Assembly: GCF_027627475.1 (NCBI RefSeq)
Contig: NZ_CP115484.1
Span: 5,531,001 to 5,595,000 of the forward strand
DNA length: 64,000 nt
Source of the DNA: Paenibacillus sp. SYP-B4298
GTDB taxonomy: Bacteria > Bacillota > Bacilli > Paenibacillales > Paenibacillaceae
Direction of reading: 5' to 3'
Below the pieces are notes generated by a model. The model was not told the DNA's origin. It saw nothing but the letters and a program-made list of their open reading frames with translations, and searched no databases. Both the position numbers and the translations under genes were made by a program. Numbering within the stretch: position 1 is the first letter of the stretch; every line of letters begins with the position of its first letter. Positions 1 to 64,000 of the stretch are shown here, piece after piece.

Positions 1-1560
1 TCCGTTCAATTCTGCGATGCTGGTATAGACCGGAAGCCGTAGCTTCGTGTCGCCTTTTGTAACAACAATGACCGGATTTTTCGGATCGCTATTGTCCCAC
101 TTGATCTCTGCTCCCTTCGCAGCAAAGCCTTCTCTTGCCGGGACGAACAGGCGCTTCGTGACGGCATCCAGGTCAAGGGAGAGCGCATGAGCCATATAGC
201 GGGCGATCTCGGTATTTTCTCTGACACCTGTCCAGCGCTCATCGCCTGGAAGGTAGGTATATAAGGTAACATCCCCGCCCGTATGTCCGCCGGATGTCCA
301 GCCGATTCGTGCGCGGTTGCTAATCATCGGACCGATGACATAGTTCAGGCGTCCAGCGCTTGCCTCCCGAATCGCTTGCACTTCTTCCTGTGTCAGATCA
401 GAGATGCCATAATATTTGGACATGACTTCTTTTACATTCGAACGATCCTCATTCAGCATCGATTCGACACCCTCGCCGGTCAGCTTGGCACGCTTGAGCG
501 GGGCGATGAAGGTAGATAACGGCTCCGTGTCATAGGTTTTCGTCGTATCGCGGTTGCCAATTGTAATACCGCCATTGCCATGATCCGTTGTAGCGATTAC
601 GATCGTGTTTTGATCCTTTTTGGCGAAGTCGAGGGCAGTCTTCACCGCATCGTCGAAGGCCAGCACATCACTGATAATGCCGACGGGATCATTGGCATGA
701 GCCGCCCAGTCGACCTTGCTGCCCTCGACCATCAGGAAGAATCCCTGCTCGTTCTTGGACAGCACCTCGATCGCCTTGCTGGTCATCTCGGCCAGACTTG
801 GCTGCTTGGAAGCGTCGCGGTCCATATCGTAGGTCAGGGCTCCGGTGGCGAACAGTCCCCATAGCTTGCCGGAATCGGAGGCCTTCATCTCCGCGGGTGT
901 CGTGACATAATCGTAGCCGGACTGCTCAATCACCTTGAGCAGGTTTTGCTGGTCCTTGCGTCCTTCGGGCATGAAATATTTGCTGCCGCCGCCCAGTACG
1001 ACATCCAGGCCGTTATACACCTGCTGTTTACTCAAGGCGTCATAATTGCTGCGATCCGGGTAATGGGCGCTGAAGTCGGCAGGGGTGGCATGCATGACCT
1101 CCGAGGTGGAGATAATGCCGGTGGATTTCCCTGCAAGTCTTGCCGCTTCTACAATATTAGCCACAGGCTTCTTCTCGTCCCCAGGCTTGATGGGGGCAAG
1201 GCCTGGCATATCATTGTTATCGGGCAGCACGCCTACATAGCCTGTGTGCGATTTGTGTCCTGTGGCGAAGGCTGTGCCTGCCGGTGCGGAATCTGCGATG
1301 GCTGCATCGGCGGAGTATGTCCGAACCAGACCGCTCGCCATCTCATCGAGCGCGAGTGGCGATCCGCCCTTGTACCAACGGGCAAGTGTCGTTCCATCCT
1401 GGCTCATGCCGTCCGGGATCAGCAGGATCACATTCTTGACTGCTGGTGCTGTTGTAGCTGCGAGCGCAGGCCCAGACACGGTGGTCGAGGAGGCCAGCGC
1501 GCCGGAGGCGATGGCAAGAGACAGCATTATTTTAACGGTTCTGGTATGGCGTTTCTTCAT
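1..1560 (-). CDS. Alkaline phosphatase, secreted (3' end outside window)
   Basis: A PhoA-superfamily metallo-phosphomonoesterase that releases phosphate from organic esters outside the cell. The reading frame runs off the left edge, so 520 residues are visible and the C-terminus is missing. A signal peptide covers about residues 1-35 (MKKRHTRT, hydrophobic core, ALAA). The IPDGM metal-binding Asp is near residue 50, and the DSAPAGTAFATG nucleophile motif puts the catalytic Ser near 91. Later TDHG and SGGHTGGDV supply further metal ligands. The ATG at 1560 follows a GGGAGGG ribosome site. It is transcribed in the same direction as ddh, but a terminator lies between, so it is probably its own unit. 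I could not find a convincing Pho box. Confidence 0.95.
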   Translation of the reverse strand, partial: MKKRHTRTVKIMLSLAIASGALASSTTVSGPALAATTAPAVKNVILLIPDGMSQDGTTLARWYKGGSPLALDEMASGLVRTYSADAAIADSAPAGTAFATGHKSHTGYVGVLPDNNDMPGLAPIKPGDEKKPVANIVEAARLAGKSTGIISTSEVMHATPADFSAHYPDRSNYDALSKQQVYNGLDVVLGGGSKYFMPEGRKDQQNLLKVIEQSGYDYVTTPAEMKASDSGKLWGLFATGALTYDMDRDASKQPSLAEMTSKAIEVLSKNEQGFFLMVEGSKVDWAAHANDPVGIISDVLAFDDAVKTALDFAKKDQNTIVIATTDHGNGGITIGNRDTTKTYDTEPLSTFIAPLKRAKLTGEGVESMLNEDRSNVKEVMSKYYGISDLTQEEVQAIREASAGRLNYVIGPMISNRARIGWTSGGHTGGDVTLYTYLPGDERWTGVRENTEIARYMAHALSLDLDAVTKRLFVPAREGFAAKGAEIKWDNSDPKNPVIVVTKGDTKLRLPVYTSIAELNG

Positions 1561-1671
1561 TGCTTGTAAACCCTCCCATATCATTTGGAATCTTGCTCTC
1601 CTATGCTAGCAATCTTCTATTACAGGAGTATCAAGCGAGTGTTATTCGGAAGTAAAGAAGCCGGACAGGGA

Positions 1672-1712
1672 CCAAAATAAAACAAGTCCGCGGCATATAG
1701 CCGGGACTTGTT
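1672..1712 (-). terminator. Rho-independent terminator of ddh
   Basis: A nine-base-pair stem (AACAAGTCC/GGACTTGTT) extends by four more pairs past one bulged base. Read on the minus strand it is followed by a T-rich run (TTTTATTTT). It lies just after the ddh stop codon and separates ddh from the phosphatase gene. Confidence 0.8.
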
Positions 1713-1739
1713 GCCCATCATTTCTATAGAAGAACGGAA

Positions 1740-2723
1740 TTACAGCAGTTCCTTGCGGAGCTGCTCTGGCGATTTGGGAGAGAGATGACCAAAAGGAATG
1801 TCGAATACCGTCTTCGCTCCGCGCTGCCCTTCATTGCTCAGACGATATGCGGCGCGTGCATAAGCGACGAGGACACTGGCCGTGAATTCGGGATTGCTCT
1901 CCAGCTTCAGACCGAACTCGATAATCTGTTTCGTGCTTTCACCTGTGATGCCGCTGCGGATTACAAAGCCGCCATGCGGCATTGTGCCATGCTCTGCCCG
2001 GAGCTGCTCCTCGGATATAAACGTTACTGTCGTGTCATAGTCAGCGAAGTAGTTCGGCATGGAGACGATCGTTTGGCGAATCTCCTCCTCATTGGCTCCC
2101 TCTTCAGCGACGACGAAGCAGTTTCTGTGGTGCTTCTCGCGTGTTGTCAGCTCAGGCGTCTCGCCGGAGCGGATGCGGTCGATTACCTCTTGTACAGGAA
2201 CCGTGTATTGGACGCCTGCCTTCACGCCTGGCACGCGGCGGATCGCATCAGAGTGGCCCTGGCTGATGCCTGTGCCCCAGAACGTATAGTCCTTGCCTTG
2301 CGGCAGGATGGCTTCAGAGAGCAGGCGGTTGAGAGAGAACAGGCCCGGGTCCCAGCCAGTGGAGATGACGCTCAGCGTGCCGGCCTTCTGAGCTACGGCG
2401 TTAACCGCGTCGAAGAACTCAGGGATTTTGGCATGGGTATCGAAGCTGTCTACTGTATTGAACAGAGCGGCTAGCGCAGGTGTCTGTTCAGGCAGGTCCG
2501 TAGCCGAGCCGCCGCACAGAATCATAACATCAATCTGTCCTTTGTACTTTTCCGCATGGGCAATATGCTCGAAGCGTGCTTCGCCCCCCTCGGAGACCAT
2601 GCTTTCAGGCTGACGCCGCGTAAAGATTGCGACCAGCTCGATGTCATCATTTTGGGCGATTGCTTTCTGGACACCCTTGCCCAGATTTCCATAACCGACA
2701 ATACCGACTCTAATCTTTGACAT
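1740..2723 (-). CDS. ddh: meso-Diaminopimelate dehydrogenase
   Basis: An NADPH-dependent enzyme that makes meso-diaminopimelate in one step from tetrahydrodipicolinate, feeding lysine and peptidoglycan synthesis in the cytosol. At 327 residues it has normal family length. The N-terminal Rossmann motif GIVGYGNLGKG is at residues 7-17. The family block STGWDPGLFSLNR (around 121) and the C-terminal GQRGAKTVFDIPFG are present. The ATG follows AGGAGGAAAT. It is monocistronic, with a promoter at 2760-2788 and a terminator at 1672-1712. Its neighbours are not lysine genes. Confidence 0.95.
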   Translation of the reverse strand: MSKIRVGIVGYGNLGKGVQKAIAQNDDIELVAIFTRRQPESMVSEGGEARFEHIAHAEKYKGQIDVMILCGGSATDLPEQTPALAALFNTVDSFDTHAKIPEFFDAVNAVAQKAGTLSVISTGWDPGLFSLNRLLSEAILPQGKDYTFWGTGISQGHSDAIRRVPGVKAGVQYTVPVQEVIDRIRSGETPELTTREKHHRNCFVVAEEGANEEEIRQTIVSMPNYFADYDTTVTFISEEQLRAEHGTMPHGGFVIRSGITGESTKQIIEFGLKLESNPEFTASVLVAYARAAYRLSNEGQRGAKTVFDIPFGHLSPKSPEQLRKELL

Positions 2724-2759
2724 TGAGATTTCCTCCTAATGTTGTACAAGTCTTTCACC

Positions 2760-2788
2760 ATTATAATGGGAATAACACATCACATCAA
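2760..2788 (-). promoter_or_regulatory. sigmaA-type promoter of ddh
   Basis: On the minus strand TTGATG (2783-2788) is separated by 17 bases from a perfect TATAAT (2760-2765), about 37 bases before the ddh start. Confidence 0.65.
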
Positions 2789-2970
2789 ATGTAAACTAAT
2801 GCGAATGCAAAAATAAAGCCTGCCAAGCAGACTAAAAGGGAGCTTGAGGCGCAGCCTCCGCTTCGTTCTGCGACAGCAGCAGGTGCTTGCCGCGGCACTC
2901 ATTGTGCCAGGGAATGCGCTCGCCAGGACTTGTTGTAAACATTTTCATCTGACACTATAGGTTGAAAACA

Positions 2971-2997
2971 TTGACGCATGTGAACAAGCCCTATAAT
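2971..2997 (+). promoter_or_regulatory. Promoter of the TrpXYZ-like ABC operon
   Basis: TTGACG (2971-2976) is followed 15 bases later by TATAAT (2992-2997); taking TAATAT as the -10 gives 17 bases. The roughly 314-base gap between ddh and this operon (2724-3037) holds divergent promoters and a possible minus-strand small RNA (see findings). I see no gene in it. Confidence 0.6.
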
Positions 2998-3037
2998 ATT
3001 AATCATATGATATGGAAAAGAGAGGGGCTTAATGGTA

Positions 3038-4075
3038 ATGAAGAAAAGAGTATGGTTCGCGCTCATGTTGTCTGCTGTGCTGGTGCTGGCAGGCTGTGGA
3101 GCCAAAAATGAAGGCACGACCCCATCGAATGCGAGCACAGGAGGCGGCAGCGGCGCTGCCGATAGCAAAGTATATAAGGTAGCCATCTCGCAGATTGTGG
3201 AGCACTCCGCATTGGATGCGACACGTGAAGGCTTCCTCGCTGCTCTGAAGGATGCAGGCATCGAGGGCGATAGCTTGAAGCTGGATTACAATAATGCACA
3301 GGGTGACCAGACGAACAACCTGTCGATCGCGCAGAAGGTGGCGAGCGGCTATGATCTGGTGCTTGCGATCGCGACGCCGTCGGCTCAAGCCGTGGTGCAG
3401 CATGTGAAGGAGACGCCTGTACTGTTCGCCGCAGTAACGGATCCGGTGGATGCTCAGCTGGTATCGAATCTGGATGCACCGGGCGGGAATGTATCGGGCG
3501 CTTCCGACACCAACCCTGAGGCGATCAAGCAATTGATGAAGTTCATTGGCGACCAATTCAAAAATGTGAAGAAGGTCGGCATTGTGATTAACCCGGGCGA
3601 ATCGAATGCTGTCGTCATGGCTGACATTGCCGAGGCAGCTCTGAAGGAGCAAGGCATCGAGCTGGTGCGGGCGGCAGTAACCAACACCTCCGAGGTGCAG
3701 CAGGCTGCACAATCGCTCGTTGGCCGTGTCGATGCGCTGTATGTCACATTGGACAACACAGTCGTTAACGGGATCAGCACGGTAGTTAAGGTTGCCAATG
3801 ATAACGATCTGCCATTCTTCGCAAGCGATCGTGATACTGTAGAGAATGGAGCCTTCGCTACGGTCGGCTTCAAATATTATGACCATGGCTACCAAGTGGG
3901 ACAGATGGCTGTCGACATTCTGAAGAATGGCAAAAACCCGGGCGAGATGAAGGTTGAGCTGCCGAACAAGCTGGATCTGATCCTGAGCATGAAGTCAGCT
4001 AAGGAGCAGGGAATTGAAGTAACCGACGCCATCAAGGCGCTGGTCAAGGACCCTGCCAACAACATTATAGAATAA
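3038..4075 (+). CDS. ABC transporter substrate-binding lipoprotein, TrpX-like
   Basis: The extracellular solute-binding component of an ABC importer, family ABC_sub_bind (COG2984 type, to which streptococcal TrpX belongs). A lipoprotein signal peptide ends in the lipobox VLAGC near residue 20, followed by a Gly/Ser/Thr linker and two alpha/beta lobes. The ATG at 3038 (MKKRVWF) is preferred to the ATG at 3032, because AGAGGGG ends 10 bases before it and only 4 before the other. Permease and ATPase genes follow on the same strand. The substrate cannot be read from sequence; tryptophan or a related amino-acid-like solute is the family precedent. Confidence 0.9.
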   Translation: MKKRVWFALMLSAVLVLAGCGAKNEGTTPSNASTGGGSGAADSKVYKVAISQIVEHSALDATREGFLAALKDAGIEGDSLKLDYNNAQGDQTNNLSIAQKVASGYDLVLAIATPSAQAVVQHVKETPVLFAAVTDPVDAQLVSNLDAPGGNVSGASDTNPEAIKQLMKFIGDQFKNVKKVGIVINPGESNAVVMADIAEAALKEQGIELVRAAVTNTSEVQQAAQSLVGRVDALYVTLDNTVVNGISTVVKVANDNDLPFFASDRDTVENGAFATVGFKYYDHGYQVGQMAVDILKNGKNPGEMKVELPNKLDLILSMKSAKEQGIEVTDAIKALVKDPANNIIE

Positions 4076-4144
4076 GCGAATGTATTAATGATGTACAATG
4101 TGGAGTGTTCTTTATATTGAAGCAGGATGCTCCTACTGCATCAG

Positions 4145-4167
4145 GGCTGCCTCGTGACGGGGCAGCC
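4145..4167 (+). other. Intra-operon hairpin
   Basis: GGCTGCC and GGCAGCC form a perfect seven-pair stem between the binding-protein and permease genes. There is no T-run, so it is more likely an mRNA processing or stability element that favours binding-protein expression than a full terminator. Confidence 0.45.
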
Positions 4168-4200
4168 ATTTGAGCTTATAGTGACAAAGGAGACAATGGA

Positions 4201-5115
4201 ATGGGACTGATGACTGCAGTTAGCAAGTCTGTCGAGCTTGGCCTCCTCTATGCGTTGATGGCGCTGGGGGTATATATAACCTTCCGGATATTGGACTTCC
4301 CTGATCTGACAGTAGACGGTAGCTTTACAACGGGCGGCGCGATCGCTGCGCTCATGATCTCAGGAGGCTCCTCGCCTTGGCTGGCTACACTGTGTGCATT
4401 TGCCGGGGGCTTGGCGGCCGGAGCATGCACCGGGCTGCTGCATACGAAGGGCAAGATTAACGGCTTGCTCTCGGGTATTCTGATGATGATTGCACTTTAT
4501 TCGATTAATATCCGTATTATGGGCAAGCCCAATATTGCGATTCTGAATGCAGAGACAGTATTCACTGGCGTCAATCTGATGGTCATGATGATTGTGGTGG
4601 TGGTTGCTGTCAAGCTGCTGCTTGATTTGTTCATGCGTACTGATCTGGGGATGGCGCTGCGCGCTACCGGCGATAATGAACGGATGATCCGCAGCTTTGG
4701 AGCCAACACCGATACCACCAAGGTGATCGGCATCAGCTTGTCCAATGGTCTAGTGGCGCTGTCGGGGGCATTTATCGTGCAGCAGGCAGGCTTCGGTGAT
4801 GTCAATATGGGCGTGGGGATGATCGTGGTCGGCTTGGCCTCCGTTATTATCGGCGAGGCGATCTTCGGCGCGAAGACGGTGTTCCGCGCTACGCTGGCGG
4901 TGCTGCTGGGCTCGATCGTCTATCGTATCGTTATTGCATTAGCGCTGCGTGTGGAGTGGCTGGATGCAAGTGATGTGAAGCTCATTACAGCATTGATCGT
5001 TATTGTGGCGTTAGTGTTGCCTACCGTGCAGCGATCGGTCAAGCAGAAATCAGTGGCGCGGAGACGCTCGGCAGAGCTGCTCTCCAACTCGCAGCAGAAG
5101 GGAGGAAGCCGCTAA
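4201..5115 (+). CDS. ABC transporter permease, TrpY-like
   Basis: The integral membrane permease (304 residues) of the same importer, BPD_transp_2 (LivH/RbsC-like) fold. About eight to nine hydrophobic segments are visible, starting at GLLYALMALGVYITF. The family signature FPDLTVDGSFTTGG is near residue 35, and GLANGL-like SLSNGLVALSGA is in the second half. The C-terminal tail is basic and cytoplasmic. Its stop codon overlaps the start of the ATPase gene (TAATG), indicating translational coupling. Confidence 0.9.
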   Translation: MGLMTAVSKSVELGLLYALMALGVYITFRILDFPDLTVDGSFTTGGAIAALMISGGSSPWLATLCAFAGGLAAGACTGLLHTKGKINGLLSGILMMIALYSINIRIMGKPNIAILNAETVFTGVNLMVMMIVVVVAVKLLLDLFMRTDLGMALRATGDNERMIRSFGANTDTTKVIGISLSNGLVALSGAFIVQQAGFGDVNMGVGMIVVGLASVIIGEAIFGAKTVFRATLAVLLGSIVYRIVIALALRVEWLDASDVKLITALIVIVALVLPTVQRSVKQKSVARRRSAELLSNSQQKGGSR

Positions 5116-5909
5116 TGTTGCAGGTCAATAACGTGTCCAAGCTATTCAATCCTGGTACACCGGACGAGAAGATTGCGCTGGTGGGCATTGAGCTGAATCT
5201 GAAGCCTGCGGATTTCGTTACAGTGATCGGGAGCAATGGGGCTGGCAAATCGACGCTGATGAATATTATATCTGGCGTGATGAAGCCGGATGCCGGCTCG
5301 CTGCACATTGAGGGCAATTCGGTCGCGCATCTTCCCGAATACCAGCGGAGCAAGTGGATTGGCCGCGTGTTTCAGGACCCGATGGCGGGTACGGCGCCTC
5401 GTATGACCATTGAGGAAAATCTGGCGATGGCTTATTGCCGCGGCCGCTCGCGTGGGCTCAGCCTTGGCATTAACGCGCGCAAGCGCAAGCTGTTCCGCGA
5501 GCAGGTGGCCAAGCTCGGAATTGGGCTGGAGAACCGCTTCGGTGCTATGGTGGGTACGTTGTCTGGCGGTGAACGTCAAGCATTGAGCCTGCTGATGTCC
5601 ACCTTCACACAGCCGAAGATTCTGCTGCTTGATGAGCATACGGCTGCCCTTGACCCGGCTCGTGCGGAGCTGATTACACGGCTGACAGAATCGATCGTGC
5701 GCGAGATGAAGCTGACGACGCTGATGGTCACGCATAACATGGAACAGGCCATTCGCCTCGGCAATCGCCTGATTATGATGGACAAAGGGCGAATCATCCT
5801 CGACATCGATGAGAACCGCAAGAAGGATCTCACTGTCGAACGTCTGCTCGGCGAGTTCGAGCAGATCAGCGGCAAGAAGCTCGCGGATGACCGCATCGTG
5901 CTCGGTTGA
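5115..5909 (+). CDS. ABC transporter ATP-binding protein, TrpZ-like
   Basis: The cytoplasmic ATPase (264 residues) that powers the importer encoded by the two preceding genes. Walker A GSNGAGKST is near residue 39. A Q-loop lies in VFQDP, the signature is LSGGERQALSLLMS, Walker B is ILLLDEHTAAL, and the switch histidine is in MVTHNMEQA. The aspartate and glutamate of Walker B are intact. DEHTAALDP instead of the common DEPT is the form seen in this ATPase subgroup (COG1101). It is the last gene of the operon, with a strong hairpin about 40 bases downstream. Confidence 0.92.
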   Translation: MLQVNNVSKLFNPGTPDEKIALVGIELNLKPADFVTVIGSNGAGKSTLMNIISGVMKPDAGSLHIEGNSVAHLPEYQRSKWIGRVFQDPMAGTAPRMTIEENLAMAYCRGRSRGLSLGINARKRKLFREQVAKLGIGLENRFGAMVGTLSGGERQALSLLMSTFTQPKILLLDEHTAALDPARAELITRLTESIVREMKLTTLMVTHNMEQAIRLGNRLIMMDKGRIILDIDENRKKDLTVERLLGEFEQISGKKLADDRIVLG

Positions 5910-5948
5910 GAAGGTGCGTTGAAAGCCAGTCTGTCCGGTAGTACACCA

Positions 5949-6002
5949 CAAAAGAAGCAAGTCGCATACGGGAGTGTCACCCGAAACTGCGCTTGCTTCT
6001 TT
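5949..6002. terminator. Bidirectional terminator between convergent genes
   Basis: A perfect eleven-pair stem (AAAGAAGCAAG/CTTGCTTCTTT) with an inner CGGG/CCCG helix lies between the ABC ATPase (plus) and the stalk-domain gene (minus). Both flanks are T-rich in the sense of the incoming transcript. Confidence 0.8.
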
Positions 6003-6065
6003 GGCTTGGATTATCATAGCTCGGCAGATGCGATATGACTAGGGCATCCGATTGAGCCGAGGCGA

Positions 6066-6890
6066 TTATGGCTGAACGACGATCAGCTCGACGGTAGCTT
6101 GCGGCGGCATGCTCCTGGTGGTTGCGGGACCGTAATAAGCCTTCACTTGGGTCCCTTCCTTCAACTCTTCAGGCTTGACCTGCTCGCCATCGGGTCGGAC
6201 AATCATCGTCTGCTCGTTCAGATTCATCACTAGAACGTTATGCAGTTCCTCTAGCGATCCAAGGTGAACCTGCCAACCATACTCGCTCTTCTTCACTTGG
6301 CTGATCGTATCCTCCTTGATCAGACGCTGCTGGCCTACGACCACCTTAACCGCTGCGGAGCCGCCAGGATAGCTCATGGTTGAGATCGGGCCATAGAGCG
6401 TGTCCACATGTGTCCCAACGGCGATGTCCTTCGCGGTCTTCGTGACCCCGGATTCATCGACGATCTCGGTATCCTTCGTAAGGCTCAGCACCATCCAGTC
6501 CGAGCCGCCATTGCCGCGAATCTCCAGCTTCACTGTCCCGTCAACCTCAGTCTTCCCGACTACAACGCCACTGAGCTCGATCGGACGCATCGCTTCATCC
6601 TCTCCTGGCTGCTCCTCCTGTGATGCAGCAGATGTCAACTGAATCTGCTTGCCGCTGGCCTGAACCTCATAGCCGAGCAGGCCCGCCGTATCCCGGATCG
6701 GGACATAAGCTTTGCCGTCTATATATACCGGCTGCAGCGTGGATGGCTCCCCGTTCACCGTAATTTTAATATCGGAACGGAGCAGTCCGCTCACCTTTTC
6801 CGTCAGCCCGGCCGCTCCCGCTGCTGCAGTTGCCCCCAGCATGCCGATAGCGGTCAGAATAATGAATGTTTTTTTTGCCTTCATCTTCAT
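6066..6890 (-). CDS. Secreted stalk-domain protein (copper amine oxidase N-like)
   Basis: A 274-residue exported protein with a signal peptide (residues 1-27) and one copper-amine-oxidase N-terminal-like 'stalk' domain (about 40-85). The key pattern is IKITVNGEPSTLQPVYIDGK followed by YVPIRDTAGLLGYEV. The remainder (95-274) is beta-rich with two similar repeats, each with an 'LSLTKDTEIV...GTHVDTLYGP' type pattern (the second reads LNEQTMIV...GTQVKAYYGPATTRSMPP). This suggests an internal duplication. No catalytic residues are recognised, and a cell-envelope role is inferred. The ATG follows GGGAGA at good spacing. The next gene upstream (VanZ-RDD) is on the same strand 100 bases away. Confidence 0.85.
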   Translation of the reverse strand: MKMKAKKTFIILTAIGMLGATAAAGAAGLTEKVSGLLRSDIKITVNGEPSTLQPVYIDGKAYVPIRDTAGLLGYEVQASGKQIQLTSAASQEEQPGEDEAMRPIELSGVVVGKTEVDGTVKLEIRGNGGSDWMVLSLTKDTEIVDESGVTKTAKDIAVGTHVDTLYGPISTMSYPGGSAAVKVVVGQQRLIKEDTISQVKKSEYGWQVHLGSLEELHNVLVMNLNEQTMIVRPDGEQVKPEELKEGTQVKAYYGPATTRSMPPQATVELIVVQP

Positions 6891-6992
6891 CGTTATGTCT
6901 CCCTTCGAAGTAAGTCCATGAGTGCCACTCGCTTATCTTGACGGAAGGGACACTCAGAAGGTTGCAGGTCACCAACGAGTCAGCCCTGATCT

Positions 6993-8081
6993 CTATTGAA
7001 TCTTGTGTGTGGTTTGGCTGAGCTGCTCATAGAACAGCGGCTTACTGCGGTTGAATAGCCGGATGAGCAGATGAATGGCGAACCAGGCATCCAGCAGAAA
7101 TACAGCGAGAGCCAGCAGCACATAGAGCAGTCCGCTGACGGCGGACCCTTCGAAGCTGCTGAACAGCAACCATACGTTGGCCCCGCCCAGGAAGAGGTAG
7201 AGCAGTCCGCCTCGAATCGCCAGTTGGCGCAGCGTCGCAGGCTGTTCGAGCCCGCTGATTCGTATGCGCACGACCAGCTTCCCAAGCGTCATTCCATTCA
7301 TGAGGGAGGGAAGTACGATAAAATAGAGCGCCGTCAACACAAAATAAGCGCCTGGAAGCTCCAGAATGATCACCACGATAAGAAGTGGGAACAGCAGCAT
7401 CCAATCCAGCATGAACGCGATGCCGCGCCTTGTATAGCTGACGCGCTTCTGGGAGAGATCAACTGCATGGTCAAGCTGGTCGATACGCGGCAGCAGGGCA
7501 GACAACCATGATGCGAGCACAAAGCCGAGCATTCCCCCGAGCGTATTCATCATCAGGTCGTCGACATCGAACAGTCGATAGGGGTAATCGAAATAGCCAT
7601 ACAGCGCGGTCACTTGCGTCACCTCAAAAAACAGCGAGAGGCCGAAGGAGGCGAGCAGACACGTAAGCCAGCCGGTGCGGAAGTAATAGCGCAGGAACAT
7701 GCCGAACGGCATGACGAGCAGCACGTTCAGCATCACTTGCCAGAAGGCGCGCTCCTGCAGCAGCCGCAAATAGGTGGCGGGCTGATCCGGTTCGAGCCGC
7801 GTCTCCTTAATAATATCCTGTATAAAGTGAAACGGAATCCACTGCATATAGGACGCCACATCCGGCGGGGCGTTATGGCGGGTAGTTGGCAGCGGCAGAA
7901 TCACGAGATATAAGGCATTCATGAGATAGAGCAGCAATAGGTACAGCATCGTCGCCCGCAGCTTATGGATATAGCCGTGCCGTCTGTATTGCACGATCAG
8001 GAAGGGCAGCGTGAACAGCAGCGCTGCAATGGGAAAGGTCAGAAAAGCATAGGAAATCGGGTATAAATAGAACTTGAACAT
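6993..8081 (-). CDS. VanZ-RDD fusion membrane protein
   Basis: A 362-residue integral membrane protein with two recognisable modules. The N-terminal VanZ-like domain (about 35-185) has the conserved NVLLVMPFGMFL and FFEVTQ...FDVDDLMMNTLGG blocks. The C-terminal RDD domain (about 215-345) begins with RRGIAFMLDWMLL, contains the Arg and Asp that name the family, and includes GMTLGKLVVRIRI. VanZ-like proteins are linked to glycopeptide tolerance and RDD proteins to small-molecule or ion movement, but no function can be assigned here. The ATG follows AGAGGCGG. The promoter at 8236-8265 leaves a roughly 150-base leader with hairpin potential. Confidence 0.9.
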   Translation of the reverse strand: MFKFYLYPISYAFLTFPIAALLFTLPFLIVQYRRHGYIHKLRATMLYLLLLYLMNALYLVILPLPTTRHNAPPDVASYMQWIPFHFIQDIIKETRLEPDQPATYLRLLQERAFWQVMLNVLLVMPFGMFLRYYFRTGWLTCLLASFGLSLFFEVTQVTALYGYFDYPYRLFDVDDLMMNTLGGMLGFVLASWLSALLPRIDQLDHAVDLSQKRVSYTRRGIAFMLDWMLLFPLLIVVIILELPGAYFVLTALYFIVLPSLMNGMTLGKLVVRIRISGLEQPATLRQLAIRGGLLYLFLGGANVWLLFSSFEGSAVSGLLYVLLALAVFLLDAWFAIHLLIRLFNRSKPLFYEQLSQTTHKIQ

Positions 8082-8235
8082 AGTACCGCCTCTTTAGTTA
8101 ACTGTGAGCTTCACGGACCTTGGCGCGGAGAAAGGGCACCATCTCCCCAAGTGGTTGGGCTCATGGATTTATGTAGAGCTGCAAGGCTGCGTTAGTAGAG
8201 CCGCCTTGTGCTGCGGTCGCAGCAAAGTTATGTCT

Positions 8236-8265
8236 ATCATAGACCCACCCTTTAAATATTGTCAA
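8236..8265 (-). promoter_or_regulatory. sigmaA-type promoter of the VanZ-RDD gene
   Basis: On the minus strand TTGACA (8260-8265) is a perfect -35, 18 bases before TATGAT (8236-8241). The predicted transcript has about 150 untranslated bases. Confidence 0.7.
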
Positions 8266-8302
8266 ACAAACCAGCCATTCATACCGTTGATCTGACAACT
8301 AT

Positions 8303-8362
8303 AATAGGGCTCAATCTCCAACCACAATAGGGCTCAATCTCCAACCACGCGAGATTGAGCCC
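8303..8362 (-). terminator. Terminator with a duplicated arm (23-bp tandem repeat)
   Basis: A 23-base unit beginning AATAGGGCTCAATCT is repeated exactly in tandem (8303-8325, 8326-8348). It is followed by the inverse arm AGATTGAGCCC (8352-8362). Either copy can form an eleven-pair stem with the single opposite arm. It lies downstream of the DUF3298 gene on the minus strand, so it probably ends that transcript. The 341-base gap 8082-8422 holds only this element, the VanZ-RDD promoter and its leader. Confidence 0.65.
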
Positions 8363-8422
8363 AACCAGCTCATGGCTATTATAATCGAAAATCTGCTCCC
8401 TTAGGAGTTAGGAAGACACACG

Positions 8423-9493
8423 CTAGCGGAACAGCTCCAGAGGGATGGAGAACTCAGGCATCCCCTCTGAATAAGGAGTGTACTCATACAGGGAGAAAAA
8501 GACGATAATTTTGTCGCCGCGCAGGTAGAAGCCCTGGTCGTCGCTGATCGTCTCGAACGGCTCCAGCATGTCGTAGCCGCGTTTTGTCAGCTCCTGCTTG
8601 ATCTGAGTATTGATGATCTGCTTGTATCGGCTGTTATTAAGCGCAGCCTCTTGCAGTGTCAGCACCTTGCCGCTGTTCAGGTCGAAGGTGTACCCTTGCT
8701 TGCCGTAATTGCCATGAGCGCCACCTGTAAATTCATAATGATCAAAGACGATGCTCAGCTTGCCGTCCTGATTGTACGTAATGGTGTAGTTAACATCATA
8801 ATACAACTGCGTGCCTTCGATCAGATCGATACTGCTGCTCTGTGCGAACAGCTCCTTGCCTGCTTGCTCAAATTCCTTGGCTTGCTTCTCCAGGAAGCTG
8901 TTGATCTTGCCCTGTGCCTCCGGCTCGCTCATGCCGCTTAGCTGCGGGTATTGAATGGCAAAATGGCGGTCAGATGTCGAATGATCGATGTCCTTGTTGC
9001 TAAGGATGAGTGAGTTTTCCACAATCGGATTGATGGTGATCAACTGCTCCTTATGATTGTACACGATCTCATAGCCCATCTGCTCCAGAAGGAAGCGGAG
9101 CGGAAGGTAAGCGGAGCCGTTCTTGACGATGACCGGTTTGCCGCTTATCCTGTGTCCGTTCACTTTGAATTCGGTGCTCTGATCCTGCATTGTTATGGTC
9201 TTGGTCGGACTGCTGGTCGTAATAATCTTCGTCTTGCTATCCCAGGTTGTGGTCAGCCCGAGTTCATCAGCCAAGAACCGCAGGCCAATATAAGTGTCGC
9301 CTTCCGCAGATACTCCTCCGGGCACCTGCAGCGTCTTTCCGTCTACCTTGATCATGAGTATTTTGCTTGTCCAGGCGGCAGCAGTCGAGGCGGCATTGGT
9401 CGGACTAGCCGCAAGCGGCAAGGTGGCGGTGCCAAGCAGAAGCGCTGCGGCAAGCGGCGCAGCGATCCATGTCCATGGTTTGCTTCGTTTCAC
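8423..9493 (-). CDS. Secreted stalk-domain protein with DUF4163/DUF3298 (RsiV/PdaC-like) C-terminus
   Basis: An exported protein of about 356 residues. A signal peptide (to about residue 30) is followed by paired stalk motifs (YIGLRFLADELGL and YLPLRFLLEQMGYEI, about 65-155). A DUF4163/DUF3298-type region follows (about 170-355), with the diagnostic FTGGAHGNYGKQGYTFDLNSGKVL and a C-terminal SIPLELFR. In family members this region is found in RsiV-like anti-sigma ectodomains and the PdaC N-terminus, where it binds wall or lysozyme-like ligands. No transmembrane helix or catalytic domain follows. I prefer the GTG at 9493, preceded by AAGGAAG, over the GTG at 9508. Confidence 0.85.
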   Translation of the reverse strand: MKRSKPWTWIAAPLAAALLLGTATLPLAASPTNAASTAAAWTSKILMIKVDGKTLQVPGGVSAEGDTYIGLRFLADELGLTTTWDSKTKIITTSSPTKTITMQDQSTEFKVNGHRISGKPVIVKNGSAYLPLRFLLEQMGYEIVYNHKEQLITINPIVENSLILSNKDIDHSTSDRHFAIQYPQLSGMSEPEAQGKINSFLEKQAKEFEQAGKELFAQSSSIDLIEGTQLYYDVNYTITYNQDGKLSIVFDHYEFTGGAHGNYGKQGYTFDLNSGKVLTLQEAALNNSRYKQIINTQIKQELTKRGYDMLEPFETISDDQGFYLRGDKIIVFFSLYEYTPYSEGMPEFSIPLELFR

Positions 9494-9725
9494 AGTTCTT
9501 CCTTGCACTGTCGGTCACGCTCCTTGTTGTCTTGAATATTGGGGGGGCAAGACGGTATTGATCTCTACATGAAAAGAGACGTAGCTGCGGCGCACAAGGT
9601 TCATAGGGTTGGTTCTTCATAGGAAGCCGCGGGCGTCCTGTTGATCTGTCTCCATCATAGCTAAAGTCGGCGCTCAGAGCAATCTTGCCGCACGTACCCC
9701 TTGCGCCAATGCCATGCGGACAGTG

Positions 9726-9764
9726 CAAAGAGCCAAGGGGGGACGATGCCCTTCCCTTGGCTCT
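9726..9764 (-). terminator. Terminator downstream of the 9815-10213 gene
   Basis: On the minus strand an eleven-pair stem (AGAGCCAAGGG/CCCTTGGCTCT) is followed by a short T-run. The 320-base gap 9494-9814 otherwise contains only the upstream region of the DUF3298 gene, where I found no clear promoter. Confidence 0.7.
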
Positions 9765-9814
9765 GCTTGATGCTTGCAACGTGTTCTCTCGTAAGCTGCC
9801 GCTGCTGGCGCAGG

Positions 9815-10213
9815 CTAAGCGTATACGGAGGCGGAGATGGTGATTGGGCCGTTGGCTGTGGCCAGTGCAACTGTCGAACGGCCGAAGAGCTGGATGACAT
9901 GATGGCCTACCGGGACATTGGTCAGGATCGTCTGGAAGGCTGTCGTATCGCTCTGGGTAGCGGTGGTGACACTCTGGAAGGCGGAGCCCGAAGGGATTCC
10001 ATCGACCGTTACGGTGTAGACGAGAGAAGTAGGAGCAGCATTAATGGAACCGATGGTTGATAGGATCTCCAGGAAATTAGTCGGCTGGGCCACATAGATG
10101 CCCAGTGTGACCAGCAGCGTATCTACGCCTACTGGAAGATTAACTGCCGGTGGGACAGGAAGGCCTGCCTGGTTCCCGACAAGACCACGGTTATAGTTGA
10201 TCAAGGTTGGCAT
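9815..10213 (-). CDS. Small beta-rich protein, possibly spore surface
   Basis: A 132-residue protein I do not recognise with certainty. It starts MPTLINYNRGLVGNQAG with no signal peptide. It is rich in Thr, Ser, Val and Ala, almost free of charge and Cys, and shows alternating beta-strand patterns (LLVTLGIYVAQ, LVYTVTVDGIP, HHVIQLFGRSTVAL, ITISASVYA). Single-domain beta-sandwich proteins of this composition occur on the exosporium of spore formers, so a spore-surface role is an inference only. A GAGAGATT ribosome site precedes the ATG. It stands alone between two terminator-like hairpins. Confidence 0.7.
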   Translation of the reverse strand: MPTLINYNRGLVGNQAGLPVPPAVNLPVGVDTLLVTLGIYVAQPTNFLEILSTIGSINAAPTSLVYTVTVDGIPSGSAFQSVTTATQSDTTAFQTILTNVPVGHHVIQLFGRSTVALATANGPITISASVYA

Positions 10214-10394
10214 GGGTAATCTCTCCTTTCGTTGGGGGATGCTATATTCTATGAGAGATTAGTAGGGGTGGTATGGATGAATAGCTGTACAAGCCTTAAT
10301 TCCCACGCTTGTCCCTGCGATTGTGCGCTTGCAGCTCCGGCAACTAGCGGTCGGGGCGATGCCGGTGGCCTCGTCAGATTAGTGAGAACGCCAG

Positions 10395-10423
10395 ACAGAC
10401 CTGATCGGAGCGATCAGGTCTGT
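10395..10423. other. Strong 13-bp palindromic hairpin
   Basis: ACAGACCTGATCG and CGATCAGGTCTGT pair perfectly around a three-base loop (GAG). There is no T-run on either side, so it may be a terminator for the hydrolase gene (minus) or a protein-binding palindrome. Confidence 0.5.
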
Positions 10424-10483
10424 TACGACAATTCGTTAGCGGTTGCTATGGCAGGTCAAGCCTTCTGTAGCAGGGTGTGCGGG

Positions 10484-12127
10484 CTATTTTGAGGTATCCG
10501 ACGAGTTATTAATAAATGCGGCCATGTCTTGAATGAGCTGGAAGGACACATTGGCTGGCTCGTAATATTCGCTGCCGACGGATAAGCCCTTATATTCTGC
10601 AAGCAGATGGTTCACATTCGGATAGGACTTGAAGGTGACATCGGTGCGATCCTTCAACGCATCCTTCCAGGCAGTGAGCTCCTTCAACGGCACCTGCCAG
10701 TCGTTCTCACCTTGCAGCACGAGCAGCCGACCCTTCTGGCTGGCGGCCGTCTCCGCTGCTTTGTAGTCACGCAGCGCGTACCACCAGTAGGCAGGCTGCA
10801 GCGGGAACTGAGCGGGTAGCTTGTCGGTGGAATATTGGCGGTCGTTGATCACGTCGACAGCAGATTGCCAGAACTGCAGCGACTGCTCCTGAGCAGCAAT
10901 CGTCTCTGCTGGCAGCTTCAACTGCTTGAGGCGTGCCAGCAGCTCCTGCTGCTGCTCTGCGAGCAAGTCCTGGAATCGTCCAGCCGGAGCTGATAGTATG
11001 ATGGAGCCAGCGATGCTGCCGCTTCGGTCTGCCTCGACAATAAGTGGGACAGCGAAGCCGCCTTGGCTGTGACCTGCGACATAGATGCGGCTGCTGTCAA
11101 TCCCTGGCGTGTTAGCAAGCAACTGGACAGCGGCAAGCGCATCCTGAACGGTCTCCTCCTGAATGGTGATCTTCTGGTTGGACGACATCTTGACGGTATG
11201 CTCATACGTGACCTTGTCATATTGCAGTACCGCGATCTGCTGACTTGCGAGACCGACGGCCAGGTCACGGAATACCTTGGCGCTTCCGATCGAGGAATCA
11301 CGGTCATGCGGCCCTGAGCCGTGCACGAGCACAACAGCCGGGAATGGACCGGTCCCCTTTGGCAGCGTCAGCGTGCCCGGCAAGGCCATGGAGCCATCGC
11401 CAAGCTTGATCTCTTGTTGGGTATAATTGCCCTGATCATAATCGGGCTTCTGATACTTGCTTGGCACCGATGGCACGAGATTGAAATCATCCACCAGTCC
11501 GTCCTTATCTACACGAATCGTGAAGACAAAGGCTGTCTTGGCCGACTTGTACGTAATGGCCGTGTTGGTGTGCACGCTATTGCTGGTAGTCTCGCGCCCA
11601 AGCTCCTGCTCCGGCTTGCCCAGATATTGCTCGAAGCCGCCCCACATGGTGCCGAGCTGCTGAGCCGAGCCGATGGCTTGCTTCATCGCAGGACTTAATG
11701 TTGCATAGGCTGAGGCGGTATCGCCTGCAAGCAACGCCGCAGCCAGCCGGGACGCGGCGTCCTGCTGCCCGGCCTCGTTAAAGGCGCGGGCGAGCAGGTC
11801 GGCCGGGATATGGGTCTGATGCTTCACAACGTGCAAGGGCTCCCCAATCTCGAAGGGCTGTCCATTCAGTTGGGCTCTGCCCTCGGCGATGAATAGCACT
11901 AGCTTGCTGTCTCCCAGTGTGACTGTTGCGGTACGCGTAGCTTCATCCCAGGTGACCGTTGCTCCGATCTGCGCGGCTGCAGGTCGCAGCGGAATGCCCT
12001 GAGCCACAGAGGCAGCCGCAGTGTTCAGGATGGGAGCAGCCCCGAAGGCGGGGGCGGATGCAGTCAGCAGAGCTACAGCGAGCGACAATGCTGCGGTCTT
12101 GCGCAGCATACGGGAATAGTTGTTCAT
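10484..12127 (-). CDS. Secreted alpha/beta hydrolase with stalk and DUF3887 domains
   Basis: A 547-residue exported enzyme in four parts: signal peptide (1-30), one stalk-like motif (about 35-105), a DUF3887-like region (about 115-215), and an alpha/beta hydrolase (about 240-540). The hydrolase has an oxyanion HGSGPHDRD, a nucleophile elbow GHSQGG, an acid in ENDWQVP and a catalytic His in VNHLL. Family members are esterases or acylpeptidase-like enzymes; the substrate is unknown. The true start is the ATG at 12127, nine bases after GGAGAGGAG. A TTG at 12145 lies on that ribosome site and is unlikely. It sits 71 bases after the chemotaxis receptor on the same strand and may share its transcript. 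Confidence 0.9.
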   Translation of the reverse strand: MNNYSRMLRKTAALSLAVALLTASAPAFGAAPILNTAAASVAQGIPLRPAAAQIGATVTWDEATRTATVTLGDSKLVLFIAEGRAQLNGQPFEIGEPLHVVKHQTHIPADLLARAFNEAGQQDAASRLAAALLAGDTASAYATLSPAMKQAIGSAQQLGTMWGGFEQYLGKPEQELGRETTSNSVHTNTAITYKSAKTAFVFTIRVDKDGLVDDFNLVPSVPSKYQKPDYDQGNYTQQEIKLGDGSMALPGTLTLPKGTGPFPAVVLVHGSGPHDRDSSIGSAKVFRDLAVGLASQQIAVLQYDKVTYEHTVKMSSNQKITIQEETVQDALAAVQLLANTPGIDSSRIYVAGHSQGGFAVPLIVEADRSGSIAGSIILSAPAGRFQDLLAEQQQELLARLKQLKLPAETIAAQEQSLQFWQSAVDVINDRQYSTDKLPAQFPLQPAYWWYALRDYKAAETAASQKGRLLVLQGENDWQVPLKELTAWKDALKDRTDVTFKSYPNVNHLLAEYKGLSVGSEYYEPANVSFQLIQDMAAFINNSSDTSK

Positions 12128-12198
12128 TATGGAACTCCTCTCCAAATTAACTTATACGTAGTACGTTTGAAAGAGCATAAAGTTCCAAATTAAAAAGC

Positions 12199-13983
12199 CT
12201 AAACTTTAAATAACGAAGTCTGCTCCTGCAGGAGCGAGGAGCTCTGCTTCAAATTCTGAGATAGCTCGCTCAGCTCATTCGATGCGTGCAATTGTCGGGT
12301 GGCGAGCCCACTCATGGTGTTCATCTTTCCATTCACATCTGTAGAAGTCGATACCAGATTATCTACGGATTCGACGATCAGGTTCATGCCGCGGCTAATC
12401 TCTCCGATGGCAGCAGAGATGTCTGTCATCTGTTCGGACAGAATCCCCGACTGCGTCTCTAACTGCTCAAAGGTTGAGCTAGCGTGCTCGCCAGCCTCCC
12501 TGGTCTGCAAAATGACTGCGTTGAAGGCGGACATCCGTTGGGCGCTTTGCTCCAAATCCTGCCGGGTCAGATGCAGCTCGGCGGATATATTGCGAGCAAT
12601 CTCGTCCGTCTGGGTAGACAGCTTGCGGATCTCCTCGGCGACGACTGCAAAGCCGCGCCCGTGCTCGCCTGCTCGCGCCGACTCAATCGAAGCGTTGAGC
12701 GAGAGGAGATTGGTTTGCTGGTTAATATCCTGTATGCCGGCCAGGAAGCTGCTAATTTGCCCATACCGTTCCTGTGTCGTGCGGAAGGAGGCGATCAGAG
12801 AGGCAAACTGCTCGATCGTCTCATGTACCTGCGTCATCACCGTATTCATCCGCTGCAGGCCGGTCTGCGCCGATTGGCGCATCTGCTGCATATCCTCATT
12901 AATCTGTTGGCTGGAGGCGTCAATCTGCTGAGAGCTTGCGGACACCTGCTCCGTAATGGAGGAGATGGAGGCTGTCTCGTCATGCTGGGATTGAAGCAGC
13001 GTCTGGCTGTGGTCGACCCCGTCCTTGACCTCCTCGGACATATTCTTGTTCTGCTTCGATTGCCCATCCATCGCTTCCGAGATACGCAGCACCTCCTGAC
13101 TGACATGATGAGTAGACCGGACCGTCTGGCGCAGATTATTCCCCATCTCCTGCAGCATCTGGTCGATGGCGCCAAATTCATTGTTTCGGGAATAGCTGTC
13201 GGCATAGGTAAAGTCGTTGTCCTTGTAAGCATTGATTCGCCACGTGATGCTGCGCAGGCCGCGCCGGATGTTCATAGCCACCCGGTATGACATCAGGAAA
13301 GGCAGAATGGCGAGGACAATAATGTTGACAATGATGACGACAGTCGTCATGTCCACCCGGTCGGACAGCGCCTGCTTCGTAACGGCTATATCATTCGTGA
13401 AGCGCTCGTCCAGCTTTTCTGTAGAATACTGCAGCATCACGGTATAGGTTTGCAGCAGACTCTGCAGCAGATCACGCTTATCGAATTCACTCATATTGGT
13501 GTCGATCTTCTCATGAATGCTGACCAGATTATTGTAAGCCATCTGAATGACGTTAATCTGCCCAGAGTATTTATGCATCCCGTCTTCAGCGATGAACTGC
13601 TCGTCCAGTGCCTGGAAGTCCTGCGCTAGATTATCCAGCTTCTTGGGAATCGCCTCAAGCGTCTGTTGTATGTAGGTTTCGCGGGAGTTGTCCGATTCGG
13701 GGCCGGAACCCGTGCCGTGAATCAGAGACACCATATACAGCATCGTCTGGAGCATGCTGTTGCTAATCTCGCGATAGCTGCCCTCCCGCTCCGCCAGCAG
13801 GTTGGTTACCTCAATATCGTCTGAAACCACCCGATTGAGCGTAGTGATGGTGATGCCGGATGCGATGTTGACCACGGTGATGATGCTCACGACGACAATC
13901 AATTGTTTGACGATGCCGCCACTGAACATGAGGGAAACGCGGGGAAGCTTGAACTTGCTGAATGTTGCGGTGTTAACTTTCAT
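12199..13983 (-). CDS. Methyl-accepting chemotaxis protein
   Basis: A 594-residue membrane receptor. A first transmembrane helix (about 25-50) is followed by an extracellular four-helix-type sensor region (about 50-205), then a second helix ([17 protein letters not shown], about 213-230), HAMP, and a long cytoplasmic coiled coil. The signalling tip reads [24 protein letters not shown] (split here: [10 protein letters not shown], then [16 protein letters not shown]), which is the CheA/CheW contact. The ATG at 13983 follows AAGGAG; the longer frame starting at 14025 is less likely. The mRNA leader carries a c-di-GMP-I riboswitch and terminator, so receptor level should follow c-di-GMP. Confidence 0.93.
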
Positions 13984-14027
13984 TTTCTCCACTCCTTCGA
14001 TGAACCCCGAGGAAAGGACAGACATGC

Positions 14028-14081
14028 AAAAAAGCCACCCGGAAAAGGATAGCTATGCGTCAATCTCGCACTCGGCAGCCT
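14028..14081 (-). terminator. Riboswitch-controlled terminator
   Basis: On the minus strand AGGCTGCC (14074-14081) can pair along its full length, with wobbles, with GGGTGGCTT, which runs into six T (14028-14033). The 5' arm is the closing strand of the c-di-GMP aptamer, so aptamer folding and termination appear mutually exclusive. Several pairs are G-U, so the stem is modest. Confidence 0.55.
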
Positions 14082-14156
14082 GGCGACCGTAGCAGCATTC
14101 CCCTTAGGCCCATGGCTTTGCGTACATGCCTTTCGGCATGCTTGCCCTTTTCAGTT
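14072..14156 (-). ncRNA. Cyclic-di-GMP-I (GEMM) riboswitch
   Basis: Minus-strand sequence carries the GEMM-I landmarks in order: AAAGGGCAAGC, a helix capped by a GAAA tetraloop (ATGCCGAAAGGCAT), the invariant ACGCAAAGCCA, GGGCCTAAG (tetraloop-receptor strand), a second helix with CTACGG, and CGCCAGGCTGCCG closing P1. It lies in the roughly 315-base leader of the chemotaxis receptor. Ligand binding should keep the P1 3' strand from forming the downstream terminator, which predicts an ON switch. The family call is firm from the conserved core. The direction of control is inference. Confidence 0.92.
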
Positions 14157-14305
14157 CAAGATATGTTCTCTATATGCCCAACGGTAACGGTACGTCGACC
14201 TGAGCCTGTCCGCTCCTGTCTCTGCTGACCCCGTCTCCTTGTCGTTCTGGCTGAATGCCTGGTTATTGCGAACGATCCAGGTAGCACCTAGTCAGCAATA
14301 CATAG

Positions 14306-14334
14306 ATTATACGAGAGTGTGCAAATTTTGTAAA
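14306..14334 (-). promoter_or_regulatory. Promoter of the riboswitch-chemotaxis receptor transcript
   Basis: On the minus strand TTTACA (14329-14334) is 17 bases from a perfect TATAAT (14306-14311). The transcript would start near 14299, leaving about 140 bases before the aptamer. That stretch (14157-14298) has no other feature I can name. It completes the 483-base gap 13984-14466. Confidence 0.75.
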
Positions 14335-14385
14335 TAGATGTCGGATCATGGCAGGTTCTCGCGCTTGTCATCAGCGGCCCAACAT

Positions 14386-14426
14386 GAAAAAACAGACGGA
14401 GCCGGATGGTTTCCGGCACCAGTCTG
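14386..14426 (-). terminator. Terminator of the sigma/anti-sigma operon
   Basis: CAGAC...GCCGGA pairs with TCCGGC...GTCTG around a small loop, followed on the minus strand by six T. It lies about 40 bases after the anti-sigma gene. Confidence 0.8.
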
Positions 14427-14466
14427 TTCTTCGGTCATTTCGGGAGGCGGCTTCCGGCCGCGCAGC

Positions 14467-15717
14467 TTATCGGGAAGCGGACAGCAGCTCGCCCGCTTCG
14501 TTCTTCCAGCGCTCGACATAGCTGCCGGTGGCCCACTGCATCATGATGATTGACTCGGCATCCTTGAGCTTCAGGGTAAGCGCCGGCTTATCGGCAAGCG
14601 CCGAGCCATTGAGATAGAAGGCGACCGTATCGTTGGTTACGACAGCCACGGTCTCACCTGCGGGGGAGGAATAAGCATCGGTTGCCTTGGGCACACGTTC
14701 CCAGATTTCCTCCCACGGGGCGCTCAGTCGGTCGAAGGATGCGACCTTCTCTGGCGGAGCGGCAGACAGCTCCCGCAGTTGCATTTCATTCGTTCCCTCG
14801 ACTAGAGCTTGTGCTGTCCAGCGTCCCGGCTTCCGCACCAGCGTCCACTGGCGGGGGCTGAGACCTATGATCCGGTCCGCGGAGAAGAAGTCGGTCAGCG
14901 GAATATTCAGCTCGGAGGCTGCCGCGAAGGCCAGCGTGCGGTTTACTGCGAGCTGTTCGATATTTTTGATCCAGACGTAGGAGCGCACACCGGCTGCTCC
15001 AGATCGGCTCTCCACCTGCTGCTCTACAGCCACATACCGGTTGCCCGCAAATGAGAGTCTCTCCATTGTGAGCGTGTCCTGCTGTGCGATATTGGAGGTC
15101 AGCTTGCTCTTGACATCGCCCGGACTCTGCTCCAGGCGCTTCGAATCAGAGGACTGCTTACCTGCCGGGGCAGCGGATAGAATCTGAACCTCCTTGCCGC
15201 CATGCGACTTCTTCTCGGTGTCAATCTCCCAGAAGCCCATCTTGTACGGCATCAATATTCCCTCACTGCTGGAGATTTCCTTCAGCTCCCCGTTGTCAGG
15301 CGCAACGAGCACGGTGCGGTACTCGCTATACGGGTAATGATCGCTATCTCCAGTGTGGTCAGACCGCAGGCCGATCAGCAGCGCTGACTTGAAGACCGGC
15401 TGCTGGTCAGGCACGCTGCCATCAGGGGTGACTCGCGCAGCGTTCCCCAGCTTCGGCTGCTCCGCCAGGGGGGCGCCCGGTTGGCCAGACCCAGCGTCAG
15501 GCAGCCCATTCGTCAGTACCAGGAGCAACACGAGCGCTGCAGCGGCAACTCCGCCCAGAAGCGGTGCGCGCAGCCAGGTGCGCGATCGCCGCGGCTGCTG
15601 CTCCTCCAGTTCGCTGACGCGTCGCAATATGGTTTCCTGTAGAGCCTTATCAAAACCACGATGCTTCAAAGGAGGGGCTTCAAGCGGTTTAAGCTTATCT
15701 TTATCGCTCGGATGCAT
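14467..15717 (-). CDS. Putative anti-sigma factor, single-pass membrane protein
   Basis: A 416-residue protein with a charged cytoplasmic N-terminus (about 1-50, including RRVSELEEQQPRRSR), one transmembrane helix (about 51-70, GGVAAAALVLLLVL) and a large extracytoplasmic domain with no family I recognise. It overlaps the ECF sigma gene by 17 bases, the usual sigma/anti-sigma layout. The N-terminal segment is therefore predicted to bind and hold the sigma factor. No zinc-binding HxxxCxxC motif is present, so it is not a ZAS-type anti-sigma. Function is inferred from position and topology. Confidence 0.75.
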   Translation of the reverse strand: MHPSDKDKLKPLEAPPLKHRGFDKALQETILRRVSELEEQQPRRSRTWLRAPLLGGVAAAALVLLLVLTNGLPDAGSGQPGAPLAEQPKLGNAARVTPDGSVPDQQPVFKSALLIGLRSDHTGDSDHYPYSEYRTVLVAPDNGELKEISSSEGILMPYKMGFWEIDTEKKSHGGKEVQILSAAPAGKQSSDSKRLEQSPGDVKSKLTSNIAQQDTLTMERLSFAGNRYVAVEQQVESRSGAAGVRSYVWIKNIEQLAVNRTLAFAAASELNIPLTDFFSADRIIGLSPRQWTLVRKPGRWTAQALVEGTNEMQLRELSAAPPEKVASFDRLSAPWEEIWERVPKATDAYSSPAGETVAVVTNDTVAFYLNGSALADKPALTLKLKDAESIIMMQWATGSYVERWKNEAGELLSASR

Positions 15718-16270
15718 GATGGTGTCGCTCCTTTATTTGGGATAGTTTCGTGCGTGCATGATGTAATCTGGACTTGACCGTGCCCTCGCTGACCTGAAGC
15801 ACCTCGGCAATCTCCTTGAGAGACAGTTGGTTGTGCGCATACAGGATCATGGCCTCGCGGTTTTTGGGCGGAAGCTGAAGCACCATATCCCACATCTCGC
15901 TGGTGGCCTCGGTCTGCAGCGCTTCCTGCTCGGCGGACAATCCGGTCTTCGAATCGCTTGCGAAGTAATCCACGAGCGTAATTCTGCGGAAGTAGGCAGA
16001 GCGCTTATAGTCCAGCACCGTATTGCGGGTAATCGTAAGCAGCCATGTTTTGATGGAGGCCTCGCTGCGGAAGGTGAAGAGGTTTTTGAATACCTTGATA
16101 AATACCTCCTGTGTAATATCGTCGGCAACCTCCCATTTGCGGGTCATGCTGTAGGCGTAGTTCCAGACATCCTTGCCGTAGGCAGTCATCAGCTCGTTAA
16201 GAATCTCGGTTTTATCTTCACTATCGTTCAGCGCTTTTAAGTAATCAAATTGGGTATCGGAACTCAACAC
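15701..16270 (-). CDS. ECF-family RNA polymerase sigma factor
   Basis: An extracytoplasmic-function sigma factor of about 189 residues. Region 2 spans about 25-95 with the -10 recognition block DDITQEVFIKVFKNL. Region 4 spans about 125-180 with LSLKEIAEVLQVSEGTVKSRLHHAR. It should direct RNA polymerase to envelope-stress-type promoters. The start is uncertain. AGAGGTGG is followed by GTG (16270) and TTG (16267), and a GTG at 16276 overlaps the ribosome site. The co-transcribed membrane protein is the likely anti-sigma. I did not identify an autoregulated promoter with confidence. Confidence 0.93.
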   Translation of the reverse strand: MLSSDTQFDYLKALNDSEDKTEILNELMTAYGKDVWNYAYSMTRKWEVADDITQEVFIKVFKNLFTFRSEASIKTWLLTITRNTVLDYKRSAYFRRITLVDYFASDSKTGLSAEQEALQTEATSEMWDMVLQLPPKNREAMILYAHNQLSLKEIAEVLQVSEGTVKSRLHHARTKLSQIKERHHHASER

Positions 16271-16439
16271 GGCCACCTCTATCTATAGACGATGTATTCG
16301 TCTTCTCGGTTCAATTATGAAGAATGAAATGGAGCGTACCTCTGGCAATGCCGCTTGCCCCTGTACTGATTATAGGCTAACAGGCAGCAAATTCAAAATA
16401 AGGAAGGAGGCGTTCCATCCATCTTCGAGAGGAGCCAAG

Positions 16440-17801
16440 CTACTGAAGCATGAAGCGGTATACCTCCATGGCGCGCGCCCGAGATGCCTTCAAGTCAACG
16501 ATTGCATCGGGCCTGGGAAGATGAATCTCACTGTCAGACAAGTGGCCAAGCTCCGGCAGCCAGCGGCGGATGTAGTGGCCATGTGGGTCATGGGCGGCAG
16601 ATTGAGAGCTTGGGTTCATAATGCGGAAGTAGGGAGCCGCATCATAGCCAAGGGAGGAGCTCCACAGCCAGCCCCCGCGGTTGAGGATATGGTCGTAATC
16701 CGACAACTGCAAGCGGAAATACTGTTCCCCGAGAGTAAAGGGACAGAGCAGGTTCTTCGTCAGAAACATCGCCGTCACCATGCGGAGACGATTAGGCATC
16801 TCGCCCGTCTGATTTAGCTGCGCCATAGCGGCATCGATGATCGGGATGCCTGTCCTGCCTTGCGACCAGGCAGCAAAGTGCGTCTCCTGCAGTGCGGAGA
16901 AGTCATACTGCTGCTCTAGTGTGAAAAATCGCTCATTATGAATCGCCTGATACAGATAAAAATCCCGCCATGCCAATTGGCGAATCCACGCTTCTCCGCC
17001 AGGCTGCAGAGACGCTGCCTCATAGGCCTCGCGGACGGAGAGAGCCCCGCTGTTCACATAGCGGGAGATGCCGCTAGTGCCTGGCTCGGCGAAGGCATCC
17101 CGGCTGCGGTCATAGTGATGCAGCCGCTCGTGGATGAAGCTCTGCAGAGCCTGTGCTCCGCTGTATACTGTCCGGCCGCCTGCCAGGACGCGCTGCCTGA
17201 CTGCAGAGCAGGCAGCCTGAATGGGAGCGGGCAAGCCGAAGGCTTCCAGCACACAGGCGTCCAGCTCAGCAACCGTATGCAATTGCTCCACCGAGATGCG
17301 CGCTTGTCCCGGGTAATGCTGCTGCATGAAGCTGCTCCACTTGCGGTAAAAGGGAGTGAATACCTTGTATGGCTCGCTGCGGCCTGCATAGTCCCGCAAC
17401 TGAGACAGTGGCGCAAGCGGCAGGTCATCCAGAAATACTGCGGGAATCGAACGACGGGTTGCCGCCTGTGTCAGTGCAGCATCCCGTTGCTTGGCGTAGG
17501 GTGTATAGTCAGCATGTGCGACGAGGCCTTGAACAGGGTAAGCATCCATTACGGCAGCGGCGACTGCGCTTGGCTGTCCCCAGAGTAGGTGCAGTGTCTG
17601 TCCCGCCTGGGCATAGGCATGCTCCAGCAGGACGGCGTGCTCCAGAAACTGCTGCCCACTATGTGCCACCAGCCGCTCGGCGGTGAGCAATTGCGGGTCG
17701 AGGATGAGCAGATGAATGCCGGGAAGTCCACGGCGATGAAGGGCGTCGAAGGCACGTAGATCGTAGGTTCGCAGATCCTTGCGGTGGATAAATACATACA
17801 T
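16440..17801 (-). CDS. phr: Deoxyribodipyrimidine photolyase
   Basis: A class I CPD photolyase/cryptochrome-family flavoprotein (453 residues) that uses light to split pyrimidine dimers. The N-terminal photolyase alpha/beta domain (about 1-130, HRKDLRTYDLRAF) would hold the antenna. The FAD domain (about 200-450) has GISRYVNSGALSVRE, QLAWRDFYLYQ, GIPIIDAAMAQLNQTGEMPNR (short form PIIDAAMAQL), LLCPFTLGEQYF and ILNRGGWLWSSSLGYDAAPYFRIMNP (electron-transfer Trp region). The DYDHILN block takes the place of DGDxAxN. The frame begins MYVFIHRK, and GGAGGAGTAACG precedes it. It is single-gene and convergent to nothing nearby. Confidence 0.93.
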   Translation of the reverse strand: MYVFIHRKDLRTYDLRAFDALHRRGLPGIHLLILDPQLLTAERLVAHSGQQFLEHAVLLEHAYAQAGQTLHLLWGQPSAVAAAVMDAYPVQGLVAHADYTPYAKQRDAALTQAATRRSIPAVFLDDLPLAPLSQLRDYAGRSEPYKVFTPFYRKWSSFMQQHYPGQARISVEQLHTVAELDACVLEAFGLPAPIQAACSAVRQRVLAGGRTVYSGAQALQSFIHERLHHYDRSRDAFAEPGTSGISRYVNSGALSVREAYEAASLQPGGEAWIRQLAWRDFYLYQAIHNERFFTLEQQYDFSALQETHFAAWSQGRTGIPIIDAAMAQLNQTGEMPNRLRMVTAMFLTKNLLCPFTLGEQYFRLQLSDYDHILNRGGWLWSSSLGYDAAPYFRIMNPSSQSAAHDPHGHYIRRWLPELGHLSDSEIHLPRPDAIVDLKASRARAMEVYRFMLQ

Positions 17802-17903
17802 GAGCGTTACTCCTCCTGGTTAAGATGGTGCCTGATGGCTGCAGGCGCGGTGAGTGCGGGCAGCCGCGATGGAGCTAAACCGCCTATATGGTGCGTTCGC
17901 ACA

Positions 17904-17941
17904 CAAAAAGAAAACCGCAAAGCCTGAGGCTGCTGCGGTTT
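17904..17941 (-). terminator. Terminator of the NlpC/P60 gene
   Basis: AAACCGCA and TGCGGTTT pair with a further GCAGCCTCAGGCT inner fold. On the minus strand they are followed by TTTTCTTTTT. Confidence 0.85.
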
Positions 17942-17962
17942 CAATATAAACAATGCAAAGAA

Positions 17963-18466
17963 TTAGTCCGTATCTCCGCTGGTGTCAAGCACTTCATCCG
18001 AAGGCTCGTCAGCATATTTCTCAAACGTATCAGTGTCCATCACGCGGCGCGCGGTCACGTAACGCTTGACATAGTAGGATTCGCTCAGCTTGCTGATGGT
18101 TACACCTTTGCTGGACGAGGAGTGGGCGAACTTGCCGTCTCCTACATAAATTCCTACATGGGAAATGCCTTTTCCGCTTGTGTTGAAGAATACGAGGTCG
18201 CCAGCTCTTAGATCATCCTTGTCCACTTTCTTCCCGATCTGAGCTTGGGAGGACGAGGAACGTGGCAGATCAAGCTTGAACTGTTTGAACACATACGAAG
18301 TAAAGCCGGAGCAGTCGAACCCTTTGGTTGTCGTGCCGCCGTACTTGTAAGGTGTACCGATCAGTTCGTCAATCGCATCATCCATCTTGGAGTTTGCAAA
18401 TGCGGAGCCTGCCGAGAAGGACATAAGGACGAGCAGAGCTAGCAGGGACAGAACGGCTTTCTTCAA
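17963..18466 (-). CDS. Secreted NlpC/P60 cell-wall endopeptidase
   Basis: A 167-residue exported peptidoglycan hydrolase (cysteine D,L-endopeptidase family). The signal peptide is about residues 1-25 (ends AFANS). The catalytic core has GTPYKYGGTTTKGFDCSGF (nucleophile Cys near 51), the catalytic His in SHVGIYVGDGKFAHS, and a third polar residue following. The C-terminal tail (about 148-167) is acidic. There are no SH3 or LysM repeats, so it is a minimal enzyme. The start is TTG at 18466 behind AAGGAG and a run of seven T. A c-di-AMP riboswitch sits directly upstream, a known arrangement for wall hydrolases in Gram-positive bacteria. Confidence 0.93.
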   Translation of the reverse strand: MKKAVLSLLALLVLMSFSAGSAFANSKMDDAIDELIGTPYKYGGTTTKGFDCSGFTSYVFKQFKLDLPRSSSSQAQIGKKVDKDDLRAGDLVFFNTSGKGISHVGIYVGDGKFAHSSSSKGVTISKLSESYYVKRYVTARRVMDTDTFEKYADEPSDEVLDTSGDTD

Positions 18467-18487
18467 AACAAAAAAACTCCTTCCGAT

Positions 18488-18627
18488 GCCTGCGAGGTTA
18501 GCTGTGGGGTTCGGTCGAAGGCTCCCTATGATACCCTCAGGCCAGCGATCTATCTTCTCTTGCTGGTCGGGATCAATTCACCCAGAGTGGTTCCCCCGCT
18601 CCCTGACCGGTTCATCAGGGATTCGGC
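18488..18627 (-). ncRNA. Cyclic-di-AMP (ydaO/yuaA) riboswitch
   Basis: The minus strand shows the ydaO-type core in order: GCCGAATCC, a helix, GCGGGGGAACCAC, GGGTGAATTGATCCC, a variable arm (AGCAAGAGAAGATAGATCGCT region), GACCGAACCCCACAGCTAACCTCGCAGGC (core ACAGCTAACCTCG), with GCC/GGC closing P1. It ends 22 bases before the TTG start of the wall hydrolase. A possible expression stem joins CCTTCGACCGA with TCGGAAGG, which contains the ribosome site and leads into seven T. The aptamer class is clear from the conserved blocks. Known members switch genes off when c-di-AMP is high. Confidence 0.93.
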
Positions 18628-18938
18628 AATGTGTTAGTCGGCGGGGCGGGCTGCAAGGCAACCGTGCACTGCGGCTCGCCCACGCCAGGCGTGCAGAGGT
18701 ACAGATGACTGATGTGAATGAAGAACGGCCCATCTGCACTTATGTACTCGCTATGTATTCGCTTCAATCGCCACTTTTCCTGCTTTGTTCACACAATGTT
18801 CACATTATTCCTGCAACTTATTGCGGCTATTTGACGTATTATGCCGCCAACAATCAGCGATTTGGCATCATCGTGGTTGATTCGCCCGCCGCGCGAAATT
18901 TGTCGAATATTGCTGCTCTGTCACCCTACGGGAGAATG

Positions 18939-18980
18939 CAAAAAAGTTGGACGAAAAACCTATCGTTTTTCATCCAACTT
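18939..18980 (-). terminator. Terminator of the membrane protein/M1 peptidase operon
   Basis: AAGTTGGA/TCCAACTT with an inner GAAAAAC/GTTTTTC helix, followed on the minus strand by six T. The 570-base gap 18467-19037 holds this terminator, the riboswitch and its upstream promoter region (about 18630-18850), in which I found only weak -35/-10 matches. Confidence 0.8.
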
Positions 18981-19037
18981 ATTCATTTGCGATCGGTTAG
19001 ACATCCGCCCTTCTTATAAAACGGCGCTTCCTTCGTG

Positions 19038-19859
19038 TTACTCGCTGTGCTGACGGCTCTGCCACGCCTGATATTGGGAAGCCATCGTCCACACCTTGAG
19101 CAGCGACCGAATCAGGTAGAAGGCCTGATGAAGGATTAAGGCGAGCAGTCCCGCCCAGATCATCGATACAGCGGAGGCAACCAGCGACAGCAGCAGGCTT
19201 ACTCCCAGCAGAGCAAGCGAGATAGCTGCCAGTGGCAGCAGCGACTGCAGGGCGGAGGTTATCGATGCGCTCCAGCCTCTGCGGGCGACGATGCCGAACT
19301 GCGCGGCGCGGAACAGCAGATGGAGCAGCCCGCCCCACAAGAGCCAGCCGCATAGATAGGGCAGAGCGTTCAGCAGCAGTTGTTCGCCAGAGCCGCTCGT
19401 ATGCAGCAGTCGGGAGGCGACCGGCAGCAGCCACCATACCGGGGCAAGCAGCAACGCCATCTCCGCGGCATAGAGCGCCATCATGGGCTTCCAGACTCGG
19501 CGGATGCCCCGAAGAAAGTGCGTGCCCCGGTCATCGCATGTATGGTGCAGCGAGTAGGCGAGCCCGGCCTGAATGAACGGTGTGAGCAGCATACGCGCGG
19601 CCAGCAGCCCGCCCAACATCCATAGATAAGGCTCGATGATCTCGGTCTTGGTTAGTTGGAACTGCGCCTCCAGCAGAAACAGACGGACGGAGCTGTTGTC
19701 CGACATCGAGTCCGGGTACCGCTTGAGCAGGGGGATGACTACAGATTGTACAGCGCGGTAGAGGAAGAAGCCCCACAGCAACTGATACAGGAACAGCATA
19801 ATAATGACAGGGAAATGCTTCAGCGACAGTCTCCAGCCTTGCAGCAAATGCTGTTTCAT
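19038..19859 (-). CDS. Polytopic membrane protein of unknown function
   Basis: A protein of about 273 residues with around six predicted transmembrane helices (for example FPVIIMLFLYQLLWGFFL, ALYAAEMALLLAPVWWLL, AISLALLGVSLLLSLVASAV). It begins with a short basic N-terminus (MKQHLLQGWRLSLKH). The arrangement resembles bacterial membrane proteins annotated only as DUF families, and I do not recognise a function. It starts within about 10 bases of the M1 peptidase stop (GTG 19868 or ATG 19859, with AGGTGA upstream), so the two are probably co-translated and may work together at the membrane. Confidence 0.8.
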   Translation of the reverse strand: MKQHLLQGWRLSLKHFPVIIMLFLYQLLWGFFLYRAVQSVVIPLLKRYPDSMSDNSSVRLFLLEAQFQLTKTEIIEPYLWMLGGLLAARMLLTPFIQAGLAYSLHHTCDDRGTHFLRGIRRVWKPMMALYAAEMALLLAPVWWLLPVASRLLHTSGSGEQLLLNALPYLCGWLLWGGLLHLLFRAAQFGIVARRGWSASITSALQSLLPLAAISLALLGVSLLLSLVASAVSMIWAGLLALILHQAFYLIRSLLKVWTMASQYQAWQSRQHSE

Positions 19860-19869
19860 CTCTCTCACC

Positions 19870-21945
19870 TCACCAGCTCAAGGAGCCTAGCAGCCCCTCG
19901 ATCACTTTGACGATGCCCAGATTCCAGCGGGTGCTCGAAGACTCCAGCACCTCGGACTTCAGGAAATTATTGATACGCTTATTGTCCAAGACCATCGTGT
20001 GCTGCGGGTCAACGACAGCGAAGGCGAGCGGCGCGGTATGCAGCAGCTTGAATTGAATGTGACTGCTTGCGCCATCCCAGGCCTTCGACAGCGCCGTCCC
20101 GTCCTTGAACTGGAATAGAATAGGGATTTCTCCGTAATCGCCGCCGTTTTTGCGAATGACGACGATGGATTCATACATGTCAGTGCGCTCCTGCTCGGCA
20201 GGCCGTACCTCGATCGATTCCACCGAGAAATCTGCGGTCAGGCTGCCATAGACGTATTGGCGGAAATAATCATCCCATTTCTTGCGTGTAACCTGTTCAA
20301 GGGTTTTCTGAAAGTCGGCTGTAGACGGGTGCTTGAATTTGTATTTTTGAAAATAGGTTCGCATCATTTTGCGCATCGCTTTCTCGCCAACCTGCTTCTC
20401 TATATCGACCAGCACCAGCTTGGCTCGCATGTATACATTTTCCGCATAATGCTCATGATCGCGGTAGGACCATGAGAGCAGCTTGAGCGGAGCCGGATGG
20501 GTCAGATAGCTGGCCTCGACCAAATGCTGCGGGGCAACGCCATATTCACTCTCCATGACCTTATCCTCGGAGTAGGAGGTCAAGCCTTCATCCAGCCAGG
20601 CCTCTTCGAATTCATTGGTGGCCACCATCCCATACCAGTACTGATGGCCGATCTCATGAACAATCACCCGCTCCAGCTCATAGCCGGGGTTGTCGGTGTC
20701 GGCCTCAAAGGCGGTGACGAGCGTCGGATACTCCATACCGCCAGCGCCGTTGCCTCCCTTGGGGGGAACGACGATCGACAGGGTGGAGTACGGGTATTCG
20801 CCATACCACTGGGCATACTTGGCCAGCGCCGACTTGGCGGCATGCAGGTAGCGGTCCTTGAGATTCTCGTGCAGCGGGTCGAGGTAGAGCTTGATTCGGA
20901 CGCCAGGTACGCCCGGAGCAGAATACGGCTCCTCGGCATAGATGAAGTCCGGCGAGGCCGCCCAGGCAAAGTCATGCACATCATCTGCATAGAATTGGTA
21001 GGTTTTGGTCTTCCCGTCATCGGTCGCCGGCTGACTGGGAAATCCGGTGGCGGCCACGGTATAACCCGAAGGCACACTAATCTTGACGTTATAGATGCCA
21101 AAATCGCTATAAAACTCCGAATTGCCGTGATACTGATGAATATTCCAGCCCTCTTGAGCGCGTCCGCGCGTACCGGCTGTCTCGAATTTGGCTAGCTTGG
21201 GGAACCATTGACCAGCCATAATGAAGTCGCCCGCATAGCCCATACGGGCAAAGACCTGCGGGAGCTTCACCTGAAAGCCAAGGCTCAGCGTAATGGAGGC
21301 GCCTGGAGGCACTGGCTCCGGCAGTCGCAGCTTCGCCAGGGTACGATCCTGCTCATTGCCATCGTCGGGCTGTACATAGTGAAGGCGGGGGAGCAGGCTC
21401 TCGCCCTCGGTCGTCGTCAGCGATTCCAGCTTCATGAAGCCATAGCTGCCAGCGGTTGCCTTGTCCTGCCGCAGCTTGCCGCCCGACTCGCGCATGAAGG
21501 TCGTTCGTGGAGATTCGAAGGCATTCGGATACAGATGGAAATACAGCTCGGACACCTCTCGCTTGCCCGGATTCGTCCAGGTGACGGTCTGCTGCCCATG
21601 CAGCAGCTTCTCATCGTTGTGCAGATGCACATTAATATGATACTCTGCAACGCGAGTGCTCAGCGGCTCCGGCTTGGGCGGGGGCACGGGCTGCTCGGTA
21701 ACCGTGGCTTCAGCCATACGGGAGGCAGGTGGGGCAGGCTCCGGCTTGGCTGCGGCCGGGAGAAGCTCCGGCTTCGGGTGGAGCATGGTGCTGTCGGCAA
21801 GGCTTGAGGCGGGCGGGGCTGCGGGCGCGAAGGCATACGTATAGGCAGACTGCCAGGCGTCGCCAAACCCCTGCTGGAGTGAAGCTCCGATGAGTATGGC
21901 CATCAGGATGGCGGCTACTATTCCTTTGGTTCGGCGTGGGATCAT
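19870..21945 (-). CDS. Membrane-anchored M1-family metallopeptidase
   Basis: A 691-residue zinc aminopeptidase-type protein. An N-terminal hydrophobic helix (about 7-25) anchors or exports it, followed by a Pro/Ala-rich linker (about 35-80), the M1 N-terminal beta domain, and a catalytic domain. The zinc site HEIGHQYWYG (near 430) and the third ligand in EEAWLDEGLTSYSED are intact. GGMEY stands in the GAMEN position, so the exopeptidase N-terminal-binding motif is altered and strict aminopeptidase action is less certain. The start is ATG 21945 after GGGAGG; a TTG at 21969 overlaps that site. Confidence 0.92.
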   Translation of the reverse strand: MIPRRTKGIVAAILMAILIGASLQQGFGDAWQSAYTYAFAPAAPPASSLADSTMLHPKPELLPAAAKPEPAPPASRMAEATVTEQPVPPPKPEPLSTRVAEYHINVHLHNDEKLLHGQQTVTWTNPGKREVSELYFHLYPNAFESPRTTFMRESGGKLRQDKATAGSYGFMKLESLTTTEGESLLPRLHYVQPDDGNEQDRTLAKLRLPEPVPPGASITLSLGFQVKLPQVFARMGYAGDFIMAGQWFPKLAKFETAGTRGRAQEGWNIHQYHGNSEFYSDFGIYNVKISVPSGYTVAATGFPSQPATDDGKTKTYQFYADDVHDFAWAASPDFIYAEEPYSAPGVPGVRIKLYLDPLHENLKDRYLHAAKSALAKYAQWYGEYPYSTLSIVVPPKGGNGAGGMEYPTLVTAFEADTDNPGYELERVIVHEIGHQYWYGMVATNEFEEAWLDEGLTSYSEDKVMESEYGVAPQHLVEASYLTHPAPLKLLSWSYRDHEHYAENVYMRAKLVLVDIEKQVGEKAMRKMMRTYFQKYKFKHPSTADFQKTLEQVTRKKWDDYFRQYVYGSLTADFSVESIEVRPAEQERTDMYESIVVIRKNGGDYGEIPILFQFKDGTALSKAWDGASSHIQFKLLHTAPLAFAVVDPQHTMVLDNKRINNFLKSEVLESSSTRWNLGIVKVIEGLLGSLSW

Positions 21946-21989
21946 TCGTCTATTACCTCCCGTTGACAAGCATCTACAGCATGTATATG

Positions 21990-22018
21990 TTGGCTTTTCA
22001 CGGAATATTAGCTAAAAT
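21990..22018 (+). promoter_or_regulatory. Promoter of ywhD
   Basis: TTGGCT (21990-21995), a 17-base spacer and TAAAAT (22013-22018), about 85 bases before the ywhD start. Confidence 0.55.
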
Positions 22019-22102
22019 GGAATTATTGTGAGGACAGCCTGCGGCCTGGACATTCAGGAACCGCAGTGGCATATACAATGCAAGGGGAAGGGTGTGTCTG
22101 TT

Positions 22103-22615
22103 ATGACGGAGCAAGGCAACCAGCCGGAGAAGAAGGAGAAGAAGTCACTGGCGCTCAATGTCGTCAGCAAGAAGGAGCATAAGGGCTTTGGCGCAGGCTC
22201 GATCGATCTGAATTCGGTATCCTGCATTATAATAGATGGCGATGAGGCTTACATCGATATTGGCGCGATGCATGCGAAGAGCAAGGTGGAGCGCGGCATC
22301 AAGTTCAGCACCAACCGTGAGGACGTTCCGAATGGACGGCAGTGCTGGATCGTATGGGTAGCTGTTGATCGTACAGAAGAAGGCTCCTACTACGCCGGTG
22401 CGACTGCATGCGAGATGTGGATTGATTCCGAGGCGCGCCGCGGCTGGAAGATTCTCGCTGATCATGTCAATCGTCTCGACTATGCGATCAAGCGTCGCAT
22501 TCTCGTGGATAACCTCGGTAATAAGGAGCAGGGGCTGTTGCGCGATCTGCTGATGAAGCATAACGAGGAGTGGTGGAGCCGCTCTGCAGCGCTCCAGGAG
22601 GCGCTCGGGGGCTGA
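22103..22615 (+). CDS. ywhD: YwhD-family protein
   Basis: A 170-residue cytoplasmic protein of the Bacillales YwhD family, whose biochemical function is not established. The N-terminus is Lys/Glu-rich (EKKEKKSLALNVVSKKEHKGFG). The compact domain that follows has conserved blocks SIDLNSVSCIIIDGDEAYID (about 37-56), GIKFSTNREDVPNGR and GWKILADHVNRLDYAIKRRI. The ATG at 22103 follows GGGGAAGGGTG; the longer frame from 22028 lacks a ribosome site. In B. subtilis ywhD lies near pbpG-speE-speB, which here are about 26 kb away. A strong terminator follows at 22681. Confidence 0.85.
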   Translation: MTEQGNQPEKKEKKSLALNVVSKKEHKGFGAGSIDLNSVSCIIIDGDEAYIDIGAMHAKSKVERGIKFSTNREDVPNGRQCWIVWVAVDRTEEGSYYAGATACEMWIDSEARRGWKILADHVNRLDYAIKRRILVDNLGNKEQGLLRDLLMKHNEEWWSRSAALQEALGG

Positions 22616-22680
22616 TCAGCGTCATCATCTGCCAGATACGGCGGATGCACCGGGCTGAACACAGGTGATAGGACAGGCAT

Positions 22681-22722
22681 AGCCGTGATAGCTGCCAGAT
22701 GGCGGCGATCACGGCTTGTTTG
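22681..22722 (+). terminator. Terminator of ywhD
   Basis: AGCCGTGAT pairs with ATCACGGCT and the stem continues inward (GCTGCCA/TGGCGGC) to a two-base apex, followed by TTGTTTG. Confidence 0.85.
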
Positions 22723-22775
22723 ACAGAAAGAGCAGCTCTGAGATGGCGTGCAGTCACCGCTTGTCGCACACCGGG

Positions 22776-22827
22776 TTGACATAGCGGCTGGGGATATGCA
22801 ACAATTATTCATACCAACGGTCGGTAT
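22776..22827 (+). promoter_or_regulatory. Promoter and TetR operator
   Basis: A perfect -35 TTGACA (22776-22781) is 18 bases from AACAAT (22800-22805). Immediately downstream lies the palindrome ATACCAACGGTCGGTAT (22811-22827), whose half-sites match at seven of eight positions. It covers the likely transcription start and lies 16 bases before the tetR ATG, as expected for an autorepressor. Confidence 0.75.
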
Positions 22828-22843
22828 GAATGGGAGTGACGAG

Positions 22844-23497
22844 ATGGCACGAAACAAGTTTCCGGAGCAGACGCTGGAGCACATCTTGGATGTGTCGGCA
22901 AGGCTATTTACGGAGAAGGGGTACGAGAAGACGAGTATACAGGATATTATCGCCGCGCTCGGCATGTCCAAGGGAGCGATCTACCATCACTTCAAGTCGA
23001 AGGAGGACTTGCTGGCGGCGGTCATGCAGCGGCAATTTGATGCTTCGGCGGCGCTGCTGGAGCAGCTTGTGCGCGAGCTTCAGGCTCCGACAGCACGTGA
23101 ACGTATGGTGTTGCTGCTGGAGGGTCTGCTGGCCGACGACAAGACGCATGCGCTGGATGCGGTATTGGGCGCGCAGATTCATCAGCCTTCATTTGTTGTG
23201 TCCGGGATGAAGCAAGGCGTGATGCAGGATGCCCGGATTATCGCTGGGCTGATTGAAGAGGGGAATCGGGACGGCTCATTGCATTGCCCATTCCCGGAAG
23301 CATGTGCAGAGGTCTTCATGCTGCTGATGAATATATGGGCCAATCCGGTGCTGTTCCAACGACAGGAGCATGATACCGAGCGGCGGCTTGTCTTCCTGCA
23401 GGAGCTGATGAAGGGGATGGGGGCTGATGTGATGAGCGATGCGCTGATCGCTCGCATGCTGGAGCGACATCGAGCTATGGGGGGATACGCCACATGA
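22844..23497 (+). CDS. TetR/AcrR-family transcriptional repressor
   Basis: A 217-residue one-component regulator. The N-terminal helix-turn-helix (about 8-55) is canonical: ILDVSARLFTEKGYEKTS, IQDIIAALGMSKGAIYHHF, KSKEDLL. The C-terminal ligand-binding and dimer domain is helical and not assignable to a subfamily. The ATG at 22844 follows GGGAGTGACGAG. It directly follows its own palindromic operator and overlaps the next gene by the ATGA of its stop, so it should repress itself and the two envelope-type genes downstream. The inducer is unknown. Confidence 0.92.
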   Translation: MARNKFPEQTLEHILDVSARLFTEKGYEKTSIQDIIAALGMSKGAIYHHFKSKEDLLAAVMQRQFDASAALLEQLVRELQAPTARERMVLLLEGLLADDKTHALDAVLGAQIHQPSFVVSGMKQGVMQDARIIAGLIEEGNRDGSLHCPFPEACAEVFMLLMNIWANPVLFQRQEHDTERRLVFLQELMKGMGADVMSDALIARMLERHRAMGGYAT

Positions 23498-24300
23498 AGG
23501 ATGCTGCACAGGTGATACGCAAGGAATGCCGCTTCGAGCAGATCGACCAGTTGGAGCTGTCATGGCTGACAGGCGAAGTGTCCATCCTCCCAGCAGAGGG
23601 GGCATGTCTAGAGGTGGTGCAGCGAGCAGGGCGCGGATTCCCTGAGCGGCTGCTGCTGCGTTGCGAGGCGAGCGGGAGCCGTCTATCCATTATCGATGGC
23701 AGACAGCGGTTGCTGGGCGTCGGACTGCATATGCAACCGACGATGCTGGAGATTCATGTGCCGCGCCGTCAGCTCCGCGAGCTCGCGATCCAGTGCACAG
23801 GGAGCCGACTCCGCATCGAGTCATCGCAGGCCGATCAGTGTGAGCTGCACCTAAGATCGACCCGGGCAGAGCTGTCTGGCCATGCCGGGCGGCTGAATAT
23901 TCGCGCGACTGGCGGACGAATCGAAGGCGAACGTCTTGACTGCGAGCAGCTCGGATTGCAGGCCATCTCTACGAGCACCAGGCTGCAGGGCAGCTTTGCG
24001 GAGCTACAGCTCAACTGTACAGGACGCGGCGTCCTCGTTGGTTCCAATACCGCCCCTCGGCGAATGGAGATAACTGCGACTGGAGCCAAGGTAGAGGTAG
24101 CGATACCGGACAATGACGGATTCACGATTCATGCCGGCAAGCTGCCAGGGAAGCTTCATAGCGACTTTCCCCTGAAAGTGTCCGAGAGGGAGCAGGGGGT
24201 CAGTCCTTCGCGAGGAATAGGGCGCGTCTATATGAATGGCTCGCGAAGCTATATAATGAATGTACGCGGTGGACAGATCAGGCTTGTCCGAAAGCCATAG
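23494..24300 (+). CDS. DUF4097-like beta-helix protein
   Basis: A 268-residue protein with repeating short beta-strand units (LRELAIQCTGSRLRIESS, CELHLRSTRAELSG, LNIRATGGRIEGE, LGLQAISTSTRLQG, LQLNCTGRGVLVG). This is the DUF4097/DUF2807 (LiaG-like, 'adhesin-type') pattern forming a right-handed beta helix. No signal peptide or transmembrane helix is visible, so it may be cytoplasmic or membrane-associated through partners. It overlaps the tetR stop (ATGA), the sign of coupling. The precise role is unknown. Confidence 0.8.
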   Translation: MKDAAQVIRKECRFEQIDQLELSWLTGEVSILPAEGACLEVVQRAGRGFPERLLLRCEASGSRLSIIDGRQRLLGVGLHMQPTMLEIHVPRRQLRELAIQCTGSRLRIESSQADQCELHLRSTRAELSGHAGRLNIRATGGRIEGERLDCEQLGLQAISTSTRLQGSFAELQLNCTGRGVLVGSNTAPRRMEITATGAKVEVAIPDNDGFTIHAGKLPGKLHSDFPLKVSEREQGVSPSRGIGRVYMNGSRSYIMNVRGGQIRLVRKP

Positions 24301-24327
24301 GCAATCTGTAGAAGAGAGGGCGAAGGG

Positions 24328-24789
24328 ATGAAGGGGAAACATGGTGAAGGTACGATGACGGTTCGTCAGGCAGCAGAGCGCGGCGAGCTGCAGCCGGGGA
24401 TATGGAGAGCGCGTCTTCTCTATATGGTGGTCACCTTGCTCATCATGGCTGCAGGTCTTGCCTCCAGGCGGTTCAGTGCGCTGCTGCCGGATTGGCTGGC
24501 AAGCCATCTGGGCGATGCACTGTGGGCAGCGATGGTGTATTATGGTATCCGTTGCCTGCTGCCGCGACATCGACCAATATCCTGCCTGATGCTCGCCTTC
24601 TGCTTCAGTTATGCAATTGAGGTTAGCCAGCTATATCAAGCGGAGTGGATTCTGGCACTGAGGAGGACAACACTTGGCGCGCTTGTGCTGGGACATGGCT
24701 TTTTATTGGCGGACCTTGTCCGTTATGCGGTGGGTATCCTGTGTGCTTATGCGGCCGACGTGATTGCAAGGCGGCTGAATGAAGGCTGA
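24328..24789 (+). CDS. DUF2809 family membrane protein
   Basis: A 153-residue membrane protein with about four helices. The family features are ASRRFSALLPDWLASHLGDA (about 46-65), WAAMVYYGIRCLLP, FSYAIEVSQLYQ and LRRTTLGALVLGHGFLLADL (about 113-132). The family has no established function; the EVSQLYQ and GHGF motifs recall VanZ-like proteins. It is the third gene of the TetR operon, 27 bases after the preceding stop, with GAAGGG before the ATG. No obvious terminator separates it from the tRNA gene 150 bases downstream. Confidence 0.85.
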   Translation: MKGKHGEGTMTVRQAAERGELQPGIWRARLLYMVVTLLIMAAGLASRRFSALLPDWLASHLGDALWAAMVYYGIRCLLPRHRPISCLMLAFCFSYAIEVSQLYQAEWILALRRTTLGALVLGHGFLLADLVRYAVGILCAYAADVIARRLNEG

Positions 24790-24940
24790 GACGGGCATCA
24801 GAGAGATGGACGGGGGTGAACCTTGCTCTTCCAAAATATTTTATGAAAAACCCTTGCTTTTTTTTCGTATATGCGGTATATTCTTTATTACGGTGATGCG
24901 ATTCAATCGCCGAATGCTCTACAATATAGAGCACCTATAT

Positions 24941-25027
24941 GCGGTCGTGGCGGAATTGGCAGACGCGCTGGATTCAGGTTCCAGTGGTAGCAATACCGTG
25001 GAGGTTCGAGTCCTCTCGACCGCACCA
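24941..25027 (+). tRNA. tRNA-Leu(CAG)
   Basis: An 87-base class II tRNA with an encoded CCA end. The acceptor stem GCGGTCG pairs with CGACCGC. The anticodon stem CTGGA/TCCAG holds the loop TTCAGGT (anticodon CAG). A variable arm of about 13 bases and GGTTCGAGTCC (T-arm) complete the fold. It is followed 13 bases later by a terminator that is duplicated on the far side of the next gene. Confidence 0.97.
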
Positions 25028-25040
25028 CTTACAAATGAAC

Positions 25041-25086
25041 GAGCTCTTGAATGGTCCATGTGACGGTTCAAGATCTTTTTTGCATG
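25041..25086 (+). repeat. Terminator copy 1 of a direct repeat flanking an AT-rich gene
   Basis: A 30-base block starting GAGCTCTTGAATGG (25041-25070) plus CTTTTTTGCATG forms the tRNA-Leu terminator (stem CTCTTGAA/TTCAAGAT, then T-run). The same 30 bases recur exactly at 25947-25976. Together the copies bracket the gene at 25227-25937. Confidence 0.85.
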
Positions 25087-25226
25087 CCTGGAATGTGCAA
25101 GGTGTTGCTAATGACCTGTGCAGATAAAACTTTTGAACTGTAATCATATATGATATTGTATATATAATTCTCTTATTTTACTTTTTTATGGGAGAATAAC
25201 TCGCTCATATAAGGAGAGGTTGACTT

Positions 25227-25937
25227 TTGACGAAGAAATGTGCTCTGGTGGTTATTGCTGCTATGATTTTTGGTTTAACCGGTGCTGTTTATGCTGCCGA
25301 TAGGATTACTATTTTAGTTCATGGAAAAAAAGTAAGCTCTGATGAAGTGAAAATTGAGAACGGAACAACATTTGTTCCGTTGCGGGTAATTGCGGAGAGC
25401 TTGGATCAAAATGTGACATGGGATTCAAAAACCAAAACAGTCACCATTGAAGAGAAAGAAAAGCAACAGTTTGTTGAACGTCTTGTTATTCAGAAAAATT
25501 GGGATATTTTTGTTGAGGAAAAGCCCGGAGACTCCGATGGAGCCAACCAAGCGCTTATTCATAATTTACAAACCATTTATGCCAAAGCATATAGGGGCTT
25601 TTTTGAAACATCTACGGGCGAACCTGAAATGAAAACCGAGGAAGACTTCAGCTTCATAAAGGAAAGCCTTGCAACAAAAGAAGGTTCAACTGATACGAAT
25701 TTTAATTACGCGAGGCTCATTCAAAAACCATATATCCCCCAAACCGGTGAGAATGCTCCGCCACGAAAAGATTTAATCTTTTTCATTGATGTAACAAATC
25801 CAAAAGATCTCTATCTAGCTGTTCAACATCCTGAAAAGCTTAAGGAATGGAAGGTGTACCTGATCGAAGATTACGGCAACTGGTTTCAAAAAGAACTGGA
25901 TACATACCTTTGGTCCACACGTGGATTTGTGTATTAG
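25227..25937 (+). CDS. Secreted stalk-domain protein, AT-rich, probably acquired
   Basis: A 236-residue exported protein with a signal peptide (about 1-24) and one copper-amine-oxidase-like stalk domain (about 27-75: ITILVHGKKVSSDEVKI, TTFVPLRVIAESLDQNVTW, KTKTVTIEEKEKQ). A region of about 160 residues follows that I do not recognise, with several Trp/Tyr and acidic residues (NYARLIQKPYIPQ, LIFFIDVTNPKDLYLAV). The start is TTG at 25227, seven bases after AAGGAGAGG. Its base composition is plainly more AT-rich than its neighbours, and it lies between duplicated terminators next to a tRNA. Both points suggest insertion from elsewhere. Confidence 0.85.
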   Translation: MTKKCALVVIAAMIFGLTGAVYAADRITILVHGKKVSSDEVKIENGTTFVPLRVIAESLDQNVTWDSKTKTVTIEEKEKQQFVERLVIQKNWDIFVEEKPGDSDGANQALIHNLQTIYAKAYRGFFETSTGEPEMKTEEDFSFIKESLATKEGSTDTNFNYARLIQKPYIPQTGENAPPRKDLIFFIDVTNPKDLYLAVQHPEKLKEWKVYLIEDYGNWFQKELDTYLWSTRGFVY

Positions 25938-25946
25938 ATGTAAGGA

Positions 25947-25993
25947 GAGCTCTTGAATGGTCCATGTGACGGTTCAGGGGCTTTTTTTGCATG
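25947..25993 (+). repeat. Terminator copy 2 of the direct repeat
   Basis: The same 30 bases as 25041-25070, then GGGG and CTTTTTTTGCATG. Here the stem is AGCTCTTGAA paired with TTCAGGGGCT, ten pairs with two wobbles, followed by seven T. It terminates the AT-rich gene. Confidence 0.85.
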
Positions 25994-26181
25994 TATATGT
26001 GTAGAATATCAATTAAGCATGCGACCTGATCGGAACGAGAGCTATGTGCTATGATCTGAGTAGAATTTCGCTATAATGATGGTGATGTCGGATGAATCGC
26101 CGATCAATCCCCCCATTCAACATATGCAAACGAATAGAAGCACACGATGCATGTAAAAATAATGAAAAGTCGAGGTGCATC

Positions 26182-26238
26182 ATGAATCGAATATTACTTG
26201 TTGAAGATGATGAGCATTTGGTGTTTGGTATGGAATAG
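26182..26238 (+). pseudogene. Remnant of a response-regulator N-terminus
   Basis: After GAGGTG, an ATG opens MNRILLVEDDEHLVFGME and then a TAG stop. The first 16 residues are the classic beta1/acidic-pair start of an OmpR-type receiver (VEDDE). The frame reopens directly with ATG (26239) for 49 codons without recognisable similarity, and no Asp phosphorylation site or DNA-binding domain follows. A TATAAT lies upstream at about 26073. It is best read as the decayed start of a two-component gene. The 497-base gap 25938-26434 holds only this and the terminator repeat. Confidence 0.6.
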
Positions 26239-26434
26239 ATGAGGTCGCTGTTCACATCCATTGGAACCATCCGCCTGAGCTACTGGGATAAGCTAGTTAG
26301 ACAAACGACCCAGGATTTCGGGGATTACCACGTTTCCATATCTATATTCCGGTGCGATAGAGACGGCCTGGGAGATTCCGTGGTATAGTAGAGCCTATGG
26401 CTAGAAAGCAAGTAGAGGAAGAGGGAGGGCAGCC

Positions 26435-26794
26435 ATGGAATACAAAGTCGTGAATCATGAAGGTGGAAGCTATGTGGAGGTGCTGTCGTCCCCAGTCCCG
26501 CTTCGTACCGAGCAAAATGCCGTGGATCTCGTTGCGTTGTGTATGGAGCATCAGGTAGACCTGCTGTTGCTGCATCGCAATGTTCTCGCGGAGGATTTCT
26601 ATGCACTGCGGACGGGCATAGCGGGACAGATGATTCAGAAATGGATCAACTATCATGTGAAGACCGCGGCCGTCGCCCCGATCGAGCTGATACAGCAAGG
26701 CAAATTCAAGGAGATGGCAGCAGAGTCCAATAAGAGCAAGCACTTTGGCATCTTCGAATCGGAGCAAGAGGCAGAGCACTGGCTGATGCAATAG
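26435..26794 (+). CDS. DUF4180 family protein
   Basis: A 119-residue soluble protein matching the DUF4180 pattern: VVNHEGGSYVEVLSS, QNAVDLVALCMEHQVDLLLL, NVLAEDFYALRTGIAGQMIQK (core AEDFYALRTGIAGQ), WINYHVKTAAV, FKEMAAESNKSKHFGIFES. No function is established for the family. The ATG follows AGAGGAAGAGGGAGG, a strong ribosome site. It stands alone, with a terminator at 26876. Confidence 0.85.
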   Translation: MEYKVVNHEGGSYVEVLSSPVPLRTEQNAVDLVALCMEHQVDLLLLHRNVLAEDFYALRTGIAGQMIQKWINYHVKTAAVAPIELIQQGKFKEMAAESNKSKHFGIFESEQEAEHWLMQ

Positions 26795-26875
26795 GCTCTT
26801 ATTCAGGGGCTGCTGCATCGGAAGGTATTGGCGATATAGAGTCGGATGTGTATACAGGGTCTTGCTACCCACATT

Positions 26876-26913
26876 GAAGCACCCCTAGGACTAGCGGGGT
26901 GCTTCTTTCTGTT
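26876..26913 (+). terminator. Terminator of the DUF4180 gene
   Basis: GAAGCACCCC pairs with GGGGTGCTTC, then TTTCTGTTT. The rest of the 488-base gap to 27282 contains a TATAAT at 27162-27167 without a good -35, and nothing else I can support. Confidence 0.85.
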
Positions 26914-27282
26914 TGGGCTGACTTCAGTCTAGCGTGATGGAACGGCGCTTTACAGGATGTCCTCATCCAGCGCTGCCATTGCTTGTAGCATAATGCCAGG
27001 CTTGCAATGGTCTTGTAGTCGGATGTTTTGCCTGCCGCTGGTATGATTTCTATTGTTCTTGGGGCACTTGCGCCACATTGATTATGGTTCTTTGGAACTT
27101 CATATACTAGGCATTAAGAATCAAAATCAATCGGATTTATGGTCATCTATTCCAGTCTATTTATAATAGAAGATACAAGGTAAGTACGGGGCAAGACACG
27201 ACCAGGTGCCATGATGATGGAGCACAGCAGCAGATCTCTAGCAGACGCACAAAAATACGACCAGTATAGCGGGGAATCGTCC

Positions 27283-28521
27283 ATGAAAAAAATCATCTAC
27301 GCAATAATGAGCTTATTCATCCTGGCGGGGGCTGCAGCAGTGCCTGCTGTAGTGTCCGCTTCGCCGCAGGCTCTGTTGACGGCTGCTCCGGCAACGGTCA
27401 CAGCGGATATATTGAATATTCGGGACGGAAGCAGCCTGGAGCATACGGTGGTTGCCAAGCTGGCGAGAGGCTCTGCTGTAACGGTGCTGGCAGTAGATGG
27501 GGACTGGTATATCGTTCGACTTCAGAATGGAAAGACCGGCTGGGCCTTCAGCGACTATGTGAGCATGTCGCAGCCTCTGAAGAGCACGGCGGGAACGGGG
27601 AATGCGCCGGGGAGCGGGCTGGGACAGTTCTATCGACTGACCTATAACGGCGCTGAAGTGTCTTTCCCGGACGCGCAGCCATTTATGGATAGCCAAAGCC
27701 GGGCCTTGGTGCCGGTGCGATTTTTGGCAGAGCTGATGAATTTCGAGGTGAAATGGGCTGATCAGGGAGGCGTGAGCACCATTATCCTGGTAAGAGACGG
27801 CCTGCAGGTGGAGCTGGCCCTTGGTGGGACGGCGGCTGTCGTCAACGGGACGGAGCGGTCGCTTGATGCGGGAGCCGTCATGATCAACAAGCGCACCTAT
27901 GTGCCACTGCGGTTCATGTCGGAGCTGGCGGAAGTTCAGGTCGCCTGGGATGCTGCAACCAATACCGTAGCGCTGACCAGCAAGGCTACTACTGTCAAGC
28001 AGCAGCAGGATGCTGTACCGGCGGGAACCTGGTCGATCTTGTCTGCGCCACGCGCAGGTGTGGATCAGGCCAAGACGTGGGCCAGGGCGAAGGGGGCCTC
28101 CGAGCTATTTGTGGACTTGGCTGATGTCGTCTGGAGCGAGGCCGCTGCGGCAGGGGTAGACCCGCTGCTTGTCTACGCCCAGGCTGCCAAGGAGACCGGC
28201 TACGGCAAATTCGGCGGTGTGCTCGATGCCAGCTTCATGAACACCTCAGGGCTGAAGACCAATAACGGTGGCGCGGACAATGAGCAGTCGGCGCATCAGC
28301 GCTTTGACAGTTGGCAGGCTGGAGTTCAGGCTCAGGTGGATCATCTCGCGCTGTACGCGGGCGCTCCTGGCTATCCGAAGGCCAATTCGAACGACCCTCG
28401 CCATTTTCCTTATCTGCTGGGAGTGGCGACCACTGTCGAGCAGTTAGGGGCGAAATGGGCGACTAGTCCTACCTATGGTCTGGAAATTGTGCGTATGATG
28501 ACGGAGGTTATAGAAGGCTAG
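27283..28521 (+). CDS. Secreted SH3-stalk-glucosaminidase (autolysin-like)
   Basis: A 412-residue exported cell-wall protein. A signal peptide (about 1-25) is followed by a bacterial SH3 domain (about 38-95, ATVTADILNIRDGSS and NGKTGWAFSDYVSM). A double stalk domain follows (about 115-245, RALVPVRFLAELMNF and RTYVPLRFMSELAEVQVAW). The C-terminus (about 265-412) is a GH73-type endo-beta-N-acetylglucosaminidase with the catalytic-Glu block AQAAKETGYGKFGG and the downstream HQRFDSWQAGVQAQVDHLA. It should cut glycan strands of peptidoglycan. The ATG at 27283 follows GCGGGGA; the upstream ATGs are less likely. Confidence 0.9.
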   Translation: MKKIIYAIMSLFILAGAAAVPAVVSASPQALLTAAPATVTADILNIRDGSSLEHTVVAKLARGSAVTVLAVDGDWYIVRLQNGKTGWAFSDYVSMSQPLKSTAGTGNAPGSGLGQFYRLTYNGAEVSFPDAQPFMDSQSRALVPVRFLAELMNFEVKWADQGGVSTIILVRDGLQVELALGGTAAVVNGTERSLDAGAVMINKRTYVPLRFMSELAEVQVAWDAATNTVALTSKATTVKQQQDAVPAGTWSILSAPRAGVDQAKTWARAKGASELFVDLADVVWSEAAAAGVDPLLVYAQAAKETGYGKFGGVLDASFMNTSGLKTNNGGADNEQSAHQRFDSWQAGVQAQVDHLALYAGAPGYPKANSNDPRHFPYLLGVATTVEQLGAKWATSPTYGLEIVRMMTEVIEG

Positions 28522-28532
28522 CTATGATATAC

Positions 28533-28566
28533 AGCTCCGAGGGCGATATGCTCTCGGAGCTTTGTT
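28533..28566 (+). terminator. Terminator of the glucosaminidase gene
   Basis: AGCTCCGAG pairs with CTCGGAGCT followed by TTTGTTGTG. It isolates the wall hydrolase from the biosynthetic cluster that starts at 28704. Confidence 0.8.
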
Positions 28567-28703
28567 GTGTACACCGATGCTGGCTCCTGCCATCGATTGG
28601 CTGAGAAGACGGATAGGCAGGTGGGTGAATATGCAGTAAAATATAGGGACTATGAACATCAATACGATACACGCTCGGCTGTGATCGTTGGGAGAGGGCA
28701 TGG

Positions 28704-29705
28704 ATGCAGCTTAGAAAAGTGAAAATTATCGGCACGGGAAAATATTTGCCGGGGCGTATGGTAACCGATGAGGAATTGGATCACAAGCTGAATGCTGCTG
28801 CGGGCTGGGTTGGCAGCATGACTGGCGTCGGGACAAGACATTATGCGGAGGATGGCGAGACGGCCTCTGCGATGGGAGCCCAAGCGGCAACCGCTGCACT
28901 GGAGGCGGCCGGTCTGGAGTTCGCGGACATCGACTGTCTCGTATGTGCGAGCGGCACGAAGGAGCAGCCGCTGCCCTGCACCGCCGCACTCATCCAGCAG
29001 GCGCTGGGCCAGGAGCATTCCGGCGTCCCTTGCCTGGACATCGACTCGACCTGTCTGAGCTTCATGGTCGGCATGGATGTGATGTCCTATATGATCGCGG
29101 CTGGACGTTACCGGCATGTGCTGATCGTCTCCTCCGAGATCGCTTCACGCGGACTCAACTGGGAGCACAAGGAGAGCGCGGCGCTGTTCGGCGATGGGGC
29201 TGCTGCAGTAGTGCTAGGCAGCGCTGCGGCATCGGAGCGCTCGGCCATTCTGCATACAGAGCTCAATACGTATAGCAGTGGGGCGCGGCTGTCTGAGATT
29301 CGCGGCGGTGGCTCTGCGCTACATGCCAAGCATCACACGGTTCTGACGGCTCCCGACTACCTGTTCCAGATGGACGGGCAGGGAATCTTCCGTATGGCGT
29401 CGCGGCTGCTGCCGCCCTTCGTGGACAAGCTGCTGGAGCGCTCGGGTACTGCGATGGAGGACTTCCAACTGGTCATCCCGCATCAGGGCAGTGCGATGGC
29501 GATGCGTCTGCTGCGCAAGAAGCTGGGCATCGGCGAGACGCAGATGATGGACATTACCCGCCATCATGGCAATACGATCTCCGCCTCCATCCCCATGGGA
29601 TTGCATGAGGCGATCATCCAGGGAAGGATCAGCCGCGGTGACCGGCTGCTGCTGATCGGCACGGCTGCTGGTCTGACGCTGGGAGGGATGGTCATTGATT
29701 ACTAA
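28704..29705 (+). CDS. 3-oxoacyl-ACP synthase III-family enzyme (first gene of cluster)
   Basis: A 333-residue thiolase-fold condensing enzyme of the KAS III/OleA type. The Cys-His-Asn triad is visible: Cys117 in DIDSTCLSFM, His in VIPHQGSAM (near 252) and Asn in HHGNTISASIP (near 282). The usual HQAN of FabH is HQGS here, and the C-terminus GTAAGLTLGGMVIDY matches the family. It should load an acyl-CoA or acyl-ACP and join it to a second acyl unit. The setting argues against housekeeping FabH, since no other fatty-acid genes and no ACP are nearby. Six further enzymes follow with overlapping stops and starts. The substrate is unknown. Confidence 0.9.
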   Translation: MQLRKVKIIGTGKYLPGRMVTDEELDHKLNAAAGWVGSMTGVGTRHYAEDGETASAMGAQAATAALEAAGLEFADIDCLVCASGTKEQPLPCTAALIQQALGQEHSGVPCLDIDSTCLSFMVGMDVMSYMIAAGRYRHVLIVSSEIASRGLNWEHKESAALFGDGAAAVVLGSAAASERSAILHTELNTYSSGARLSEIRGGGSALHAKHHTVLTAPDYLFQMDGQGIFRMASRLLPPFVDKLLERSGTAMEDFQLVIPHQGSAMAMRLLRKKLGIGETQMMDITRHHGNTISASIPMGLHEAIIQGRISRGDRLLLIGTAAGLTLGGMVIDY

Positions 29706-30900
29706 GCCGCTGCGGGTGCTTCTGACCGGAGGACGCGCTCCGGTCACGCTGGAGCTGGCACGGATACTGCATGATGCAGGCTGCGAGGTCTATGTGGCCG
29801 AGAGCGCAGCCTATCATCTGTGCCGGGTGTCCTCCGCCGTCGCAGCCAGCTTCCGCGTGCCTCCGCCCCGCACCGAGCGGGAGGGCTACATTGCGGCACT
29901 GACAGCGCTGATCGAGCGCTGTCGCATTCATCTCCTCGTCCCAATGTGTGAGGAAATTTTCTATATCGCCGAGGGGATAGCACGGCTTCCGCAGCATTGC
30001 CGGGTGCTGGCGGACAGGACGGAGCTGCTGGCGAAGCTGCATCACAAGTACAGCTTCGCCTGCCTTGCGGAGCTTCACGGGTGCCGTGTGCCCAGCACTC
30101 GGCTTATCACCGGGGAGGCGCAGTGGCGGCATGCGGTGCGGGAAGCGCAGGATGGCGCGCTAGTGCTCAAGCCGGCCTACTCGCGGTTTGCAGCGCGGGT
30201 CATCATGCCACAGCAGCTCCGATGCTCTGCGGGGGGCAGACCCTGCCCTCCTGCTCCGCCCGGGCTGTCGCCCGCGCGCCCGTGGGTGGCGCAGCGCTAT
30301 GTGCCGGGGAGGGCGATCTGCACGTTCTCGCTAGCAAGCGAAGGGCAACTGCTCGCTCATGCGGCCTATGAGAGCAAGTATAGGACAGGTGCTGTGGGCG
30401 CCAGTGTGCACTTCATGCAGTTGAATCATCCGAAGGCGCTGGCATGGGTTCGCCGTTTTGTGGAGGCGACCGGGCTGAGCGGGCATGTGGGCTTTGATTT
30501 CATCGATGGCGAGGACGGTGTACTGTATGCCATCGAATGCAATCCCCGGGCTACGAGCGGTCTGCATCTGTTTCGGCCGCTAGCTGGGCAATATACGGCG
30601 GCGATCCTATCCGGGCAGCAGAGTAATGGGGGATTGCTGCAGCCTCCGCCGGGCAGCAAGGCGATGCTGACGCTGCCGATGGCTGCTTGCGGTCTCCGGC
30701 TCGCAGCACAGCCGCGGCAGTGGCGGGCTTGGCTTGACGCGTGGCGAGGCACGCCCGATGCCGTATATCGGCGTGGCGACTCGCGCCCGGCGTGGGAGCA
30801 ACTGCGCATCGTAGCGGATGCGTGGCGACGCAGCCGGAACAGCGGGCTGAGCATGACGGAAGTGTTAACGGACGACATAGAATGGAACGGTGAGCGATGA
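29695..30900 (+). CDS. ATP-grasp ligase
   Basis: A 401-residue ATP-grasp protein of the carbamoyl-phosphate-synthase/biotin-carboxylase-like branch. An N-terminal Rossmann-like domain (LRVLLTGGRAPVTLELARIL) is followed by the ATP-binding half (LHHKYSFACLAELHG, GALVLKPAYSRFAARV, WVAQRYVPG) and the metal/ATP block GHVGFDFIDG...YAIECNPRATSGLHLF (near 270-290). Such enzymes join a carboxylate to an amine, thiol or other nucleophile through an acyl phosphate. It starts with TTG inside the end of the KAS gene (11-base overlap), seven bases after GGGAGGG. A Pro/Ala/Gly-rich stretch at about 178-200 looks like an extended loop. Confidence 0.88.
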   Translation: MITKPLRVLLTGGRAPVTLELARILHDAGCEVYVAESAAYHLCRVSSAVAASFRVPPPRTEREGYIAALTALIERCRIHLLVPMCEEIFYIAEGIARLPQHCRVLADRTELLAKLHHKYSFACLAELHGCRVPSTRLITGEAQWRHAVREAQDGALVLKPAYSRFAARVIMPQQLRCSAGGRPCPPAPPGLSPARPWVAQRYVPGRAICTFSLASEGQLLAHAAYESKYRTGAVGASVHFMQLNHPKALAWVRRFVEATGLSGHVGFDFIDGEDGVLYAIECNPRATSGLHLFRPLAGQYTAAILSGQQSNGGLLQPPPGSKAMLTLPMAACGLRLAAQPRQWRAWLDAWRGTPDAVYRRGDSRPAWEQLRIVADAWRRSRNSGLSMTEVLTDDIEWNGER

Positions 30901-31889
30901 CAGAAGTATTGGTAACCGGAGCGACCGGATTCTTGGGCGGGTATGTCGCCCGCAGGCTGGCGAAGTTGGGTTGGCGCGTCACAGGGATGGGACGGAGCTT
31001 GTCCGCAGGCCGCGACCTGGCTGAAGCGGGCATTGCCTTCGTCCCTGGCGATCTGCGTGATGCTGATGCTGTACACGCGGCGTGTAAAGGGCAGCGCTAT
31101 GTCCTGCATTGCGGTGCACGATCCGCGCCATGGGGGGCGTATCGTGAATTTTACGGGTGCAATGTGGACGGGACACGCCATGTTGTAGATGGCTGCCACA
31201 GGCAGGGTGTCGAACGGATGGTGCATATCTCGACACCTAGCGTATATTTTGATTACCGTCCCCGCCTCGGCATTCGTGAATCGGACTCGCTGCCGCGCCG
31301 CCCTGTGAATCATTACGCGGCGACGAAGCTGCTGTCCGAGCAGTTGGCGCTGCAGGCACATGGCGAGAGACTGCAGACGGTTGTCCTCCGTCCGCGCGCG
31401 ATCTTCGGGCCGGGCGACCAGACCTTGTTCCCGCGGCTGCTGAAGGTGAATAACGGCAGAGGCATTCCGCTGCTCAACAAGGGAGAGGCGTGGATTGACC
31501 CGACCTATGTCGGCAATGTGGCGGATGTGATGCTGCTCTGCTGCGATGCTCCGGCTGCAGCGATGGGGCAGGTCTATCACATCTCGGGCGGGCAGCCGAT
31601 GCTGTTCCGTGAGCTGCTGTCCGCATTGTTTGAACGGCTGGACATCCCGCTTCGCACTCGCTCCGTATCGTGGGAGGCTGTATATGCGGCAGCAGGGCTT
31701 CTGGAGCTGGCGCATCGGCTGATCCCGATGCTGGGCGAGCCGCTGTTAACCCGCTTCACAGCCGGTTCGGTCGCCGTCTCGCAGACGCTGGATAGCTCGC
31801 GGGCCCGCGAGCAGCTCGGCTATGAGCCCCAGGTGTCGACATTGGAAGGGCTGGAGCGCTTCGCCAGATGGTGGAGGGAGCAACGATGA
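30897..31889 (+). CDS. NAD(P)-dependent epimerase/3beta-HSD-like reductase (OleD-like)
   Basis: A 330-residue extended SDR. The nucleotide motif GATGFLGGYVARRL is at residues 7-20. The catalytic Ser/Thr lies in HISTPSVYFDYR and the YxxxK in NHYAATKLLSEQ. The C-terminal part resembles 3beta-hydroxysteroid dehydrogenase/isomerase proteins, the group that includes OleD, which reduces 2-alkyl-3-keto acids. In this cluster it is the natural candidate to reduce the 3-keto group made by the KAS III enzyme. It overlaps the preceding gene by four bases (ATGA). Confidence 0.9.
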   Translation: MTEVLVTGATGFLGGYVARRLAKLGWRVTGMGRSLSAGRDLAEAGIAFVPGDLRDADAVHAACKGQRYVLHCGARSAPWGAYREFYGCNVDGTRHVVDGCHRQGVERMVHISTPSVYFDYRPRLGIRESDSLPRRPVNHYAATKLLSEQLALQAHGERLQTVVLRPRAIFGPGDQTLFPRLLKVNNGRGIPLLNKGEAWIDPTYVGNVADVMLLCCDAPAAAMGQVYHISGGQPMLFRELLSALFERLDIPLRTRSVSWEAVYAAAGLLELAHRLIPMLGEPLLTRFTAGSVAVSQTLDSSRAREQLGYEPQVSTLEGLERFARWWREQR

Positions 31890-32740
31890 TCACCCGTCTT
31901 CCTGTCAAGCTGACGCTGCGGTCAGCCGGCTCCTGCCTCCATCCCGAGGCGCTAACCTTGCGCGGCGGTACACTGCGCCCTGTAGAGTTCCCGGCAGGCT
32001 ATGCCTGTATCGAGCATCCACTGCATGGGATGATTCTATTCGACACGGGCTATAGCTCTCGCTTCTTCGCAGAGACGGCGCGGCTGCCAGCTTCGCTATA
32101 TCGTCATATTACGCCTGTCCGCTATGAGGATCGGCAAGGCGCAGCCAGCCAGCTCCTCGCTGCTGGCATCGAGCCGGAGCAAGTGCAGTATGTGGTGCTC
32201 TCACATTTCCATGCCGACCACATCGGCGGCGTCCGCGACTTCCCGCAGGCGCAATTCATCTATGCTTCCGCCGCTTATGAGGCAGTGCGCCAGCTTCGCG
32301 GGCTGCGCGCTGTACGTGCGGGATTTCTGCCTGGTCTGCTGCCGGATGATTTTGCTCGCCGCTCTCTTCCCTTCAGTGATGGAGAGGCTGTCGAATGCTT
32401 TGATGCAGACTTTCCCCTGCAGCGGGGCTGGGACTTGCTAGGAGATGGAAGCCTGCTTGCTGTCATGCTGCCTGGACATGCGGCGGGCATGATCGGGCTA
32501 TTCGTCTCCGATACGCAGCACGATTATCTGCTGTGTGCGGATGCGGTGTGGTCCAGCCGCGCTTACCGGGAGCAGCGTCTGCCGCATCCGCTCGCAGGCC
32601 TGATCATGTCCAGTCGCAGGGACTATCAGCGCAGCTTCGCGCTGCTGACGGAGCTGCATCAGCGTTATCCACGGCTGCGCATTGTGCCTAGCCATTGCCG
32701 CGAGGCACTGGCGGCCTGGGGATCGGAGCAGAGCGAATGA
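31886..32740 (+). CDS. Metallo-beta-lactamase-fold hydrolase
   Basis: A 284-residue MBL-fold enzyme. The metal motif SHFHADHIGG (near 106-115) is intact, with further His and Asp ligands in LPGHAAGMIGL, CADAVW and PSHCREAL. The overall layout resembles the lactonase/AttM-type branch (DTGYSSRFF after the first strand). Within the cluster it could hydrolyse a thioester or lactone intermediate, taking the place of OleB or a thioesterase; this is inference. The ATG at 31886 follows GGAGGGAG and overlaps the previous stop (ATGA). A longer frame from 31868 is unlikely. Confidence 0.9.
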   Translation: MITRLPVKLTLRSAGSCLHPEALTLRGGTLRPVEFPAGYACIEHPLHGMILFDTGYSSRFFAETARLPASLYRHITPVRYEDRQGAASQLLAAGIEPEQVQYVVLSHFHADHIGGVRDFPQAQFIYASAAYEAVRQLRGLRAVRAGFLPGLLPDDFARRSLPFSDGEAVECFDADFPLQRGWDLLGDGSLLAVMLPGHAAGMIGLFVSDTQHDYLLCADAVWSSRAYREQRLPHPLAGLIMSSRRDYQRSFALLTELHQRYPRLRIVPSHCREALAAWGSEQSE

Positions 32741-34062
32741 GCGGAATCAGCAAGGCAACGATATTAAGCTATTATGTGCGCACGCTGCTGCGCCGCCGCT
32801 GGAGCAGCCGCAGCGCGCTAGAGCAATGGCAGGAGCGGCGCATCCTCCGCCATGTCGCCAGGGTGCGGGAGGCCTCCCCCTTCTACCGTGACTGGTGGAA
32901 GGGCATAAGGGACGAGGACTGGCGCAGCTTCCCTGTCATCGACAAGGCGATCATGATGGAGAACTTTGATCGGCTGAACACGGTGGGCATCCAGCGGGAT
33001 GAGGCGATGGAGCTGGCGCTGCGAGCGGAGCACACCCGCGACTTCCAGCCAACGCTAAGGGGCATGACCATCGGCCTGTCCTCGGGCACCTCGGGAAGCC
33101 GCGGTCTGTTTCTGGTGAGCCCACAGGAGCAGGCGGCCTGGACAGGCACGGTGCTCGCCAAGCTGCTGCCGCGCGGGGTCTGGCGTCAGGAGCGGCTTGC
33201 CTTCTTCCTGCGGGCGAACAGCAATCTTTACGAATCGGTTCGCAGCGGACGGCTGCAATTTGAATATTTTGATCTACTGGAGCCGCTTGAGCTTCATATC
33301 GAGCGGCTTCAGTCTTATCAAGCCGGGGTGTGGATTGCGCCGCCATCGATGCTGCGGCTGCTGGCGGATGCCAGGCGGCAGGGGCGGCTTACTGCCCGGC
33401 CACACCGACTGATCGGGGTGGCCGAGGTGCTGGACCCGCTCGACCGCGAGGTTATCGAGCAGGCATTTGCCCAGCCGGTGCATCAGGCTTACCAGTGTAC
33501 AGAGGGCTTTCTGGGGGCGACCTGCAGCCATGGACGGCTGCATCTCAATGAGGATGTCGTCCATATCGAGAGGGAATATGTCGACCGTCAGCAGCGGAGG
33601 TTTGTGCCGATCGTGACCGATTTCTCGCGCTTCGCCCAGCCGATCATTCGCTATCGTCTGAACGATCTGCTCATCGAGGCGGAGCGGGCCTGCCCGTGCG
33701 GCTCACCTTATGTCGCTATTGAACAGATTGAGGGGCGCTGTGACGATCTGCTCTATTTCCCTGCGGAGAACGGCACGATGCTGCGTCCTGTATTTCCAGA
33801 TTTCATCACGCGTGCGGTAATTGGCGCTTCTCCTGCGATCGAGCATTACCATGTCATCCAGCATCATCCGAAGAGTCTGGAGCTTCGGCTGCAGGTGCAT
33901 CCCGAGAGCGCCGAGGAAGAGGTGCGAGCGCAGGTTGGCGTAGCGTTATCGAGGCTGCTCGCGAGAATGGGCTGCTGCCTGCCGGTTATTCACTACTCGC
34001 CATACATGCCGATGGCCAGAGGAACCAAGCTGCGCCGGGTGGAGAGGAGATTTCCGCTGTGA
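32737..34062 (+). CDS. CapK/F390-synthetase-like adenylate-forming enzyme
   Basis: A 441-residue member of the AMP-forming acyl-adenylate superfamily, in the branch annotated as F390 synthetase-related. The N-terminus (LRRRWSSRSALEQWQERRILRHV, core RSALEQWQERRIL) precedes the P-loop-like GLSSGTSGSRGLF near residue 115. Then come AYQCTEGFLGATC, RYRLNDLL and CPCGSPYVAIEQIEGRCDDLL (core IEQIEGRCDDLL), the hinge-type motif. It should activate a carboxylate as an acyl-AMP. It starts at an ATG overlapping the MBL stop (ATGA). Confidence 0.88.
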   Translation: MSGISKATILSYYVRTLLRRRWSSRSALEQWQERRILRHVARVREASPFYRDWWKGIRDEDWRSFPVIDKAIMMENFDRLNTVGIQRDEAMELALRAEHTRDFQPTLRGMTIGLSSGTSGSRGLFLVSPQEQAAWTGTVLAKLLPRGVWRQERLAFFLRANSNLYESVRSGRLQFEYFDLLEPLELHIERLQSYQAGVWIAPPSMLRLLADARRQGRLTARPHRLIGVAEVLDPLDREVIEQAFAQPVHQAYQCTEGFLGATCSHGRLHLNEDVVHIEREYVDRQQRRFVPIVTDFSRFAQPIIRYRLNDLLIEAERACPCGSPYVAIEQIEGRCDDLLYFPAENGTMLRPVFPDFITRAVIGASPAIEHYHVIQHHPKSLELRLQVHPESAEEEVRAQVGVALSRLLARMGCCLPVIHYSPYMPMARGTKLRRVERRFPL

Positions 34063-35411
34063 CGGTTCAATGCACACTATATGACGAGCATACGATTGCG
34101 GATATGGTATGGCCGCAGACTGCATATGGAGCCTATGCCCGGGCCTATCTACTGCCGCTGATTAGAGAAGCTTCGGCTTGCTATATTCATAATGTCGATA
34201 CGCAACTGCTGATCCTGTCGGTAGACGGCATTCCGCTGCCTGTAACGGTCAATGACGGGCAATATGACAACTCATACGTCTGTTCACCGTATACTCATTA
34301 TGTAAGCTATGCCCAGGAGGAATTGGCGTTGCTCGGCAGCAAGACAGCAGAGCGGGTGCTGTCCCGCCTACTGGATGGGGTAGGTGCGCTGATGCGGCGC
34401 GCGGGCTTCAATCGGGTCGTGCAGTTGAATAACTGGCTAGTATCGACCAACTTGTACCCGGCACTGTCGGCGGAGCAGTGGATTGCCGCCGTCGATTGTC
34501 TGCGCGCCGCCTATCCGCGCCACACGCTGCTCATCCGTTCCTTGAATGAGCAGACGACTGGAGCCGAGCTGGCTGCGCTCAAGCAATACGGCTGTCGGCT
34601 GGTGCCGAGCCGGCAGATTTACCTGCTCCGCCCGGAGGCTCCCCGAGGTACAGCTACCGGGGCTCGTGGCACTGCAGGTAAAGGGGATGAGGCGCTCACA
34701 GGAGAGAGAGCTGCCACAGGCAATGTATCAGGCTCCCCGATGCTGTCCGTTGATAGACGGCCTGCCGCAGGGCCAGCAGAACAGCAGTCCAAGGCAATTC
34801 ATGCATCAGGCAAGCTCCAGCCCGGGGAGGTGACCCGCATACCGCTGCCAGATGCGAAGGCGCGGTGGCTGGTGAAGCGGGACACAGGCCTGATCGCCAG
34901 GCATGGCTATGAGATCGTCGGTCCGCAAGACATTGCAGAGCAGGATATACCGCGGATTGTGCAGTTGTACGACATGCTGTACATTGCGAAGTATTCGATG
35001 CATAATCCTCAGTTTACCGCTTCGTTCATCCGGCTGGCGCGGGAGCAGGGCATCCTCCAGCTCTACGGGCTGCGCAAGATGGGCAGACTCGATGCGGTGC
35101 TCGGATTCTTCAGCCGCGAGGGGGTCATGACGACGCCGCTGTTCGGCTACGATACAGGCGTGCCCCAGCAGATCGGACTGTACCGCATGCTGTCTGCTGT
35201 GCTGATTCGTCTGGCAGGCGAACGTGGGGAGCTGCTGCATGAGAGCTCGGGAGTGGGACAGTTCAAGCGCAACCGTGGAGCTGTCCCTGTATTGGAGGTT
35301 AGCGCAGTCTACGACCGACATATGCCGCTGGGCGTGCGGGCCAGTTGGTCGGTGCTGGAGCAACTGTTGAACCATGTCGGCGTGCCGCTTATTCGCAAGC
35401 TGAAGCTTTAA
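34059..35411 (+). CDS. GNAT/FemAB-like acyltransferase candidate
   Basis: A 450-residue protein with two folded halves joined by a low-complexity Gly/Ala/Thr-rich stretch (about 197-262). The N-terminal half (MVWPQTAYGAYARAYLLPLI, YDNSYVCSPYTHYVSYAQEE) is unlike anything I can name. The C-terminal half has a GNAT-like run (LYDMLYIAKYSMHNPQFTASF, ILQLYGLRKMGRLDAVLGFF, QIGLYRMLSAVLIRLAGE, FKRNRGAVPVLEVSAVYD), the order expected for FemAB/GNAT acyltransferases. It may transfer the activated acyl or aminoacyl group. The start is GTG, overlapping the previous stop (GTGA). The fold call is moderate. Confidence 0.7.
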   Translation: MTVQCTLYDEHTIADMVWPQTAYGAYARAYLLPLIREASACYIHNVDTQLLILSVDGIPLPVTVNDGQYDNSYVCSPYTHYVSYAQEELALLGSKTAERVLSRLLDGVGALMRRAGFNRVVQLNNWLVSTNLYPALSAEQWIAAVDCLRAAYPRHTLLIRSLNEQTTGAELAALKQYGCRLVPSRQIYLLRPEAPRGTATGARGTAGKGDEALTGERAATGNVSGSPMLSVDRRPAAGPAEQQSKAIHASGKLQPGEVTRIPLPDAKARWLVKRDTGLIARHGYEIVGPQDIAEQDIPRIVQLYDMLYIAKYSMHNPQFTASFIRLAREQGILQLYGLRKMGRLDAVLGFFSREGVMTTPLFGYDTGVPQQIGLYRMLSAVLIRLAGERGELLHESSGVGQFKRNRGAVPVLEVSAVYDRHMPLGVRASWSVLEQLLNHVGVPLIRKLKL

Positions 35412-35457
35412 GCTCTAGGCTGTGATTGTTAATCGATGATAAGAGAAGGGGGAGAGC

Positions 35458-36351
35458 ATGATGGGTGAAGCGGGACGCGTAAGCGATAAGGTAGCCGACA
35501 AGGTAGCGCTCATAACCGGAACCTCCAGCGGCTTCGGCCTGCTGTCCGCTCTGGAGCTGGCGAGTCGTGGCTACATGGTTATTGCCACGATGCGTGATGT
35601 CGCTCATGGAGGGGAACTGCTGCGAAGGGCGCGAGAGTCGCAGGTAGAGCGGCGGCTGCGGTGTATCGCGCTGGATGTGACGAATGAATCCCAGATTAGC
35701 GAGACTATTGGAGCGGTGCTGGCGGAGTATGGCCGCATCGATGTATTGGTCAATAATGCCGGCTATGCCGTCGGAGGCTTCGTCGAGGAGGTGCCGCTTG
35801 CCGAGTGGCGGCGGCAACTGGAGACGAACTTTTTCGGCCTCGTTGCGGTGACACAAGCGGCGCTGCCTGCTATGCGCGCGCGCCGCTCCGGGCTCATTAT
35901 TAATGTGAGCAGTATAAGCGGCAGATCGGGCTTCCCCGGATATGGGCCCTATGCCGCCTCGAAGTTCGCTGTCGAGGGCTTCAGCGAGAGCCTACGTCAT
36001 GAGATGTCAAGCTGGGGCGTGAAGGTGGTGCTGGTCGAGCCGGGCTCCTTCAAGACACCGATCTGGAACAAAGGGCTGCAGAATATGCATACTCGTCCCG
36101 GTTCGCCCTACAAGGAGCAATTGGATGCTGTCCTCACCTACTCTCGCCGCTCCGCTGACACAGCGCCTGATCCCATCGGAGTGGCAAGGCTGATCGGCCG
36201 CATTACCGCGATGCGCTCGCCCCGATTACGCTATGCGATCGGCCAGGGGTCGCGGCTGCTGCTATGGGGCAAGGCGCTGCTCCCGTGGAAATGGATGGAG
36301 TGGGCGATTGCTGCGGGCCTGAAGCAATCCCCTGGCAGCAGGAGGGGGTAG
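35458..36351 (+). CDS. Short-chain dehydrogenase/reductase (last gene of cluster)
   Basis: A 297-residue classical SDR. The cofactor motif TGTSSGFG (about 23-30) is followed by LDVTN, NNAGYAVGG (near 99) and the catalytic Ser in INVSSISG. YAASK with GPYAASKFAVEGF (near 164) and the PGSFKTPIW block complete the pattern. It acts as an NAD(P)-dependent oxidoreductase on an alcohol or ketone. The 46-base gap from the GNAT-like gene and the GAAGGGGGAGAGC ribosome site suit the same operon. The C-terminus ends in a tandem repeat that runs past the stop codon. Confidence 0.9.
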   Translation: MMGEAGRVSDKVADKVALITGTSSGFGLLSALELASRGYMVIATMRDVAHGGELLRRARESQVERRLRCIALDVTNESQISETIGAVLAEYGRIDVLVNNAGYAVGGFVEEVPLAEWRRQLETNFFGLVAVTQAALPAMRARRSGLIINVSSISGRSGFPGYGPYAASKFAVEGFSESLRHEMSSWGVKVVLVEPGSFKTPIWNKGLQNMHTRPGSPYKEQLDAVLTYSRRSADTAPDPIGVARLIGRITAMRSPRLRYAIGQGSRLLLWGKALLPWKWMEWAIAAGLKQSPGSRRG

Positions 36352-36400
36352 CTCCCCTCCCTGGACGGGACGAGGTAGCTCCGCTCCCTGGACGGGGCGA
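36347..36400 (+). repeat. 27-bp tandem repeat over the SDR stop codon
   Basis: Two 27-base units starting GGTAGCTCC (36347-36373 and 36374-36400) differ at two positions. The first overlaps the SDR stop codon. No terminator-like stem is formed. Confidence 0.8.
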
Positions 36401-36450
36401 GATTCACTCGTAGTAAGATTAGCGCGAAGCGACACGAAGGGAGCTGACCT

Positions 36451-37218
36451 ATGAATAGTTGGTGGAGAATCATATTATTTCTGATTGGCTCGGCTGTGCT
36501 TACCCGCTTTATTCCGTTCTCCTCTTTCTTTCGCAATCTGAATACGTTGATTCATGAATTCGGACATGCGCTGGTCACGCTGCTGCTGTCTGGTCGTGTA
36601 CTGCGTATCGATCTGAACCCGGATCATAGCGGCGTGACCTACTCCATGCTCCCCTCCTCCTCCTATTGGGGGATCATGTCTGTAAGCCTGGCAGGCTATA
36701 TTTTGGCGGCGCTGATGTCGGTGCTGCTATTCTACCTGTATTACAAGAAGCTGGCGAAGGCGGGACTGTGGCTCCTTACCGTGATTGCCGTGATCAATGT
36801 GGTGTTTTTTGTCCATGAGGGCTTCGGCTTCCAATGGCTGCTAGGTCTGATCGTACTGAATGCTGCGGTGCTGTTCATCGGCTCCAGACGGGGACGCGGA
36901 AGCTTTGGTGAACTGATGCTACGAGGCTACTATCTGCTTATCGCCTTCCTTATTCTTGAGGAATCTGCGCTCAGCCCGTTAGTGCTCGTCTTCTATTCCT
37001 TAACCGAGCCCTCCGCAGCCGGCGATGCTGCCAATCTGGCCGAGCTGACCTCTATCCCGGCATTGGTCTGGTCGCTGCTGTTCACGCTGGTCTCTGTCTA
37101 TTGTGCGAAGTTATCGCTCGGATGGCTGGCAAGGAGCTGGCGCACTCGGCGTAGCGCAGGCTCGGCCGGGCCTGCTGAAGGCTATCCGTCTGAGCTGCCC
37201 CGGAGCCGCCGGATGTAG
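36451..37218 (+). CDS. M50B-like membrane zinc metalloprotease
   Basis: A 255-residue membrane protein with about seven helices. The zinc motif HEFGH (LIHEFGHALVTLLLSG, near residue 36) lies in the first long membrane segment, as in M50/M50B site-2-like proteases. A following helix pair (GIMSVSLAGYILAALMSVLL) and HEGFGFQWLLGL could provide further residues. The classic third ligand NPDG is not obvious (NPDHSG is present near 52). The substrate is unknown. It starts with ATG 100 bases after the SDR behind GGGAGC. It might belong to the same transcript or stand alone. Confidence 0.8.
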   Translation: MNSWWRIILFLIGSAVLTRFIPFSSFFRNLNTLIHEFGHALVTLLLSGRVLRIDLNPDHSGVTYSMLPSSSYWGIMSVSLAGYILAALMSVLLFYLYYKKLAKAGLWLLTVIAVINVVFFVHEGFGFQWLLGLIVLNAAVLFIGSRRGRGSFGELMLRGYYLLIAFLILEESALSPLVLVFYSLTEPSAAGDAANLAELTSIPALVWSLLFTLVSVYCAKLSLGWLARSWRTRRSAGSAGPAEGYPSELPRSRRM

Positions 37219-37304
37219 CAGTCAGCCTAAGCTGCAAACTGTCTGCTAAGGTTGAGAAGAGGGGACTTGAGTGATCGAGGTTCGAGAGTATCCTGGGGAA
37301 GAAT

Positions 37305-37367
37305 AAGCACGCATAACTAGCCTAGCATAGACCTGTGTGGGGTCTGCCGGGCTTGCCATGCGTGCTT
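37305..37367. terminator. Bidirectional terminator
   Basis: AAGCACGCAT pairs with ATGCGTGCTT over ten bases, with an inner AGACC/GGTCT helix, between the M50-like gene (plus) and the binding-protein gene (minus). Confidence 0.65.
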
Positions 37368-37380
37368 AACGTTGCGACAG

Positions 37381-38433
37381 TTATTCCAGCAGCAGCGCCT
37401 CAGCAGCGCTGCCCTTCTCATAGATGATCGTGCCTGTGTCGTGAAAGGACTCGATGGGCTCGCTCTGCGCGCTGAGCAGCAGCTCGACGATCCGGTGTCC
37501 CCACTCATACTCATTTTGCGATACGGCGGCGGTAACCTGACCATTGTGCAGTGCCTGCTGTATCTCCGGCGTCATGCCGAAGGTGAGCGCAGATCTGCTC
37601 AGTCCCTTGGCCTTCCAGATGAGGATGGCATTCGAGCTGGATATGATGTCGAGTGTAGCCAGCCCATCAAAGTGGGGATGGTCGTCAATCATCAACTCCA
37701 TATCGCTCAGCGCCTTCTGATCGCGGCCCTCGTTGTACTGCACATCCAGCACCTGAATCCGCGTCTCCTCATTCAAATAATTAAGCATGCCCTCCAGCCG
37801 CTGGCGCATCGACAGCATCTCGCTCATGCCAGTCTCCACGAGCACCATTCCTTTGCCCTTGAGCAGCTTGTCCATATATTCACCCATCATACGGCCCGAG
37901 AGAATATTGTCTGAGCCGATATAGGCGAGCCGCTGACTCTCTGGAGCGTCCGACTCGAAGCAGATCACCTTGATGCCCGCCTTGACCGCTTTGTTGATGA
38001 CGGGTGTCAGTGTCACCGGATCGACAGGGTCGATCGCGATGCCGTCCACCCCTTGCTTGATCAGATTCTCCATCATCCGAATCTGTTGCTCCAGGTTCGC
38101 CTCGTCCGGGGCGCCGACGATGAGGCGAACACCTAGACGCTTCGCCGTCTCCTCGGCCTTGCGCGTGATCATCTCATAGAGACTATGCTGCATCGGATAG
38201 ATGATGGCGAAGGTATGGCTGTATGAGCTGGCAGGCTGGGCCCGCCGTTCCACCTCATTGCTCCCGCTGGCGCCGCCACTGTAGATGGGCGGCGCTGTAT
38301 TGTTGCTCGTGCAGGAGGTCAGCAGCAGGGCAAGGAGCAGTGGAATCGCGAGTGCCAGCATGCGGAGCCGCACAGGGTTCGCACAGGCCAGGCGGCTGCG
38401 CCCCGTCGTATTATTCCGAGACTGCCGATACAT
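37381..38433 (-). CDS. Periplasmic-binding-protein-like lipoprotein of the two-component locus
   Basis: A sugar-binding protein of about 350 residues (Peripla_BP_4, RbsB/LacI-like fold). The N-terminus is basic and hydrophobic, with a lipobox-like LLTSC near residue 41. The ligand-binding lobes read FAIIYPMQHSLYEMITR, QGVDGIAIDPVDPVTLTPV, VICFESDAPESQRLAYIGSDN (core FESDAPESQRLAYIG). It is the third gene after the sensor kinase and response regulator. It overlaps the regulator by 23 bases, so it probably presents ligand to the kinase rather than to the importer. The start MYRQSRNN (38433) is preferred to 38469. Confidence 0.85.
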   Translation of the reverse strand: MYRQSRNNTTGRSRLACANPVRLRMLALAIPLLLALLLTSCTSNNTAPPIYSGGASGSNEVERRAQPASSYSHTFAIIYPMQHSLYEMITRKAEETAKRLGVRLIVGAPDEANLEQQIRMMENLIKQGVDGIAIDPVDPVTLTPVINKAVKAGIKVICFESDAPESQRLAYIGSDNILSGRMMGEYMDKLLKGKGMVLVETGMSEMLSMRQRLEGMLNYLNEETRIQVLDVQYNEGRDQKALSDMELMIDDHPHFDGLATLDIISSSNAILIWKAKGLSRSALTFGMTPEIQQALHNGQVTAAVSQNEYEWGHRIVELLLSAQSEPIESFHDTGTIIYEKGSAAEALLLE

Positions 38434-40054
38434 GAGGCCAGGCCCCGCTTTCCTGAGCGCTGCGTCCATCCTGCCCCTGCTTGCGGAAGTCTTTGGCGGT
38501 CATGCCGGTCGTTTTCTTGAACAGATGGGAGAAATAATGGGCGTCATTATAACCAACCATGCACGCAATCTCGTAGGTTTTGGCGTTCGTCGTCAGCAGC
38601 AGCTCCTTCGCATGACGAATGCGCGTCTGGGTCAAATATTCGATAAATGTCGTGCCCGTCTCCTGACCGAATATTTTGCTCAGATGGCTCGGGCTCACGC
38701 CCACATGGCTGGCAGCATCCTGCAAGGTCACATCGTCGCGGCTATACTGCTGGTGAATATACTCCTTCACCTTATCGATAATGACCGCGTACTTGCCTGC
38801 GGATTCATTGCGCAGCGAGATCAGCTCCTCCGCCAGTCGTCTCAGGAAGGTCGTCGCTTGCTCATAGCTGGCCACATTGCGAATCTGCGCTTGCCACCGA
38901 TGCAGCCGCTGCTCCAGGGTGTCCGGCTCCTTGAGCGTCTCATGGACGGCGTGAATCGATTCCAGCGTCAGATCGTTCAGCAGATAATAGCCATACAACG
39001 AGGAGCGCCAGTCTACCTGCCTCAGCGGTGCGGAGAAGGAGGTGATGAACTCGTCGCATTGCTGCAGTGTTCCGGTACGGAGAAAGTGGAATAATCGTCC
39101 GCGCTCGAGCATGACCGCTTGCGTCCACCCTCCACCATTGCGTTGCAGCTCCCGCTGGTTAATGCCGATCATCAGCAGGAAGGTTTTGTCCTCATCCGCC
39201 TCCATATACGAGACATGTATACCCTGCAAGCGACTGTGCACCTTGCCTCTGCCAAGCACGATCCAGCCTCCGGCCTTCTCCTCCACGATAGGGAGCACCT
39301 CGCTTCCCAGGCGCGACAGCAGGGTCTCTACCTGCAGGATCGACTCGCCCTGCACGATCCAGACCGCCTCCGTGCGACTACGCCGGAACACATGCACCAG
39401 ATGATGATCCGGGATGGCAGCAGAGATGAACTCTTGGGCTTGCTGTACGGTCTCCGGGCTGACCGGATTGCCTGCCGGATTATCAGGGCGAATATCCGTA
39501 ATCGCGGCGGCGTAGTAGGGCGCGCTCAGCTTGAGTCCGACCGCATCCGCCTCATGGAGCGCATCCGCCGTGGACAGCATGCCGCAGCACAGGTCATTCA
39601 TCAGTTTATCGAGCTTGAGCGAGAGGTGGCCGTTGACCATCTCCTCCATCTGCAGCAGCCGATCCTTCTGGATTCGCTCCTGGTCGATGCGCGCCGAGAT
39701 GGTATGCAGCAGCGCGAGCAGATCAGCGGAGCTGACAGGCTTCAGGCAATATTCCTCTACGCCGAGTTGAATCGCCGTCTTGGCATAGGTGAACTCGTCA
39801 TGACCGCTTAGAATGATAATCTTGACCTCAGGCATCCGTTGACGAACGATCCGGCACAGCTCGAGCCCATCCATGAACGGCATCTTGATGTCGGTAATCA
39901 GTATATCGGGCTGATGCTTCTCGATTAGCGGCAGCGCCATCTCTCCATCAGGCGCGTCTCCGCATAGATGAAAGCCCTCCTTCTCCCAGGGAATGCAGTC
40001 TCTGATGCTCTCTCGGATCAGAATCTCGTCATCCACTAGCAATATCTTTTTCAT
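38411..40054 (-). CDS. Response regulator with AraC-type DNA-binding domain (YesN-like)
   Basis: A 547-residue regulator. The receiver domain (1-125) has the acidic pair VDDE, the phospho-acceptor Asp in ILITDIKMPFMDG (near 55), and the Lys in YCLKPVSS. A long middle region (about 130-430) of unknown fold follows. The C-terminal AraC helix-turn-helix pair (about 435-535) includes VTLQDAASHVGVSPSHLSKIF and YEIACMVGYNDAHYFSHLFKK. It overlaps the kinase gene by 26 bases. It is expected to activate the divergent sugar-transport operon. Confidence 0.93.
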   Translation of the reverse strand: MKKILLVDDEILIRESIRDCIPWEKEGFHLCGDAPDGEMALPLIEKHQPDILITDIKMPFMDGLELCRIVRQRMPEVKIIILSGHDEFTYAKTAIQLGVEEYCLKPVSSADLLALLHTISARIDQERIQKDRLLQMEEMVNGHLSLKLDKLMNDLCCGMLSTADALHEADAVGLKLSAPYYAAAITDIRPDNPAGNPVSPETVQQAQEFISAAIPDHHLVHVFRRSRTEAVWIVQGESILQVETLLSRLGSEVLPIVEEKAGGWIVLGRGKVHSRLQGIHVSYMEADEDKTFLLMIGINQRELQRNGGGWTQAVMLERGRLFHFLRTGTLQQCDEFITSFSAPLRQVDWRSSLYGYYLLNDLTLESIHAVHETLKEPDTLEQRLHRWQAQIRNVASYEQATTFLRRLAEELISLRNESAGKYAVIIDKVKEYIHQQYSRDDVTLQDAASHVGVSPSHLSKIFGQETGTTFIEYLTQTRIRHAKELLLTTNAKTYEIACMVGYNDAHYFSHLFKKTTGMTAKDFRKQGQDGRSAQESGAWPHVSAVSE

Positions 40055-41870
40055 CCCAGTTCACCCCGTTCGAGATGGGCAGCCGCACGATAATGCGGGT
40101 TCCCTCTTGATATTGACTTTCTATCTCCAGTCCATACACTTCGCCATGGAACAGTCGCAGCCGCTGGTGTACGTTACGGAGTCCGAAGCCCGCGCCTTGA
40201 TCCTCGCGGCCTGTCTCCTCGGAACCGGATTGCTGATGGAGTCCAGCCCGCACGATGGCTAGCCTCTCCGGCTGCATGCCCGGCCCATTGTCTTCGACAT
40301 AGATCAGCAGCTCGCCGCGGCTGCCTGCCTGGCATCCGATGCGGATCAGCCCCATGCCGCGCCGGTTCTTGATGCCATGATAGATGGCATTCTCCACCAG
40401 AGGCTGCAGCGTCATCTTGAGGATCGGGACGCGGTGGACCGCGGCGGGCACATCAATCTCATATTGCAGAATGTCGCGGTAGCGCATCTGCTGAATCGTC
40501 AGATAGCTGCGAACATGCTCCAGCTCCTCCTGGAGTGTGATCCAGTCCTTCCCCTTATTCAGGCCGATGCGGAAGAACTGCGATAACGCCTGCACCAGCT
40601 TGATGACCTTGTCATTCTGACCGACCTCGGCCAGCCATAGGATGGAGTCAAGCGTATTGTACAAGAAATGCGGGTTAATCTGTGCTTGCAGCGTGCGCAG
40701 CTCCGACTTCTTAATCTGCTCCTGCTCGTGAATGCTCTGTGTCAGGAGCGCCTTGATCTTGCCGAGCATAATATTGAAGCTGTTGCCCAGATCGGCAATC
40801 TCGTCATAGCCTGTCGGAACGACCTTCGCCTCCAGATAGCCAGAGGCGGCATGGCGCATCTTGTTCTTCAGAATCTGAATCGGCTTCGTCAGCTTGGAGG
40901 TGATATAGAAGTAGAGCACGATAATAAATACAATGCTGAGCGTGACGCTCACAAAGATGAGACGGCGAATGCCAGCGGCTTCCTTCATGACCTCATCCAG
41001 CGGTACCTGCCCGACAATCGTCCAGCCCGTCTCCTGTGAGGTGGTGAAGACGATGAATTGCGGCTTGCCTGGCGACGGGTCTACATATTGACCTTCGACT
41101 TCGTCCAGCCTCTGAGCCTGCGGGATGAGCGGCTGAGCCAATGTGCCGCTTGTCAGCCGATCCGGCTGAAAGATGAGCTGTCCATCCCCGTTCAGCACGT
41201 AGAAATAACCGGTGTCGCCAATCTGGACATTGTCGCAGAACTGCTCGATAATCGCATCATTCAAGTCAATCAGGATAAAGCCGATGACCTGATGGGTAAT
41301 GGGCTGCTTGACGGTGGCTACAATCGTAATGACCTTGCGCCCGGCATAGTCCGAGCCATCGATGTTGGTTGTCGCCTCCTCTGCTCCCGGAGTCAGGTGC
41401 AGGATCCGCTCCGGGTTATTGTATAGATGATTAAAGCTGGATATTTTGAGCGGGTCTGTATCCAACTGGAAGACGCCCTTGCGTTCGCTGATGCCTTTGC
41501 CGTAAATATTGATCATCGTGACGTTGAGTACGCTTTCATTATACTTGTAGGTCTCACGATAGAGCTTATAAGCCTTCAGAATCTCTTTGGCATCCTCATA
41601 TGTCTCACTTTGGGAAAACAGGAAATGGCGTACATTCTGATTGTTCTCCAGCTCGAGCAGCCGGCTCGTATCGCGAAACAGCACATCAATATCACGACTG
41701 AGCTGGTCGGCCACGAGGGCATTGGCGGCTTTGCTATGATCCGATATGATATGAAACGATTTCTGATAGGAGACGATCCCTACCGTAATGAGAGGAATTG
41801 ACGTCAGGATGACGAACAGGACGAGCATCTTCGTTCGAAAGCTGGAATACAGACGGCGAAAAAGCTTCAT
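40029..41870 (-). CDS. Sensor histidine kinase, YesM-like, with Cache domain
   Basis: A 613-residue membrane kinase. The first helix (about 13-35) is followed by an extracellular double-Cache-type domain (about 40-300), the second helix (LIFVSVTLSIVFIIVLYFYI), HAMP, and a His_kinase domain with LQAQINPHFLYNTLDSI (phospho-acceptor His near 405). The ATPase has VENAIYHGIKN and VEDNGPGM. Its partner regulator and binding protein follow at once. It faces the sugar ABC operon, so it likely senses the same sugar or its binding protein. Divergent promoter space lies at 41871-42218. Confidence 0.93.
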   Translation of the reverse strand: MKLFRRLYSSFRTKMLVLFVILTSIPLITVGIVSYQKSFHIISDHSKAANALVADQLSRDIDVLFRDTSRLLELENNQNVRHFLFSQSETYEDAKEILKAYKLYRETYKYNESVLNVTMINIYGKGISERKGVFQLDTDPLKISSFNHLYNNPERILHLTPGAEEATTNIDGSDYAGRKVITIVATVKQPITHQVIGFILIDLNDAIIEQFCDNVQIGDTGYFYVLNGDGQLIFQPDRLTSGTLAQPLIPQAQRLDEVEGQYVDPSPGKPQFIVFTTSQETGWTIVGQVPLDEVMKEAAGIRRLIFVSVTLSIVFIIVLYFYITSKLTKPIQILKNKMRHAASGYLEAKVVPTGYDEIADLGNSFNIMLGKIKALLTQSIHEQEQIKKSELRTLQAQINPHFLYNTLDSILWLAEVGQNDKVIKLVQALSQFFRIGLNKGKDWITLQEELEHVRSYLTIQQMRYRDILQYEIDVPAAVHRVPILKMTLQPLVENAIYHGIKNRRGMGLIRIGCQAGSRGELLIYVEDNGPGMQPERLAIVRAGLHQQSGSEETGREDQGAGFGLRNVHQRLRLFHGEVYGLEIESQYQEGTRIIVRLPISNGVNWDEKDIASG

Positions 41871-42093
41871 AGTTTATACCGTCCTCTGCTGTGAGGTCAT
41901 GCAAGGATAGCGATAGCAGCACAGACACAGGCCCATATACTGAGCTTCATGCGATGGGATGCACCTCACCTCCTTGCAAACGTGAGTGAACATGTTTACA
42001 CCGTTACTATACCAAAAAAGCCTCCTATCAGCCAGAAGCAATACTCCCCCATAAAAATTTACAGTTTTATCACAAAAAAACGAAGTAAACCAT

Positions 42094-42175
42094 AGATAAC
42101 GTTTTCATTTTCGCAAAAAAACACATCAAACTCTTATCATCCTCCGTATCAAACGATTGAAAGCGATTTTATAAT
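42094..42175 (+). promoter_or_regulatory. cre sites and promoter of the sugar ABC operon
   Basis: AGATAACGTTTTCA (42094-42107) read on the opposite strand is TGAAAACGTTATCT, a full match to the catabolite-responsive-element consensus TGWAARCGYTWNCW. A second, weaker copy TGAAAGCGATTTTA (42158-42171) overlaps a perfect TATAAT (42170-42175). CcpA bound there would block RNA polymerase. The -35 is poor (TATCAA), which fits an activator-dependent promoter under the response regulator. This fills the 348-base gap 41871-42218. Confidence 0.75.
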
Positions 42176-42218
42176 GAAAGCACACCAGTTGACGGTGAAC
42201 ACTAGGGAGGTTTTGGAT

Positions 42219-43256
42219 GTGGTAAATATGAAAAAAAGCGGAATGATGCTTCTTTTAGCACTTGCAATGACAACTGTAGCAGCTTGCGGAAGCGGAGGCA
42301 GCACAGGCGGCAATGCGCCGTCCACAGGAGAAAAGCCAGCTACGACAACAGAGACAAAGAGCAATGAAGCAGCGGCTGACAAAAAAATCGTGCTGGGCTT
42401 CTCCCAGGTAGGTGCGGAGAGCGGCTGGCGTACAGCGAATACAGACTCCATCAAATCGGCTGCATCGGAAGCAGGCCTGGAGCTGAAATTCTCGGACGCG
42501 CAACAAAAACAAGAGAACCAGATTAAAGCGATCCGTTCGTTTATTCAACAAAAAGTAGACGTGATTGCATTCTCCCCTGTAGTTGAATCCGGCTGGGATA
42601 CCGTATTGAAGGAAGCGAAGGATGCTGGCATTCCAGTCGTTCTGACGGACCGTTCGGTTGATTCCCAGGATGATTCCCTGTATGAAACCTTCATCGGCTC
42701 GGACTTCGTAGAGGAAGGCCGCAAAGCAGGCGAGTGGCTCGTAGAGAAAATGAAGGACGAAACCAATGTCAATATCGTAGAGCTGCAAGGAACAACAGGC
42801 TCCGCTCCGGCGATCGACCGCAAAACGGGCTTCGAAGAAATCATCTCCAAGGATTCCAAGTTTAAAGTTGTCGCTTCCCAAACCGGTGACTTCACTCGTG
42901 CCAAGGGTAAAGAAGTAATGCAAGCGTTCCTGAAAGCGCAAAAAGACATCGACGTCCTGTACGCTCACAATGATGACATGGCTCTGGGTGCCATCCAAGC
43001 GATCGAAGAAGCTGGACTGAAGCCAGGCGAGGACATCATCATCATCTCGATCGACGGCATCAAGGATGCATTCGTAGCGATGACCGAAGGCAAGATCAAC
43101 CTGGTGGTTGAGTGTAACCCGCAATTCGGACCACAACTGATGGACATCATCAAGGATGTCGTTGCTGGCAAAGAAGTGCCGAAGCGCATCGCAGTTGAAG
43201 AAGGCGTGTTCCCGATGGAAACGGCTGCAGAAGCACTGCCGAAAAGAACGTATTAA
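42219..43256 (+). CDS. ytfQ: Sugar ABC transporter substrate-binding lipoprotein, YtfQ-like
   Basis: A lipoprotein of about 345 residues with the galactofuranose-binding YtfQ pattern. The signal peptide ends VAAC, then a Gly/Ser/Thr/Glu linker. The mature part starts IVLGFSQVGAESGWRTAN, then DAQQKQENQIKAIRSFI, FSPVVESGWDTVLKEAKDA, VVLTDRSVD, VELQGTTGSAPAIDRKTGF, YAHNDDMALGAIQAI. The initiation codon is GTG at 42219, eight bases after AGGGAGG; the ATG at 42228 is too far away. It is the first gene of the importer operon. The substrate is probably a furanose sugar or a small arabinose/galactose-containing glycan. Confidence 0.9.
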   Translation: MVNMKKSGMMLLLALAMTTVAACGSGGSTGGNAPSTGEKPATTTETKSNEAAADKKIVLGFSQVGAESGWRTANTDSIKSAASEAGLELKFSDAQQKQENQIKAIRSFIQQKVDVIAFSPVVESGWDTVLKEAKDAGIPVVLTDRSVDSQDDSLYETFIGSDFVEEGRKAGEWLVEKMKDETNVNIVELQGTTGSAPAIDRKTGFEEIISKDSKFKVVASQTGDFTRAKGKEVMQAFLKAQKDIDVLYAHNDDMALGAIQAIEEAGLKPGEDIIIISIDGIKDAFVAMTEGKINLVVECNPQFGPQLMDIIKDVVAGKEVPKRIAVEEGVFPMETAAEALPKRTY

Positions 43257-43334
43257 GATTAGCACTGCCAAGAATGCTGGCTCTTGCCTCTTATAACAGA
43301 GGCGGGGCAGCACTCTTGCAAGCAGGCGGAAGAT

Positions 43335-43378
43335 AAGCCGCATCGTGCATGCTCGGTCACGCGCGGGCGGCTTTTTTT
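43335..43378 (+). terminator. Partial terminator between binding protein and ATPase
   Basis: AAGCCGC pairs with GCGGCTT and runs into seven T. A second hairpin (GCCTC/GAGGC) lies just before it. Both would make binding-protein mRNA more abundant than the downstream genes. Confidence 0.75.
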
Positions 43379-43491
43379 GAAATTCCCACGCGGAATAGAG
43401 GTCAAGTCTTCCTTGGGGAAGAGGCCAGCCAATTGCGCGTGTATACGAGAGAAGCAGGACAGGCGGAGGTATGGAAAGGAGTGCAGAGAAA

Positions 43492-45000
43492 ATGAAAGAA
43501 GCGAAGCCTCTATTATTAATGAAAGGCATCTGCAAGGAGTTCCCCGGTGTTAAGGCGCTGGACAATGTTAATTTCCGGCTGTTCCCTGGAGAGGTGCACG
43601 CACTGATGGGAGAGAACGGCGCCGGAAAATCGACGCTGATCAAGGTGCTGACCGGTGTATATGAGATTGATCAGGGGGATGTGACACTGGATGGTCAGGC
43701 CATCCATATCAGCAACCCGCTTGAAGCGCAGGAGGCTGGCATCAGCACGGTGTACCAGGAGGTTAACCTGTGTCCGAATCTCTCGGTCGCAGAGAATATC
43801 TTCATCGGTCGCGAGCCGCGCCGCTTCGGGGCGATCCGCTGGAAGGAGATGAATGTCCGCTCCAAGGAGCTGCTGAAGCGGATGCAGGTGGATATTGATG
43901 TGACCTTGCCCCTGCAGTCGTATTCGATTGCTATCCAGCAGTTGGTTGCGATCGCGCGTGCGCTGAATGTCTCGGCCAAGGTGCTCATACTGGATGAGCC
44001 AACGTCGAGCCTGGATGAGAAGGAGGTCGAGCAGCTATTCCAGGTGATGCGCAGGCTGAAGCAGGAGGGGATGGCGATTCTGTTCGTCTCGCACTTCCTT
44101 GACCAGATCTATAACATCTCCGACCGGCTGACCATTCTGCGGAACGGGCAACTGATCGGTGAATATGAGATCGACAAGCTGACACAGATCGAGCTGGTCA
44201 CCAAGATGATCGGCAAGGATCTGGAGCAGCTCGATGATCTGCCGAAGAAGGACAGACAAGCGCTGGCCAAGGCTGAAACCTTCCTTACTGCCAAAGGGCT
44301 GGGAATGCAAGGGGCAATCGAGCCATTCGAGCTGGAGGTCAAGCGAGGCGAAGTGGTCGGATTGGCCGGATTGCTCGGCTCGGGGCGGACGGAGCTGGCT
44401 CGCCTGTTCTTCGGAGCAGACCGCGCAGACCGCGGAGAGCTGCATATCCGGGACAAGCGCACCCAGCTGAGCAATCCGCGCCAGGCGATCGCACAAAAAA
44501 TAGCCTTCTGCTCGGAAAACCGCAAAACGGAAGGCATCGTCGAGGATCTGTCGGTGCGGGAGAATATTATATTGGCCATGCAGGCATCCAAGGGCTGGCT
44601 GCGCTCGATCCCGCGCAAGCGTCAAGATGAGATTGCTCTCGAATATATCAAATTGCTCAACATTAATCCGCCGAACCCGGATCAGTTGATCCGCAACCTA
44701 AGCGGAGGCAATCAGCAGAAGGTGCTGCTTGCCAGATGGCTGCTGACAGAGCCGGATCTGCTCATACTCGATGAGCCGACGCGCGGCATCGACGTAGGCG
44801 CCAAGACCGAAATTCAGAAGCTGGTGGTCAACCTGTCCGCCAAGGGAATGTCCTTCATCTTCATCTCTTCCGAGCTGGAGGAGGTGCTGCGGGTGAGCCA
44901 CAAAATCGCCGTATTGCGTGACCGCCGCAAGGTGAGAGAGCTGGAGAACGAAGGGATTACCCAGCAGACGATAATGCACGCGATAGCAGGGGGGAACTAG
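43492..45000 (+). CDS. ytfR: Sugar ABC transporter ATP-binding protein with two ABC domains, YtfR-like
   Basis: A 502-residue double ATPase. Domain 1 has Walker A GENGAGKSTLIK (near 40), a shortened signature region (QSYSIAIQQLVAIARAL) and Walker B VLILDEPTSSLD. Domain 2 has the degenerate P-loop GLLGSGRTELARL (near 290), the signature LSGGNQQKVLLARWL, and Walker B LLILDEPTRGID. This asymmetric layout is usual for RbsA/YtfR. The ATG at 43492 follows AAAGGAGTG. It powers the two permeases that follow. Confidence 0.93.
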   Translation: MKEAKPLLLMKGICKEFPGVKALDNVNFRLFPGEVHALMGENGAGKSTLIKVLTGVYEIDQGDVTLDGQAIHISNPLEAQEAGISTVYQEVNLCPNLSVAENIFIGREPRRFGAIRWKEMNVRSKELLKRMQVDIDVTLPLQSYSIAIQQLVAIARALNVSAKVLILDEPTSSLDEKEVEQLFQVMRRLKQEGMAILFVSHFLDQIYNISDRLTILRNGQLIGEYEIDKLTQIELVTKMIGKDLEQLDDLPKKDRQALAKAETFLTAKGLGMQGAIEPFELEVKRGEVVGLAGLLGSGRTELARLFFGADRADRGELHIRDKRTQLSNPRQAIAQKIAFCSENRKTEGIVEDLSVRENIILAMQASKGWLRSIPRKRQDEIALEYIKLLNINPPNPDQLIRNLSGGNQQKVLLARWLLTEPDLLILDEPTRGIDVGAKTEIQKLVVNLSAKGMSFIFISSELEEVLRVSHKIAVLRDRRKVRELENEGITQQTIMHAIAGGN

Positions 45001-45003
45001 ACA

Positions 45004-46035
45004 ATGACCAAATTAACCAAGCATCGGTTGTTCTGGCCGTTGGTCGTGCTTGCCATACTGCTGCTGATCAACGTCATGTTTACACCGGACTTTTTCTCCA
45101 TCCGTATGCAGAACGGTCATTTATATGGAAGCTTGATTGATATTCTTCACTTTGGTGCGCCGCTCATTCTGGTTGCACTCGGTATGACGCTTGTTATCGC
45201 GACCAAGGGCATTGACCTGTCGGTAGGATCGATTGTCGCTATTACCGGAGCCGTCGCCTGTCTGGATATTAGCCGCAGCGCGGATCAGAATTCAGTGGTT
45301 GTCGTGCTGGCCGCTGTCGGCATTGCCCTGCTGCTGTCGATTGTACTGGGCGTATGGAACGGCTTCCTCGTCGCAGGGGTCGGCATTCAGCCGATCATTG
45401 CGACCCTGATTCTAATGGTCGCCGGTCGCGGGATTGCCCAGCTTGTAACAAGCGGGCAGATTCTGACCATCTCCAGCTCCCCCTATAAGCTGATCGGGGG
45501 CGGGTACTGGCTGACATTGCCCTTCTCCATCCTCATCGTAGCGGTGCTATTCGCAGCGACCGTGCTGCTGACGCGCAAGACAGCGCTGGGTCTGTTCATT
45601 GAGGCTGTAGGGTGCAACCCGTCCGCGAGCCGTCTGGCGGGCATTCGCTCCAAGCTGATGATCTCGCTGGTATATGTCGTCTGCGCATTGTTTGCCGGTG
45701 TGGCTGGCCTGATGCTGACCTCGAACGTATCGAGCGCCGACGGCAACAACGCGGGCCTATGGATCGAGTTGGACGCGATTTTGGCGGTTGTAATCGGCGG
45801 CACAGCATTGACAGGTGGACGCTTCTACCTGAGCGGCACGCTGGTGGGCGCGCTCATCATCCAGACGCTGACGACGACCATCTATACGGTCGGCGTACCA
45901 CCTGAGATTACACTCGTGGTGAAGGCGTTTGTTGTAATGGCAGTATGTCTCATTCAATCCCCGGCTTTCCGGGAAAGGCTGGTTAAGCGCAAGTCCTCTC
46001 GTCAACAATCCAGCCGGAAAGGAGTTGCGGCATGA
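45004..46035 (+). CDS. ytfT: Sugar ABC transporter permease, YtfT-like
   Basis: A 343-residue permease of the RbsC/YtfT family with about eight to ten helices. The signature ATKGIDLSVGSIVAITGAVA (short form GIDLSVGSIVA) is near residue 70, and GGTALTGGRFYLSGT is in the C-terminal half. The tail is basic. The start codon is four bases after the ATPase stop. Its stop overlaps the next permease start by four bases, so the two subunits are made in equal amounts and should form a heterodimer. Confidence 0.92.
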   Translation: MTKLTKHRLFWPLVVLAILLLINVMFTPDFFSIRMQNGHLYGSLIDILHFGAPLILVALGMTLVIATKGIDLSVGSIVAITGAVACLDISRSADQNSVVVVLAAVGIALLLSIVLGVWNGFLVAGVGIQPIIATLILMVAGRGIAQLVTSGQILTISSSPYKLIGGGYWLTLPFSILIVAVLFAATVLLTRKTALGLFIEAVGCNPSASRLAGIRSKLMISLVYVVCALFAGVAGLMLTSNVSSADGNNAGLWIELDAILAVVIGGTALTGGRFYLSGTLVGALIIQTLTTTIYTVGVPPEITLVVKAFVVMAVCLIQSPAFRERLVKRKSSRQQSSRKGVAA

Positions 46036-47012
46036 TTCAACGTCTTATGCCCAAGCAGCAGTTTATACCGATTGCTGCAACTATTGCACTGTTTCTTGTC
46101 ATGTTTGCAGCAGGCTCGTACCGTTATACCGGATTTTTCTCCTTGCAGGTCATACTGAATCTGTTCATTGATAATGCGTTCCTGATCGTGACGGCTGTTG
46201 GCATGACCTTCGTCATCCTCACTGGGGGCATCGATCTGTCGGTCGGCTCGGTCATCGCCTTGTCGACGATGATCTCGGCCAGCCTGGTGCAGCAGCAAGG
46301 CTGGCCGCCGGCTATCGTCATCCCGCTGGTGCTGTTCATCGGCTCCATGTTCGGATTTATTATGGGCGCAATCATCCATTATTTTAAGATTCAACCGTTC
46401 ATCGTGACATTGGCCGGGATGTTTCTCGCCCGCGGCCTCTGCTATGTCATCAGCATCAATACAATCTCGATTAACCATCCGTTCTATACATGGGTCGCTC
46501 AGACGAAGGTTCCGCTGCCGGGTAACCACTTCATCTCCATCAGCGTTATCATTGCGCTGGTCGTTGTAGCCGCTGCCTTCTTTGTGGCGCACTACACCCG
46601 ACTGGGCCGCAATATGTACGCATTGGGCGGCGGCGAGCAATCTGCGCTGCTCATGGGTCTTCCCGTTGCACAGACGAAGATTGCTGTCTATACGATTAGC
46701 GGCTTCTGCTCCGCGCTGGCAGGCGTGATCTTCACCTTCTACATGCTGTCAGGCTATGGCCTGCATGCCGTAGGCATGGAGCTGGACACGATCGCTGCGG
46801 TGGTAATCGGCGGCACATTGCTGACGGGCGGCTTCGGATATGTGATCGGTACGTTGTTCGGCGTGCTGATCCAGGGAATCATTCAGACGATGATTATGTT
46901 TGAGGGAACGCTCAGCTCCTGGTGGACGAAGATCGCGATCGGCGTCCTGTTGTTCCTGTTCATTCTGCTGCAACGCATCATCGTATCCAGGCGACAGACA
47001 GCCAAGTCATAG
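46032..47012 (+). CDS. yjfF: Sugar ABC transporter permease, YjfF-like
   Basis: A 326-residue second permease. It has GGIDLSVGSVIALSTM near residue 65, FIVTLAGMFLARGLCYVIS, and GGTLLTGGFGYVIGTLFG near 260, with about nine helices. It pairs with the preceding permease, as in the E. coli galactofuranose system where ytfT and yjfF are adjacent. The start is ATG within the upstream stop (ATGA). A strong terminator follows at 47054. Confidence 0.92.
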   Translation: MIQRLMPKQQFIPIAATIALFLVMFAAGSYRYTGFFSLQVILNLFIDNAFLIVTAVGMTFVILTGGIDLSVGSVIALSTMISASLVQQQGWPPAIVIPLVLFIGSMFGFIMGAIIHYFKIQPFIVTLAGMFLARGLCYVISINTISINHPFYTWVAQTKVPLPGNHFISISVIIALVVVAAAFFVAHYTRLGRNMYALGGGEQSALLMGLPVAQTKIAVYTISGFCSALAGVIFTFYMLSGYGLHAVGMELDTIAAVVIGGTLLTGGFGYVIGTLFGVLIQGIIQTMIMFEGTLSSWWTKIAIGVLLFLFILLQRIIVSRRQTAKS

Positions 47013-47053
47013 CTGGATTCGCTTGCAGGCTCTGCTATGTGAGGGAGCCTGCC

Positions 47054-47101
47054 GGACATGTCCGTAACAACCAGGTTGCGGGCATGTCCTTGTTTGCATT
47101 T
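47054..47101 (+). terminator. Terminator of the importer operon
   Basis: GGACATGTCCGTAAC pairs with GTTGCGGGCATGTCC over fifteen positions (two wobbles), followed by TTGTTTGCATTTG. A TATAAT at 47108-47113 just downstream may serve the second binding protein, although its -35 is weak. Confidence 0.8.
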
Positions 47102-47130
47102 GTAGGCTATAATAAGGTAACAGGAGGGAG

Positions 47131-48180
47131 ATGAACGTGAGAAGAGCGTTGCGCTTCATTTTGTTTCCGCTTACATGTTTGTTGATATTTGTGTATTTAA
47201 CTGGCTGCCAGTCCACGGCCGAGGTAGCGCCGATGGAGGTGATGCCTGTCGTATCCGATCTGCCCTCTGGCGAGCTGCGGATGGAGGAGCAGGAGACGCG
47301 CCGGATCGTTGTCGGCTTCTCGCAATTAGGTACGGAAAGCTACTGGCGCATCGCGAACTCTCGCTCCATCCAGGAGGCGGCCAAGGAATATGGCATTGAA
47401 CTGATCTACCGCAATGCGGAGCAGTCACAGGAGAAGCAGTTCGAGGCGATCCGCCAGTTCATGAAGGAGAAGGTGGATGTCATTGTATTCTCTCCTGTCG
47501 TTGAATATGGCTGGGAGCCGATTCTGAAGGAAGTGAAGCAGGCCGGCATTCCGGTCATTATCGTTGACCGATCGGTCGATGTCACGGACCATTCGTTATT
47601 TGTGACGCTGATGGGGTCTGATTTCTATGACGAGGGTCGTAAGGCAGGCAAATATCTGCTCGACAAGCTGATGGAGCAGGTCGGGCCGATCGGCATAGCG
47701 GAGCTCAAGGGGACAGTCGGCTCGACGCCTTCCATCGAACGCAAGCGCGGCTTCGAGGACACGATTGCCGAGCGCCCTGATCTGAAGATCGTGAAGAGTG
47801 AATATGCGAATTTTACGGTGGAGGACGGCAAGCGGGTCATGGCGAAAATGCTGCGCGAGATGGGGAGCGACATTTCGGTGCTCTATGCCCATAATGACGA
47901 CATGGCGCTTGGGGCGATCGAAGCGATCGAGGAATATGGCCTCAAGCCGGGCAAGGATATTATCATCATTAGCGTGGACGGCACCCGTGCTATTTTTGAG
48001 CTGATGGTCGAAGGCAAGGTGAACTGTGTGGTCGAGTGCAATCCGCTGCTGGGCCCGCAGTTGATGATGGCGGTCAAGGAGCTGATGGAGGGTCGCAGCC
48101 TGCCTAAGCGAATCGTCACCAAGGAAAGTGTCTATACCGAAGGAATGGCTGAGAAGGAGATTGCCGACCGCAAATACTAG
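47131..48180 (+). CDS. Second YtfQ-like sugar-binding lipoprotein
   Basis: A 349-residue paralogue of the 42219-43256 protein, with the same landmarks in divergent form: VGFSQLGTESYWRIANSR, NAEQSQEKQFEAIRQFM, FSPVVEYGWEPILKEVKQA, VDRSVDVTDHSLF, ELKGTVGSTPSIERKRGF, YAHNDDMALGAIEAIEEYG. The lipobox LTGC is near residue 26. The start is ATG 47131 (AGGAGG three bases away) or GTG 47137 (better spacing). It lies beyond the operon terminator with its own weak promoter. It may widen the importer's specificity or act as a sensor. Confidence 0.9.
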   Translation: MNVRRALRFILFPLTCLLIFVYLTGCQSTAEVAPMEVMPVVSDLPSGELRMEEQETRRIVVGFSQLGTESYWRIANSRSIQEAAKEYGIELIYRNAEQSQEKQFEAIRQFMKEKVDVIVFSPVVEYGWEPILKEVKQAGIPVIIVDRSVDVTDHSLFVTLMGSDFYDEGRKAGKYLLDKLMEQVGPIGIAELKGTVGSTPSIERKRGFEDTIAERPDLKIVKSEYANFTVEDGKRVMAKMLREMGSDISVLYAHNDDMALGAIEAIEEYGLKPGKDIIIISVDGTRAIFELMVEGKVNCVVECNPLLGPQLMMAVKELMEGRSLPKRIVTKESVYTEGMAEKEIADRKY

Positions 48181-48195
48181 CGCTCGGCAATCTCC
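48156..48195. terminator. Terminator spanning the stop codon of the second binding protein
   Basis: GGAGATTGCCGA, inside the last codons, pairs perfectly over twelve bases with TCGGCAATCTCC beyond the stop. It lies between convergent genes. There is no strong T-run. Confidence 0.6.
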
Positions 48196-48228
48196 CTAGA
48201 ATGTGCGAAGCAGATGCTGCCGCTTCCC

Positions 48229-50337
48229 CTAGCTTTCCCACCACCGCTTCAGGTGCTGCCACCAGGAGCGGTTCTTCGGCATGTCTGCTGGCGCCCGCGG
48301 CTTCTGGGCTGGCTCCGGCTCGGCCTCCTCTGTCAGCGAGGCGCAATACTCCTGCGGCTCTGTCCCGGCCACGAACGCCTCCAGACGCTGCTGCTGCGAG
48401 CAGTCCTTGGTCGCCAGCTTGCCAGTCAGCGGGTCGATATAGACGCTGACGACCCCATCCGGCACGGGGAACAGCTTGGGCGGCACCGCCTCCAGCGCGC
48501 CTTCGAGGAAGTCGGCGAAGATCGGCGCAGCCTTGTGCGCCTCCGCGGATGTGATGACGCGCCCTTTGTCATAGCCCACCCATACCGCGGCGGCGAGCTC
48601 CGGGGTGTAGCCGACCAGCCAGGCATCCGCCGCAGTTGTGCCGGTCTTGCCCGCCACTGGCCGCTTGATCGCGGCAGCCACTCTGCTTCCCGTGCCGCCA
48701 GTCTCGAACACGCTCTCCAGCAACGAGGTCATAACATAGGCCTGTGCCGGGGCAAGGACTTGCTTCCGGGTCGGCTTGGCCTCGTACAGCACTTCGCCAC
48801 GCCCGTTCTCGATGCGCAGAATAGCGGTCGGCTCGGTGTGCACGCCTTCGGCGGCCAGCGCGCTATAGGCGGAAGCCATCTCTAGCGGGCTTACCGGGAA
48901 CGTGCCGAGTGCAAGCGAAGGGACAGGAGCGAGCTCACTCTCGATGCCAAGCCTGCGTGCGGTCGTAATTACTTTATCTGCTCCGACCGCCATCAGTGTG
49001 CTGACAGCATAGATATTGTCCGAGCTGGCGATAGCTGTTCGCATGTCGATCTCCCGTTCAAAGTAACGGTTATTGTAATTATGCGGCTCATAGGTGCGGC
49101 GTCCCTCGTCATAGGAGAATACGGTGGGCTCGCTGCGGAATCGGCTGACGGGAGTCATTCCCCCCTCCGCCAATGCCGTCACATAGACGAGCGGCTTGAA
49201 GGAGGAGCCCGGCTGTCTGGTTGTCGCGAGCGCGCGGTTATACTGGTTCGCCTTGTAATCTCGTCCGCCGACCATGGCCTTCACATAGCCGTTCCGGGGA
49301 TCGATCGCAACCAGTGCGGCCTGCAGCTCGCCCTCGGCGGGCAGCCCCTTGGCAACGGCTGCCTCCGCCGCCCGCTGCGCGCTCTGATCGAGCGTCGTAT
49401 AGATGCGGACGCCGCCCTCGTTCAGGAGCTGCTCGTCCACGCCGAGCTGCTGAACGGCTACCTGGCGGACATAATCGCGGAAGTAGGGGGCGAAGCCCTC
49501 GCTCATCCCCTCTTCGAGCGTGCGAAGCGCCAATAGCTCGGCATAGGCGCTCTTAGCCTGCTCCTCTGTAATGGAACCGTCCTCGGCGAGTATGGACAGC
49601 ACCAGCCTCTGCCGATCCTTGGCCTTTTTCATATTGTTATACGGAGAGTAGTAAGTCGGACCCTTGGGTATCCCTGCAAGCAGAGCGCTCTCGGCCAGTG
49701 ACAGCTCGCGCGCGGATTTGCCGAAGTAGAGCTGGCTGGCGGCCTCGATGCCGTAGGCTCCATGCCCATAGTAGATCTGGTTCAGATACATCTCCAGAAT
49801 CTGATCCTTGGAATAGTTCATCTCAAGCTGAAGCGTGTAGACCGCTTCCTTCAGCTTGCGCTTCCAGGTACGCTCGTGAGAGAGGTACAGGTTGCGGGCT
49901 AGCTGCTGGGTGAGCGTGCTTGCCCCCTGCTTCTTGGAGCCGCTCTCCAGGTTCACGACGACTGCACGCGCCATCCCCTTGAGATCAAAGCCTGGATGGT
50001 CGTAGAAGCGTTGATCCTCCACCGCTACGGTAGCTTGCACCAGATAGGGCGAGACCGCGGAGAGCGGCACGGAGCGCCGGTTCTCACCCGCATGGAAGGT
50101 GTCGATGACATTGCCGTGCAGATCATACATTTGCGAGGACTGGCTGATGCTTGTCGCAGGCAGAGCCTGAGAGCGCAGGTAGAGGAGCAACCCGTAGCCA
50201 GCGACCAGCCCTATGACGACGGTCAGTCCGATCAACTTGGCTAGCTTGACAATCCTGCGCTGTTGCCGGCGTTCCTTGGGAGCGAAGAGGCGCGATGGTC
50301 CGCGATGGCCGCGGCTGAACAAGGACTTGCGTATCAT
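48229..50337 (-). CDS. Class A penicillin-binding protein (PBP1/PbpG-like)
   Basis: A 702-residue bifunctional peptidoglycan synthase. A basic cytoplasmic N-terminus and one transmembrane helix (about 38-60) precede the GT51 transglycosylase (about 85-250, VAVEDQRFYDHPGFD with the catalytic Glu, QGASTLTQQLARNLYL). The transpeptidase (about 330-620) has the active Ser in PGSSFKPLVYV, SSDN, and KTGTTAADAW. The Pro/Glu-rich C-terminal tail ends in Trp residues. The ATG at 50337 follows AAGGAG. It is divergent from speE, as pbpG is next to speE-speB in B. subtilis. Confidence 0.93.
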   Translation of the reverse strand: MIRKSLFSRGHRGPSRLFAPKERRQQRRIVKLAKLIGLTVVIGLVAGYGLLLYLRSQALPATSISQSSQMYDLHGNVIDTFHAGENRRSVPLSAVSPYLVQATVAVEDQRFYDHPGFDLKGMARAVVVNLESGSKKQGASTLTQQLARNLYLSHERTWKRKLKEAVYTLQLEMNYSKDQILEMYLNQIYYGHGAYGIEAASQLYFGKSARELSLAESALLAGIPKGPTYYSPYNNMKKAKDRQRLVLSILAEDGSITEEQAKSAYAELLALRTLEEGMSEGFAPYFRDYVRQVAVQQLGVDEQLLNEGGVRIYTTLDQSAQRAAEAAVAKGLPAEGELQAALVAIDPRNGYVKAMVGGRDYKANQYNRALATTRQPGSSFKPLVYVTALAEGGMTPVSRFRSEPTVFSYDEGRRTYEPHNYNNRYFEREIDMRTAIASSDNIYAVSTLMAVGADKVITTARRLGIESELAPVPSLALGTFPVSPLEMASAYSALAAEGVHTEPTAILRIENGRGEVLYEAKPTRKQVLAPAQAYVMTSLLESVFETGGTGSRVAAAIKRPVAGKTGTTAADAWLVGYTPELAAAVWVGYDKGRVITSAEAHKAAPIFADFLEGALEAVPPKLFPVPDGVVSVYIDPLTGKLATKDCSQQQRLEAFVAGTEPQEYCASLTEEAEPEPAQKPRAPADMPKNRSWWQHLKRWWES

Positions 50338-50517
50338 GATCTGCTCCTTCCGTCTGACGAGGCGGCTGTGCAGGTTGCTTCGGCAGACCCTTCCTTTTAT
50401 TCTATTAGTATGGAAAATCATGAGACTTCCTATTCATGTCCACGCTCTGTTCATAAGCGGCTATGTAGCCATGCTGATCCTGTACGCTGAATATTTGCAA
50501 TTGTTCGGTTTCAGAGG

Positions 50518-50545
50518 TTGCTTTTTGCTGTCGTTTTACTATAAT
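50518..50545 (+). promoter_or_regulatory. Promoter of speE-speB
   Basis: TTGCTT (50518-50523), 16 bases, and a perfect TATAAT (50540-50545), 40 bases before the speE start. Confidence 0.65.
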
Positions 50546-50584
50546 TACGGAAGACACAATGACGGAAGGAAGGGATAATTTCTT

Positions 50585-51412
50585 ATGGAACTGTGGTATA
50601 CCGAGAAGCAGACGGAGTCGTTCGGCATTACAGCCAAGGTCAAGGAAACCTATGTTAGCGAGCAGACGGAGTTTCAGAAGCTGGATATGATCGAGACCGA
50701 AGAGTTCGGCACGATGCTCGTGCTGGACGGCATGGTGATGACCACAGTCAAGGATGAGTTCGTCTATCATGAGATGGTTGCGCACCCTGTGCTGTTTACC
50801 CACCCAAGCCCGGAGCATGTGCTGGTAGTAGGTGGCGGCGACGGCGGCGTTATCCGCGAGATTATGAAGCATCCGAAGGTGAAGAAGGCTGTGCTGGTCG
50901 ATATTGACGGCAAAGTAATCGAGTATTCGAAGAAATATTTGCCGATGATCGCCGGCGAGCTGGACAACCCTCGCGTCGAAGTGATCGTCAATGATGGCTT
51001 CATGCATATCCACGACCATAAGAATACCTATGATGTCATTATGGTAGACTCGACAGAGCCGGTCGGGCCTGCGGCCAATCTGTTCACGCGCGGCTTCTAT
51101 CAAGGCATCTATGAAGCGCTCAAGGAAGACGGCATCTTCGTGGCGCAGACGGATAACCCATGGTTCAAGTCCGAGCTGATCCAGAGCGTGAACAAGGATG
51201 TCAAGGAGGTGTTCCCGATCGTGCGCGTGTACGGCGCGAACATCCCGACCTATCCGAGCGGCCTGTGGACCTTCACCTTGGGGAGCAAGAAGTACGACCC
51301 GCTCGAAGTGGACGAGTCCTCGATTCCCGACATTCAGACCCAATACTACTCTCCGCGTCTTCACAAGGCGGCGTTCGTGCTGCCCAAATTTGTTGAAGAT
51401 CTCGTGAAGTAG
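50585..51412 (+). CDS. speE: Spermidine synthase (polyamine aminopropyltransferase)
   Basis: A 275-residue cytosolic enzyme that moves the aminopropyl group of decarboxylated S-adenosylmethionine onto putrescine. The N-terminal beta domain ([16 protein letters not shown]) is followed by the gatekeeper [16 protein letters not shown] (near 58-75). The nucleotide motif [14 protein letters not shown] is near 80-93, and the catalytic DSTEPVGPA is near 155. Length and motifs match Bacillus Spe[12 protein letters not shown] lies before the ATG. Agmatinase follows 18 bases later. Confidence 0.95.
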
Positions 51413-51430
51413 CCAGAAGGAGAGACCGAT

Positions 51431-52300
51431 ATGAAACTTGATCAGCAATATTCAGGCAATGTATTCATCCTCAGCTCCGAGGATTATGAGGCTTCCAAGG
51501 CCGTCATCTATGGCATGCCGATGGACTATACCGTATCCTTCCGCCCAGGCTCCCGCTTTGGCCCGGCCCGCATCCGTGAGGTGTCGATCGGCCTGGAGGA
51601 ATACAGCCCCTATCTCGACCGCAGTCTGGAGGACATCCGTTACTTCGACGCTGGCGATCTGCTGCTTCCGTTCGGTAATGCAGCGCGCAGCCTGGACATC
51701 ATCGGCGAATTCGTGCGCGGGGTACTGGCTGATGGCAAGATGCCTGTCGGACTTGGCGGCGAGCATCTCGTCTCCTGGCCGATCTTCCAGGAGATGTATG
51801 CGAAATACCCGGACCTGGCGATCATCCACTTCGATGCGCACACTGACCTGCGCGAGCAGTATGAGGGCGAGCCGCTGTCGCACTCCACGCCGCTGCGCAA
51901 GGCGGCTGAGCTGATCGGCGGCAGCAATATCTATCAATTCGGCATTCGCTCCGGGTCCCGTGAGGAATGGGCGTATGCGCGAGAGCATATTCATTTCCAT
52001 CCGTTCGAGGTTGCCGAGCCGCTCAAGAAGGTGCTGCCATCGCTGGAGGGACGCCCAGTCTATCTGACGATTGACATCGATGTGCTAGATCCATCATGCG
52101 CTCCAGGCACCGGTACTGCTGAGGCGGGCGGAATCACCTCCAAGGAGCTGCTGGATGCTGTGCATGCCATTGCCCGTTCCGGTGTGAATGTGGTAGGCTG
52201 CGATCTGGTGGAGGTTGCTCCGGCCTACGACCCGACAGAGCAGACGCAGATTGTGGCGTCCAAGGTGATTCGGGAGATGCTGCTTGGCTTCATCAAGTAG
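51431..52300 (+). CDS. speB: Agmatinase
   Basis: A 289-residue ureohydrolase that converts agmatine to putrescine and urea, giving the substrate for SpeE. The binuclear manganese motifs are GLGGEHLVSW, FDAHTDLRE (near 137) and IDIDVLDPSCAPGTG (near 214). The signature DPSxAPGTGT(A/P)E is complete. The ATG follows AGAAGGAGAG. The pair speE-speB forms a polyamine operon, and the arginine T-box begins about 80 bases downstream. Confidence 0.95.
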   Translation: MKLDQQYSGNVFILSSEDYEASKAVIYGMPMDYTVSFRPGSRFGPARIREVSIGLEEYSPYLDRSLEDIRYFDAGDLLLPFGNAARSLDIIGEFVRGVLADGKMPVGLGGEHLVSWPIFQEMYAKYPDLAIIHFDAHTDLREQYEGEPLSHSTPLRKAAELIGGSNIYQFGIRSGSREEWAYAREHIHFHPFEVAEPLKKVLPSLEGRPVYLTIDIDVLDPSCAPGTGTAEAGGITSKELLDAVHAIARSGVNVVGCDLVEVAPAYDPTEQTQIVASKVIREMLLGFIK

Positions 52301-52345
52301 ATCGTTAAATTCTGTGCACATCCGCCCTGTGTAGGTGCGATGCTC

Positions 52346-52373
52346 TTGCATTTTGCGAAAAATCGGGTAATAT
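52346..52373 (+). promoter_or_regulatory. Promoter of the arginine T-box leader
   Basis: TTGCAT (52346-52351), 16 bases, TAATAT (52368-52373), ending just before the T-box leader. It reads toward argS. Confidence 0.6.
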
Positions 52374-52379
52374 AAGTGC

Positions 52380-52668
52380 TAACATACATTGCAAGGCTAT
52401 AGTGTGAACAGCAAGGAACGGGAGAGTATGCTGCAGCCGTCTGCACAAGCGAGCCGGGAGGGTGGAAGCCGGCGCAGAGCTCGGCATATGCGCACCCGGG
52501 AGTTGATGGCTTGAAAGGGAGCTGCGCCGTGATACCTGCTTGCGCATCAGCAGGCAACTATTGGCAGGCGCATCGTCTTCCCGCGTAGAGCGATCCGGTC
52601 ATTCCGTTATCATGCTTGAGAGGATTGGCGCGTATACGCGCTGATGCCAGAAGAGTGGTACCGCGGTT
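52380..52668 (+). ncRNA. T-box leader, arginine specifier
   Basis: A tRNA-sensing leader. Landmarks in order are GAACGGGAGAGTA (stem I base with the AGTA bulge), GAGCCGGGAGGGTGGAAGCC (apical GGTGGAAGCC), and the specifier region GCATATGCGCACCCG. CGC at 52491-52493 sits opposite the AGTA bulge and is followed by A and the lower stem, so the specifier reads arginine. The antiterminator bulge TGGTACCGCGG is at 52656-52666. Uncharged tRNA-Arg should prevent the terminator at 52669. The specifier assignment rests on my hand-folding. Confidence 0.92.
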
Positions 52669-52706
52669 AACCCCGTCTCTTTGACAGAGACGGGGTTTGT
52701 TTGTTT
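52669..52706 (+). terminator. T-box-controlled terminator
   Basis: AACCCCGTCTCT pairs perfectly over twelve bases with AGAGACGGGGTT, then TTGTTTGTTTT. Read the other way, it can also end the AraC transcript coming from the opposite strand. Confidence 0.9.
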
Positions 52707-52722
52707 TACGTGGCTGTATCGG

Positions 52723-53565
52723 CTACAGGGCATGCAGATGAATGCTGCGGAACACTGTAGGCGTCAGCCCCTCCTGTCTCTTGAACAGCTTGATGAAGTA
52801 GCTGGGATGATCATAGCCGACCTGGACAGCGATTTCCTTAATCTCCGCCTGCGGATGCCGCAGCAGCAGCTCCTTGGCCTTGCGAATGCGCAGCCGGGTC
52901 AGATATTCGATCGGCCGCACGCCGAGCGCCCGCTGGAACAGCACACAAGTATGCTGCGGACTGACACTTAGCAGAGAGGCCAGCTCCTGTAACGTAATCG
53001 GACGGCTGTAGTGCTGCTCCATATAGTTGAGCACCGGGGTTAAGGTGTCCATCTGCTGATTGCGCGAGCGCAGCTCGCTGCGGGAGCCGTATCGGTACAG
53101 ATCGAGCATCAGCGAGTAGAGCGAGGCCGAGACCTCCAGCCCGGTCGTCGGGTGGGGGTGTGTCAGCATCAGATTCATCTCCTGCAGATGCTTGAGAGTG
53201 ACGTCCGGGTCGCTGAGGTAGAACACATCTGAGCGGTACAGCTCCAGATCCTGCAATATCTCGGAGGCACGATGACCAGAGAAGGTGACCCAGCGGATCG
53301 TCCACGGCTCCGCCACAGGGCGGTACGCATGAGGCTCATTGGGCAGCAGCAGGAACCCCTGTCCCTGAGAGACGGTATACTCACGGCCTGGCAGCATCAG
53401 CTTGCCCTGTCCGCTGAGCGTCTGCAGCCACTGGTAGTGGGCATAGCCATCGGGGCGATCCATGGCCGCCTGGTTGATCCAGCCGCCGAGACTGGTGAGG
53501 TACAGCGGCAGGCGGTGCTCAAGATCTGTGCGGATGGGAAACAGGTTGAAATTGATAGCAAGCAC
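52723..53565 (-). CDS. AraC-family transcriptional regulator
   Basis: A regulator of about 280 residues. An N-terminal cupin (about 1-150, YAHYQWLQTLSGQGKLML, YTVSQGQGFLLLPNEPHAY) precedes two C-terminal helix-turn-helix motifs (about 185-275, ITLQELASLLSVSPQHTCVLFQ in pieces ELASLLSVSPQH, and IKEIAVQVGYDHPSYFIKLFK). The GTG at 53565 gives the usual family length and lies behind a minus-strand promoter (TTGGCA-N18-TATGAT at 53621-53650). The frame is open up to GTG 53700. It is encoded against the direction of the flanking arginine T-box and DUF1934-argS genes. The target is unknown. Confidence 0.88.
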   Translation of the reverse strand: MLAINFNLFPIRTDLEHRLPLYLTSLGGWINQAAMDRPDGYAHYQWLQTLSGQGKLMLPGREYTVSQGQGFLLLPNEPHAYRPVAEPWTIRWVTFSGHRASEILQDLELYRSDVFYLSDPDVTLKHLQEMNLMLTHPHPTTGLEVSASLYSLMLDLYRYGSRSELRSRNQQMDTLTPVLNYMEQHYSRPITLQELASLLSVSPQHTCVLFQRALGVRPIEYLTRLRIRKAKELLLRHPQAEIKEIAVQVGYDHPSYFIKLFKRQEGLTPTVFRSIHLHAL

Positions 53566-53693
53566 ATCCCTTCTATAGCCTGGGTCGAAGACTGTAATAT
53601 CATCATAGCGGGGAATCGTTCGGAATGCCAACCGATAAGCGATCAGGTGTGCGGTCAGGTATGTACTAGACGATAGAAAGCGGGAATGGATGA

Positions 53694-54134
53694 ATGGCAC
53701 GACAAAAGCAGCTCGTCCGTATCCGGCTGGAGAGCCGGCAGGAGGATGAGCGGACGGTTCATGAGTATGACGGTGAATGGGTAATCAAGGAGCGCTCCGG
53801 TTATCTGCTGTATGAAGAGCATGACGAGGGCGGGCATCCTGTGAAGACGACGATCCGTGTTCGCCCGGATGAGCTTAGTATTGTCCGCAGGGGCGCAGTC
53901 GTATCGGAGCAGCGGTATATTAAGGGGCTGCGCCAGGCTGGAGAATACAGCACGAAGGGATTGCGGTTCCGGCTGGAGACGGTGACCGACCTGCTGACCA
54001 TTACAAGTGCAAAGGCAGCGGACAGCGGGCTGCTTCCGCTCCCGCTGGATATTTCCTGGAGCTACACCTTATGGATGGATGAACAACATATCGGCCGGTT
54101 TGAGCTCCGGCTGTACATTGAGGAGGCTGATTAA
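53694..54134 (+). CDS. ywiB: DUF1934 beta-barrel protein (YwiB-like)
   Basis: A 146-residue calycin-like protein of the DUF1934 family (YwiB), often encoded just before argS in Bacillales; its function is unknown. Features are [37 protein letters not shown] (core [13 protein letters not shown]), [18 protein letters not shown], and [20 protein letters not shown]. Only two bases separate its stop from argS. The ribosome site is weak (GCGGGAATGG) and I see no convincing plus-strand promoter in 53566-53693. Transcription may therefore come from the T-box leader, across the antisense araC gene. Confidence 0.85.
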
Positions 54135-54136
54135 TC

Positions 54137-55828
54137 ATGAGCGTAACTGGAAATCAAGGCGTATTAGAAGCAACCTATTCACGGCTGAAATCGGCGATCG
54201 GCAAGGCTGCTGTCGCTGCGGGGCTGGCGCAGCAGGAGGAGCTGCCGGCATTTGTGCTGGAGGTTCCCAAGGAGAAGGCGCATGGCGACTTGGCTACGAA
54301 TGCGGCGATGCAATTGACCAAGCTGGCGAAGAAAAATCCACGGGCCATCGCAGAGGCCATCATTGCTCATCTGGAATTTGCCGAAGCGGGGATCGTATCG
54401 GCGGAGATTGCCGGGCCGGGATTCATCAATTTCCGTCTGGACAAAAGCTTTCTCTATCCGATTATTCAGCAAGTACTGCAGGCTGGCGAGCAATATGGGC
54501 GGACAACGACGGGTACAGGACAGAGCGTCCAGATTGAATTCGTCAGTGCCAACCCGACAGGAAGTCTGCATCTGGGTCATGCCCGCGGTGCGGCTGTAGG
54601 CGATGCGCTGTGCAATGTGCTGGATTTCGCAGGCTTCCGCGTATCGCGCGAATATTACATTAACGATGCTGGCAATCAGATCAACAATCTGGCCTATTCG
54701 ATCGAGGCCAGATATAAGCAGCAGCTTGGGCTGGAGGCGCAGATGCCGGAGGATGGCTATTACGGTGAAGATATTGTCGGATTTGCCAAGGAGCTGACCG
54801 AGCAGGAGGGAGATCGGCTGCTGGCGCTGCCGGACGAGGAGCGGTTCCATTACTTCCGCGAGTTTGGTCTGAAGCGGGAGCTGGACAAAATCAAGCGGGA
54901 TCTGGAGCGGTTCCGCGTACCGTTCGACGTATGGTACAGCGAAACCTCGCTCTATACAAGCGGCCTGGTAGAGGATGCGCTAGCTGCGCTGCGCGAGCGC
55001 GGCCAGGTGTTTGAGGAGGAAGGTGCGACGTGGCTGAGCACGATGCCGTTTGGCGACGACAAGAACCGTGTACTGGTCAAAAATGACGGCTCCTACACGT
55101 ATCTGACGCCGGATATTGCGTACCACCGTACCAAATACGAGCGCGGCTTCGATTGGATCATTAATATATGGGGGGCAGACCATCATGGCTACATCCCGCG
55201 CATGAAGGCGGCGATGGAGGCGCTGGGGAATGACCCGAACCGTCTCATCGTGCTCGTCGCGCAGATGGTGAGCCTGTTCCAGAACGGTGAGAAGGTCAAA
55301 ATGTCCAAGCGCACCGGCAAAGCCGTTACCGTCGAGGAGTTGATGGATGAGGTGGGCGTGGATGCGATGCGCTACTTCTTCACGATGCGCAGCATGGACT
55401 CCCATCTGGACTTTGACATGGATCTGGCGATCTCCAAGTCCAATGAGAACCCGGTCTTCTATGTGCAGTATGCCCATGCCAGAATCTGTAGCATCTTCCG
55501 CCAGGCGGACGAGCAGGGCGTGGATGTGTCGGCGCTCGACCAGGCCGATCTGGGCAGACTGGACAAGGAGGCGGAATATGATCTGATCCGCAAGATCGGA
55601 GAGCTGCCGCAGGAGATTGCGGAGGCAGCAGCTCAGTATGCGCCCCATCGGATGGTGCGCTATGTATATGAATTGGCTTCCCAGTTGCATAGCTACTACA
55701 GGGCAGAGCGCGTCATTACCGAGGACGCGGCACAGACACAGGCGCGGCTCGCGCTGCTGGCGGCTGTTCGCACGACCCTGGCCAATGTGCTTCGCTTGCT
55801 GGGGGTTTCTGCGCCCGAGCAGATGTAA
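54137..55828 (+). CDS. argS: Arginyl-tRNA synthetase
   Basis: A 563-residue class I synthetase that charges tRNA-Arg. The N-terminal additional domain (about 1-115, [20 protein letters not shown] in short form [10 protein letters not shown]) precedes the HIGH motif as HLGHARG in [15 protein letters not shown] (near 137). KMSKRTGK is near 392, followed by the DALR anticodon-binding domain (about 445-563). Length matches Bacillus ArgS. It is co-transcribed with the DUF1934 gene. The upstream arginine T-box at 52380 is the expected regulator. Confidence 0.96.
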
Positions 55829-55842
55829 CCTTAATTCAGGAT

Positions 55843-55875
55843 GGCTCGGCTGCCTGTGCTTCAGGCGGCCGGGCC
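55843..55875. terminator. Hairpin between argS and the protease gene
   Basis: GGCTCGGCTGCC pairs with GGCGGCCGGGCC over twelve positions, two of them wobbles, between convergent genes. The T-run is weak. Confidence 0.55.
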
Positions 55876-55881
55876 TGTATC

Positions 55882-57024
55882 CTATGGACGTGCGGAGTGA
55901 TCCGCAGCCCGCAGCATCTTCATAATGTCCAGCTCGCCGGTTACCTTAGGGGCTTTGCTGCCACGCAGGGGCTGCATCGCCTGCTTCAGAATTAACTTGA
56001 TCTCCGAAGGCCCCAGCTCTGGATAGCGAGCCAGCAGCAGAGCGACAGCACCGCTTACATGTGACGTCGCCATCGAGGTGCCGCTCATCTCATGATATTT
56101 GCCGCGTAGCCAGGCAGATACAATCCGGTCTCCTGGCGCATAGATGTCGATATGACTGCCCCTATTGCTGAACGGAGCAATGCGCCGCAGGCGATTGGTT
56201 GCCCCGACAGAGATGGTCTGTGAATAGCGAGCCGGGTAGTCGATGGCTTTGCGCTTGCTGTCATTGCCTGACGACGCAACAATAATAACGCCTGAATGAT
56301 AGGCATTGGCAACAGCGTTAAGAAGTGCCTTGCTCCGCGACTTCATCCCGAAGCTCATATTAATGATATGGATGCGATTGCGGACACACCAGTCGATGCC
56401 CAAGATAATATCGGACACGTAGGCGCTGCCATTATGATCGAATGCCTTGACCGGAGAGATCGTCGACCGCGGGGCTACGCCAATCATACCCTTAGGCTGA
56501 TTGGCCGCGGCGATCGTTCCGGCGATATGTGTGCCATGCCCGTTATCGTCATGCGGCAGCGTCGAGCGGTTGAGGAGATTGATGCCCCGTGTGAGCGATT
56601 GCCGCAGATCGGGATGGCTGAAGTCGACTCCGGTATCGATGACTCCGATGCGTATTCTATGTCCGGTCGTCTTGCTCCATGCTGCGGGCGCCTTCACCTG
56701 CTGGACACCCCATGGAATGCCGCCTGCGGGCTGAGGCGTCTTTTTGACGCTGGAGTGGACGGTAACCTCTTCGTCCTCCTCGACCCAGATCATGCTCGAA
56801 TCGAGCTCAGGCGTGTGATCGGCCATACGGCAGGATAAGGCCTGAATAAGCGGCATGGGCTTAATTTGGTACAGTTGAGGATTCGACTTGGCGGACTCGG
56901 ACAATATGCGGGTGCATTGCTCATACACAGCGGGATCATGGAAATGGATGATTTTCTGCCTGGCGGTATGGTTCTCTTCGACTGTGGCGGCCTGCAGCCA
57001 GTGGATAAATGCGGTTGAATCCAA
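55882..57024 (-). CDS. Subtilisin-like serine protease (S8)
   Basis: A 380-residue subtilase. The Asp-His-Ser triad is complete: RIGVIDTGVDFSHPDL (near 130), GHGTHIAGTIAAA (near 165) and GTSMATSHVSGAVALLL (near 325). The oxyanion Asn lies in VASSGND. No signal peptide is visible, and the N-terminal 115 residues are not a typical I9 propeptide, so it may be intracellular or unconventionally exported. The start is TTG at 57024, seven bases after GGGAGGG; the longer frame from 57069 lacks a site. It is divergent from the rpoE region. Confidence 0.92.
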   Translation of the reverse strand: MDSTAFIHWLQAATVEENHTARQKIIHFHDPAVYEQCTRILSESAKSNPQLYQIKPMPLIQALSCRMADHTPELDSSMIWVEEDEEVTVHSSVKKTPQPAGGIPWGVQQVKAPAAWSKTTGHRIRIGVIDTGVDFSHPDLRQSLTRGINLLNRSTLPHDDNGHGTHIAGTIAAANQPKGMIGVAPRSTISPVKAFDHNGSAYVSDIILGIDWCVRNRIHIINMSFGMKSRSKALLNAVANAYHSGVIIVASSGNDSKRKAIDYPARYSQTISVGATNRLRRIAPFSNRGSHIDIYAPGDRIVSAWLRGKYHEMSGTSMATSHVSGAVALLLARYPELGPSEIKLILKQAMQPLRGSKAPKVTGELDIMKMLRAADHSARP

Positions 57025-57149
57025 TTTGCAACCCTCCCGACGACCGTGCTGAGCTATTGTATGAGACATGGCTTACGTCGGAATGAGCAAGTAACCTGAT
57101 TTCAAATAAATAGGCGCGCAGCCGTGTCAAATATCGGCTTCGGACATAG

Positions 57150-57258
57150 TATAAGAGTGAGAGTTTAGCCGGCCTCTCACCGGTATCGGAGCTGTGCAGA
57201 TGCGTGTGCGCTTCCGGTAGGATACAGTCGAAGCGAAGGGGAAACCCTTCGCTTTTTT
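57150..57258 (+). ncRNA. Candidate small RNA or leader with GAAA-loop terminator
   Basis: A compact structured segment. GAGAG/CTCTC and ACCGG/CCGGT stems are followed by a ten-pair terminator AAGCGAAGGG-GAAA-CCCTTCGCTT and six T (57231-57258). A TATAAG with a weak -35 lies at about 57139. No plus-strand gene precedes it, so the terminator must end a short RNA or attenuate transcription into rpoE. The terminator is certain; the RNA is a proposal. Confidence 0.45.
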
Positions 57259-57345
57259 AATATATAAGCATGTGTACGTGCTGTTCGCCTTATATATCTG
57301 CGCGAAACGAAGCGCAGCCTCCCAAGGACGGCGAGCGCCGTATCC
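57257..57345 (+). repeat. Intergenic repeat, copy A
   Basis: It begins at the terminator T-tract with AATATATAAG, pairs this with CTTATATAT, then has CTGCGC-GAAACGAA-GCGCAG and GGACGGCGAGCGCCGTATCC. The AATATATAAG, TTATATATCT and CGCGAAACGAAGC blocks recur in copy B (58527-58700). The 547-base gap 57025-57571 holds this, the candidate RNA and the rpoE upstream region. Confidence 0.75.
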
Positions 57346-57571
57346 GTCTGTTGTTCACTCGATCAAGGGTGAATACCTTGTTAACGGCGGCCGTTATAGC
57401 GCCAAGGTCATGAAAGCAGCAGCTACATACGTCTGGAAATCATTTTTGCAGTGGGATCAGATGGAGCGGATAGGTGCTTGCATTTTAACAGGAAATAGGT
57501 TTTACTATAGTGTGATAATGGATAGGGCATGCGAAGAAGCTGAAGCATATAGCATGAGAGGATGGGTGGAA

Positions 57572-58126
57572 ATGAGCAGTGAGTTAACCTTGAAAATTAG
57601 CTCCGAACGGATTCAGGAAATGCCGATGGTCGATCTGGCGTTTGAAGTGTTGAAGGCAGCCAATACGCCTTACTATTACAGGGATCTGATGCTTGAAATC
57701 GCTAAAATTAGAGGTCTGTCCCAGGATGAGATCAATCAGGTGATTGCACAGGTGTATACGGAGATCAATATTGATGGCCGCTTTGCCTGTGTTGGCAGCA
57801 ATATGTGGGGCTTGAAGCGCTGGTACCCGGTAGAGCGCTCCGAAGATCCGGTCGGCAACGCGAAGCGTCCACGCATCATTAACGATGACGATGATGATGA
57901 GGAAGATATTTTCGTGGACGAGGAAGAGGAAACCTACGTGGCGGACGACGAGGATTACGATCTGTATAATGAGGATAGTGAGGACATCTTCGACGAATCG
58001 GAGGAGGAAGCTGAGGTCGAGGGCGAAGGCATGATCGACGACGAGGAGATTGAGGAAGAATCCGAGGAAGAAGAAGAGTTCGGCGAGGAATCCGACGAAG
58101 AGTCTAGCGAGGAAGAAGACCGCTAG
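57572..58126 (+). CDS. rpoE: RNA polymerase delta subunit
   Basis: A 184-residue RNA polymerase-associated protein of Firmicutes that speeds polymerase recycling and limits weak promoters. The N-terminal HARE/winged-helix domain (about 1-90: MPMVDLAFEVLKAANTPYYY, IAKIRGLSQDEINQVIAQVY, FACVGSNMWGLKRWYP) is followed by a long disordered tail made almost only of Asp and Glu (about 108-184). The start at ATG 57572 (MSSELTL) follows GGATGGGTGGA. The open frame extends back to 57272 through the repeat, but those residues are not delta-like. pyrG follows, as in B. subtilis. Confidence 0.95.
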   Translation: MSSELTLKISSERIQEMPMVDLAFEVLKAANTPYYYRDLMLEIAKIRGLSQDEINQVIAQVYTEINIDGRFACVGSNMWGLKRWYPVERSEDPVGNAKRPRIINDDDDDEEDIFVDEEEETYVADDEDYDLYNEDSEDIFDESEEEAEVEGEGMIDDEEIEEESEEEEEFGEESDEESSEEEDR

Positions 58127-58415
58127 GCGCATAAGCGGCGTATCACGGCAGAGCTCGCTCCCGGCGTGGAATGACTGGCTGCATGGCGGTGGTCAGTCAT
58201 CCAAGCCGGTAAGTGGATGTCGCGTCTCTTCGCTGTACTGGCCGCGGGGGGACTGCGAAGCAGCCAGTTGCTAGGCAGCTTGCAGGGCATCCGATCATAG
58301 CCTAGGGGTCATGGTTTTGACCATGCCGCAGCGCTGTGCCCGTGACGTGCAGCACCGTTCTTACTATGCAAGCGTGGCGGCCAGATTTTCTCTGAATGGC
58401 GGCTGCCGTTAACCC

Positions 58416-58444
58416 TTGACAGAGCTGGTGCTACAGAGTAAACT
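58416..58444 (+). promoter_or_regulatory. pyrG promoter with GGGC start
   Basis: A perfect TTGACA (58416-58421), 17 bases, TAAACT (58439-58444). Seven bases later the transcript would begin GGGC (58452-58455). In B. subtilis pyrG the same GGGC start lets polymerase add extra G when CTP is low. Confidence 0.8.
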
Positions 58445-58489
58445 ATTGCATGGGCTACAGATTTGATTTTTAATATGATGGACAATTTT

Positions 58490-58524
58490 AAAAGTGCCCC
58501 GTGGCAGCGGGTGTCACTTTTTTT
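58490..58524 (+). terminator. pyrG attenuator
   Basis: AAAAGTG pairs with CACTTTT and CCCG with CGGG, then seven T. The 5' arm contains CCCC, to which extra G residues at the transcript 5' end could pair, preventing termination when CTP is scarce. Confidence 0.8.
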
Positions 58525-58526
58525 GT

Positions 58527-58700
58527 TTAATATATAAGGATTTATAAGCAAAACAGCTTATACCTCACTTATATATCTACGCGAAACGAAGCTTAGCCCG
58601 TCAAGGCCTCTAGAGGCCTGCGACAGCCGTTTACACGTGGTGTTTAGATGGATATACAAAACAGCTTGGCCGTCTTCCGGGACGGCGTTCGCCGTTTTGG
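58527..58700 (+). repeat. Intergenic repeat, copy B (in the pyrG leader)
   Basis: Like copy A it starts just after a terminator T-tract, with TTTAATATATAAG pairing to CTTATATAT, then CTACGCGAAACGAAGCTTAG. It is longer: it adds an inner TTATAAGC/GCTTATA hairpin, an AGGCCTCTAGAGGCCT palindrome and a final GACGGCG...CGCCGT block. It would be part of the mRNA when the attenuator is read through. It fills most of the 685-base gap 58127-58811; 58127-58415 shows nothing I can name. Confidence 0.75.
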
Positions 58701-58754
58701 CATGCAATATAGTTGTTTCTGTCAGGCCGGCGGTCCGCGCTTGCGGCTGTTTGA

Positions 58755-60416
<1,662 letters not shown>

Positions 60417-60467
60417 CATTCACAGCGTGGTTATCCGCGCTGTTCCCTGCATTTTAGAGGTTCGATT

Positions 60468-60516
60468 GGCGTTCGGAGCCAAGCAGCAGAGCTGCTGAGG
60501 GTCCGAACGCCTTTTT
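60468..60516 (+). terminator. Terminator of pyrG
   Basis: GGCGTTCGGA pairs perfectly with TCCGAACGCC, then five T. Confidence 0.9.
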
Positions 60517-60564
60517 GTAATCTAGTGGAAATGGTTTTTTTTAGGCGAAGAAGGAGATTGGGTG

Positions 60565-60651
60565 ATGGGGCGCGAATATAGTAACGATTATGGAAGAGTT
60601 GACATCTTCATGCGGCGCCGGATAAATTTGATCTCCATGCTTCACCGGTAA
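60565..60651 (+). CDS. Possible 28-residue small protein
   Basis: AAGGAG is eight bases before an ATG that opens [18 protein letters not shown] and ends ...LISMLHR before TAA. It is basic and has no signal peptide or helix strong enough to call. It lies between the pyrG terminator and spo0F, 74 bases before spo0F, on the same strand. I know no such gene at this position. Coding is plausible from the ribosome site alone. It could also be a leader ORF for spo0F. Confidence 0.4.
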
Positions 60652-60725
60652 CGCTGGCAAATCATGAGCGTCTAGGCTTGCTTGGGATTTGCACCTTGTG
60701 TCGCTCACTTGTAGGAGGGCTAAAG

Positions 60726-61124
60726 TTGGAAAAGAAGAAAGTGTTGATTGTGGACGATCAAAACGGCATTCGTGTGCTACTCGTGGAAGTTTTCAGCAGC
60801 GAGGGTTACCAGACCTTTCAGGCTTCCAACGGCAAGCTTGCATTGGAGATCGTAAGAACGGAGTCTCCGGATTTGGTGCTGCTGGATATGAAGATCCCGG
60901 GCATGGACGGCCTGGAAATTCTGAAGCATATCAAAGCCATCAACCGCGACATCAAGGTAATTATGATGACAGCATACGGCGAGCTGGATATGATTAAAGA
61001 AGCGACAGACCTGGGAGCGGTCATGCATTTTACCAAGCCGTTCGATATTGACGAGATGAGAGTGGCTGTCAATATGCAGTTGAGGGACGGAGAGTCGAAC
61101 AACTGTTATGCGATGGGGTCCTAG
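60726..61124 (+). CDS. spo0F: Sporulation phosphorelay response regulator Spo0F
   Basis: A 132-residue stand-alone receiver that carries phosphate from sensor kinases to Spo0B in the sporulation phosphorelay. [15 protein letters not shown] holds the acidic pair (Asp10, Asp11). [13 protein letters not shown] holds the phospho-acceptor Asp54. [10 protein letters not shown] gives the conserved Thr, and [10 protein letters not shown] the Lys near 104. There is no output domain. The start is TTG at 60726, six bases after GGAGGG. The C-terminus is a few residues longer than in B. subtilis. Gene order pyrG-spo0F-fbaA is conserved. Confidence 0.95.
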
Positions 61125-61481
61125 CAGACCCCTGAAGTTTTGCTTCAGAACTATGGAAGTCGCCCTTAGTGAAACCGTCCTATAGGCTTGCCTCACACCC
61201 GATCCCCTTATGTAAGCACCACGCCTGCAATCGTATTCCCTACGTCCCAAGCCAATGGAAATTTGTGAAAATGAGAAAAAATTAAATATATGTGAACGTA
61301 GCAAGTGGGGTATAATGAAGGCGTTCTCACGGTGCATTTTGCCAGCAAAAAATATGCTTTTGCACTCAAGTATACGCTTACGTTCCTGATGACAGCATCG
61401 ACGTCAATGACCGTAGTCACATGAGCGGCAAAGGCAGGTGATACCGAGGGTGCCGCAAGGGCAGTGACAACATGCTTCTCT
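61125..61481 (+). other. Long intergenic stretch before fbaA
   Basis: No gene is recognised. A TATAAT at 61311-61316 lies in an AT-rich zone. The following 160 bases contain several short inverted repeats (for example GTGACAACA and TGATGACAGCATC near 61390) but fit no RNA family I know. Just after the spo0F stop, CTGAAGTTTTGCTTCAG forms a small hairpin without a T-run. Confidence 0.4.
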
Positions 61482-61511
61482 TTACATAATCGCGTTACCT
61501 TGTGGTATAAT
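61482..61511 (+). promoter_or_regulatory. Promoter of fbaA
   Basis: TTACAT (61482-61487), 18 bases, perfect TATAAT (61506-61511) preceded by TGTGG, about 63 bases before the fbaA start. Confidence 0.65.
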
Positions 61512-61573
61512 GTCTCAGTATGACAAGTCTGTTCGGGCTTGAGTCAAAATGCATCTATAGGAGGAAGAGAACC

Positions 61574-62428
61574 ATGCCATTGGTATCGATGAACGAATTT
61601 TTGCCAAAAGCAAAAGCCAACAAATTTGCAGTAGGTCAGTTCAACATGAATAACCTGGAGTTTGCTCAGGCTATCGTTGACGCTGCAATTGAAGAGAAAG
61701 CTCCATTTATTTACGGTGTTAGCGAAGGCGCACTGAAATATATGGGCATCGAGTTTACAGTTGCCATTGCGGAAGCGGCTGCGAAGAAATCCGGACTTCC
61801 AATTGCACTGCATCTCGACCACGGCAGCAGCTTTGAAGTAGCGATGAAATGTATCCGTGCGGGCTTCTCCTCGATTATGTTTGACGGCTCCCACTATTCT
61901 CTGGAGGATAACATCCGCCTGACCAAAGAAGTGGTTAAAGCTGCACGCGCGATGGGCGTATCCGTTGAGGGCGAGCTGGGAACAATTGGCGGCGTTGAGG
62001 ATGACATCAGCGTGGATGATGAGCATGCAAGCCTGGCGAAGCCGGAAGAAGCGATTCGCTTCTATGAAGAGACTGGCGTAGACTGTCTGGCAATCGCTGT
62101 AGGTACTGCTCACGGTATGTACAAGGGAGAGCCGAAAATCCATTATGATATTATCCAAAAAGTAGTCGACGCGATTCCAGTTCCTGTCGTACTGCATGGC
62201 GGATCCGGCGTGCCTGACGATGCAATTCGCCAAGCAATCCAAGCTGGCGTTGGCAAAATCAACGTAAATACTGAAAACCAAGTGGCTTGCACGAACGCTA
62301 TTCGTGAAGTTCTGGCTGCCAATGCGACTGTATATGACCCACGTAAATATCTGACTCCTGCACGCAATGCAATGCAGGCTGTTGTTCAAGAGAAAATTCG
62401 TCTGTTCGGCAGCAGCAACCAAGCTTAA
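61574..62428 (+). CDS. fbaA: Class II fructose-1,6-bisphosphate aldolase
   Basis: A 284-residue zinc-dependent aldolase splitting fructose-1,6-bisphosphate into dihydroxyacetone phosphate and glyceraldehyde 3-phosphate. The zinc ligands lie in LHLDHGSSFE (about 81-90), GTAHGMYKGEPKIHYD (near 178) and LHGGSGVPD (near 207). EGELGTIGGVEDD and NVNTENQVACTNAIRE match the family. The ATG at 61574 follows AGGAGG; the upstream frame from 61520 is not coding. Codon use is that of a highly expressed gene, and adjacent genes are the usual Bacillales neighbours. Confidence 0.96.
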   Translation: MPLVSMNEFLPKAKANKFAVGQFNMNNLEFAQAIVDAAIEEKAPFIYGVSEGALKYMGIEFTVAIAEAAAKKSGLPIALHLDHGSSFEVAMKCIRAGFSSIMFDGSHYSLEDNIRLTKEVVKAARAMGVSVEGELGTIGGVEDDISVDDEHASLAKPEEAIRFYEETGVDCLAIAVGTAHGMYKGEPKIHYDIIQKVVDAIPVPVVLHGGSGVPDDAIRQAIQAGVGKINVNTENQVACTNAIREVLAANATVYDPRKYLTPARNAMQAVVQEKIRLFGSSNQA

Positions 62429-62671
62429 TCGCTGTACTCCGACCTTGAACGGCACAACGGCTATTTCCGTCTACGGACGCCAATACGTTTCGTACAGTCC
62501 GATAAGCGATTAAAGGGCTGGCGTTACTTCCGAAACAAATGAAATCCCGTCTTTGCCTGAGCAGCTCGCAGTCCTCGGGTCTTCTGGATATGCTTTTCCG
62601 GGTGGATAAGGTACTGCCTGCGACGGGTCTAAGGCGGGTTTTCCTTTGTCTTCTTCTCAAGTGGGAGGATT

Positions 62672-63934
62672 ATGAACGACATGGAAAAATTAATGATTCG
62701 AGGCGGTCGTCCGCTGCGCGGCACAGTTCAGATCAGTGGCGCGAAGAACAGTGCAGTTGCTCTGATCCCGGCAGCATTGCTGGCGGAGACAGAGGTTACT
62801 CTTGATAATTTGCCGCGCTTGAGCGATGTAGCCGTGTATAGCGAGATTCTTCAAGAGCTGGGCGGCAAGGTCGTCTGGGATGGCGCTACGATGAAGATTG
62901 ATCCTTCTGCTCTGACATCCAAGCCGATGCCCAATGGCAAAGTTAAGCTGCTGCGTGCTTCCTATTACTTGATGGGCGCGCTGCTTGGGCGGTTTGGCGA
63001 GGCGACGATCGGATTGCCTGGGGGCTGTAATTTTGAGCCACGGCCGATCGACCAGCATATCAAAGGCTTTGAAGCGCTCGGAGCTACGGTAACGAACGAT
63101 CATGGCTCCATCCGAATCTCCGCGAAGGAGCTGCGGGGTGCGAAGATCTACCTGGATGTTGTTAGCGTCGGTGCTACCATTAATATTATGCTTGCGGCTT
63201 CCAGAGCTAAGGGCTCCACAATTATCGAAAATGCGGCAAAAGAGCCTGAAATTATAGATGTAGCCACCTTGCTTAGCGCGATGGGAGCCAAAATCAAGGG
63301 GGCTGGGACCGAAACGATCCGCATCGAAGGTGTCGATAGCCTGCACGGTTGCCGGCATTCGATTATTCCTGACCGGATTCAGGCCGGTACCTATATGATC
63401 GCAGCGGCTGCGACCCGAGGCGATGTACTGATTGATAATGTTATACCCAAGCATATGGAAGCTGTTACGGCCAAGCTGCAGGAGATGGGTGTCCAGGTCT
63501 ATGAGCTGGATGAGGCCATCCGCATCGTCGGTCAGCCTGCCTATCATGCCATAGATGTAAAAGCACTTGTGTACCCCGGATTTGCTACAGACCTCCAATC
63601 CCCTATGACCAGCTTGCTTACGCAAGCCGCCGGCGTCAGTATTTTATCAGACTATGTGTACAGCAACCGATTCAAGCATGTCCCTGAGCTGATGCGTATG
63701 GGAGCCAATATACGTATTGAGGGGCGATCAGCGATTATTGAGGGTGGACCGCTCAATGGGGCGAAGGTTCGCGCTGCCGATCTGCGTGCGGGCGCTGCAC
63801 TGACCGTTGCGGGGTTGACGGTGACCGATGGGGTAACAGAGATAACCGGAGTGGAATATATCGATCGCGGCTACGATTTCCTGGTCGATAATCTGCGTAA
63901 TCTGGGTGCGGATGTTTGGCGCGAGAGCGAATAG
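62672..63934 (+). CDS. murA: UDP-N-acetylglucosamine 1-carboxyvinyltransferase
   Basis: A 420-residue enzyme for the first committed step of peptidoglycan synthesis, transferring enolpyruvate to UDP-GlcNAc. The substrate-binding Lys-Asn is in [11 protein letters not shown] (near 24-25). The catalytic Cys is in [15 protein letters not shown] (near 118), so fosfomycin sensitivity is expected. [13 protein letters not shown] and the C-terminal [11 protein letters not shown] follow. It starts at ATG 62672 close behind GGGAGG, or at ATG 62681. The position after fbaA matches the murAB (murZ) locus of B. subtilis rather than the primary murAA. Confidence 0.95.
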
Positions 63935-63986
63935 AGTTGCATAAATCCGGCAAAGCTGGATGAAAATCAAATAAAGTGGTGAGAAC

Positions 63987-64000
63987 ATGACGGAACTGCA
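63987..64000 (+). CDS. Start of a further gene (cut by window edge)
   Basis: GGTGAGAAC precedes an ATG at 63987 opening MTEL. Only four codons are visible. From gene order in Bacillales, rho or glpX would be expected here, but nothing in these bases decides it. Confidence 0.5.

Follow-up and report, generated by a model that had tools for sequence, protein, structure and literature searches.

A seven-gene operon of Paenibacillus sp. SYP-B4298 with a CorB/MxnB-like KAS III and a four-gene core that recurs in Proteobacteria and Fusobacterium

Layout of the operon

The window analysed here is a stretch of 64,000 nucleotides from the Paenibacillus sp. SYP-B4298 contig NZ_CP115484.1. Between positions 28704 and 36351 of its + strand, the ORF list holds seven open reading frames (g1 to g7), all on one strand. 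The original prediction had described seven same-strand genes with six of them joined by overlaps, and this was borne out: the overlaps are 11 bases for g1/g2 and 4 bases each for g2/g3, g3/g4 (the ATG of g4 lies at 31886), g4/g5 (the ATG of g5, read from the printed sequence, lies at 32737) and g5/g6, while g6 and g7 are separated by a gap of 46 bases. A hairpin and a promoter-like match precede g1, matches of a kind whose chance occurrence is not rare. The features are as follows.

28533..28561, + strand: terminator-like hairpin that would close the upstream gene (13-pair stem with 8 G-C pairs)
28614..28642, + strand: candidate operon promoter, TAGGCA-17-TAAAAT (consensus match only, 9/12)
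28704..29705, + strand: g1, KAS III, CorB/MxnB-like, with C117, H260 and N290, and Leu90 at the OleA Glu site (family models, alignments, trees)
29695..30900, + strand: g2, ATP-grasp ligase with a PurK/GARS/PylC-like fold and a TTG start (NF005315, 349 bits against a cut-off of 406; predicted structure)
30897..31889, + strand: g3, extended SDR, nearest to OleD (2-alkyl-3-oxoalkanoate reductase; NF042422, 253 bits against a cut-off of 580; YxxxK)
31886..32740, + strand: g4, metallo-beta-lactamase (MBL)-fold hydrolase, relative of N-acyl-homoserine lactonases (Pfam over cut-off; HxHxDH)
32737..34062, + strand: g5, F390-synthetase-related (PaaK/CapK-like) adenylating enzyme (TIGR02304, 512 bits against a cut-off of 252)
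34059..35411, + strand: g6, double-GNAT transferase with a FemX/MprF/Sba18-like fold (alignment, predicted structure, co-occurrence)
35458..36351, + strand: g7, classical SDR (NF005372, 375 bits against a cut-off of 320)

No carrier protein or exporter is encoded among these seven genes, in agreement with the original prediction.

Assignment of the enzymes

The KAS III encoded by g1 scores above the curated cut-offs of the NF005541 KAS III family (443 bits, cut-off 402) and of the FabH subfamily model NF006829 (262 bits, cut-off 249). It falls below the cut-off of the FabH model TIGR00747 and reaches 121 bits, against a cut-off of 285, with NF006720, the model which we take to cover OleA. When a KAS III profile built from nine cluster members (A5) was searched against the PDB, MxnB ranked first with 310 bits and CorB second with 300 bits, compared with 248 bits for the best FabH and 80-89 bits for OleA, which lay furthest away among the KAS III groups in the comparison; PqsD and PqsC ranked far lower than MxnB/CorB and FabH.

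Individual residues point in the same direction. The C-H-N catalytic triad is intact in g1, and the same triad is present in decarboxylating FabH. OleA and PpyS require a catalytic Glu, in place of which MxnB and CorB have Val94 (PMC4578411). At that site the window protein has Leu90, and Leu or Ile is found in 35 of 35 cluster rows. Across the diagnostic columns, CorB and MxnB mostly carry the residue of the cluster and not that of FabH (S263, T320, I292, A167, Y190 and S119). The FabH-invariant Asn263, Arg265 and Phe320 are replaced in the cluster by Ser, Met and Thr, as in or near MxnB/CorB, and a GGG loop common to the cluster and CorB/MxnB is absent from the FabH row.

The cluster KAS III stood apart from FabH in a first tree, and in a second tree, to which the proteobacterial core was added, all core KAS III together with CorB/MxnB were separated from 17 FabH rows at 100/100. 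Within the second tree CorB/MxnB, the proteobacterial core, the Bacillota core and FabH meet at one four-way node without resolved branching, so that the kinship with CorB rests on the profile scores and the shared residues. Both trees were built without OleA: NF006720 matched 0 of 249 genomes and also 0 in the controls, and this count is therefore uninformative on absence. Of the FabH paralogues from the cluster carriers' own genomes, L001 is not among the rows and L002, which has a long branch, was dropped from the second tree.

Housekeeping FabH was rejected as the identity of g1 on the strength of the separate clade and the changed invariant Asn, Arg and Phe, as the original prediction had anticipated, and OleA membership was rejected on the Glu site, the low score with NF006720 and the place of OleA in the PDB ranking. 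Judged by sequence profile, the nearest relatives of g1 are MxnB and CorB, which join chains in the biosynthesis of myxopyronin and corallopyronin, respectively; two long chains are condensed by MxnB, an enzyme with two substrate tunnels (PMC5724707). We infer that g1 probably joins two acyl chains with an acidic partner, and its reaction could also be a decarboxylating one.

For g3, NF042422 was the best of 23 families, its score being far under the cut-off; the Epimerase Pfam domain is over its cut-off, and the YxxxK motif is present in 76 of 76 rows. The nearest match is the OleD-like reductase of the original prediction. Because the scores of both g2 and g3 lie below the curated cut-offs, the two are called relatives only. 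The predicted structure of g2 (pLDDT 92.5) aligns with 2pn1 at Z 25.9 and with PylC at Z 24.7, and by this modelled fold g2 is a PurK/GARS/PylC-type ATP-grasp ligase. The MBL Pfam domain of g4 is over its cut-off and the HxHxDH motif is found in 77 of 77 rows; its nearest families are acyl-homoserine lactonases, and its score with the AttM AHL-lactonase model (93 bits) lies below the equivalog cut-off of 390. The best PDB sequence matches of g5 are AjiA1 and PaaK, and g5 did not match the AMP-binding Pfam model. On these matches and on TIGR02304, g5 is classed as PaaK/F390-like and not OleC-type.

No family in Pfam, NCBIfam or the PDB sequences matched g6, which had originally been described as "GNAT-like". 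That description can be sharpened, since the predicted structure (pLDDT 84.9) is a double GNAT. Among solved structures it comes closest in fold to Sba18/Sbb17, peptide synthases that depend on aminoacyl-tRNA (Z 17.9), and to the aminoacyl transferases FemX (Z 17.0) and MprF (Z 15.8), with other double-GNAT enzymes at Z 12-14. Residues ~198-256 form a predicted disordered insert that is present in few members. The double-GNAT fold also occurs in acyl-CoA users such as N-myristoyltransferase. Among 150 genomes of the window's family, 52 were carriers, defined by the TIGR02304 gene; g6 was found in 43 of these 52 and in none of the 98 non-carriers. In about 12 cases g6 was not linked to the cluster, lying on another contig or megabases away. 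All of these come from one clade, around P. pabuli, so they do not count as independent events; nearly all carriers of that clade have g6, and it is absent from five checked genomes without the ATP-grasp gene. As g6 occurs only in carriers, even where it is unlinked, it is tied to the pathway by co-occurrence.

Distribution of the cluster and of its four-gene core

A single GTDB contig scan with the KAS III yielded 64 related loci in Paenibacillaceae. The genes for KAS III, ATP-grasp ligase, OleD-like reductase, MBL hydrolase and F390-like enzyme stand in a fixed order in 62 of them, which rules out chance assembly and agrees with the co-occurrence that had been expected; g7 is present in 53 of the 64 loci, and g6 is in place in about half. 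The seven genes are a genuine operon. Since the flanking genes vary between groups of loci, the cluster itself is the unit, and no conserved regulator, exporter or carrier protein stood out in the flanks of the Bacillota loci. When upstream sequences were compared by eye, an inverted repeat, GTACTA...TAGTAC, was seen in a few loci.

The gene order is also conserved in other families of Bacilli, which keep five or six genes from the start of the cluster at ~30-57% identity. At one locus (L079) what is left reads MerR-KAS III-OleD-MBL-MFS. In the family of the window, two genomes have KAS III-OleD-MBL-F390 without the ATP-grasp gene and g6 at the cluster: in one (L168) the cluster consists of core genes only, and in the other (L162) the core is followed by a family-21 glycosyltransferase (Glyco_transf_21) and a second glycosyltransferase. 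The ATP-grasp gene and g6 also stand as a separate unit. At four loci a Rieske oxygenase lies alongside, and two of these four are located behind the cluster.

Plasmid and E. coli records show that the four-gene core (KAS III, OleD-like reductase, MBL hydrolase and TIGR02304 adenylating enzyme), generally with its gene order kept, is found again in Proteobacteria and Fusobacterium. It is accompanied by TetR and sulfotransferase genes in Paracoccus and Ketogulonicigenium, by GNAT, Rieske and ATP-grasp genes in Rhizobium, Shinella and Roseateles, and by ATP-grasp and GNAT genes in Paraburkholderia. Burkholderia also carries the core, with an MBL gene that our ORF script did not detect, and so does Fusobacterium, where the KAS III gene comes last. 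Of 5,426 complete E. coli genomes, 671 (~12%) carry the core, placed between narI and tRNA-Tyr and nearly always on the chromosome; PAP2, fatty-acid hydroxylase (FA_hydroxylase) and FA_desaturase genes follow it. The core proteins of E. coli and of the window are 35-44% identical. No described function was found for the E. coli operon in the papers covered, and its PAP2, hydroxylase and desaturase neighbors suggest a lipid as the product. Such lipid-type neighbors were seen in E. coli and in one Bacillota genome; the window itself does not have them.

Proposed pathway and comparison with known systems

These observations are consistent with a modular route of condensation, reduction, hydrolysis and activation, leading to a lipid or lipid-like compound not yet described. 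We give this proposal an even chance; its substrates, reaction order and product class are all conjectural. The KAS III would join two acyl thioesters from fatty-acid metabolism in the manner of MxnB/CorB. Because the enzyme is a KAS III without the OleA Glu base, the nucleophile is proposed to be an acidic partner, either beta-ketoacyl or malonyl. The OleD-like enzyme could then reduce the 3-keto group to a 3-hydroxyl, the MBL enzyme hydrolyse a thioester or a lactone, and the F390/PaaK-like enzyme turn the acid into an acyl-adenylate. After these four core steps, exchangeable modules would complete the molecule. In the window, the ATP-grasp ligase and the FemX/MprF-fold transferase might add an amine or amino acid, and the extra SDR carry out a further reduction; elsewhere the modules may be a Rieske oxygenase, a family-21 glycosyltransferase, or PAP2 with a fatty-acid hydroxylase and a desaturase. 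Attachment of an amino acid or amine by the ATP-grasp enzyme and an acyltransferase had been part of the original prediction, and it holds in outline, in that the predicted folds are PurK/PylC-like and FemX/MprF-like. A sphingolipid-like route, brought to mind by the GNAT, family-21 glycosyltransferase, PAP2, hydroxylase and desaturase genes, was not adopted because no serine-palmitoyltransferase-type gene was present in the clusters read.

Three other readings of the cluster were weighed. The core KAS III could be a specialised decarboxylating FabH with an unusual primer, in which case the OleD-like enzyme would reduce the beta-ketoacyl product, the MBL enzyme free a 3-hydroxy acid, and amidation by the ligases give a lipo-amino acid. 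Such a route would need only malonyl thioesters from primary metabolism, and it fits the intact triad and the NF006829 score of 262 over 249. We nevertheless regard it as unlikely, given a score below the TIGR00747 cut-off, the separate clade of the cluster KAS III and the substitution of Asn263, Arg265 and Phe320 by residues found in or near MxnB/CorB. The original prediction proposed an Ole-like pathway with the MBL enzyme in place of OleB. Read as a beta-lactone route, the KAS III would act as OleA, followed by the OleD-like reductase, the F390-like enzyme would close the beta-lactone as a counterpart of OleC, and the MBL enzyme would open or decarboxylate it. The four core genes do pair one to one with the four Ole roles, g3 finds its best NCBIfam match in OleD, and the MBL enzyme is related to lactonases. 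However, the OleA Glu is missing from all rows read, having been replaced, NF006720 falls far under its cut-off, OleA trails well behind CorB/MxnB (80-89 against 300-310 bits) and FabH in the PDB ranking, no OleB is present, and g5, with no AMP-binding Pfam match, resembles PaaK-like enzymes and not OleC. The Ole-like reading was accordingly set aside as improbable.

An aromatic pathway resembling that of PQS is also conceivable, with the PaaK-like enzyme activating an aromatic acid, the KAS III extending it and the MBL enzyme serving as a PqsE-like thioesterase. The pqsA-E operon holds these three enzyme types, and PaaK-like ligases often accept aromatic acids. PqsD and PqsC, however, rank far under MxnB/CorB and FabH, and the PAP2, fatty-acid hydroxylase/desaturase and family-21 glycosyltransferase neighbors suit a lipid, which makes an aromatic product very improbable.

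The chain-joining lipid pathway is our preferred reading, and it can be taken further. The four-enzyme core may be horizontally mobile (Bacillota, Proteobacteria including ~12% of complete E. coli at the tRNA-linked locus, and Fusobacteriota) and give rise to an undescribed class of lipids, with interchangeable modules that determine the head group; one of these modules would be an aminoacyl-tRNA-dependent transferase acting on a chain-joined hydroxy lipid to aminoacylate it. This wider form is tentative, and we would sooner doubt it than rely on it. The papers searched, mostly open-access and queried in terms other than those of E. coli, contained neither a description of the cluster nor a known pathway that matches it. 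The enzyme types are already known; the combination, the distribution and the product are undescribed as far as we could test. Bacterial lipid chemistry would gain a missing piece in such a four-gene core, which has no described product and is common to rhizobia, soil bacilli, Fusobacterium and a group of E. coli that is itself widespread. The core brings together the orphan TIGR02304 family, the NF005541 (PRK07204) KAS III family and the pair of double-GNAT and ATP-grasp enzymes in one context, and its presence in E. coli opens it to standard genetics and lipid mass spectrometry.

Among known systems, the Ole pathway resembles the window operon in that a single operon encodes a condensing KAS III, an OleD-like reductase, a hydrolase and an adenylating enzyme that uses ATP. 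The window differs from it in the MBL enzyme instead of the alpha/beta-hydrolase OleB, in the PaaK/F390-like g5 and in the added ATP-grasp and double-GNAT genes; no OleB-type alpha/beta-hydrolase is among the seven genes, and none stood out among the conserved neighbors, which are mostly unannotated. With FabH, g1 shares the fold family and the catalytic triad, but it belongs to a separate clade and is changed at the invariant Asn, Arg and Phe positions. The FemX/MprF/Sba18 aminoacyl transferases have the double-GNAT fold in common with g6 (Z 15-18), whereas identity is only ~10-13% and g6 is without a membrane domain. CorB and MxnB share with g1 the C-H-N triad, the lack of an OleA-type Glu, Ser263, Thr320, Ile292 and the GGG loop. 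They are distant in sequence, however, and the window cluster has no PKS or carrier protein; unlike CorB/MxnB, its KAS III precedes a reductase, a hydrolase and an adenylating enzyme, and a pyrone product is not known for it. The E. coli narI/tRNA-Tyr operon (for example EC958_RS07115-RS07145 in ST131) shares the four core genes and their order with the window, with PAP2, fatty-acid hydroxylase and desaturase genes in place of the ATP-grasp, double-GNAT and SDR genes.

Plasmid-borne and Escherichia coli clusters

All seven genes of the window's cluster are carried by a 227-kb plasmid of Paenibacillus urinalis (NZ_CP118102.1). Of 5,426 complete E. coli genomes, 671, ST131 EC958 among them, have an operon in the order KAS III-OleD-MBL-F390-PAP2-fatty-acid hydroxylase-desaturase, with narI on one side and tRNA-Tyr on the other. 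The compared loci (L-numbers), with coordinates within each locus, are:

L177:5858-13451, seven-gene cluster, P. urinalis plasmid
L182:6128-13009, E. coli operon
L191:4001-10882, E. coli operon

In E. coli strain KE48, the operon is found on a 386-kb record labelled as a plasmid, which also holds its chromosomal neighbours.

Surroundings of the cluster and separate ATP-grasp/double-GNAT genes

In a few loci, including L083 and L088, the inverted repeat GTACTA...TAGTAC lies 5' of the KAS III gene or cluster and could possibly be an operator. At L162:5870-8855, two glycosyltransferase genes come after the core cluster, one of family 21 (ceramide-glucosyltransferase type) and then another.

ATP-grasp and double-GNAT genes also form a separate module with a Rieske oxygenase gene, in some cases behind the main cluster. 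A diverged pair of the two occurs where the KAS III core is absent, close to genes that by appearance are hemQ-like, pta-like and of lipoyl-ligase type:

L134:9528-12882, module
L139:5876-9215, module
L140:14429-16638, module
L145:6792-10143, module
L141:8989-11246, diverged pair
L142:7859-10092, diverged pair

F390-like genes in Pseudomonas

Pseudomonas megaplasmids (L183:7396-10984 and L187:6567-8691) have F390-like genes, in some cases together with an MBL gene and in others not, and distant ATP-grasp relatives close by; the complete four-gene core was not found at these two loci. Among the transposon mutants listed in a virulence screen of Pseudomonas syringae pv. actinidiae is one in IYO_RS29540 ('coenzyme F390 synthetase'; PMC9823363).
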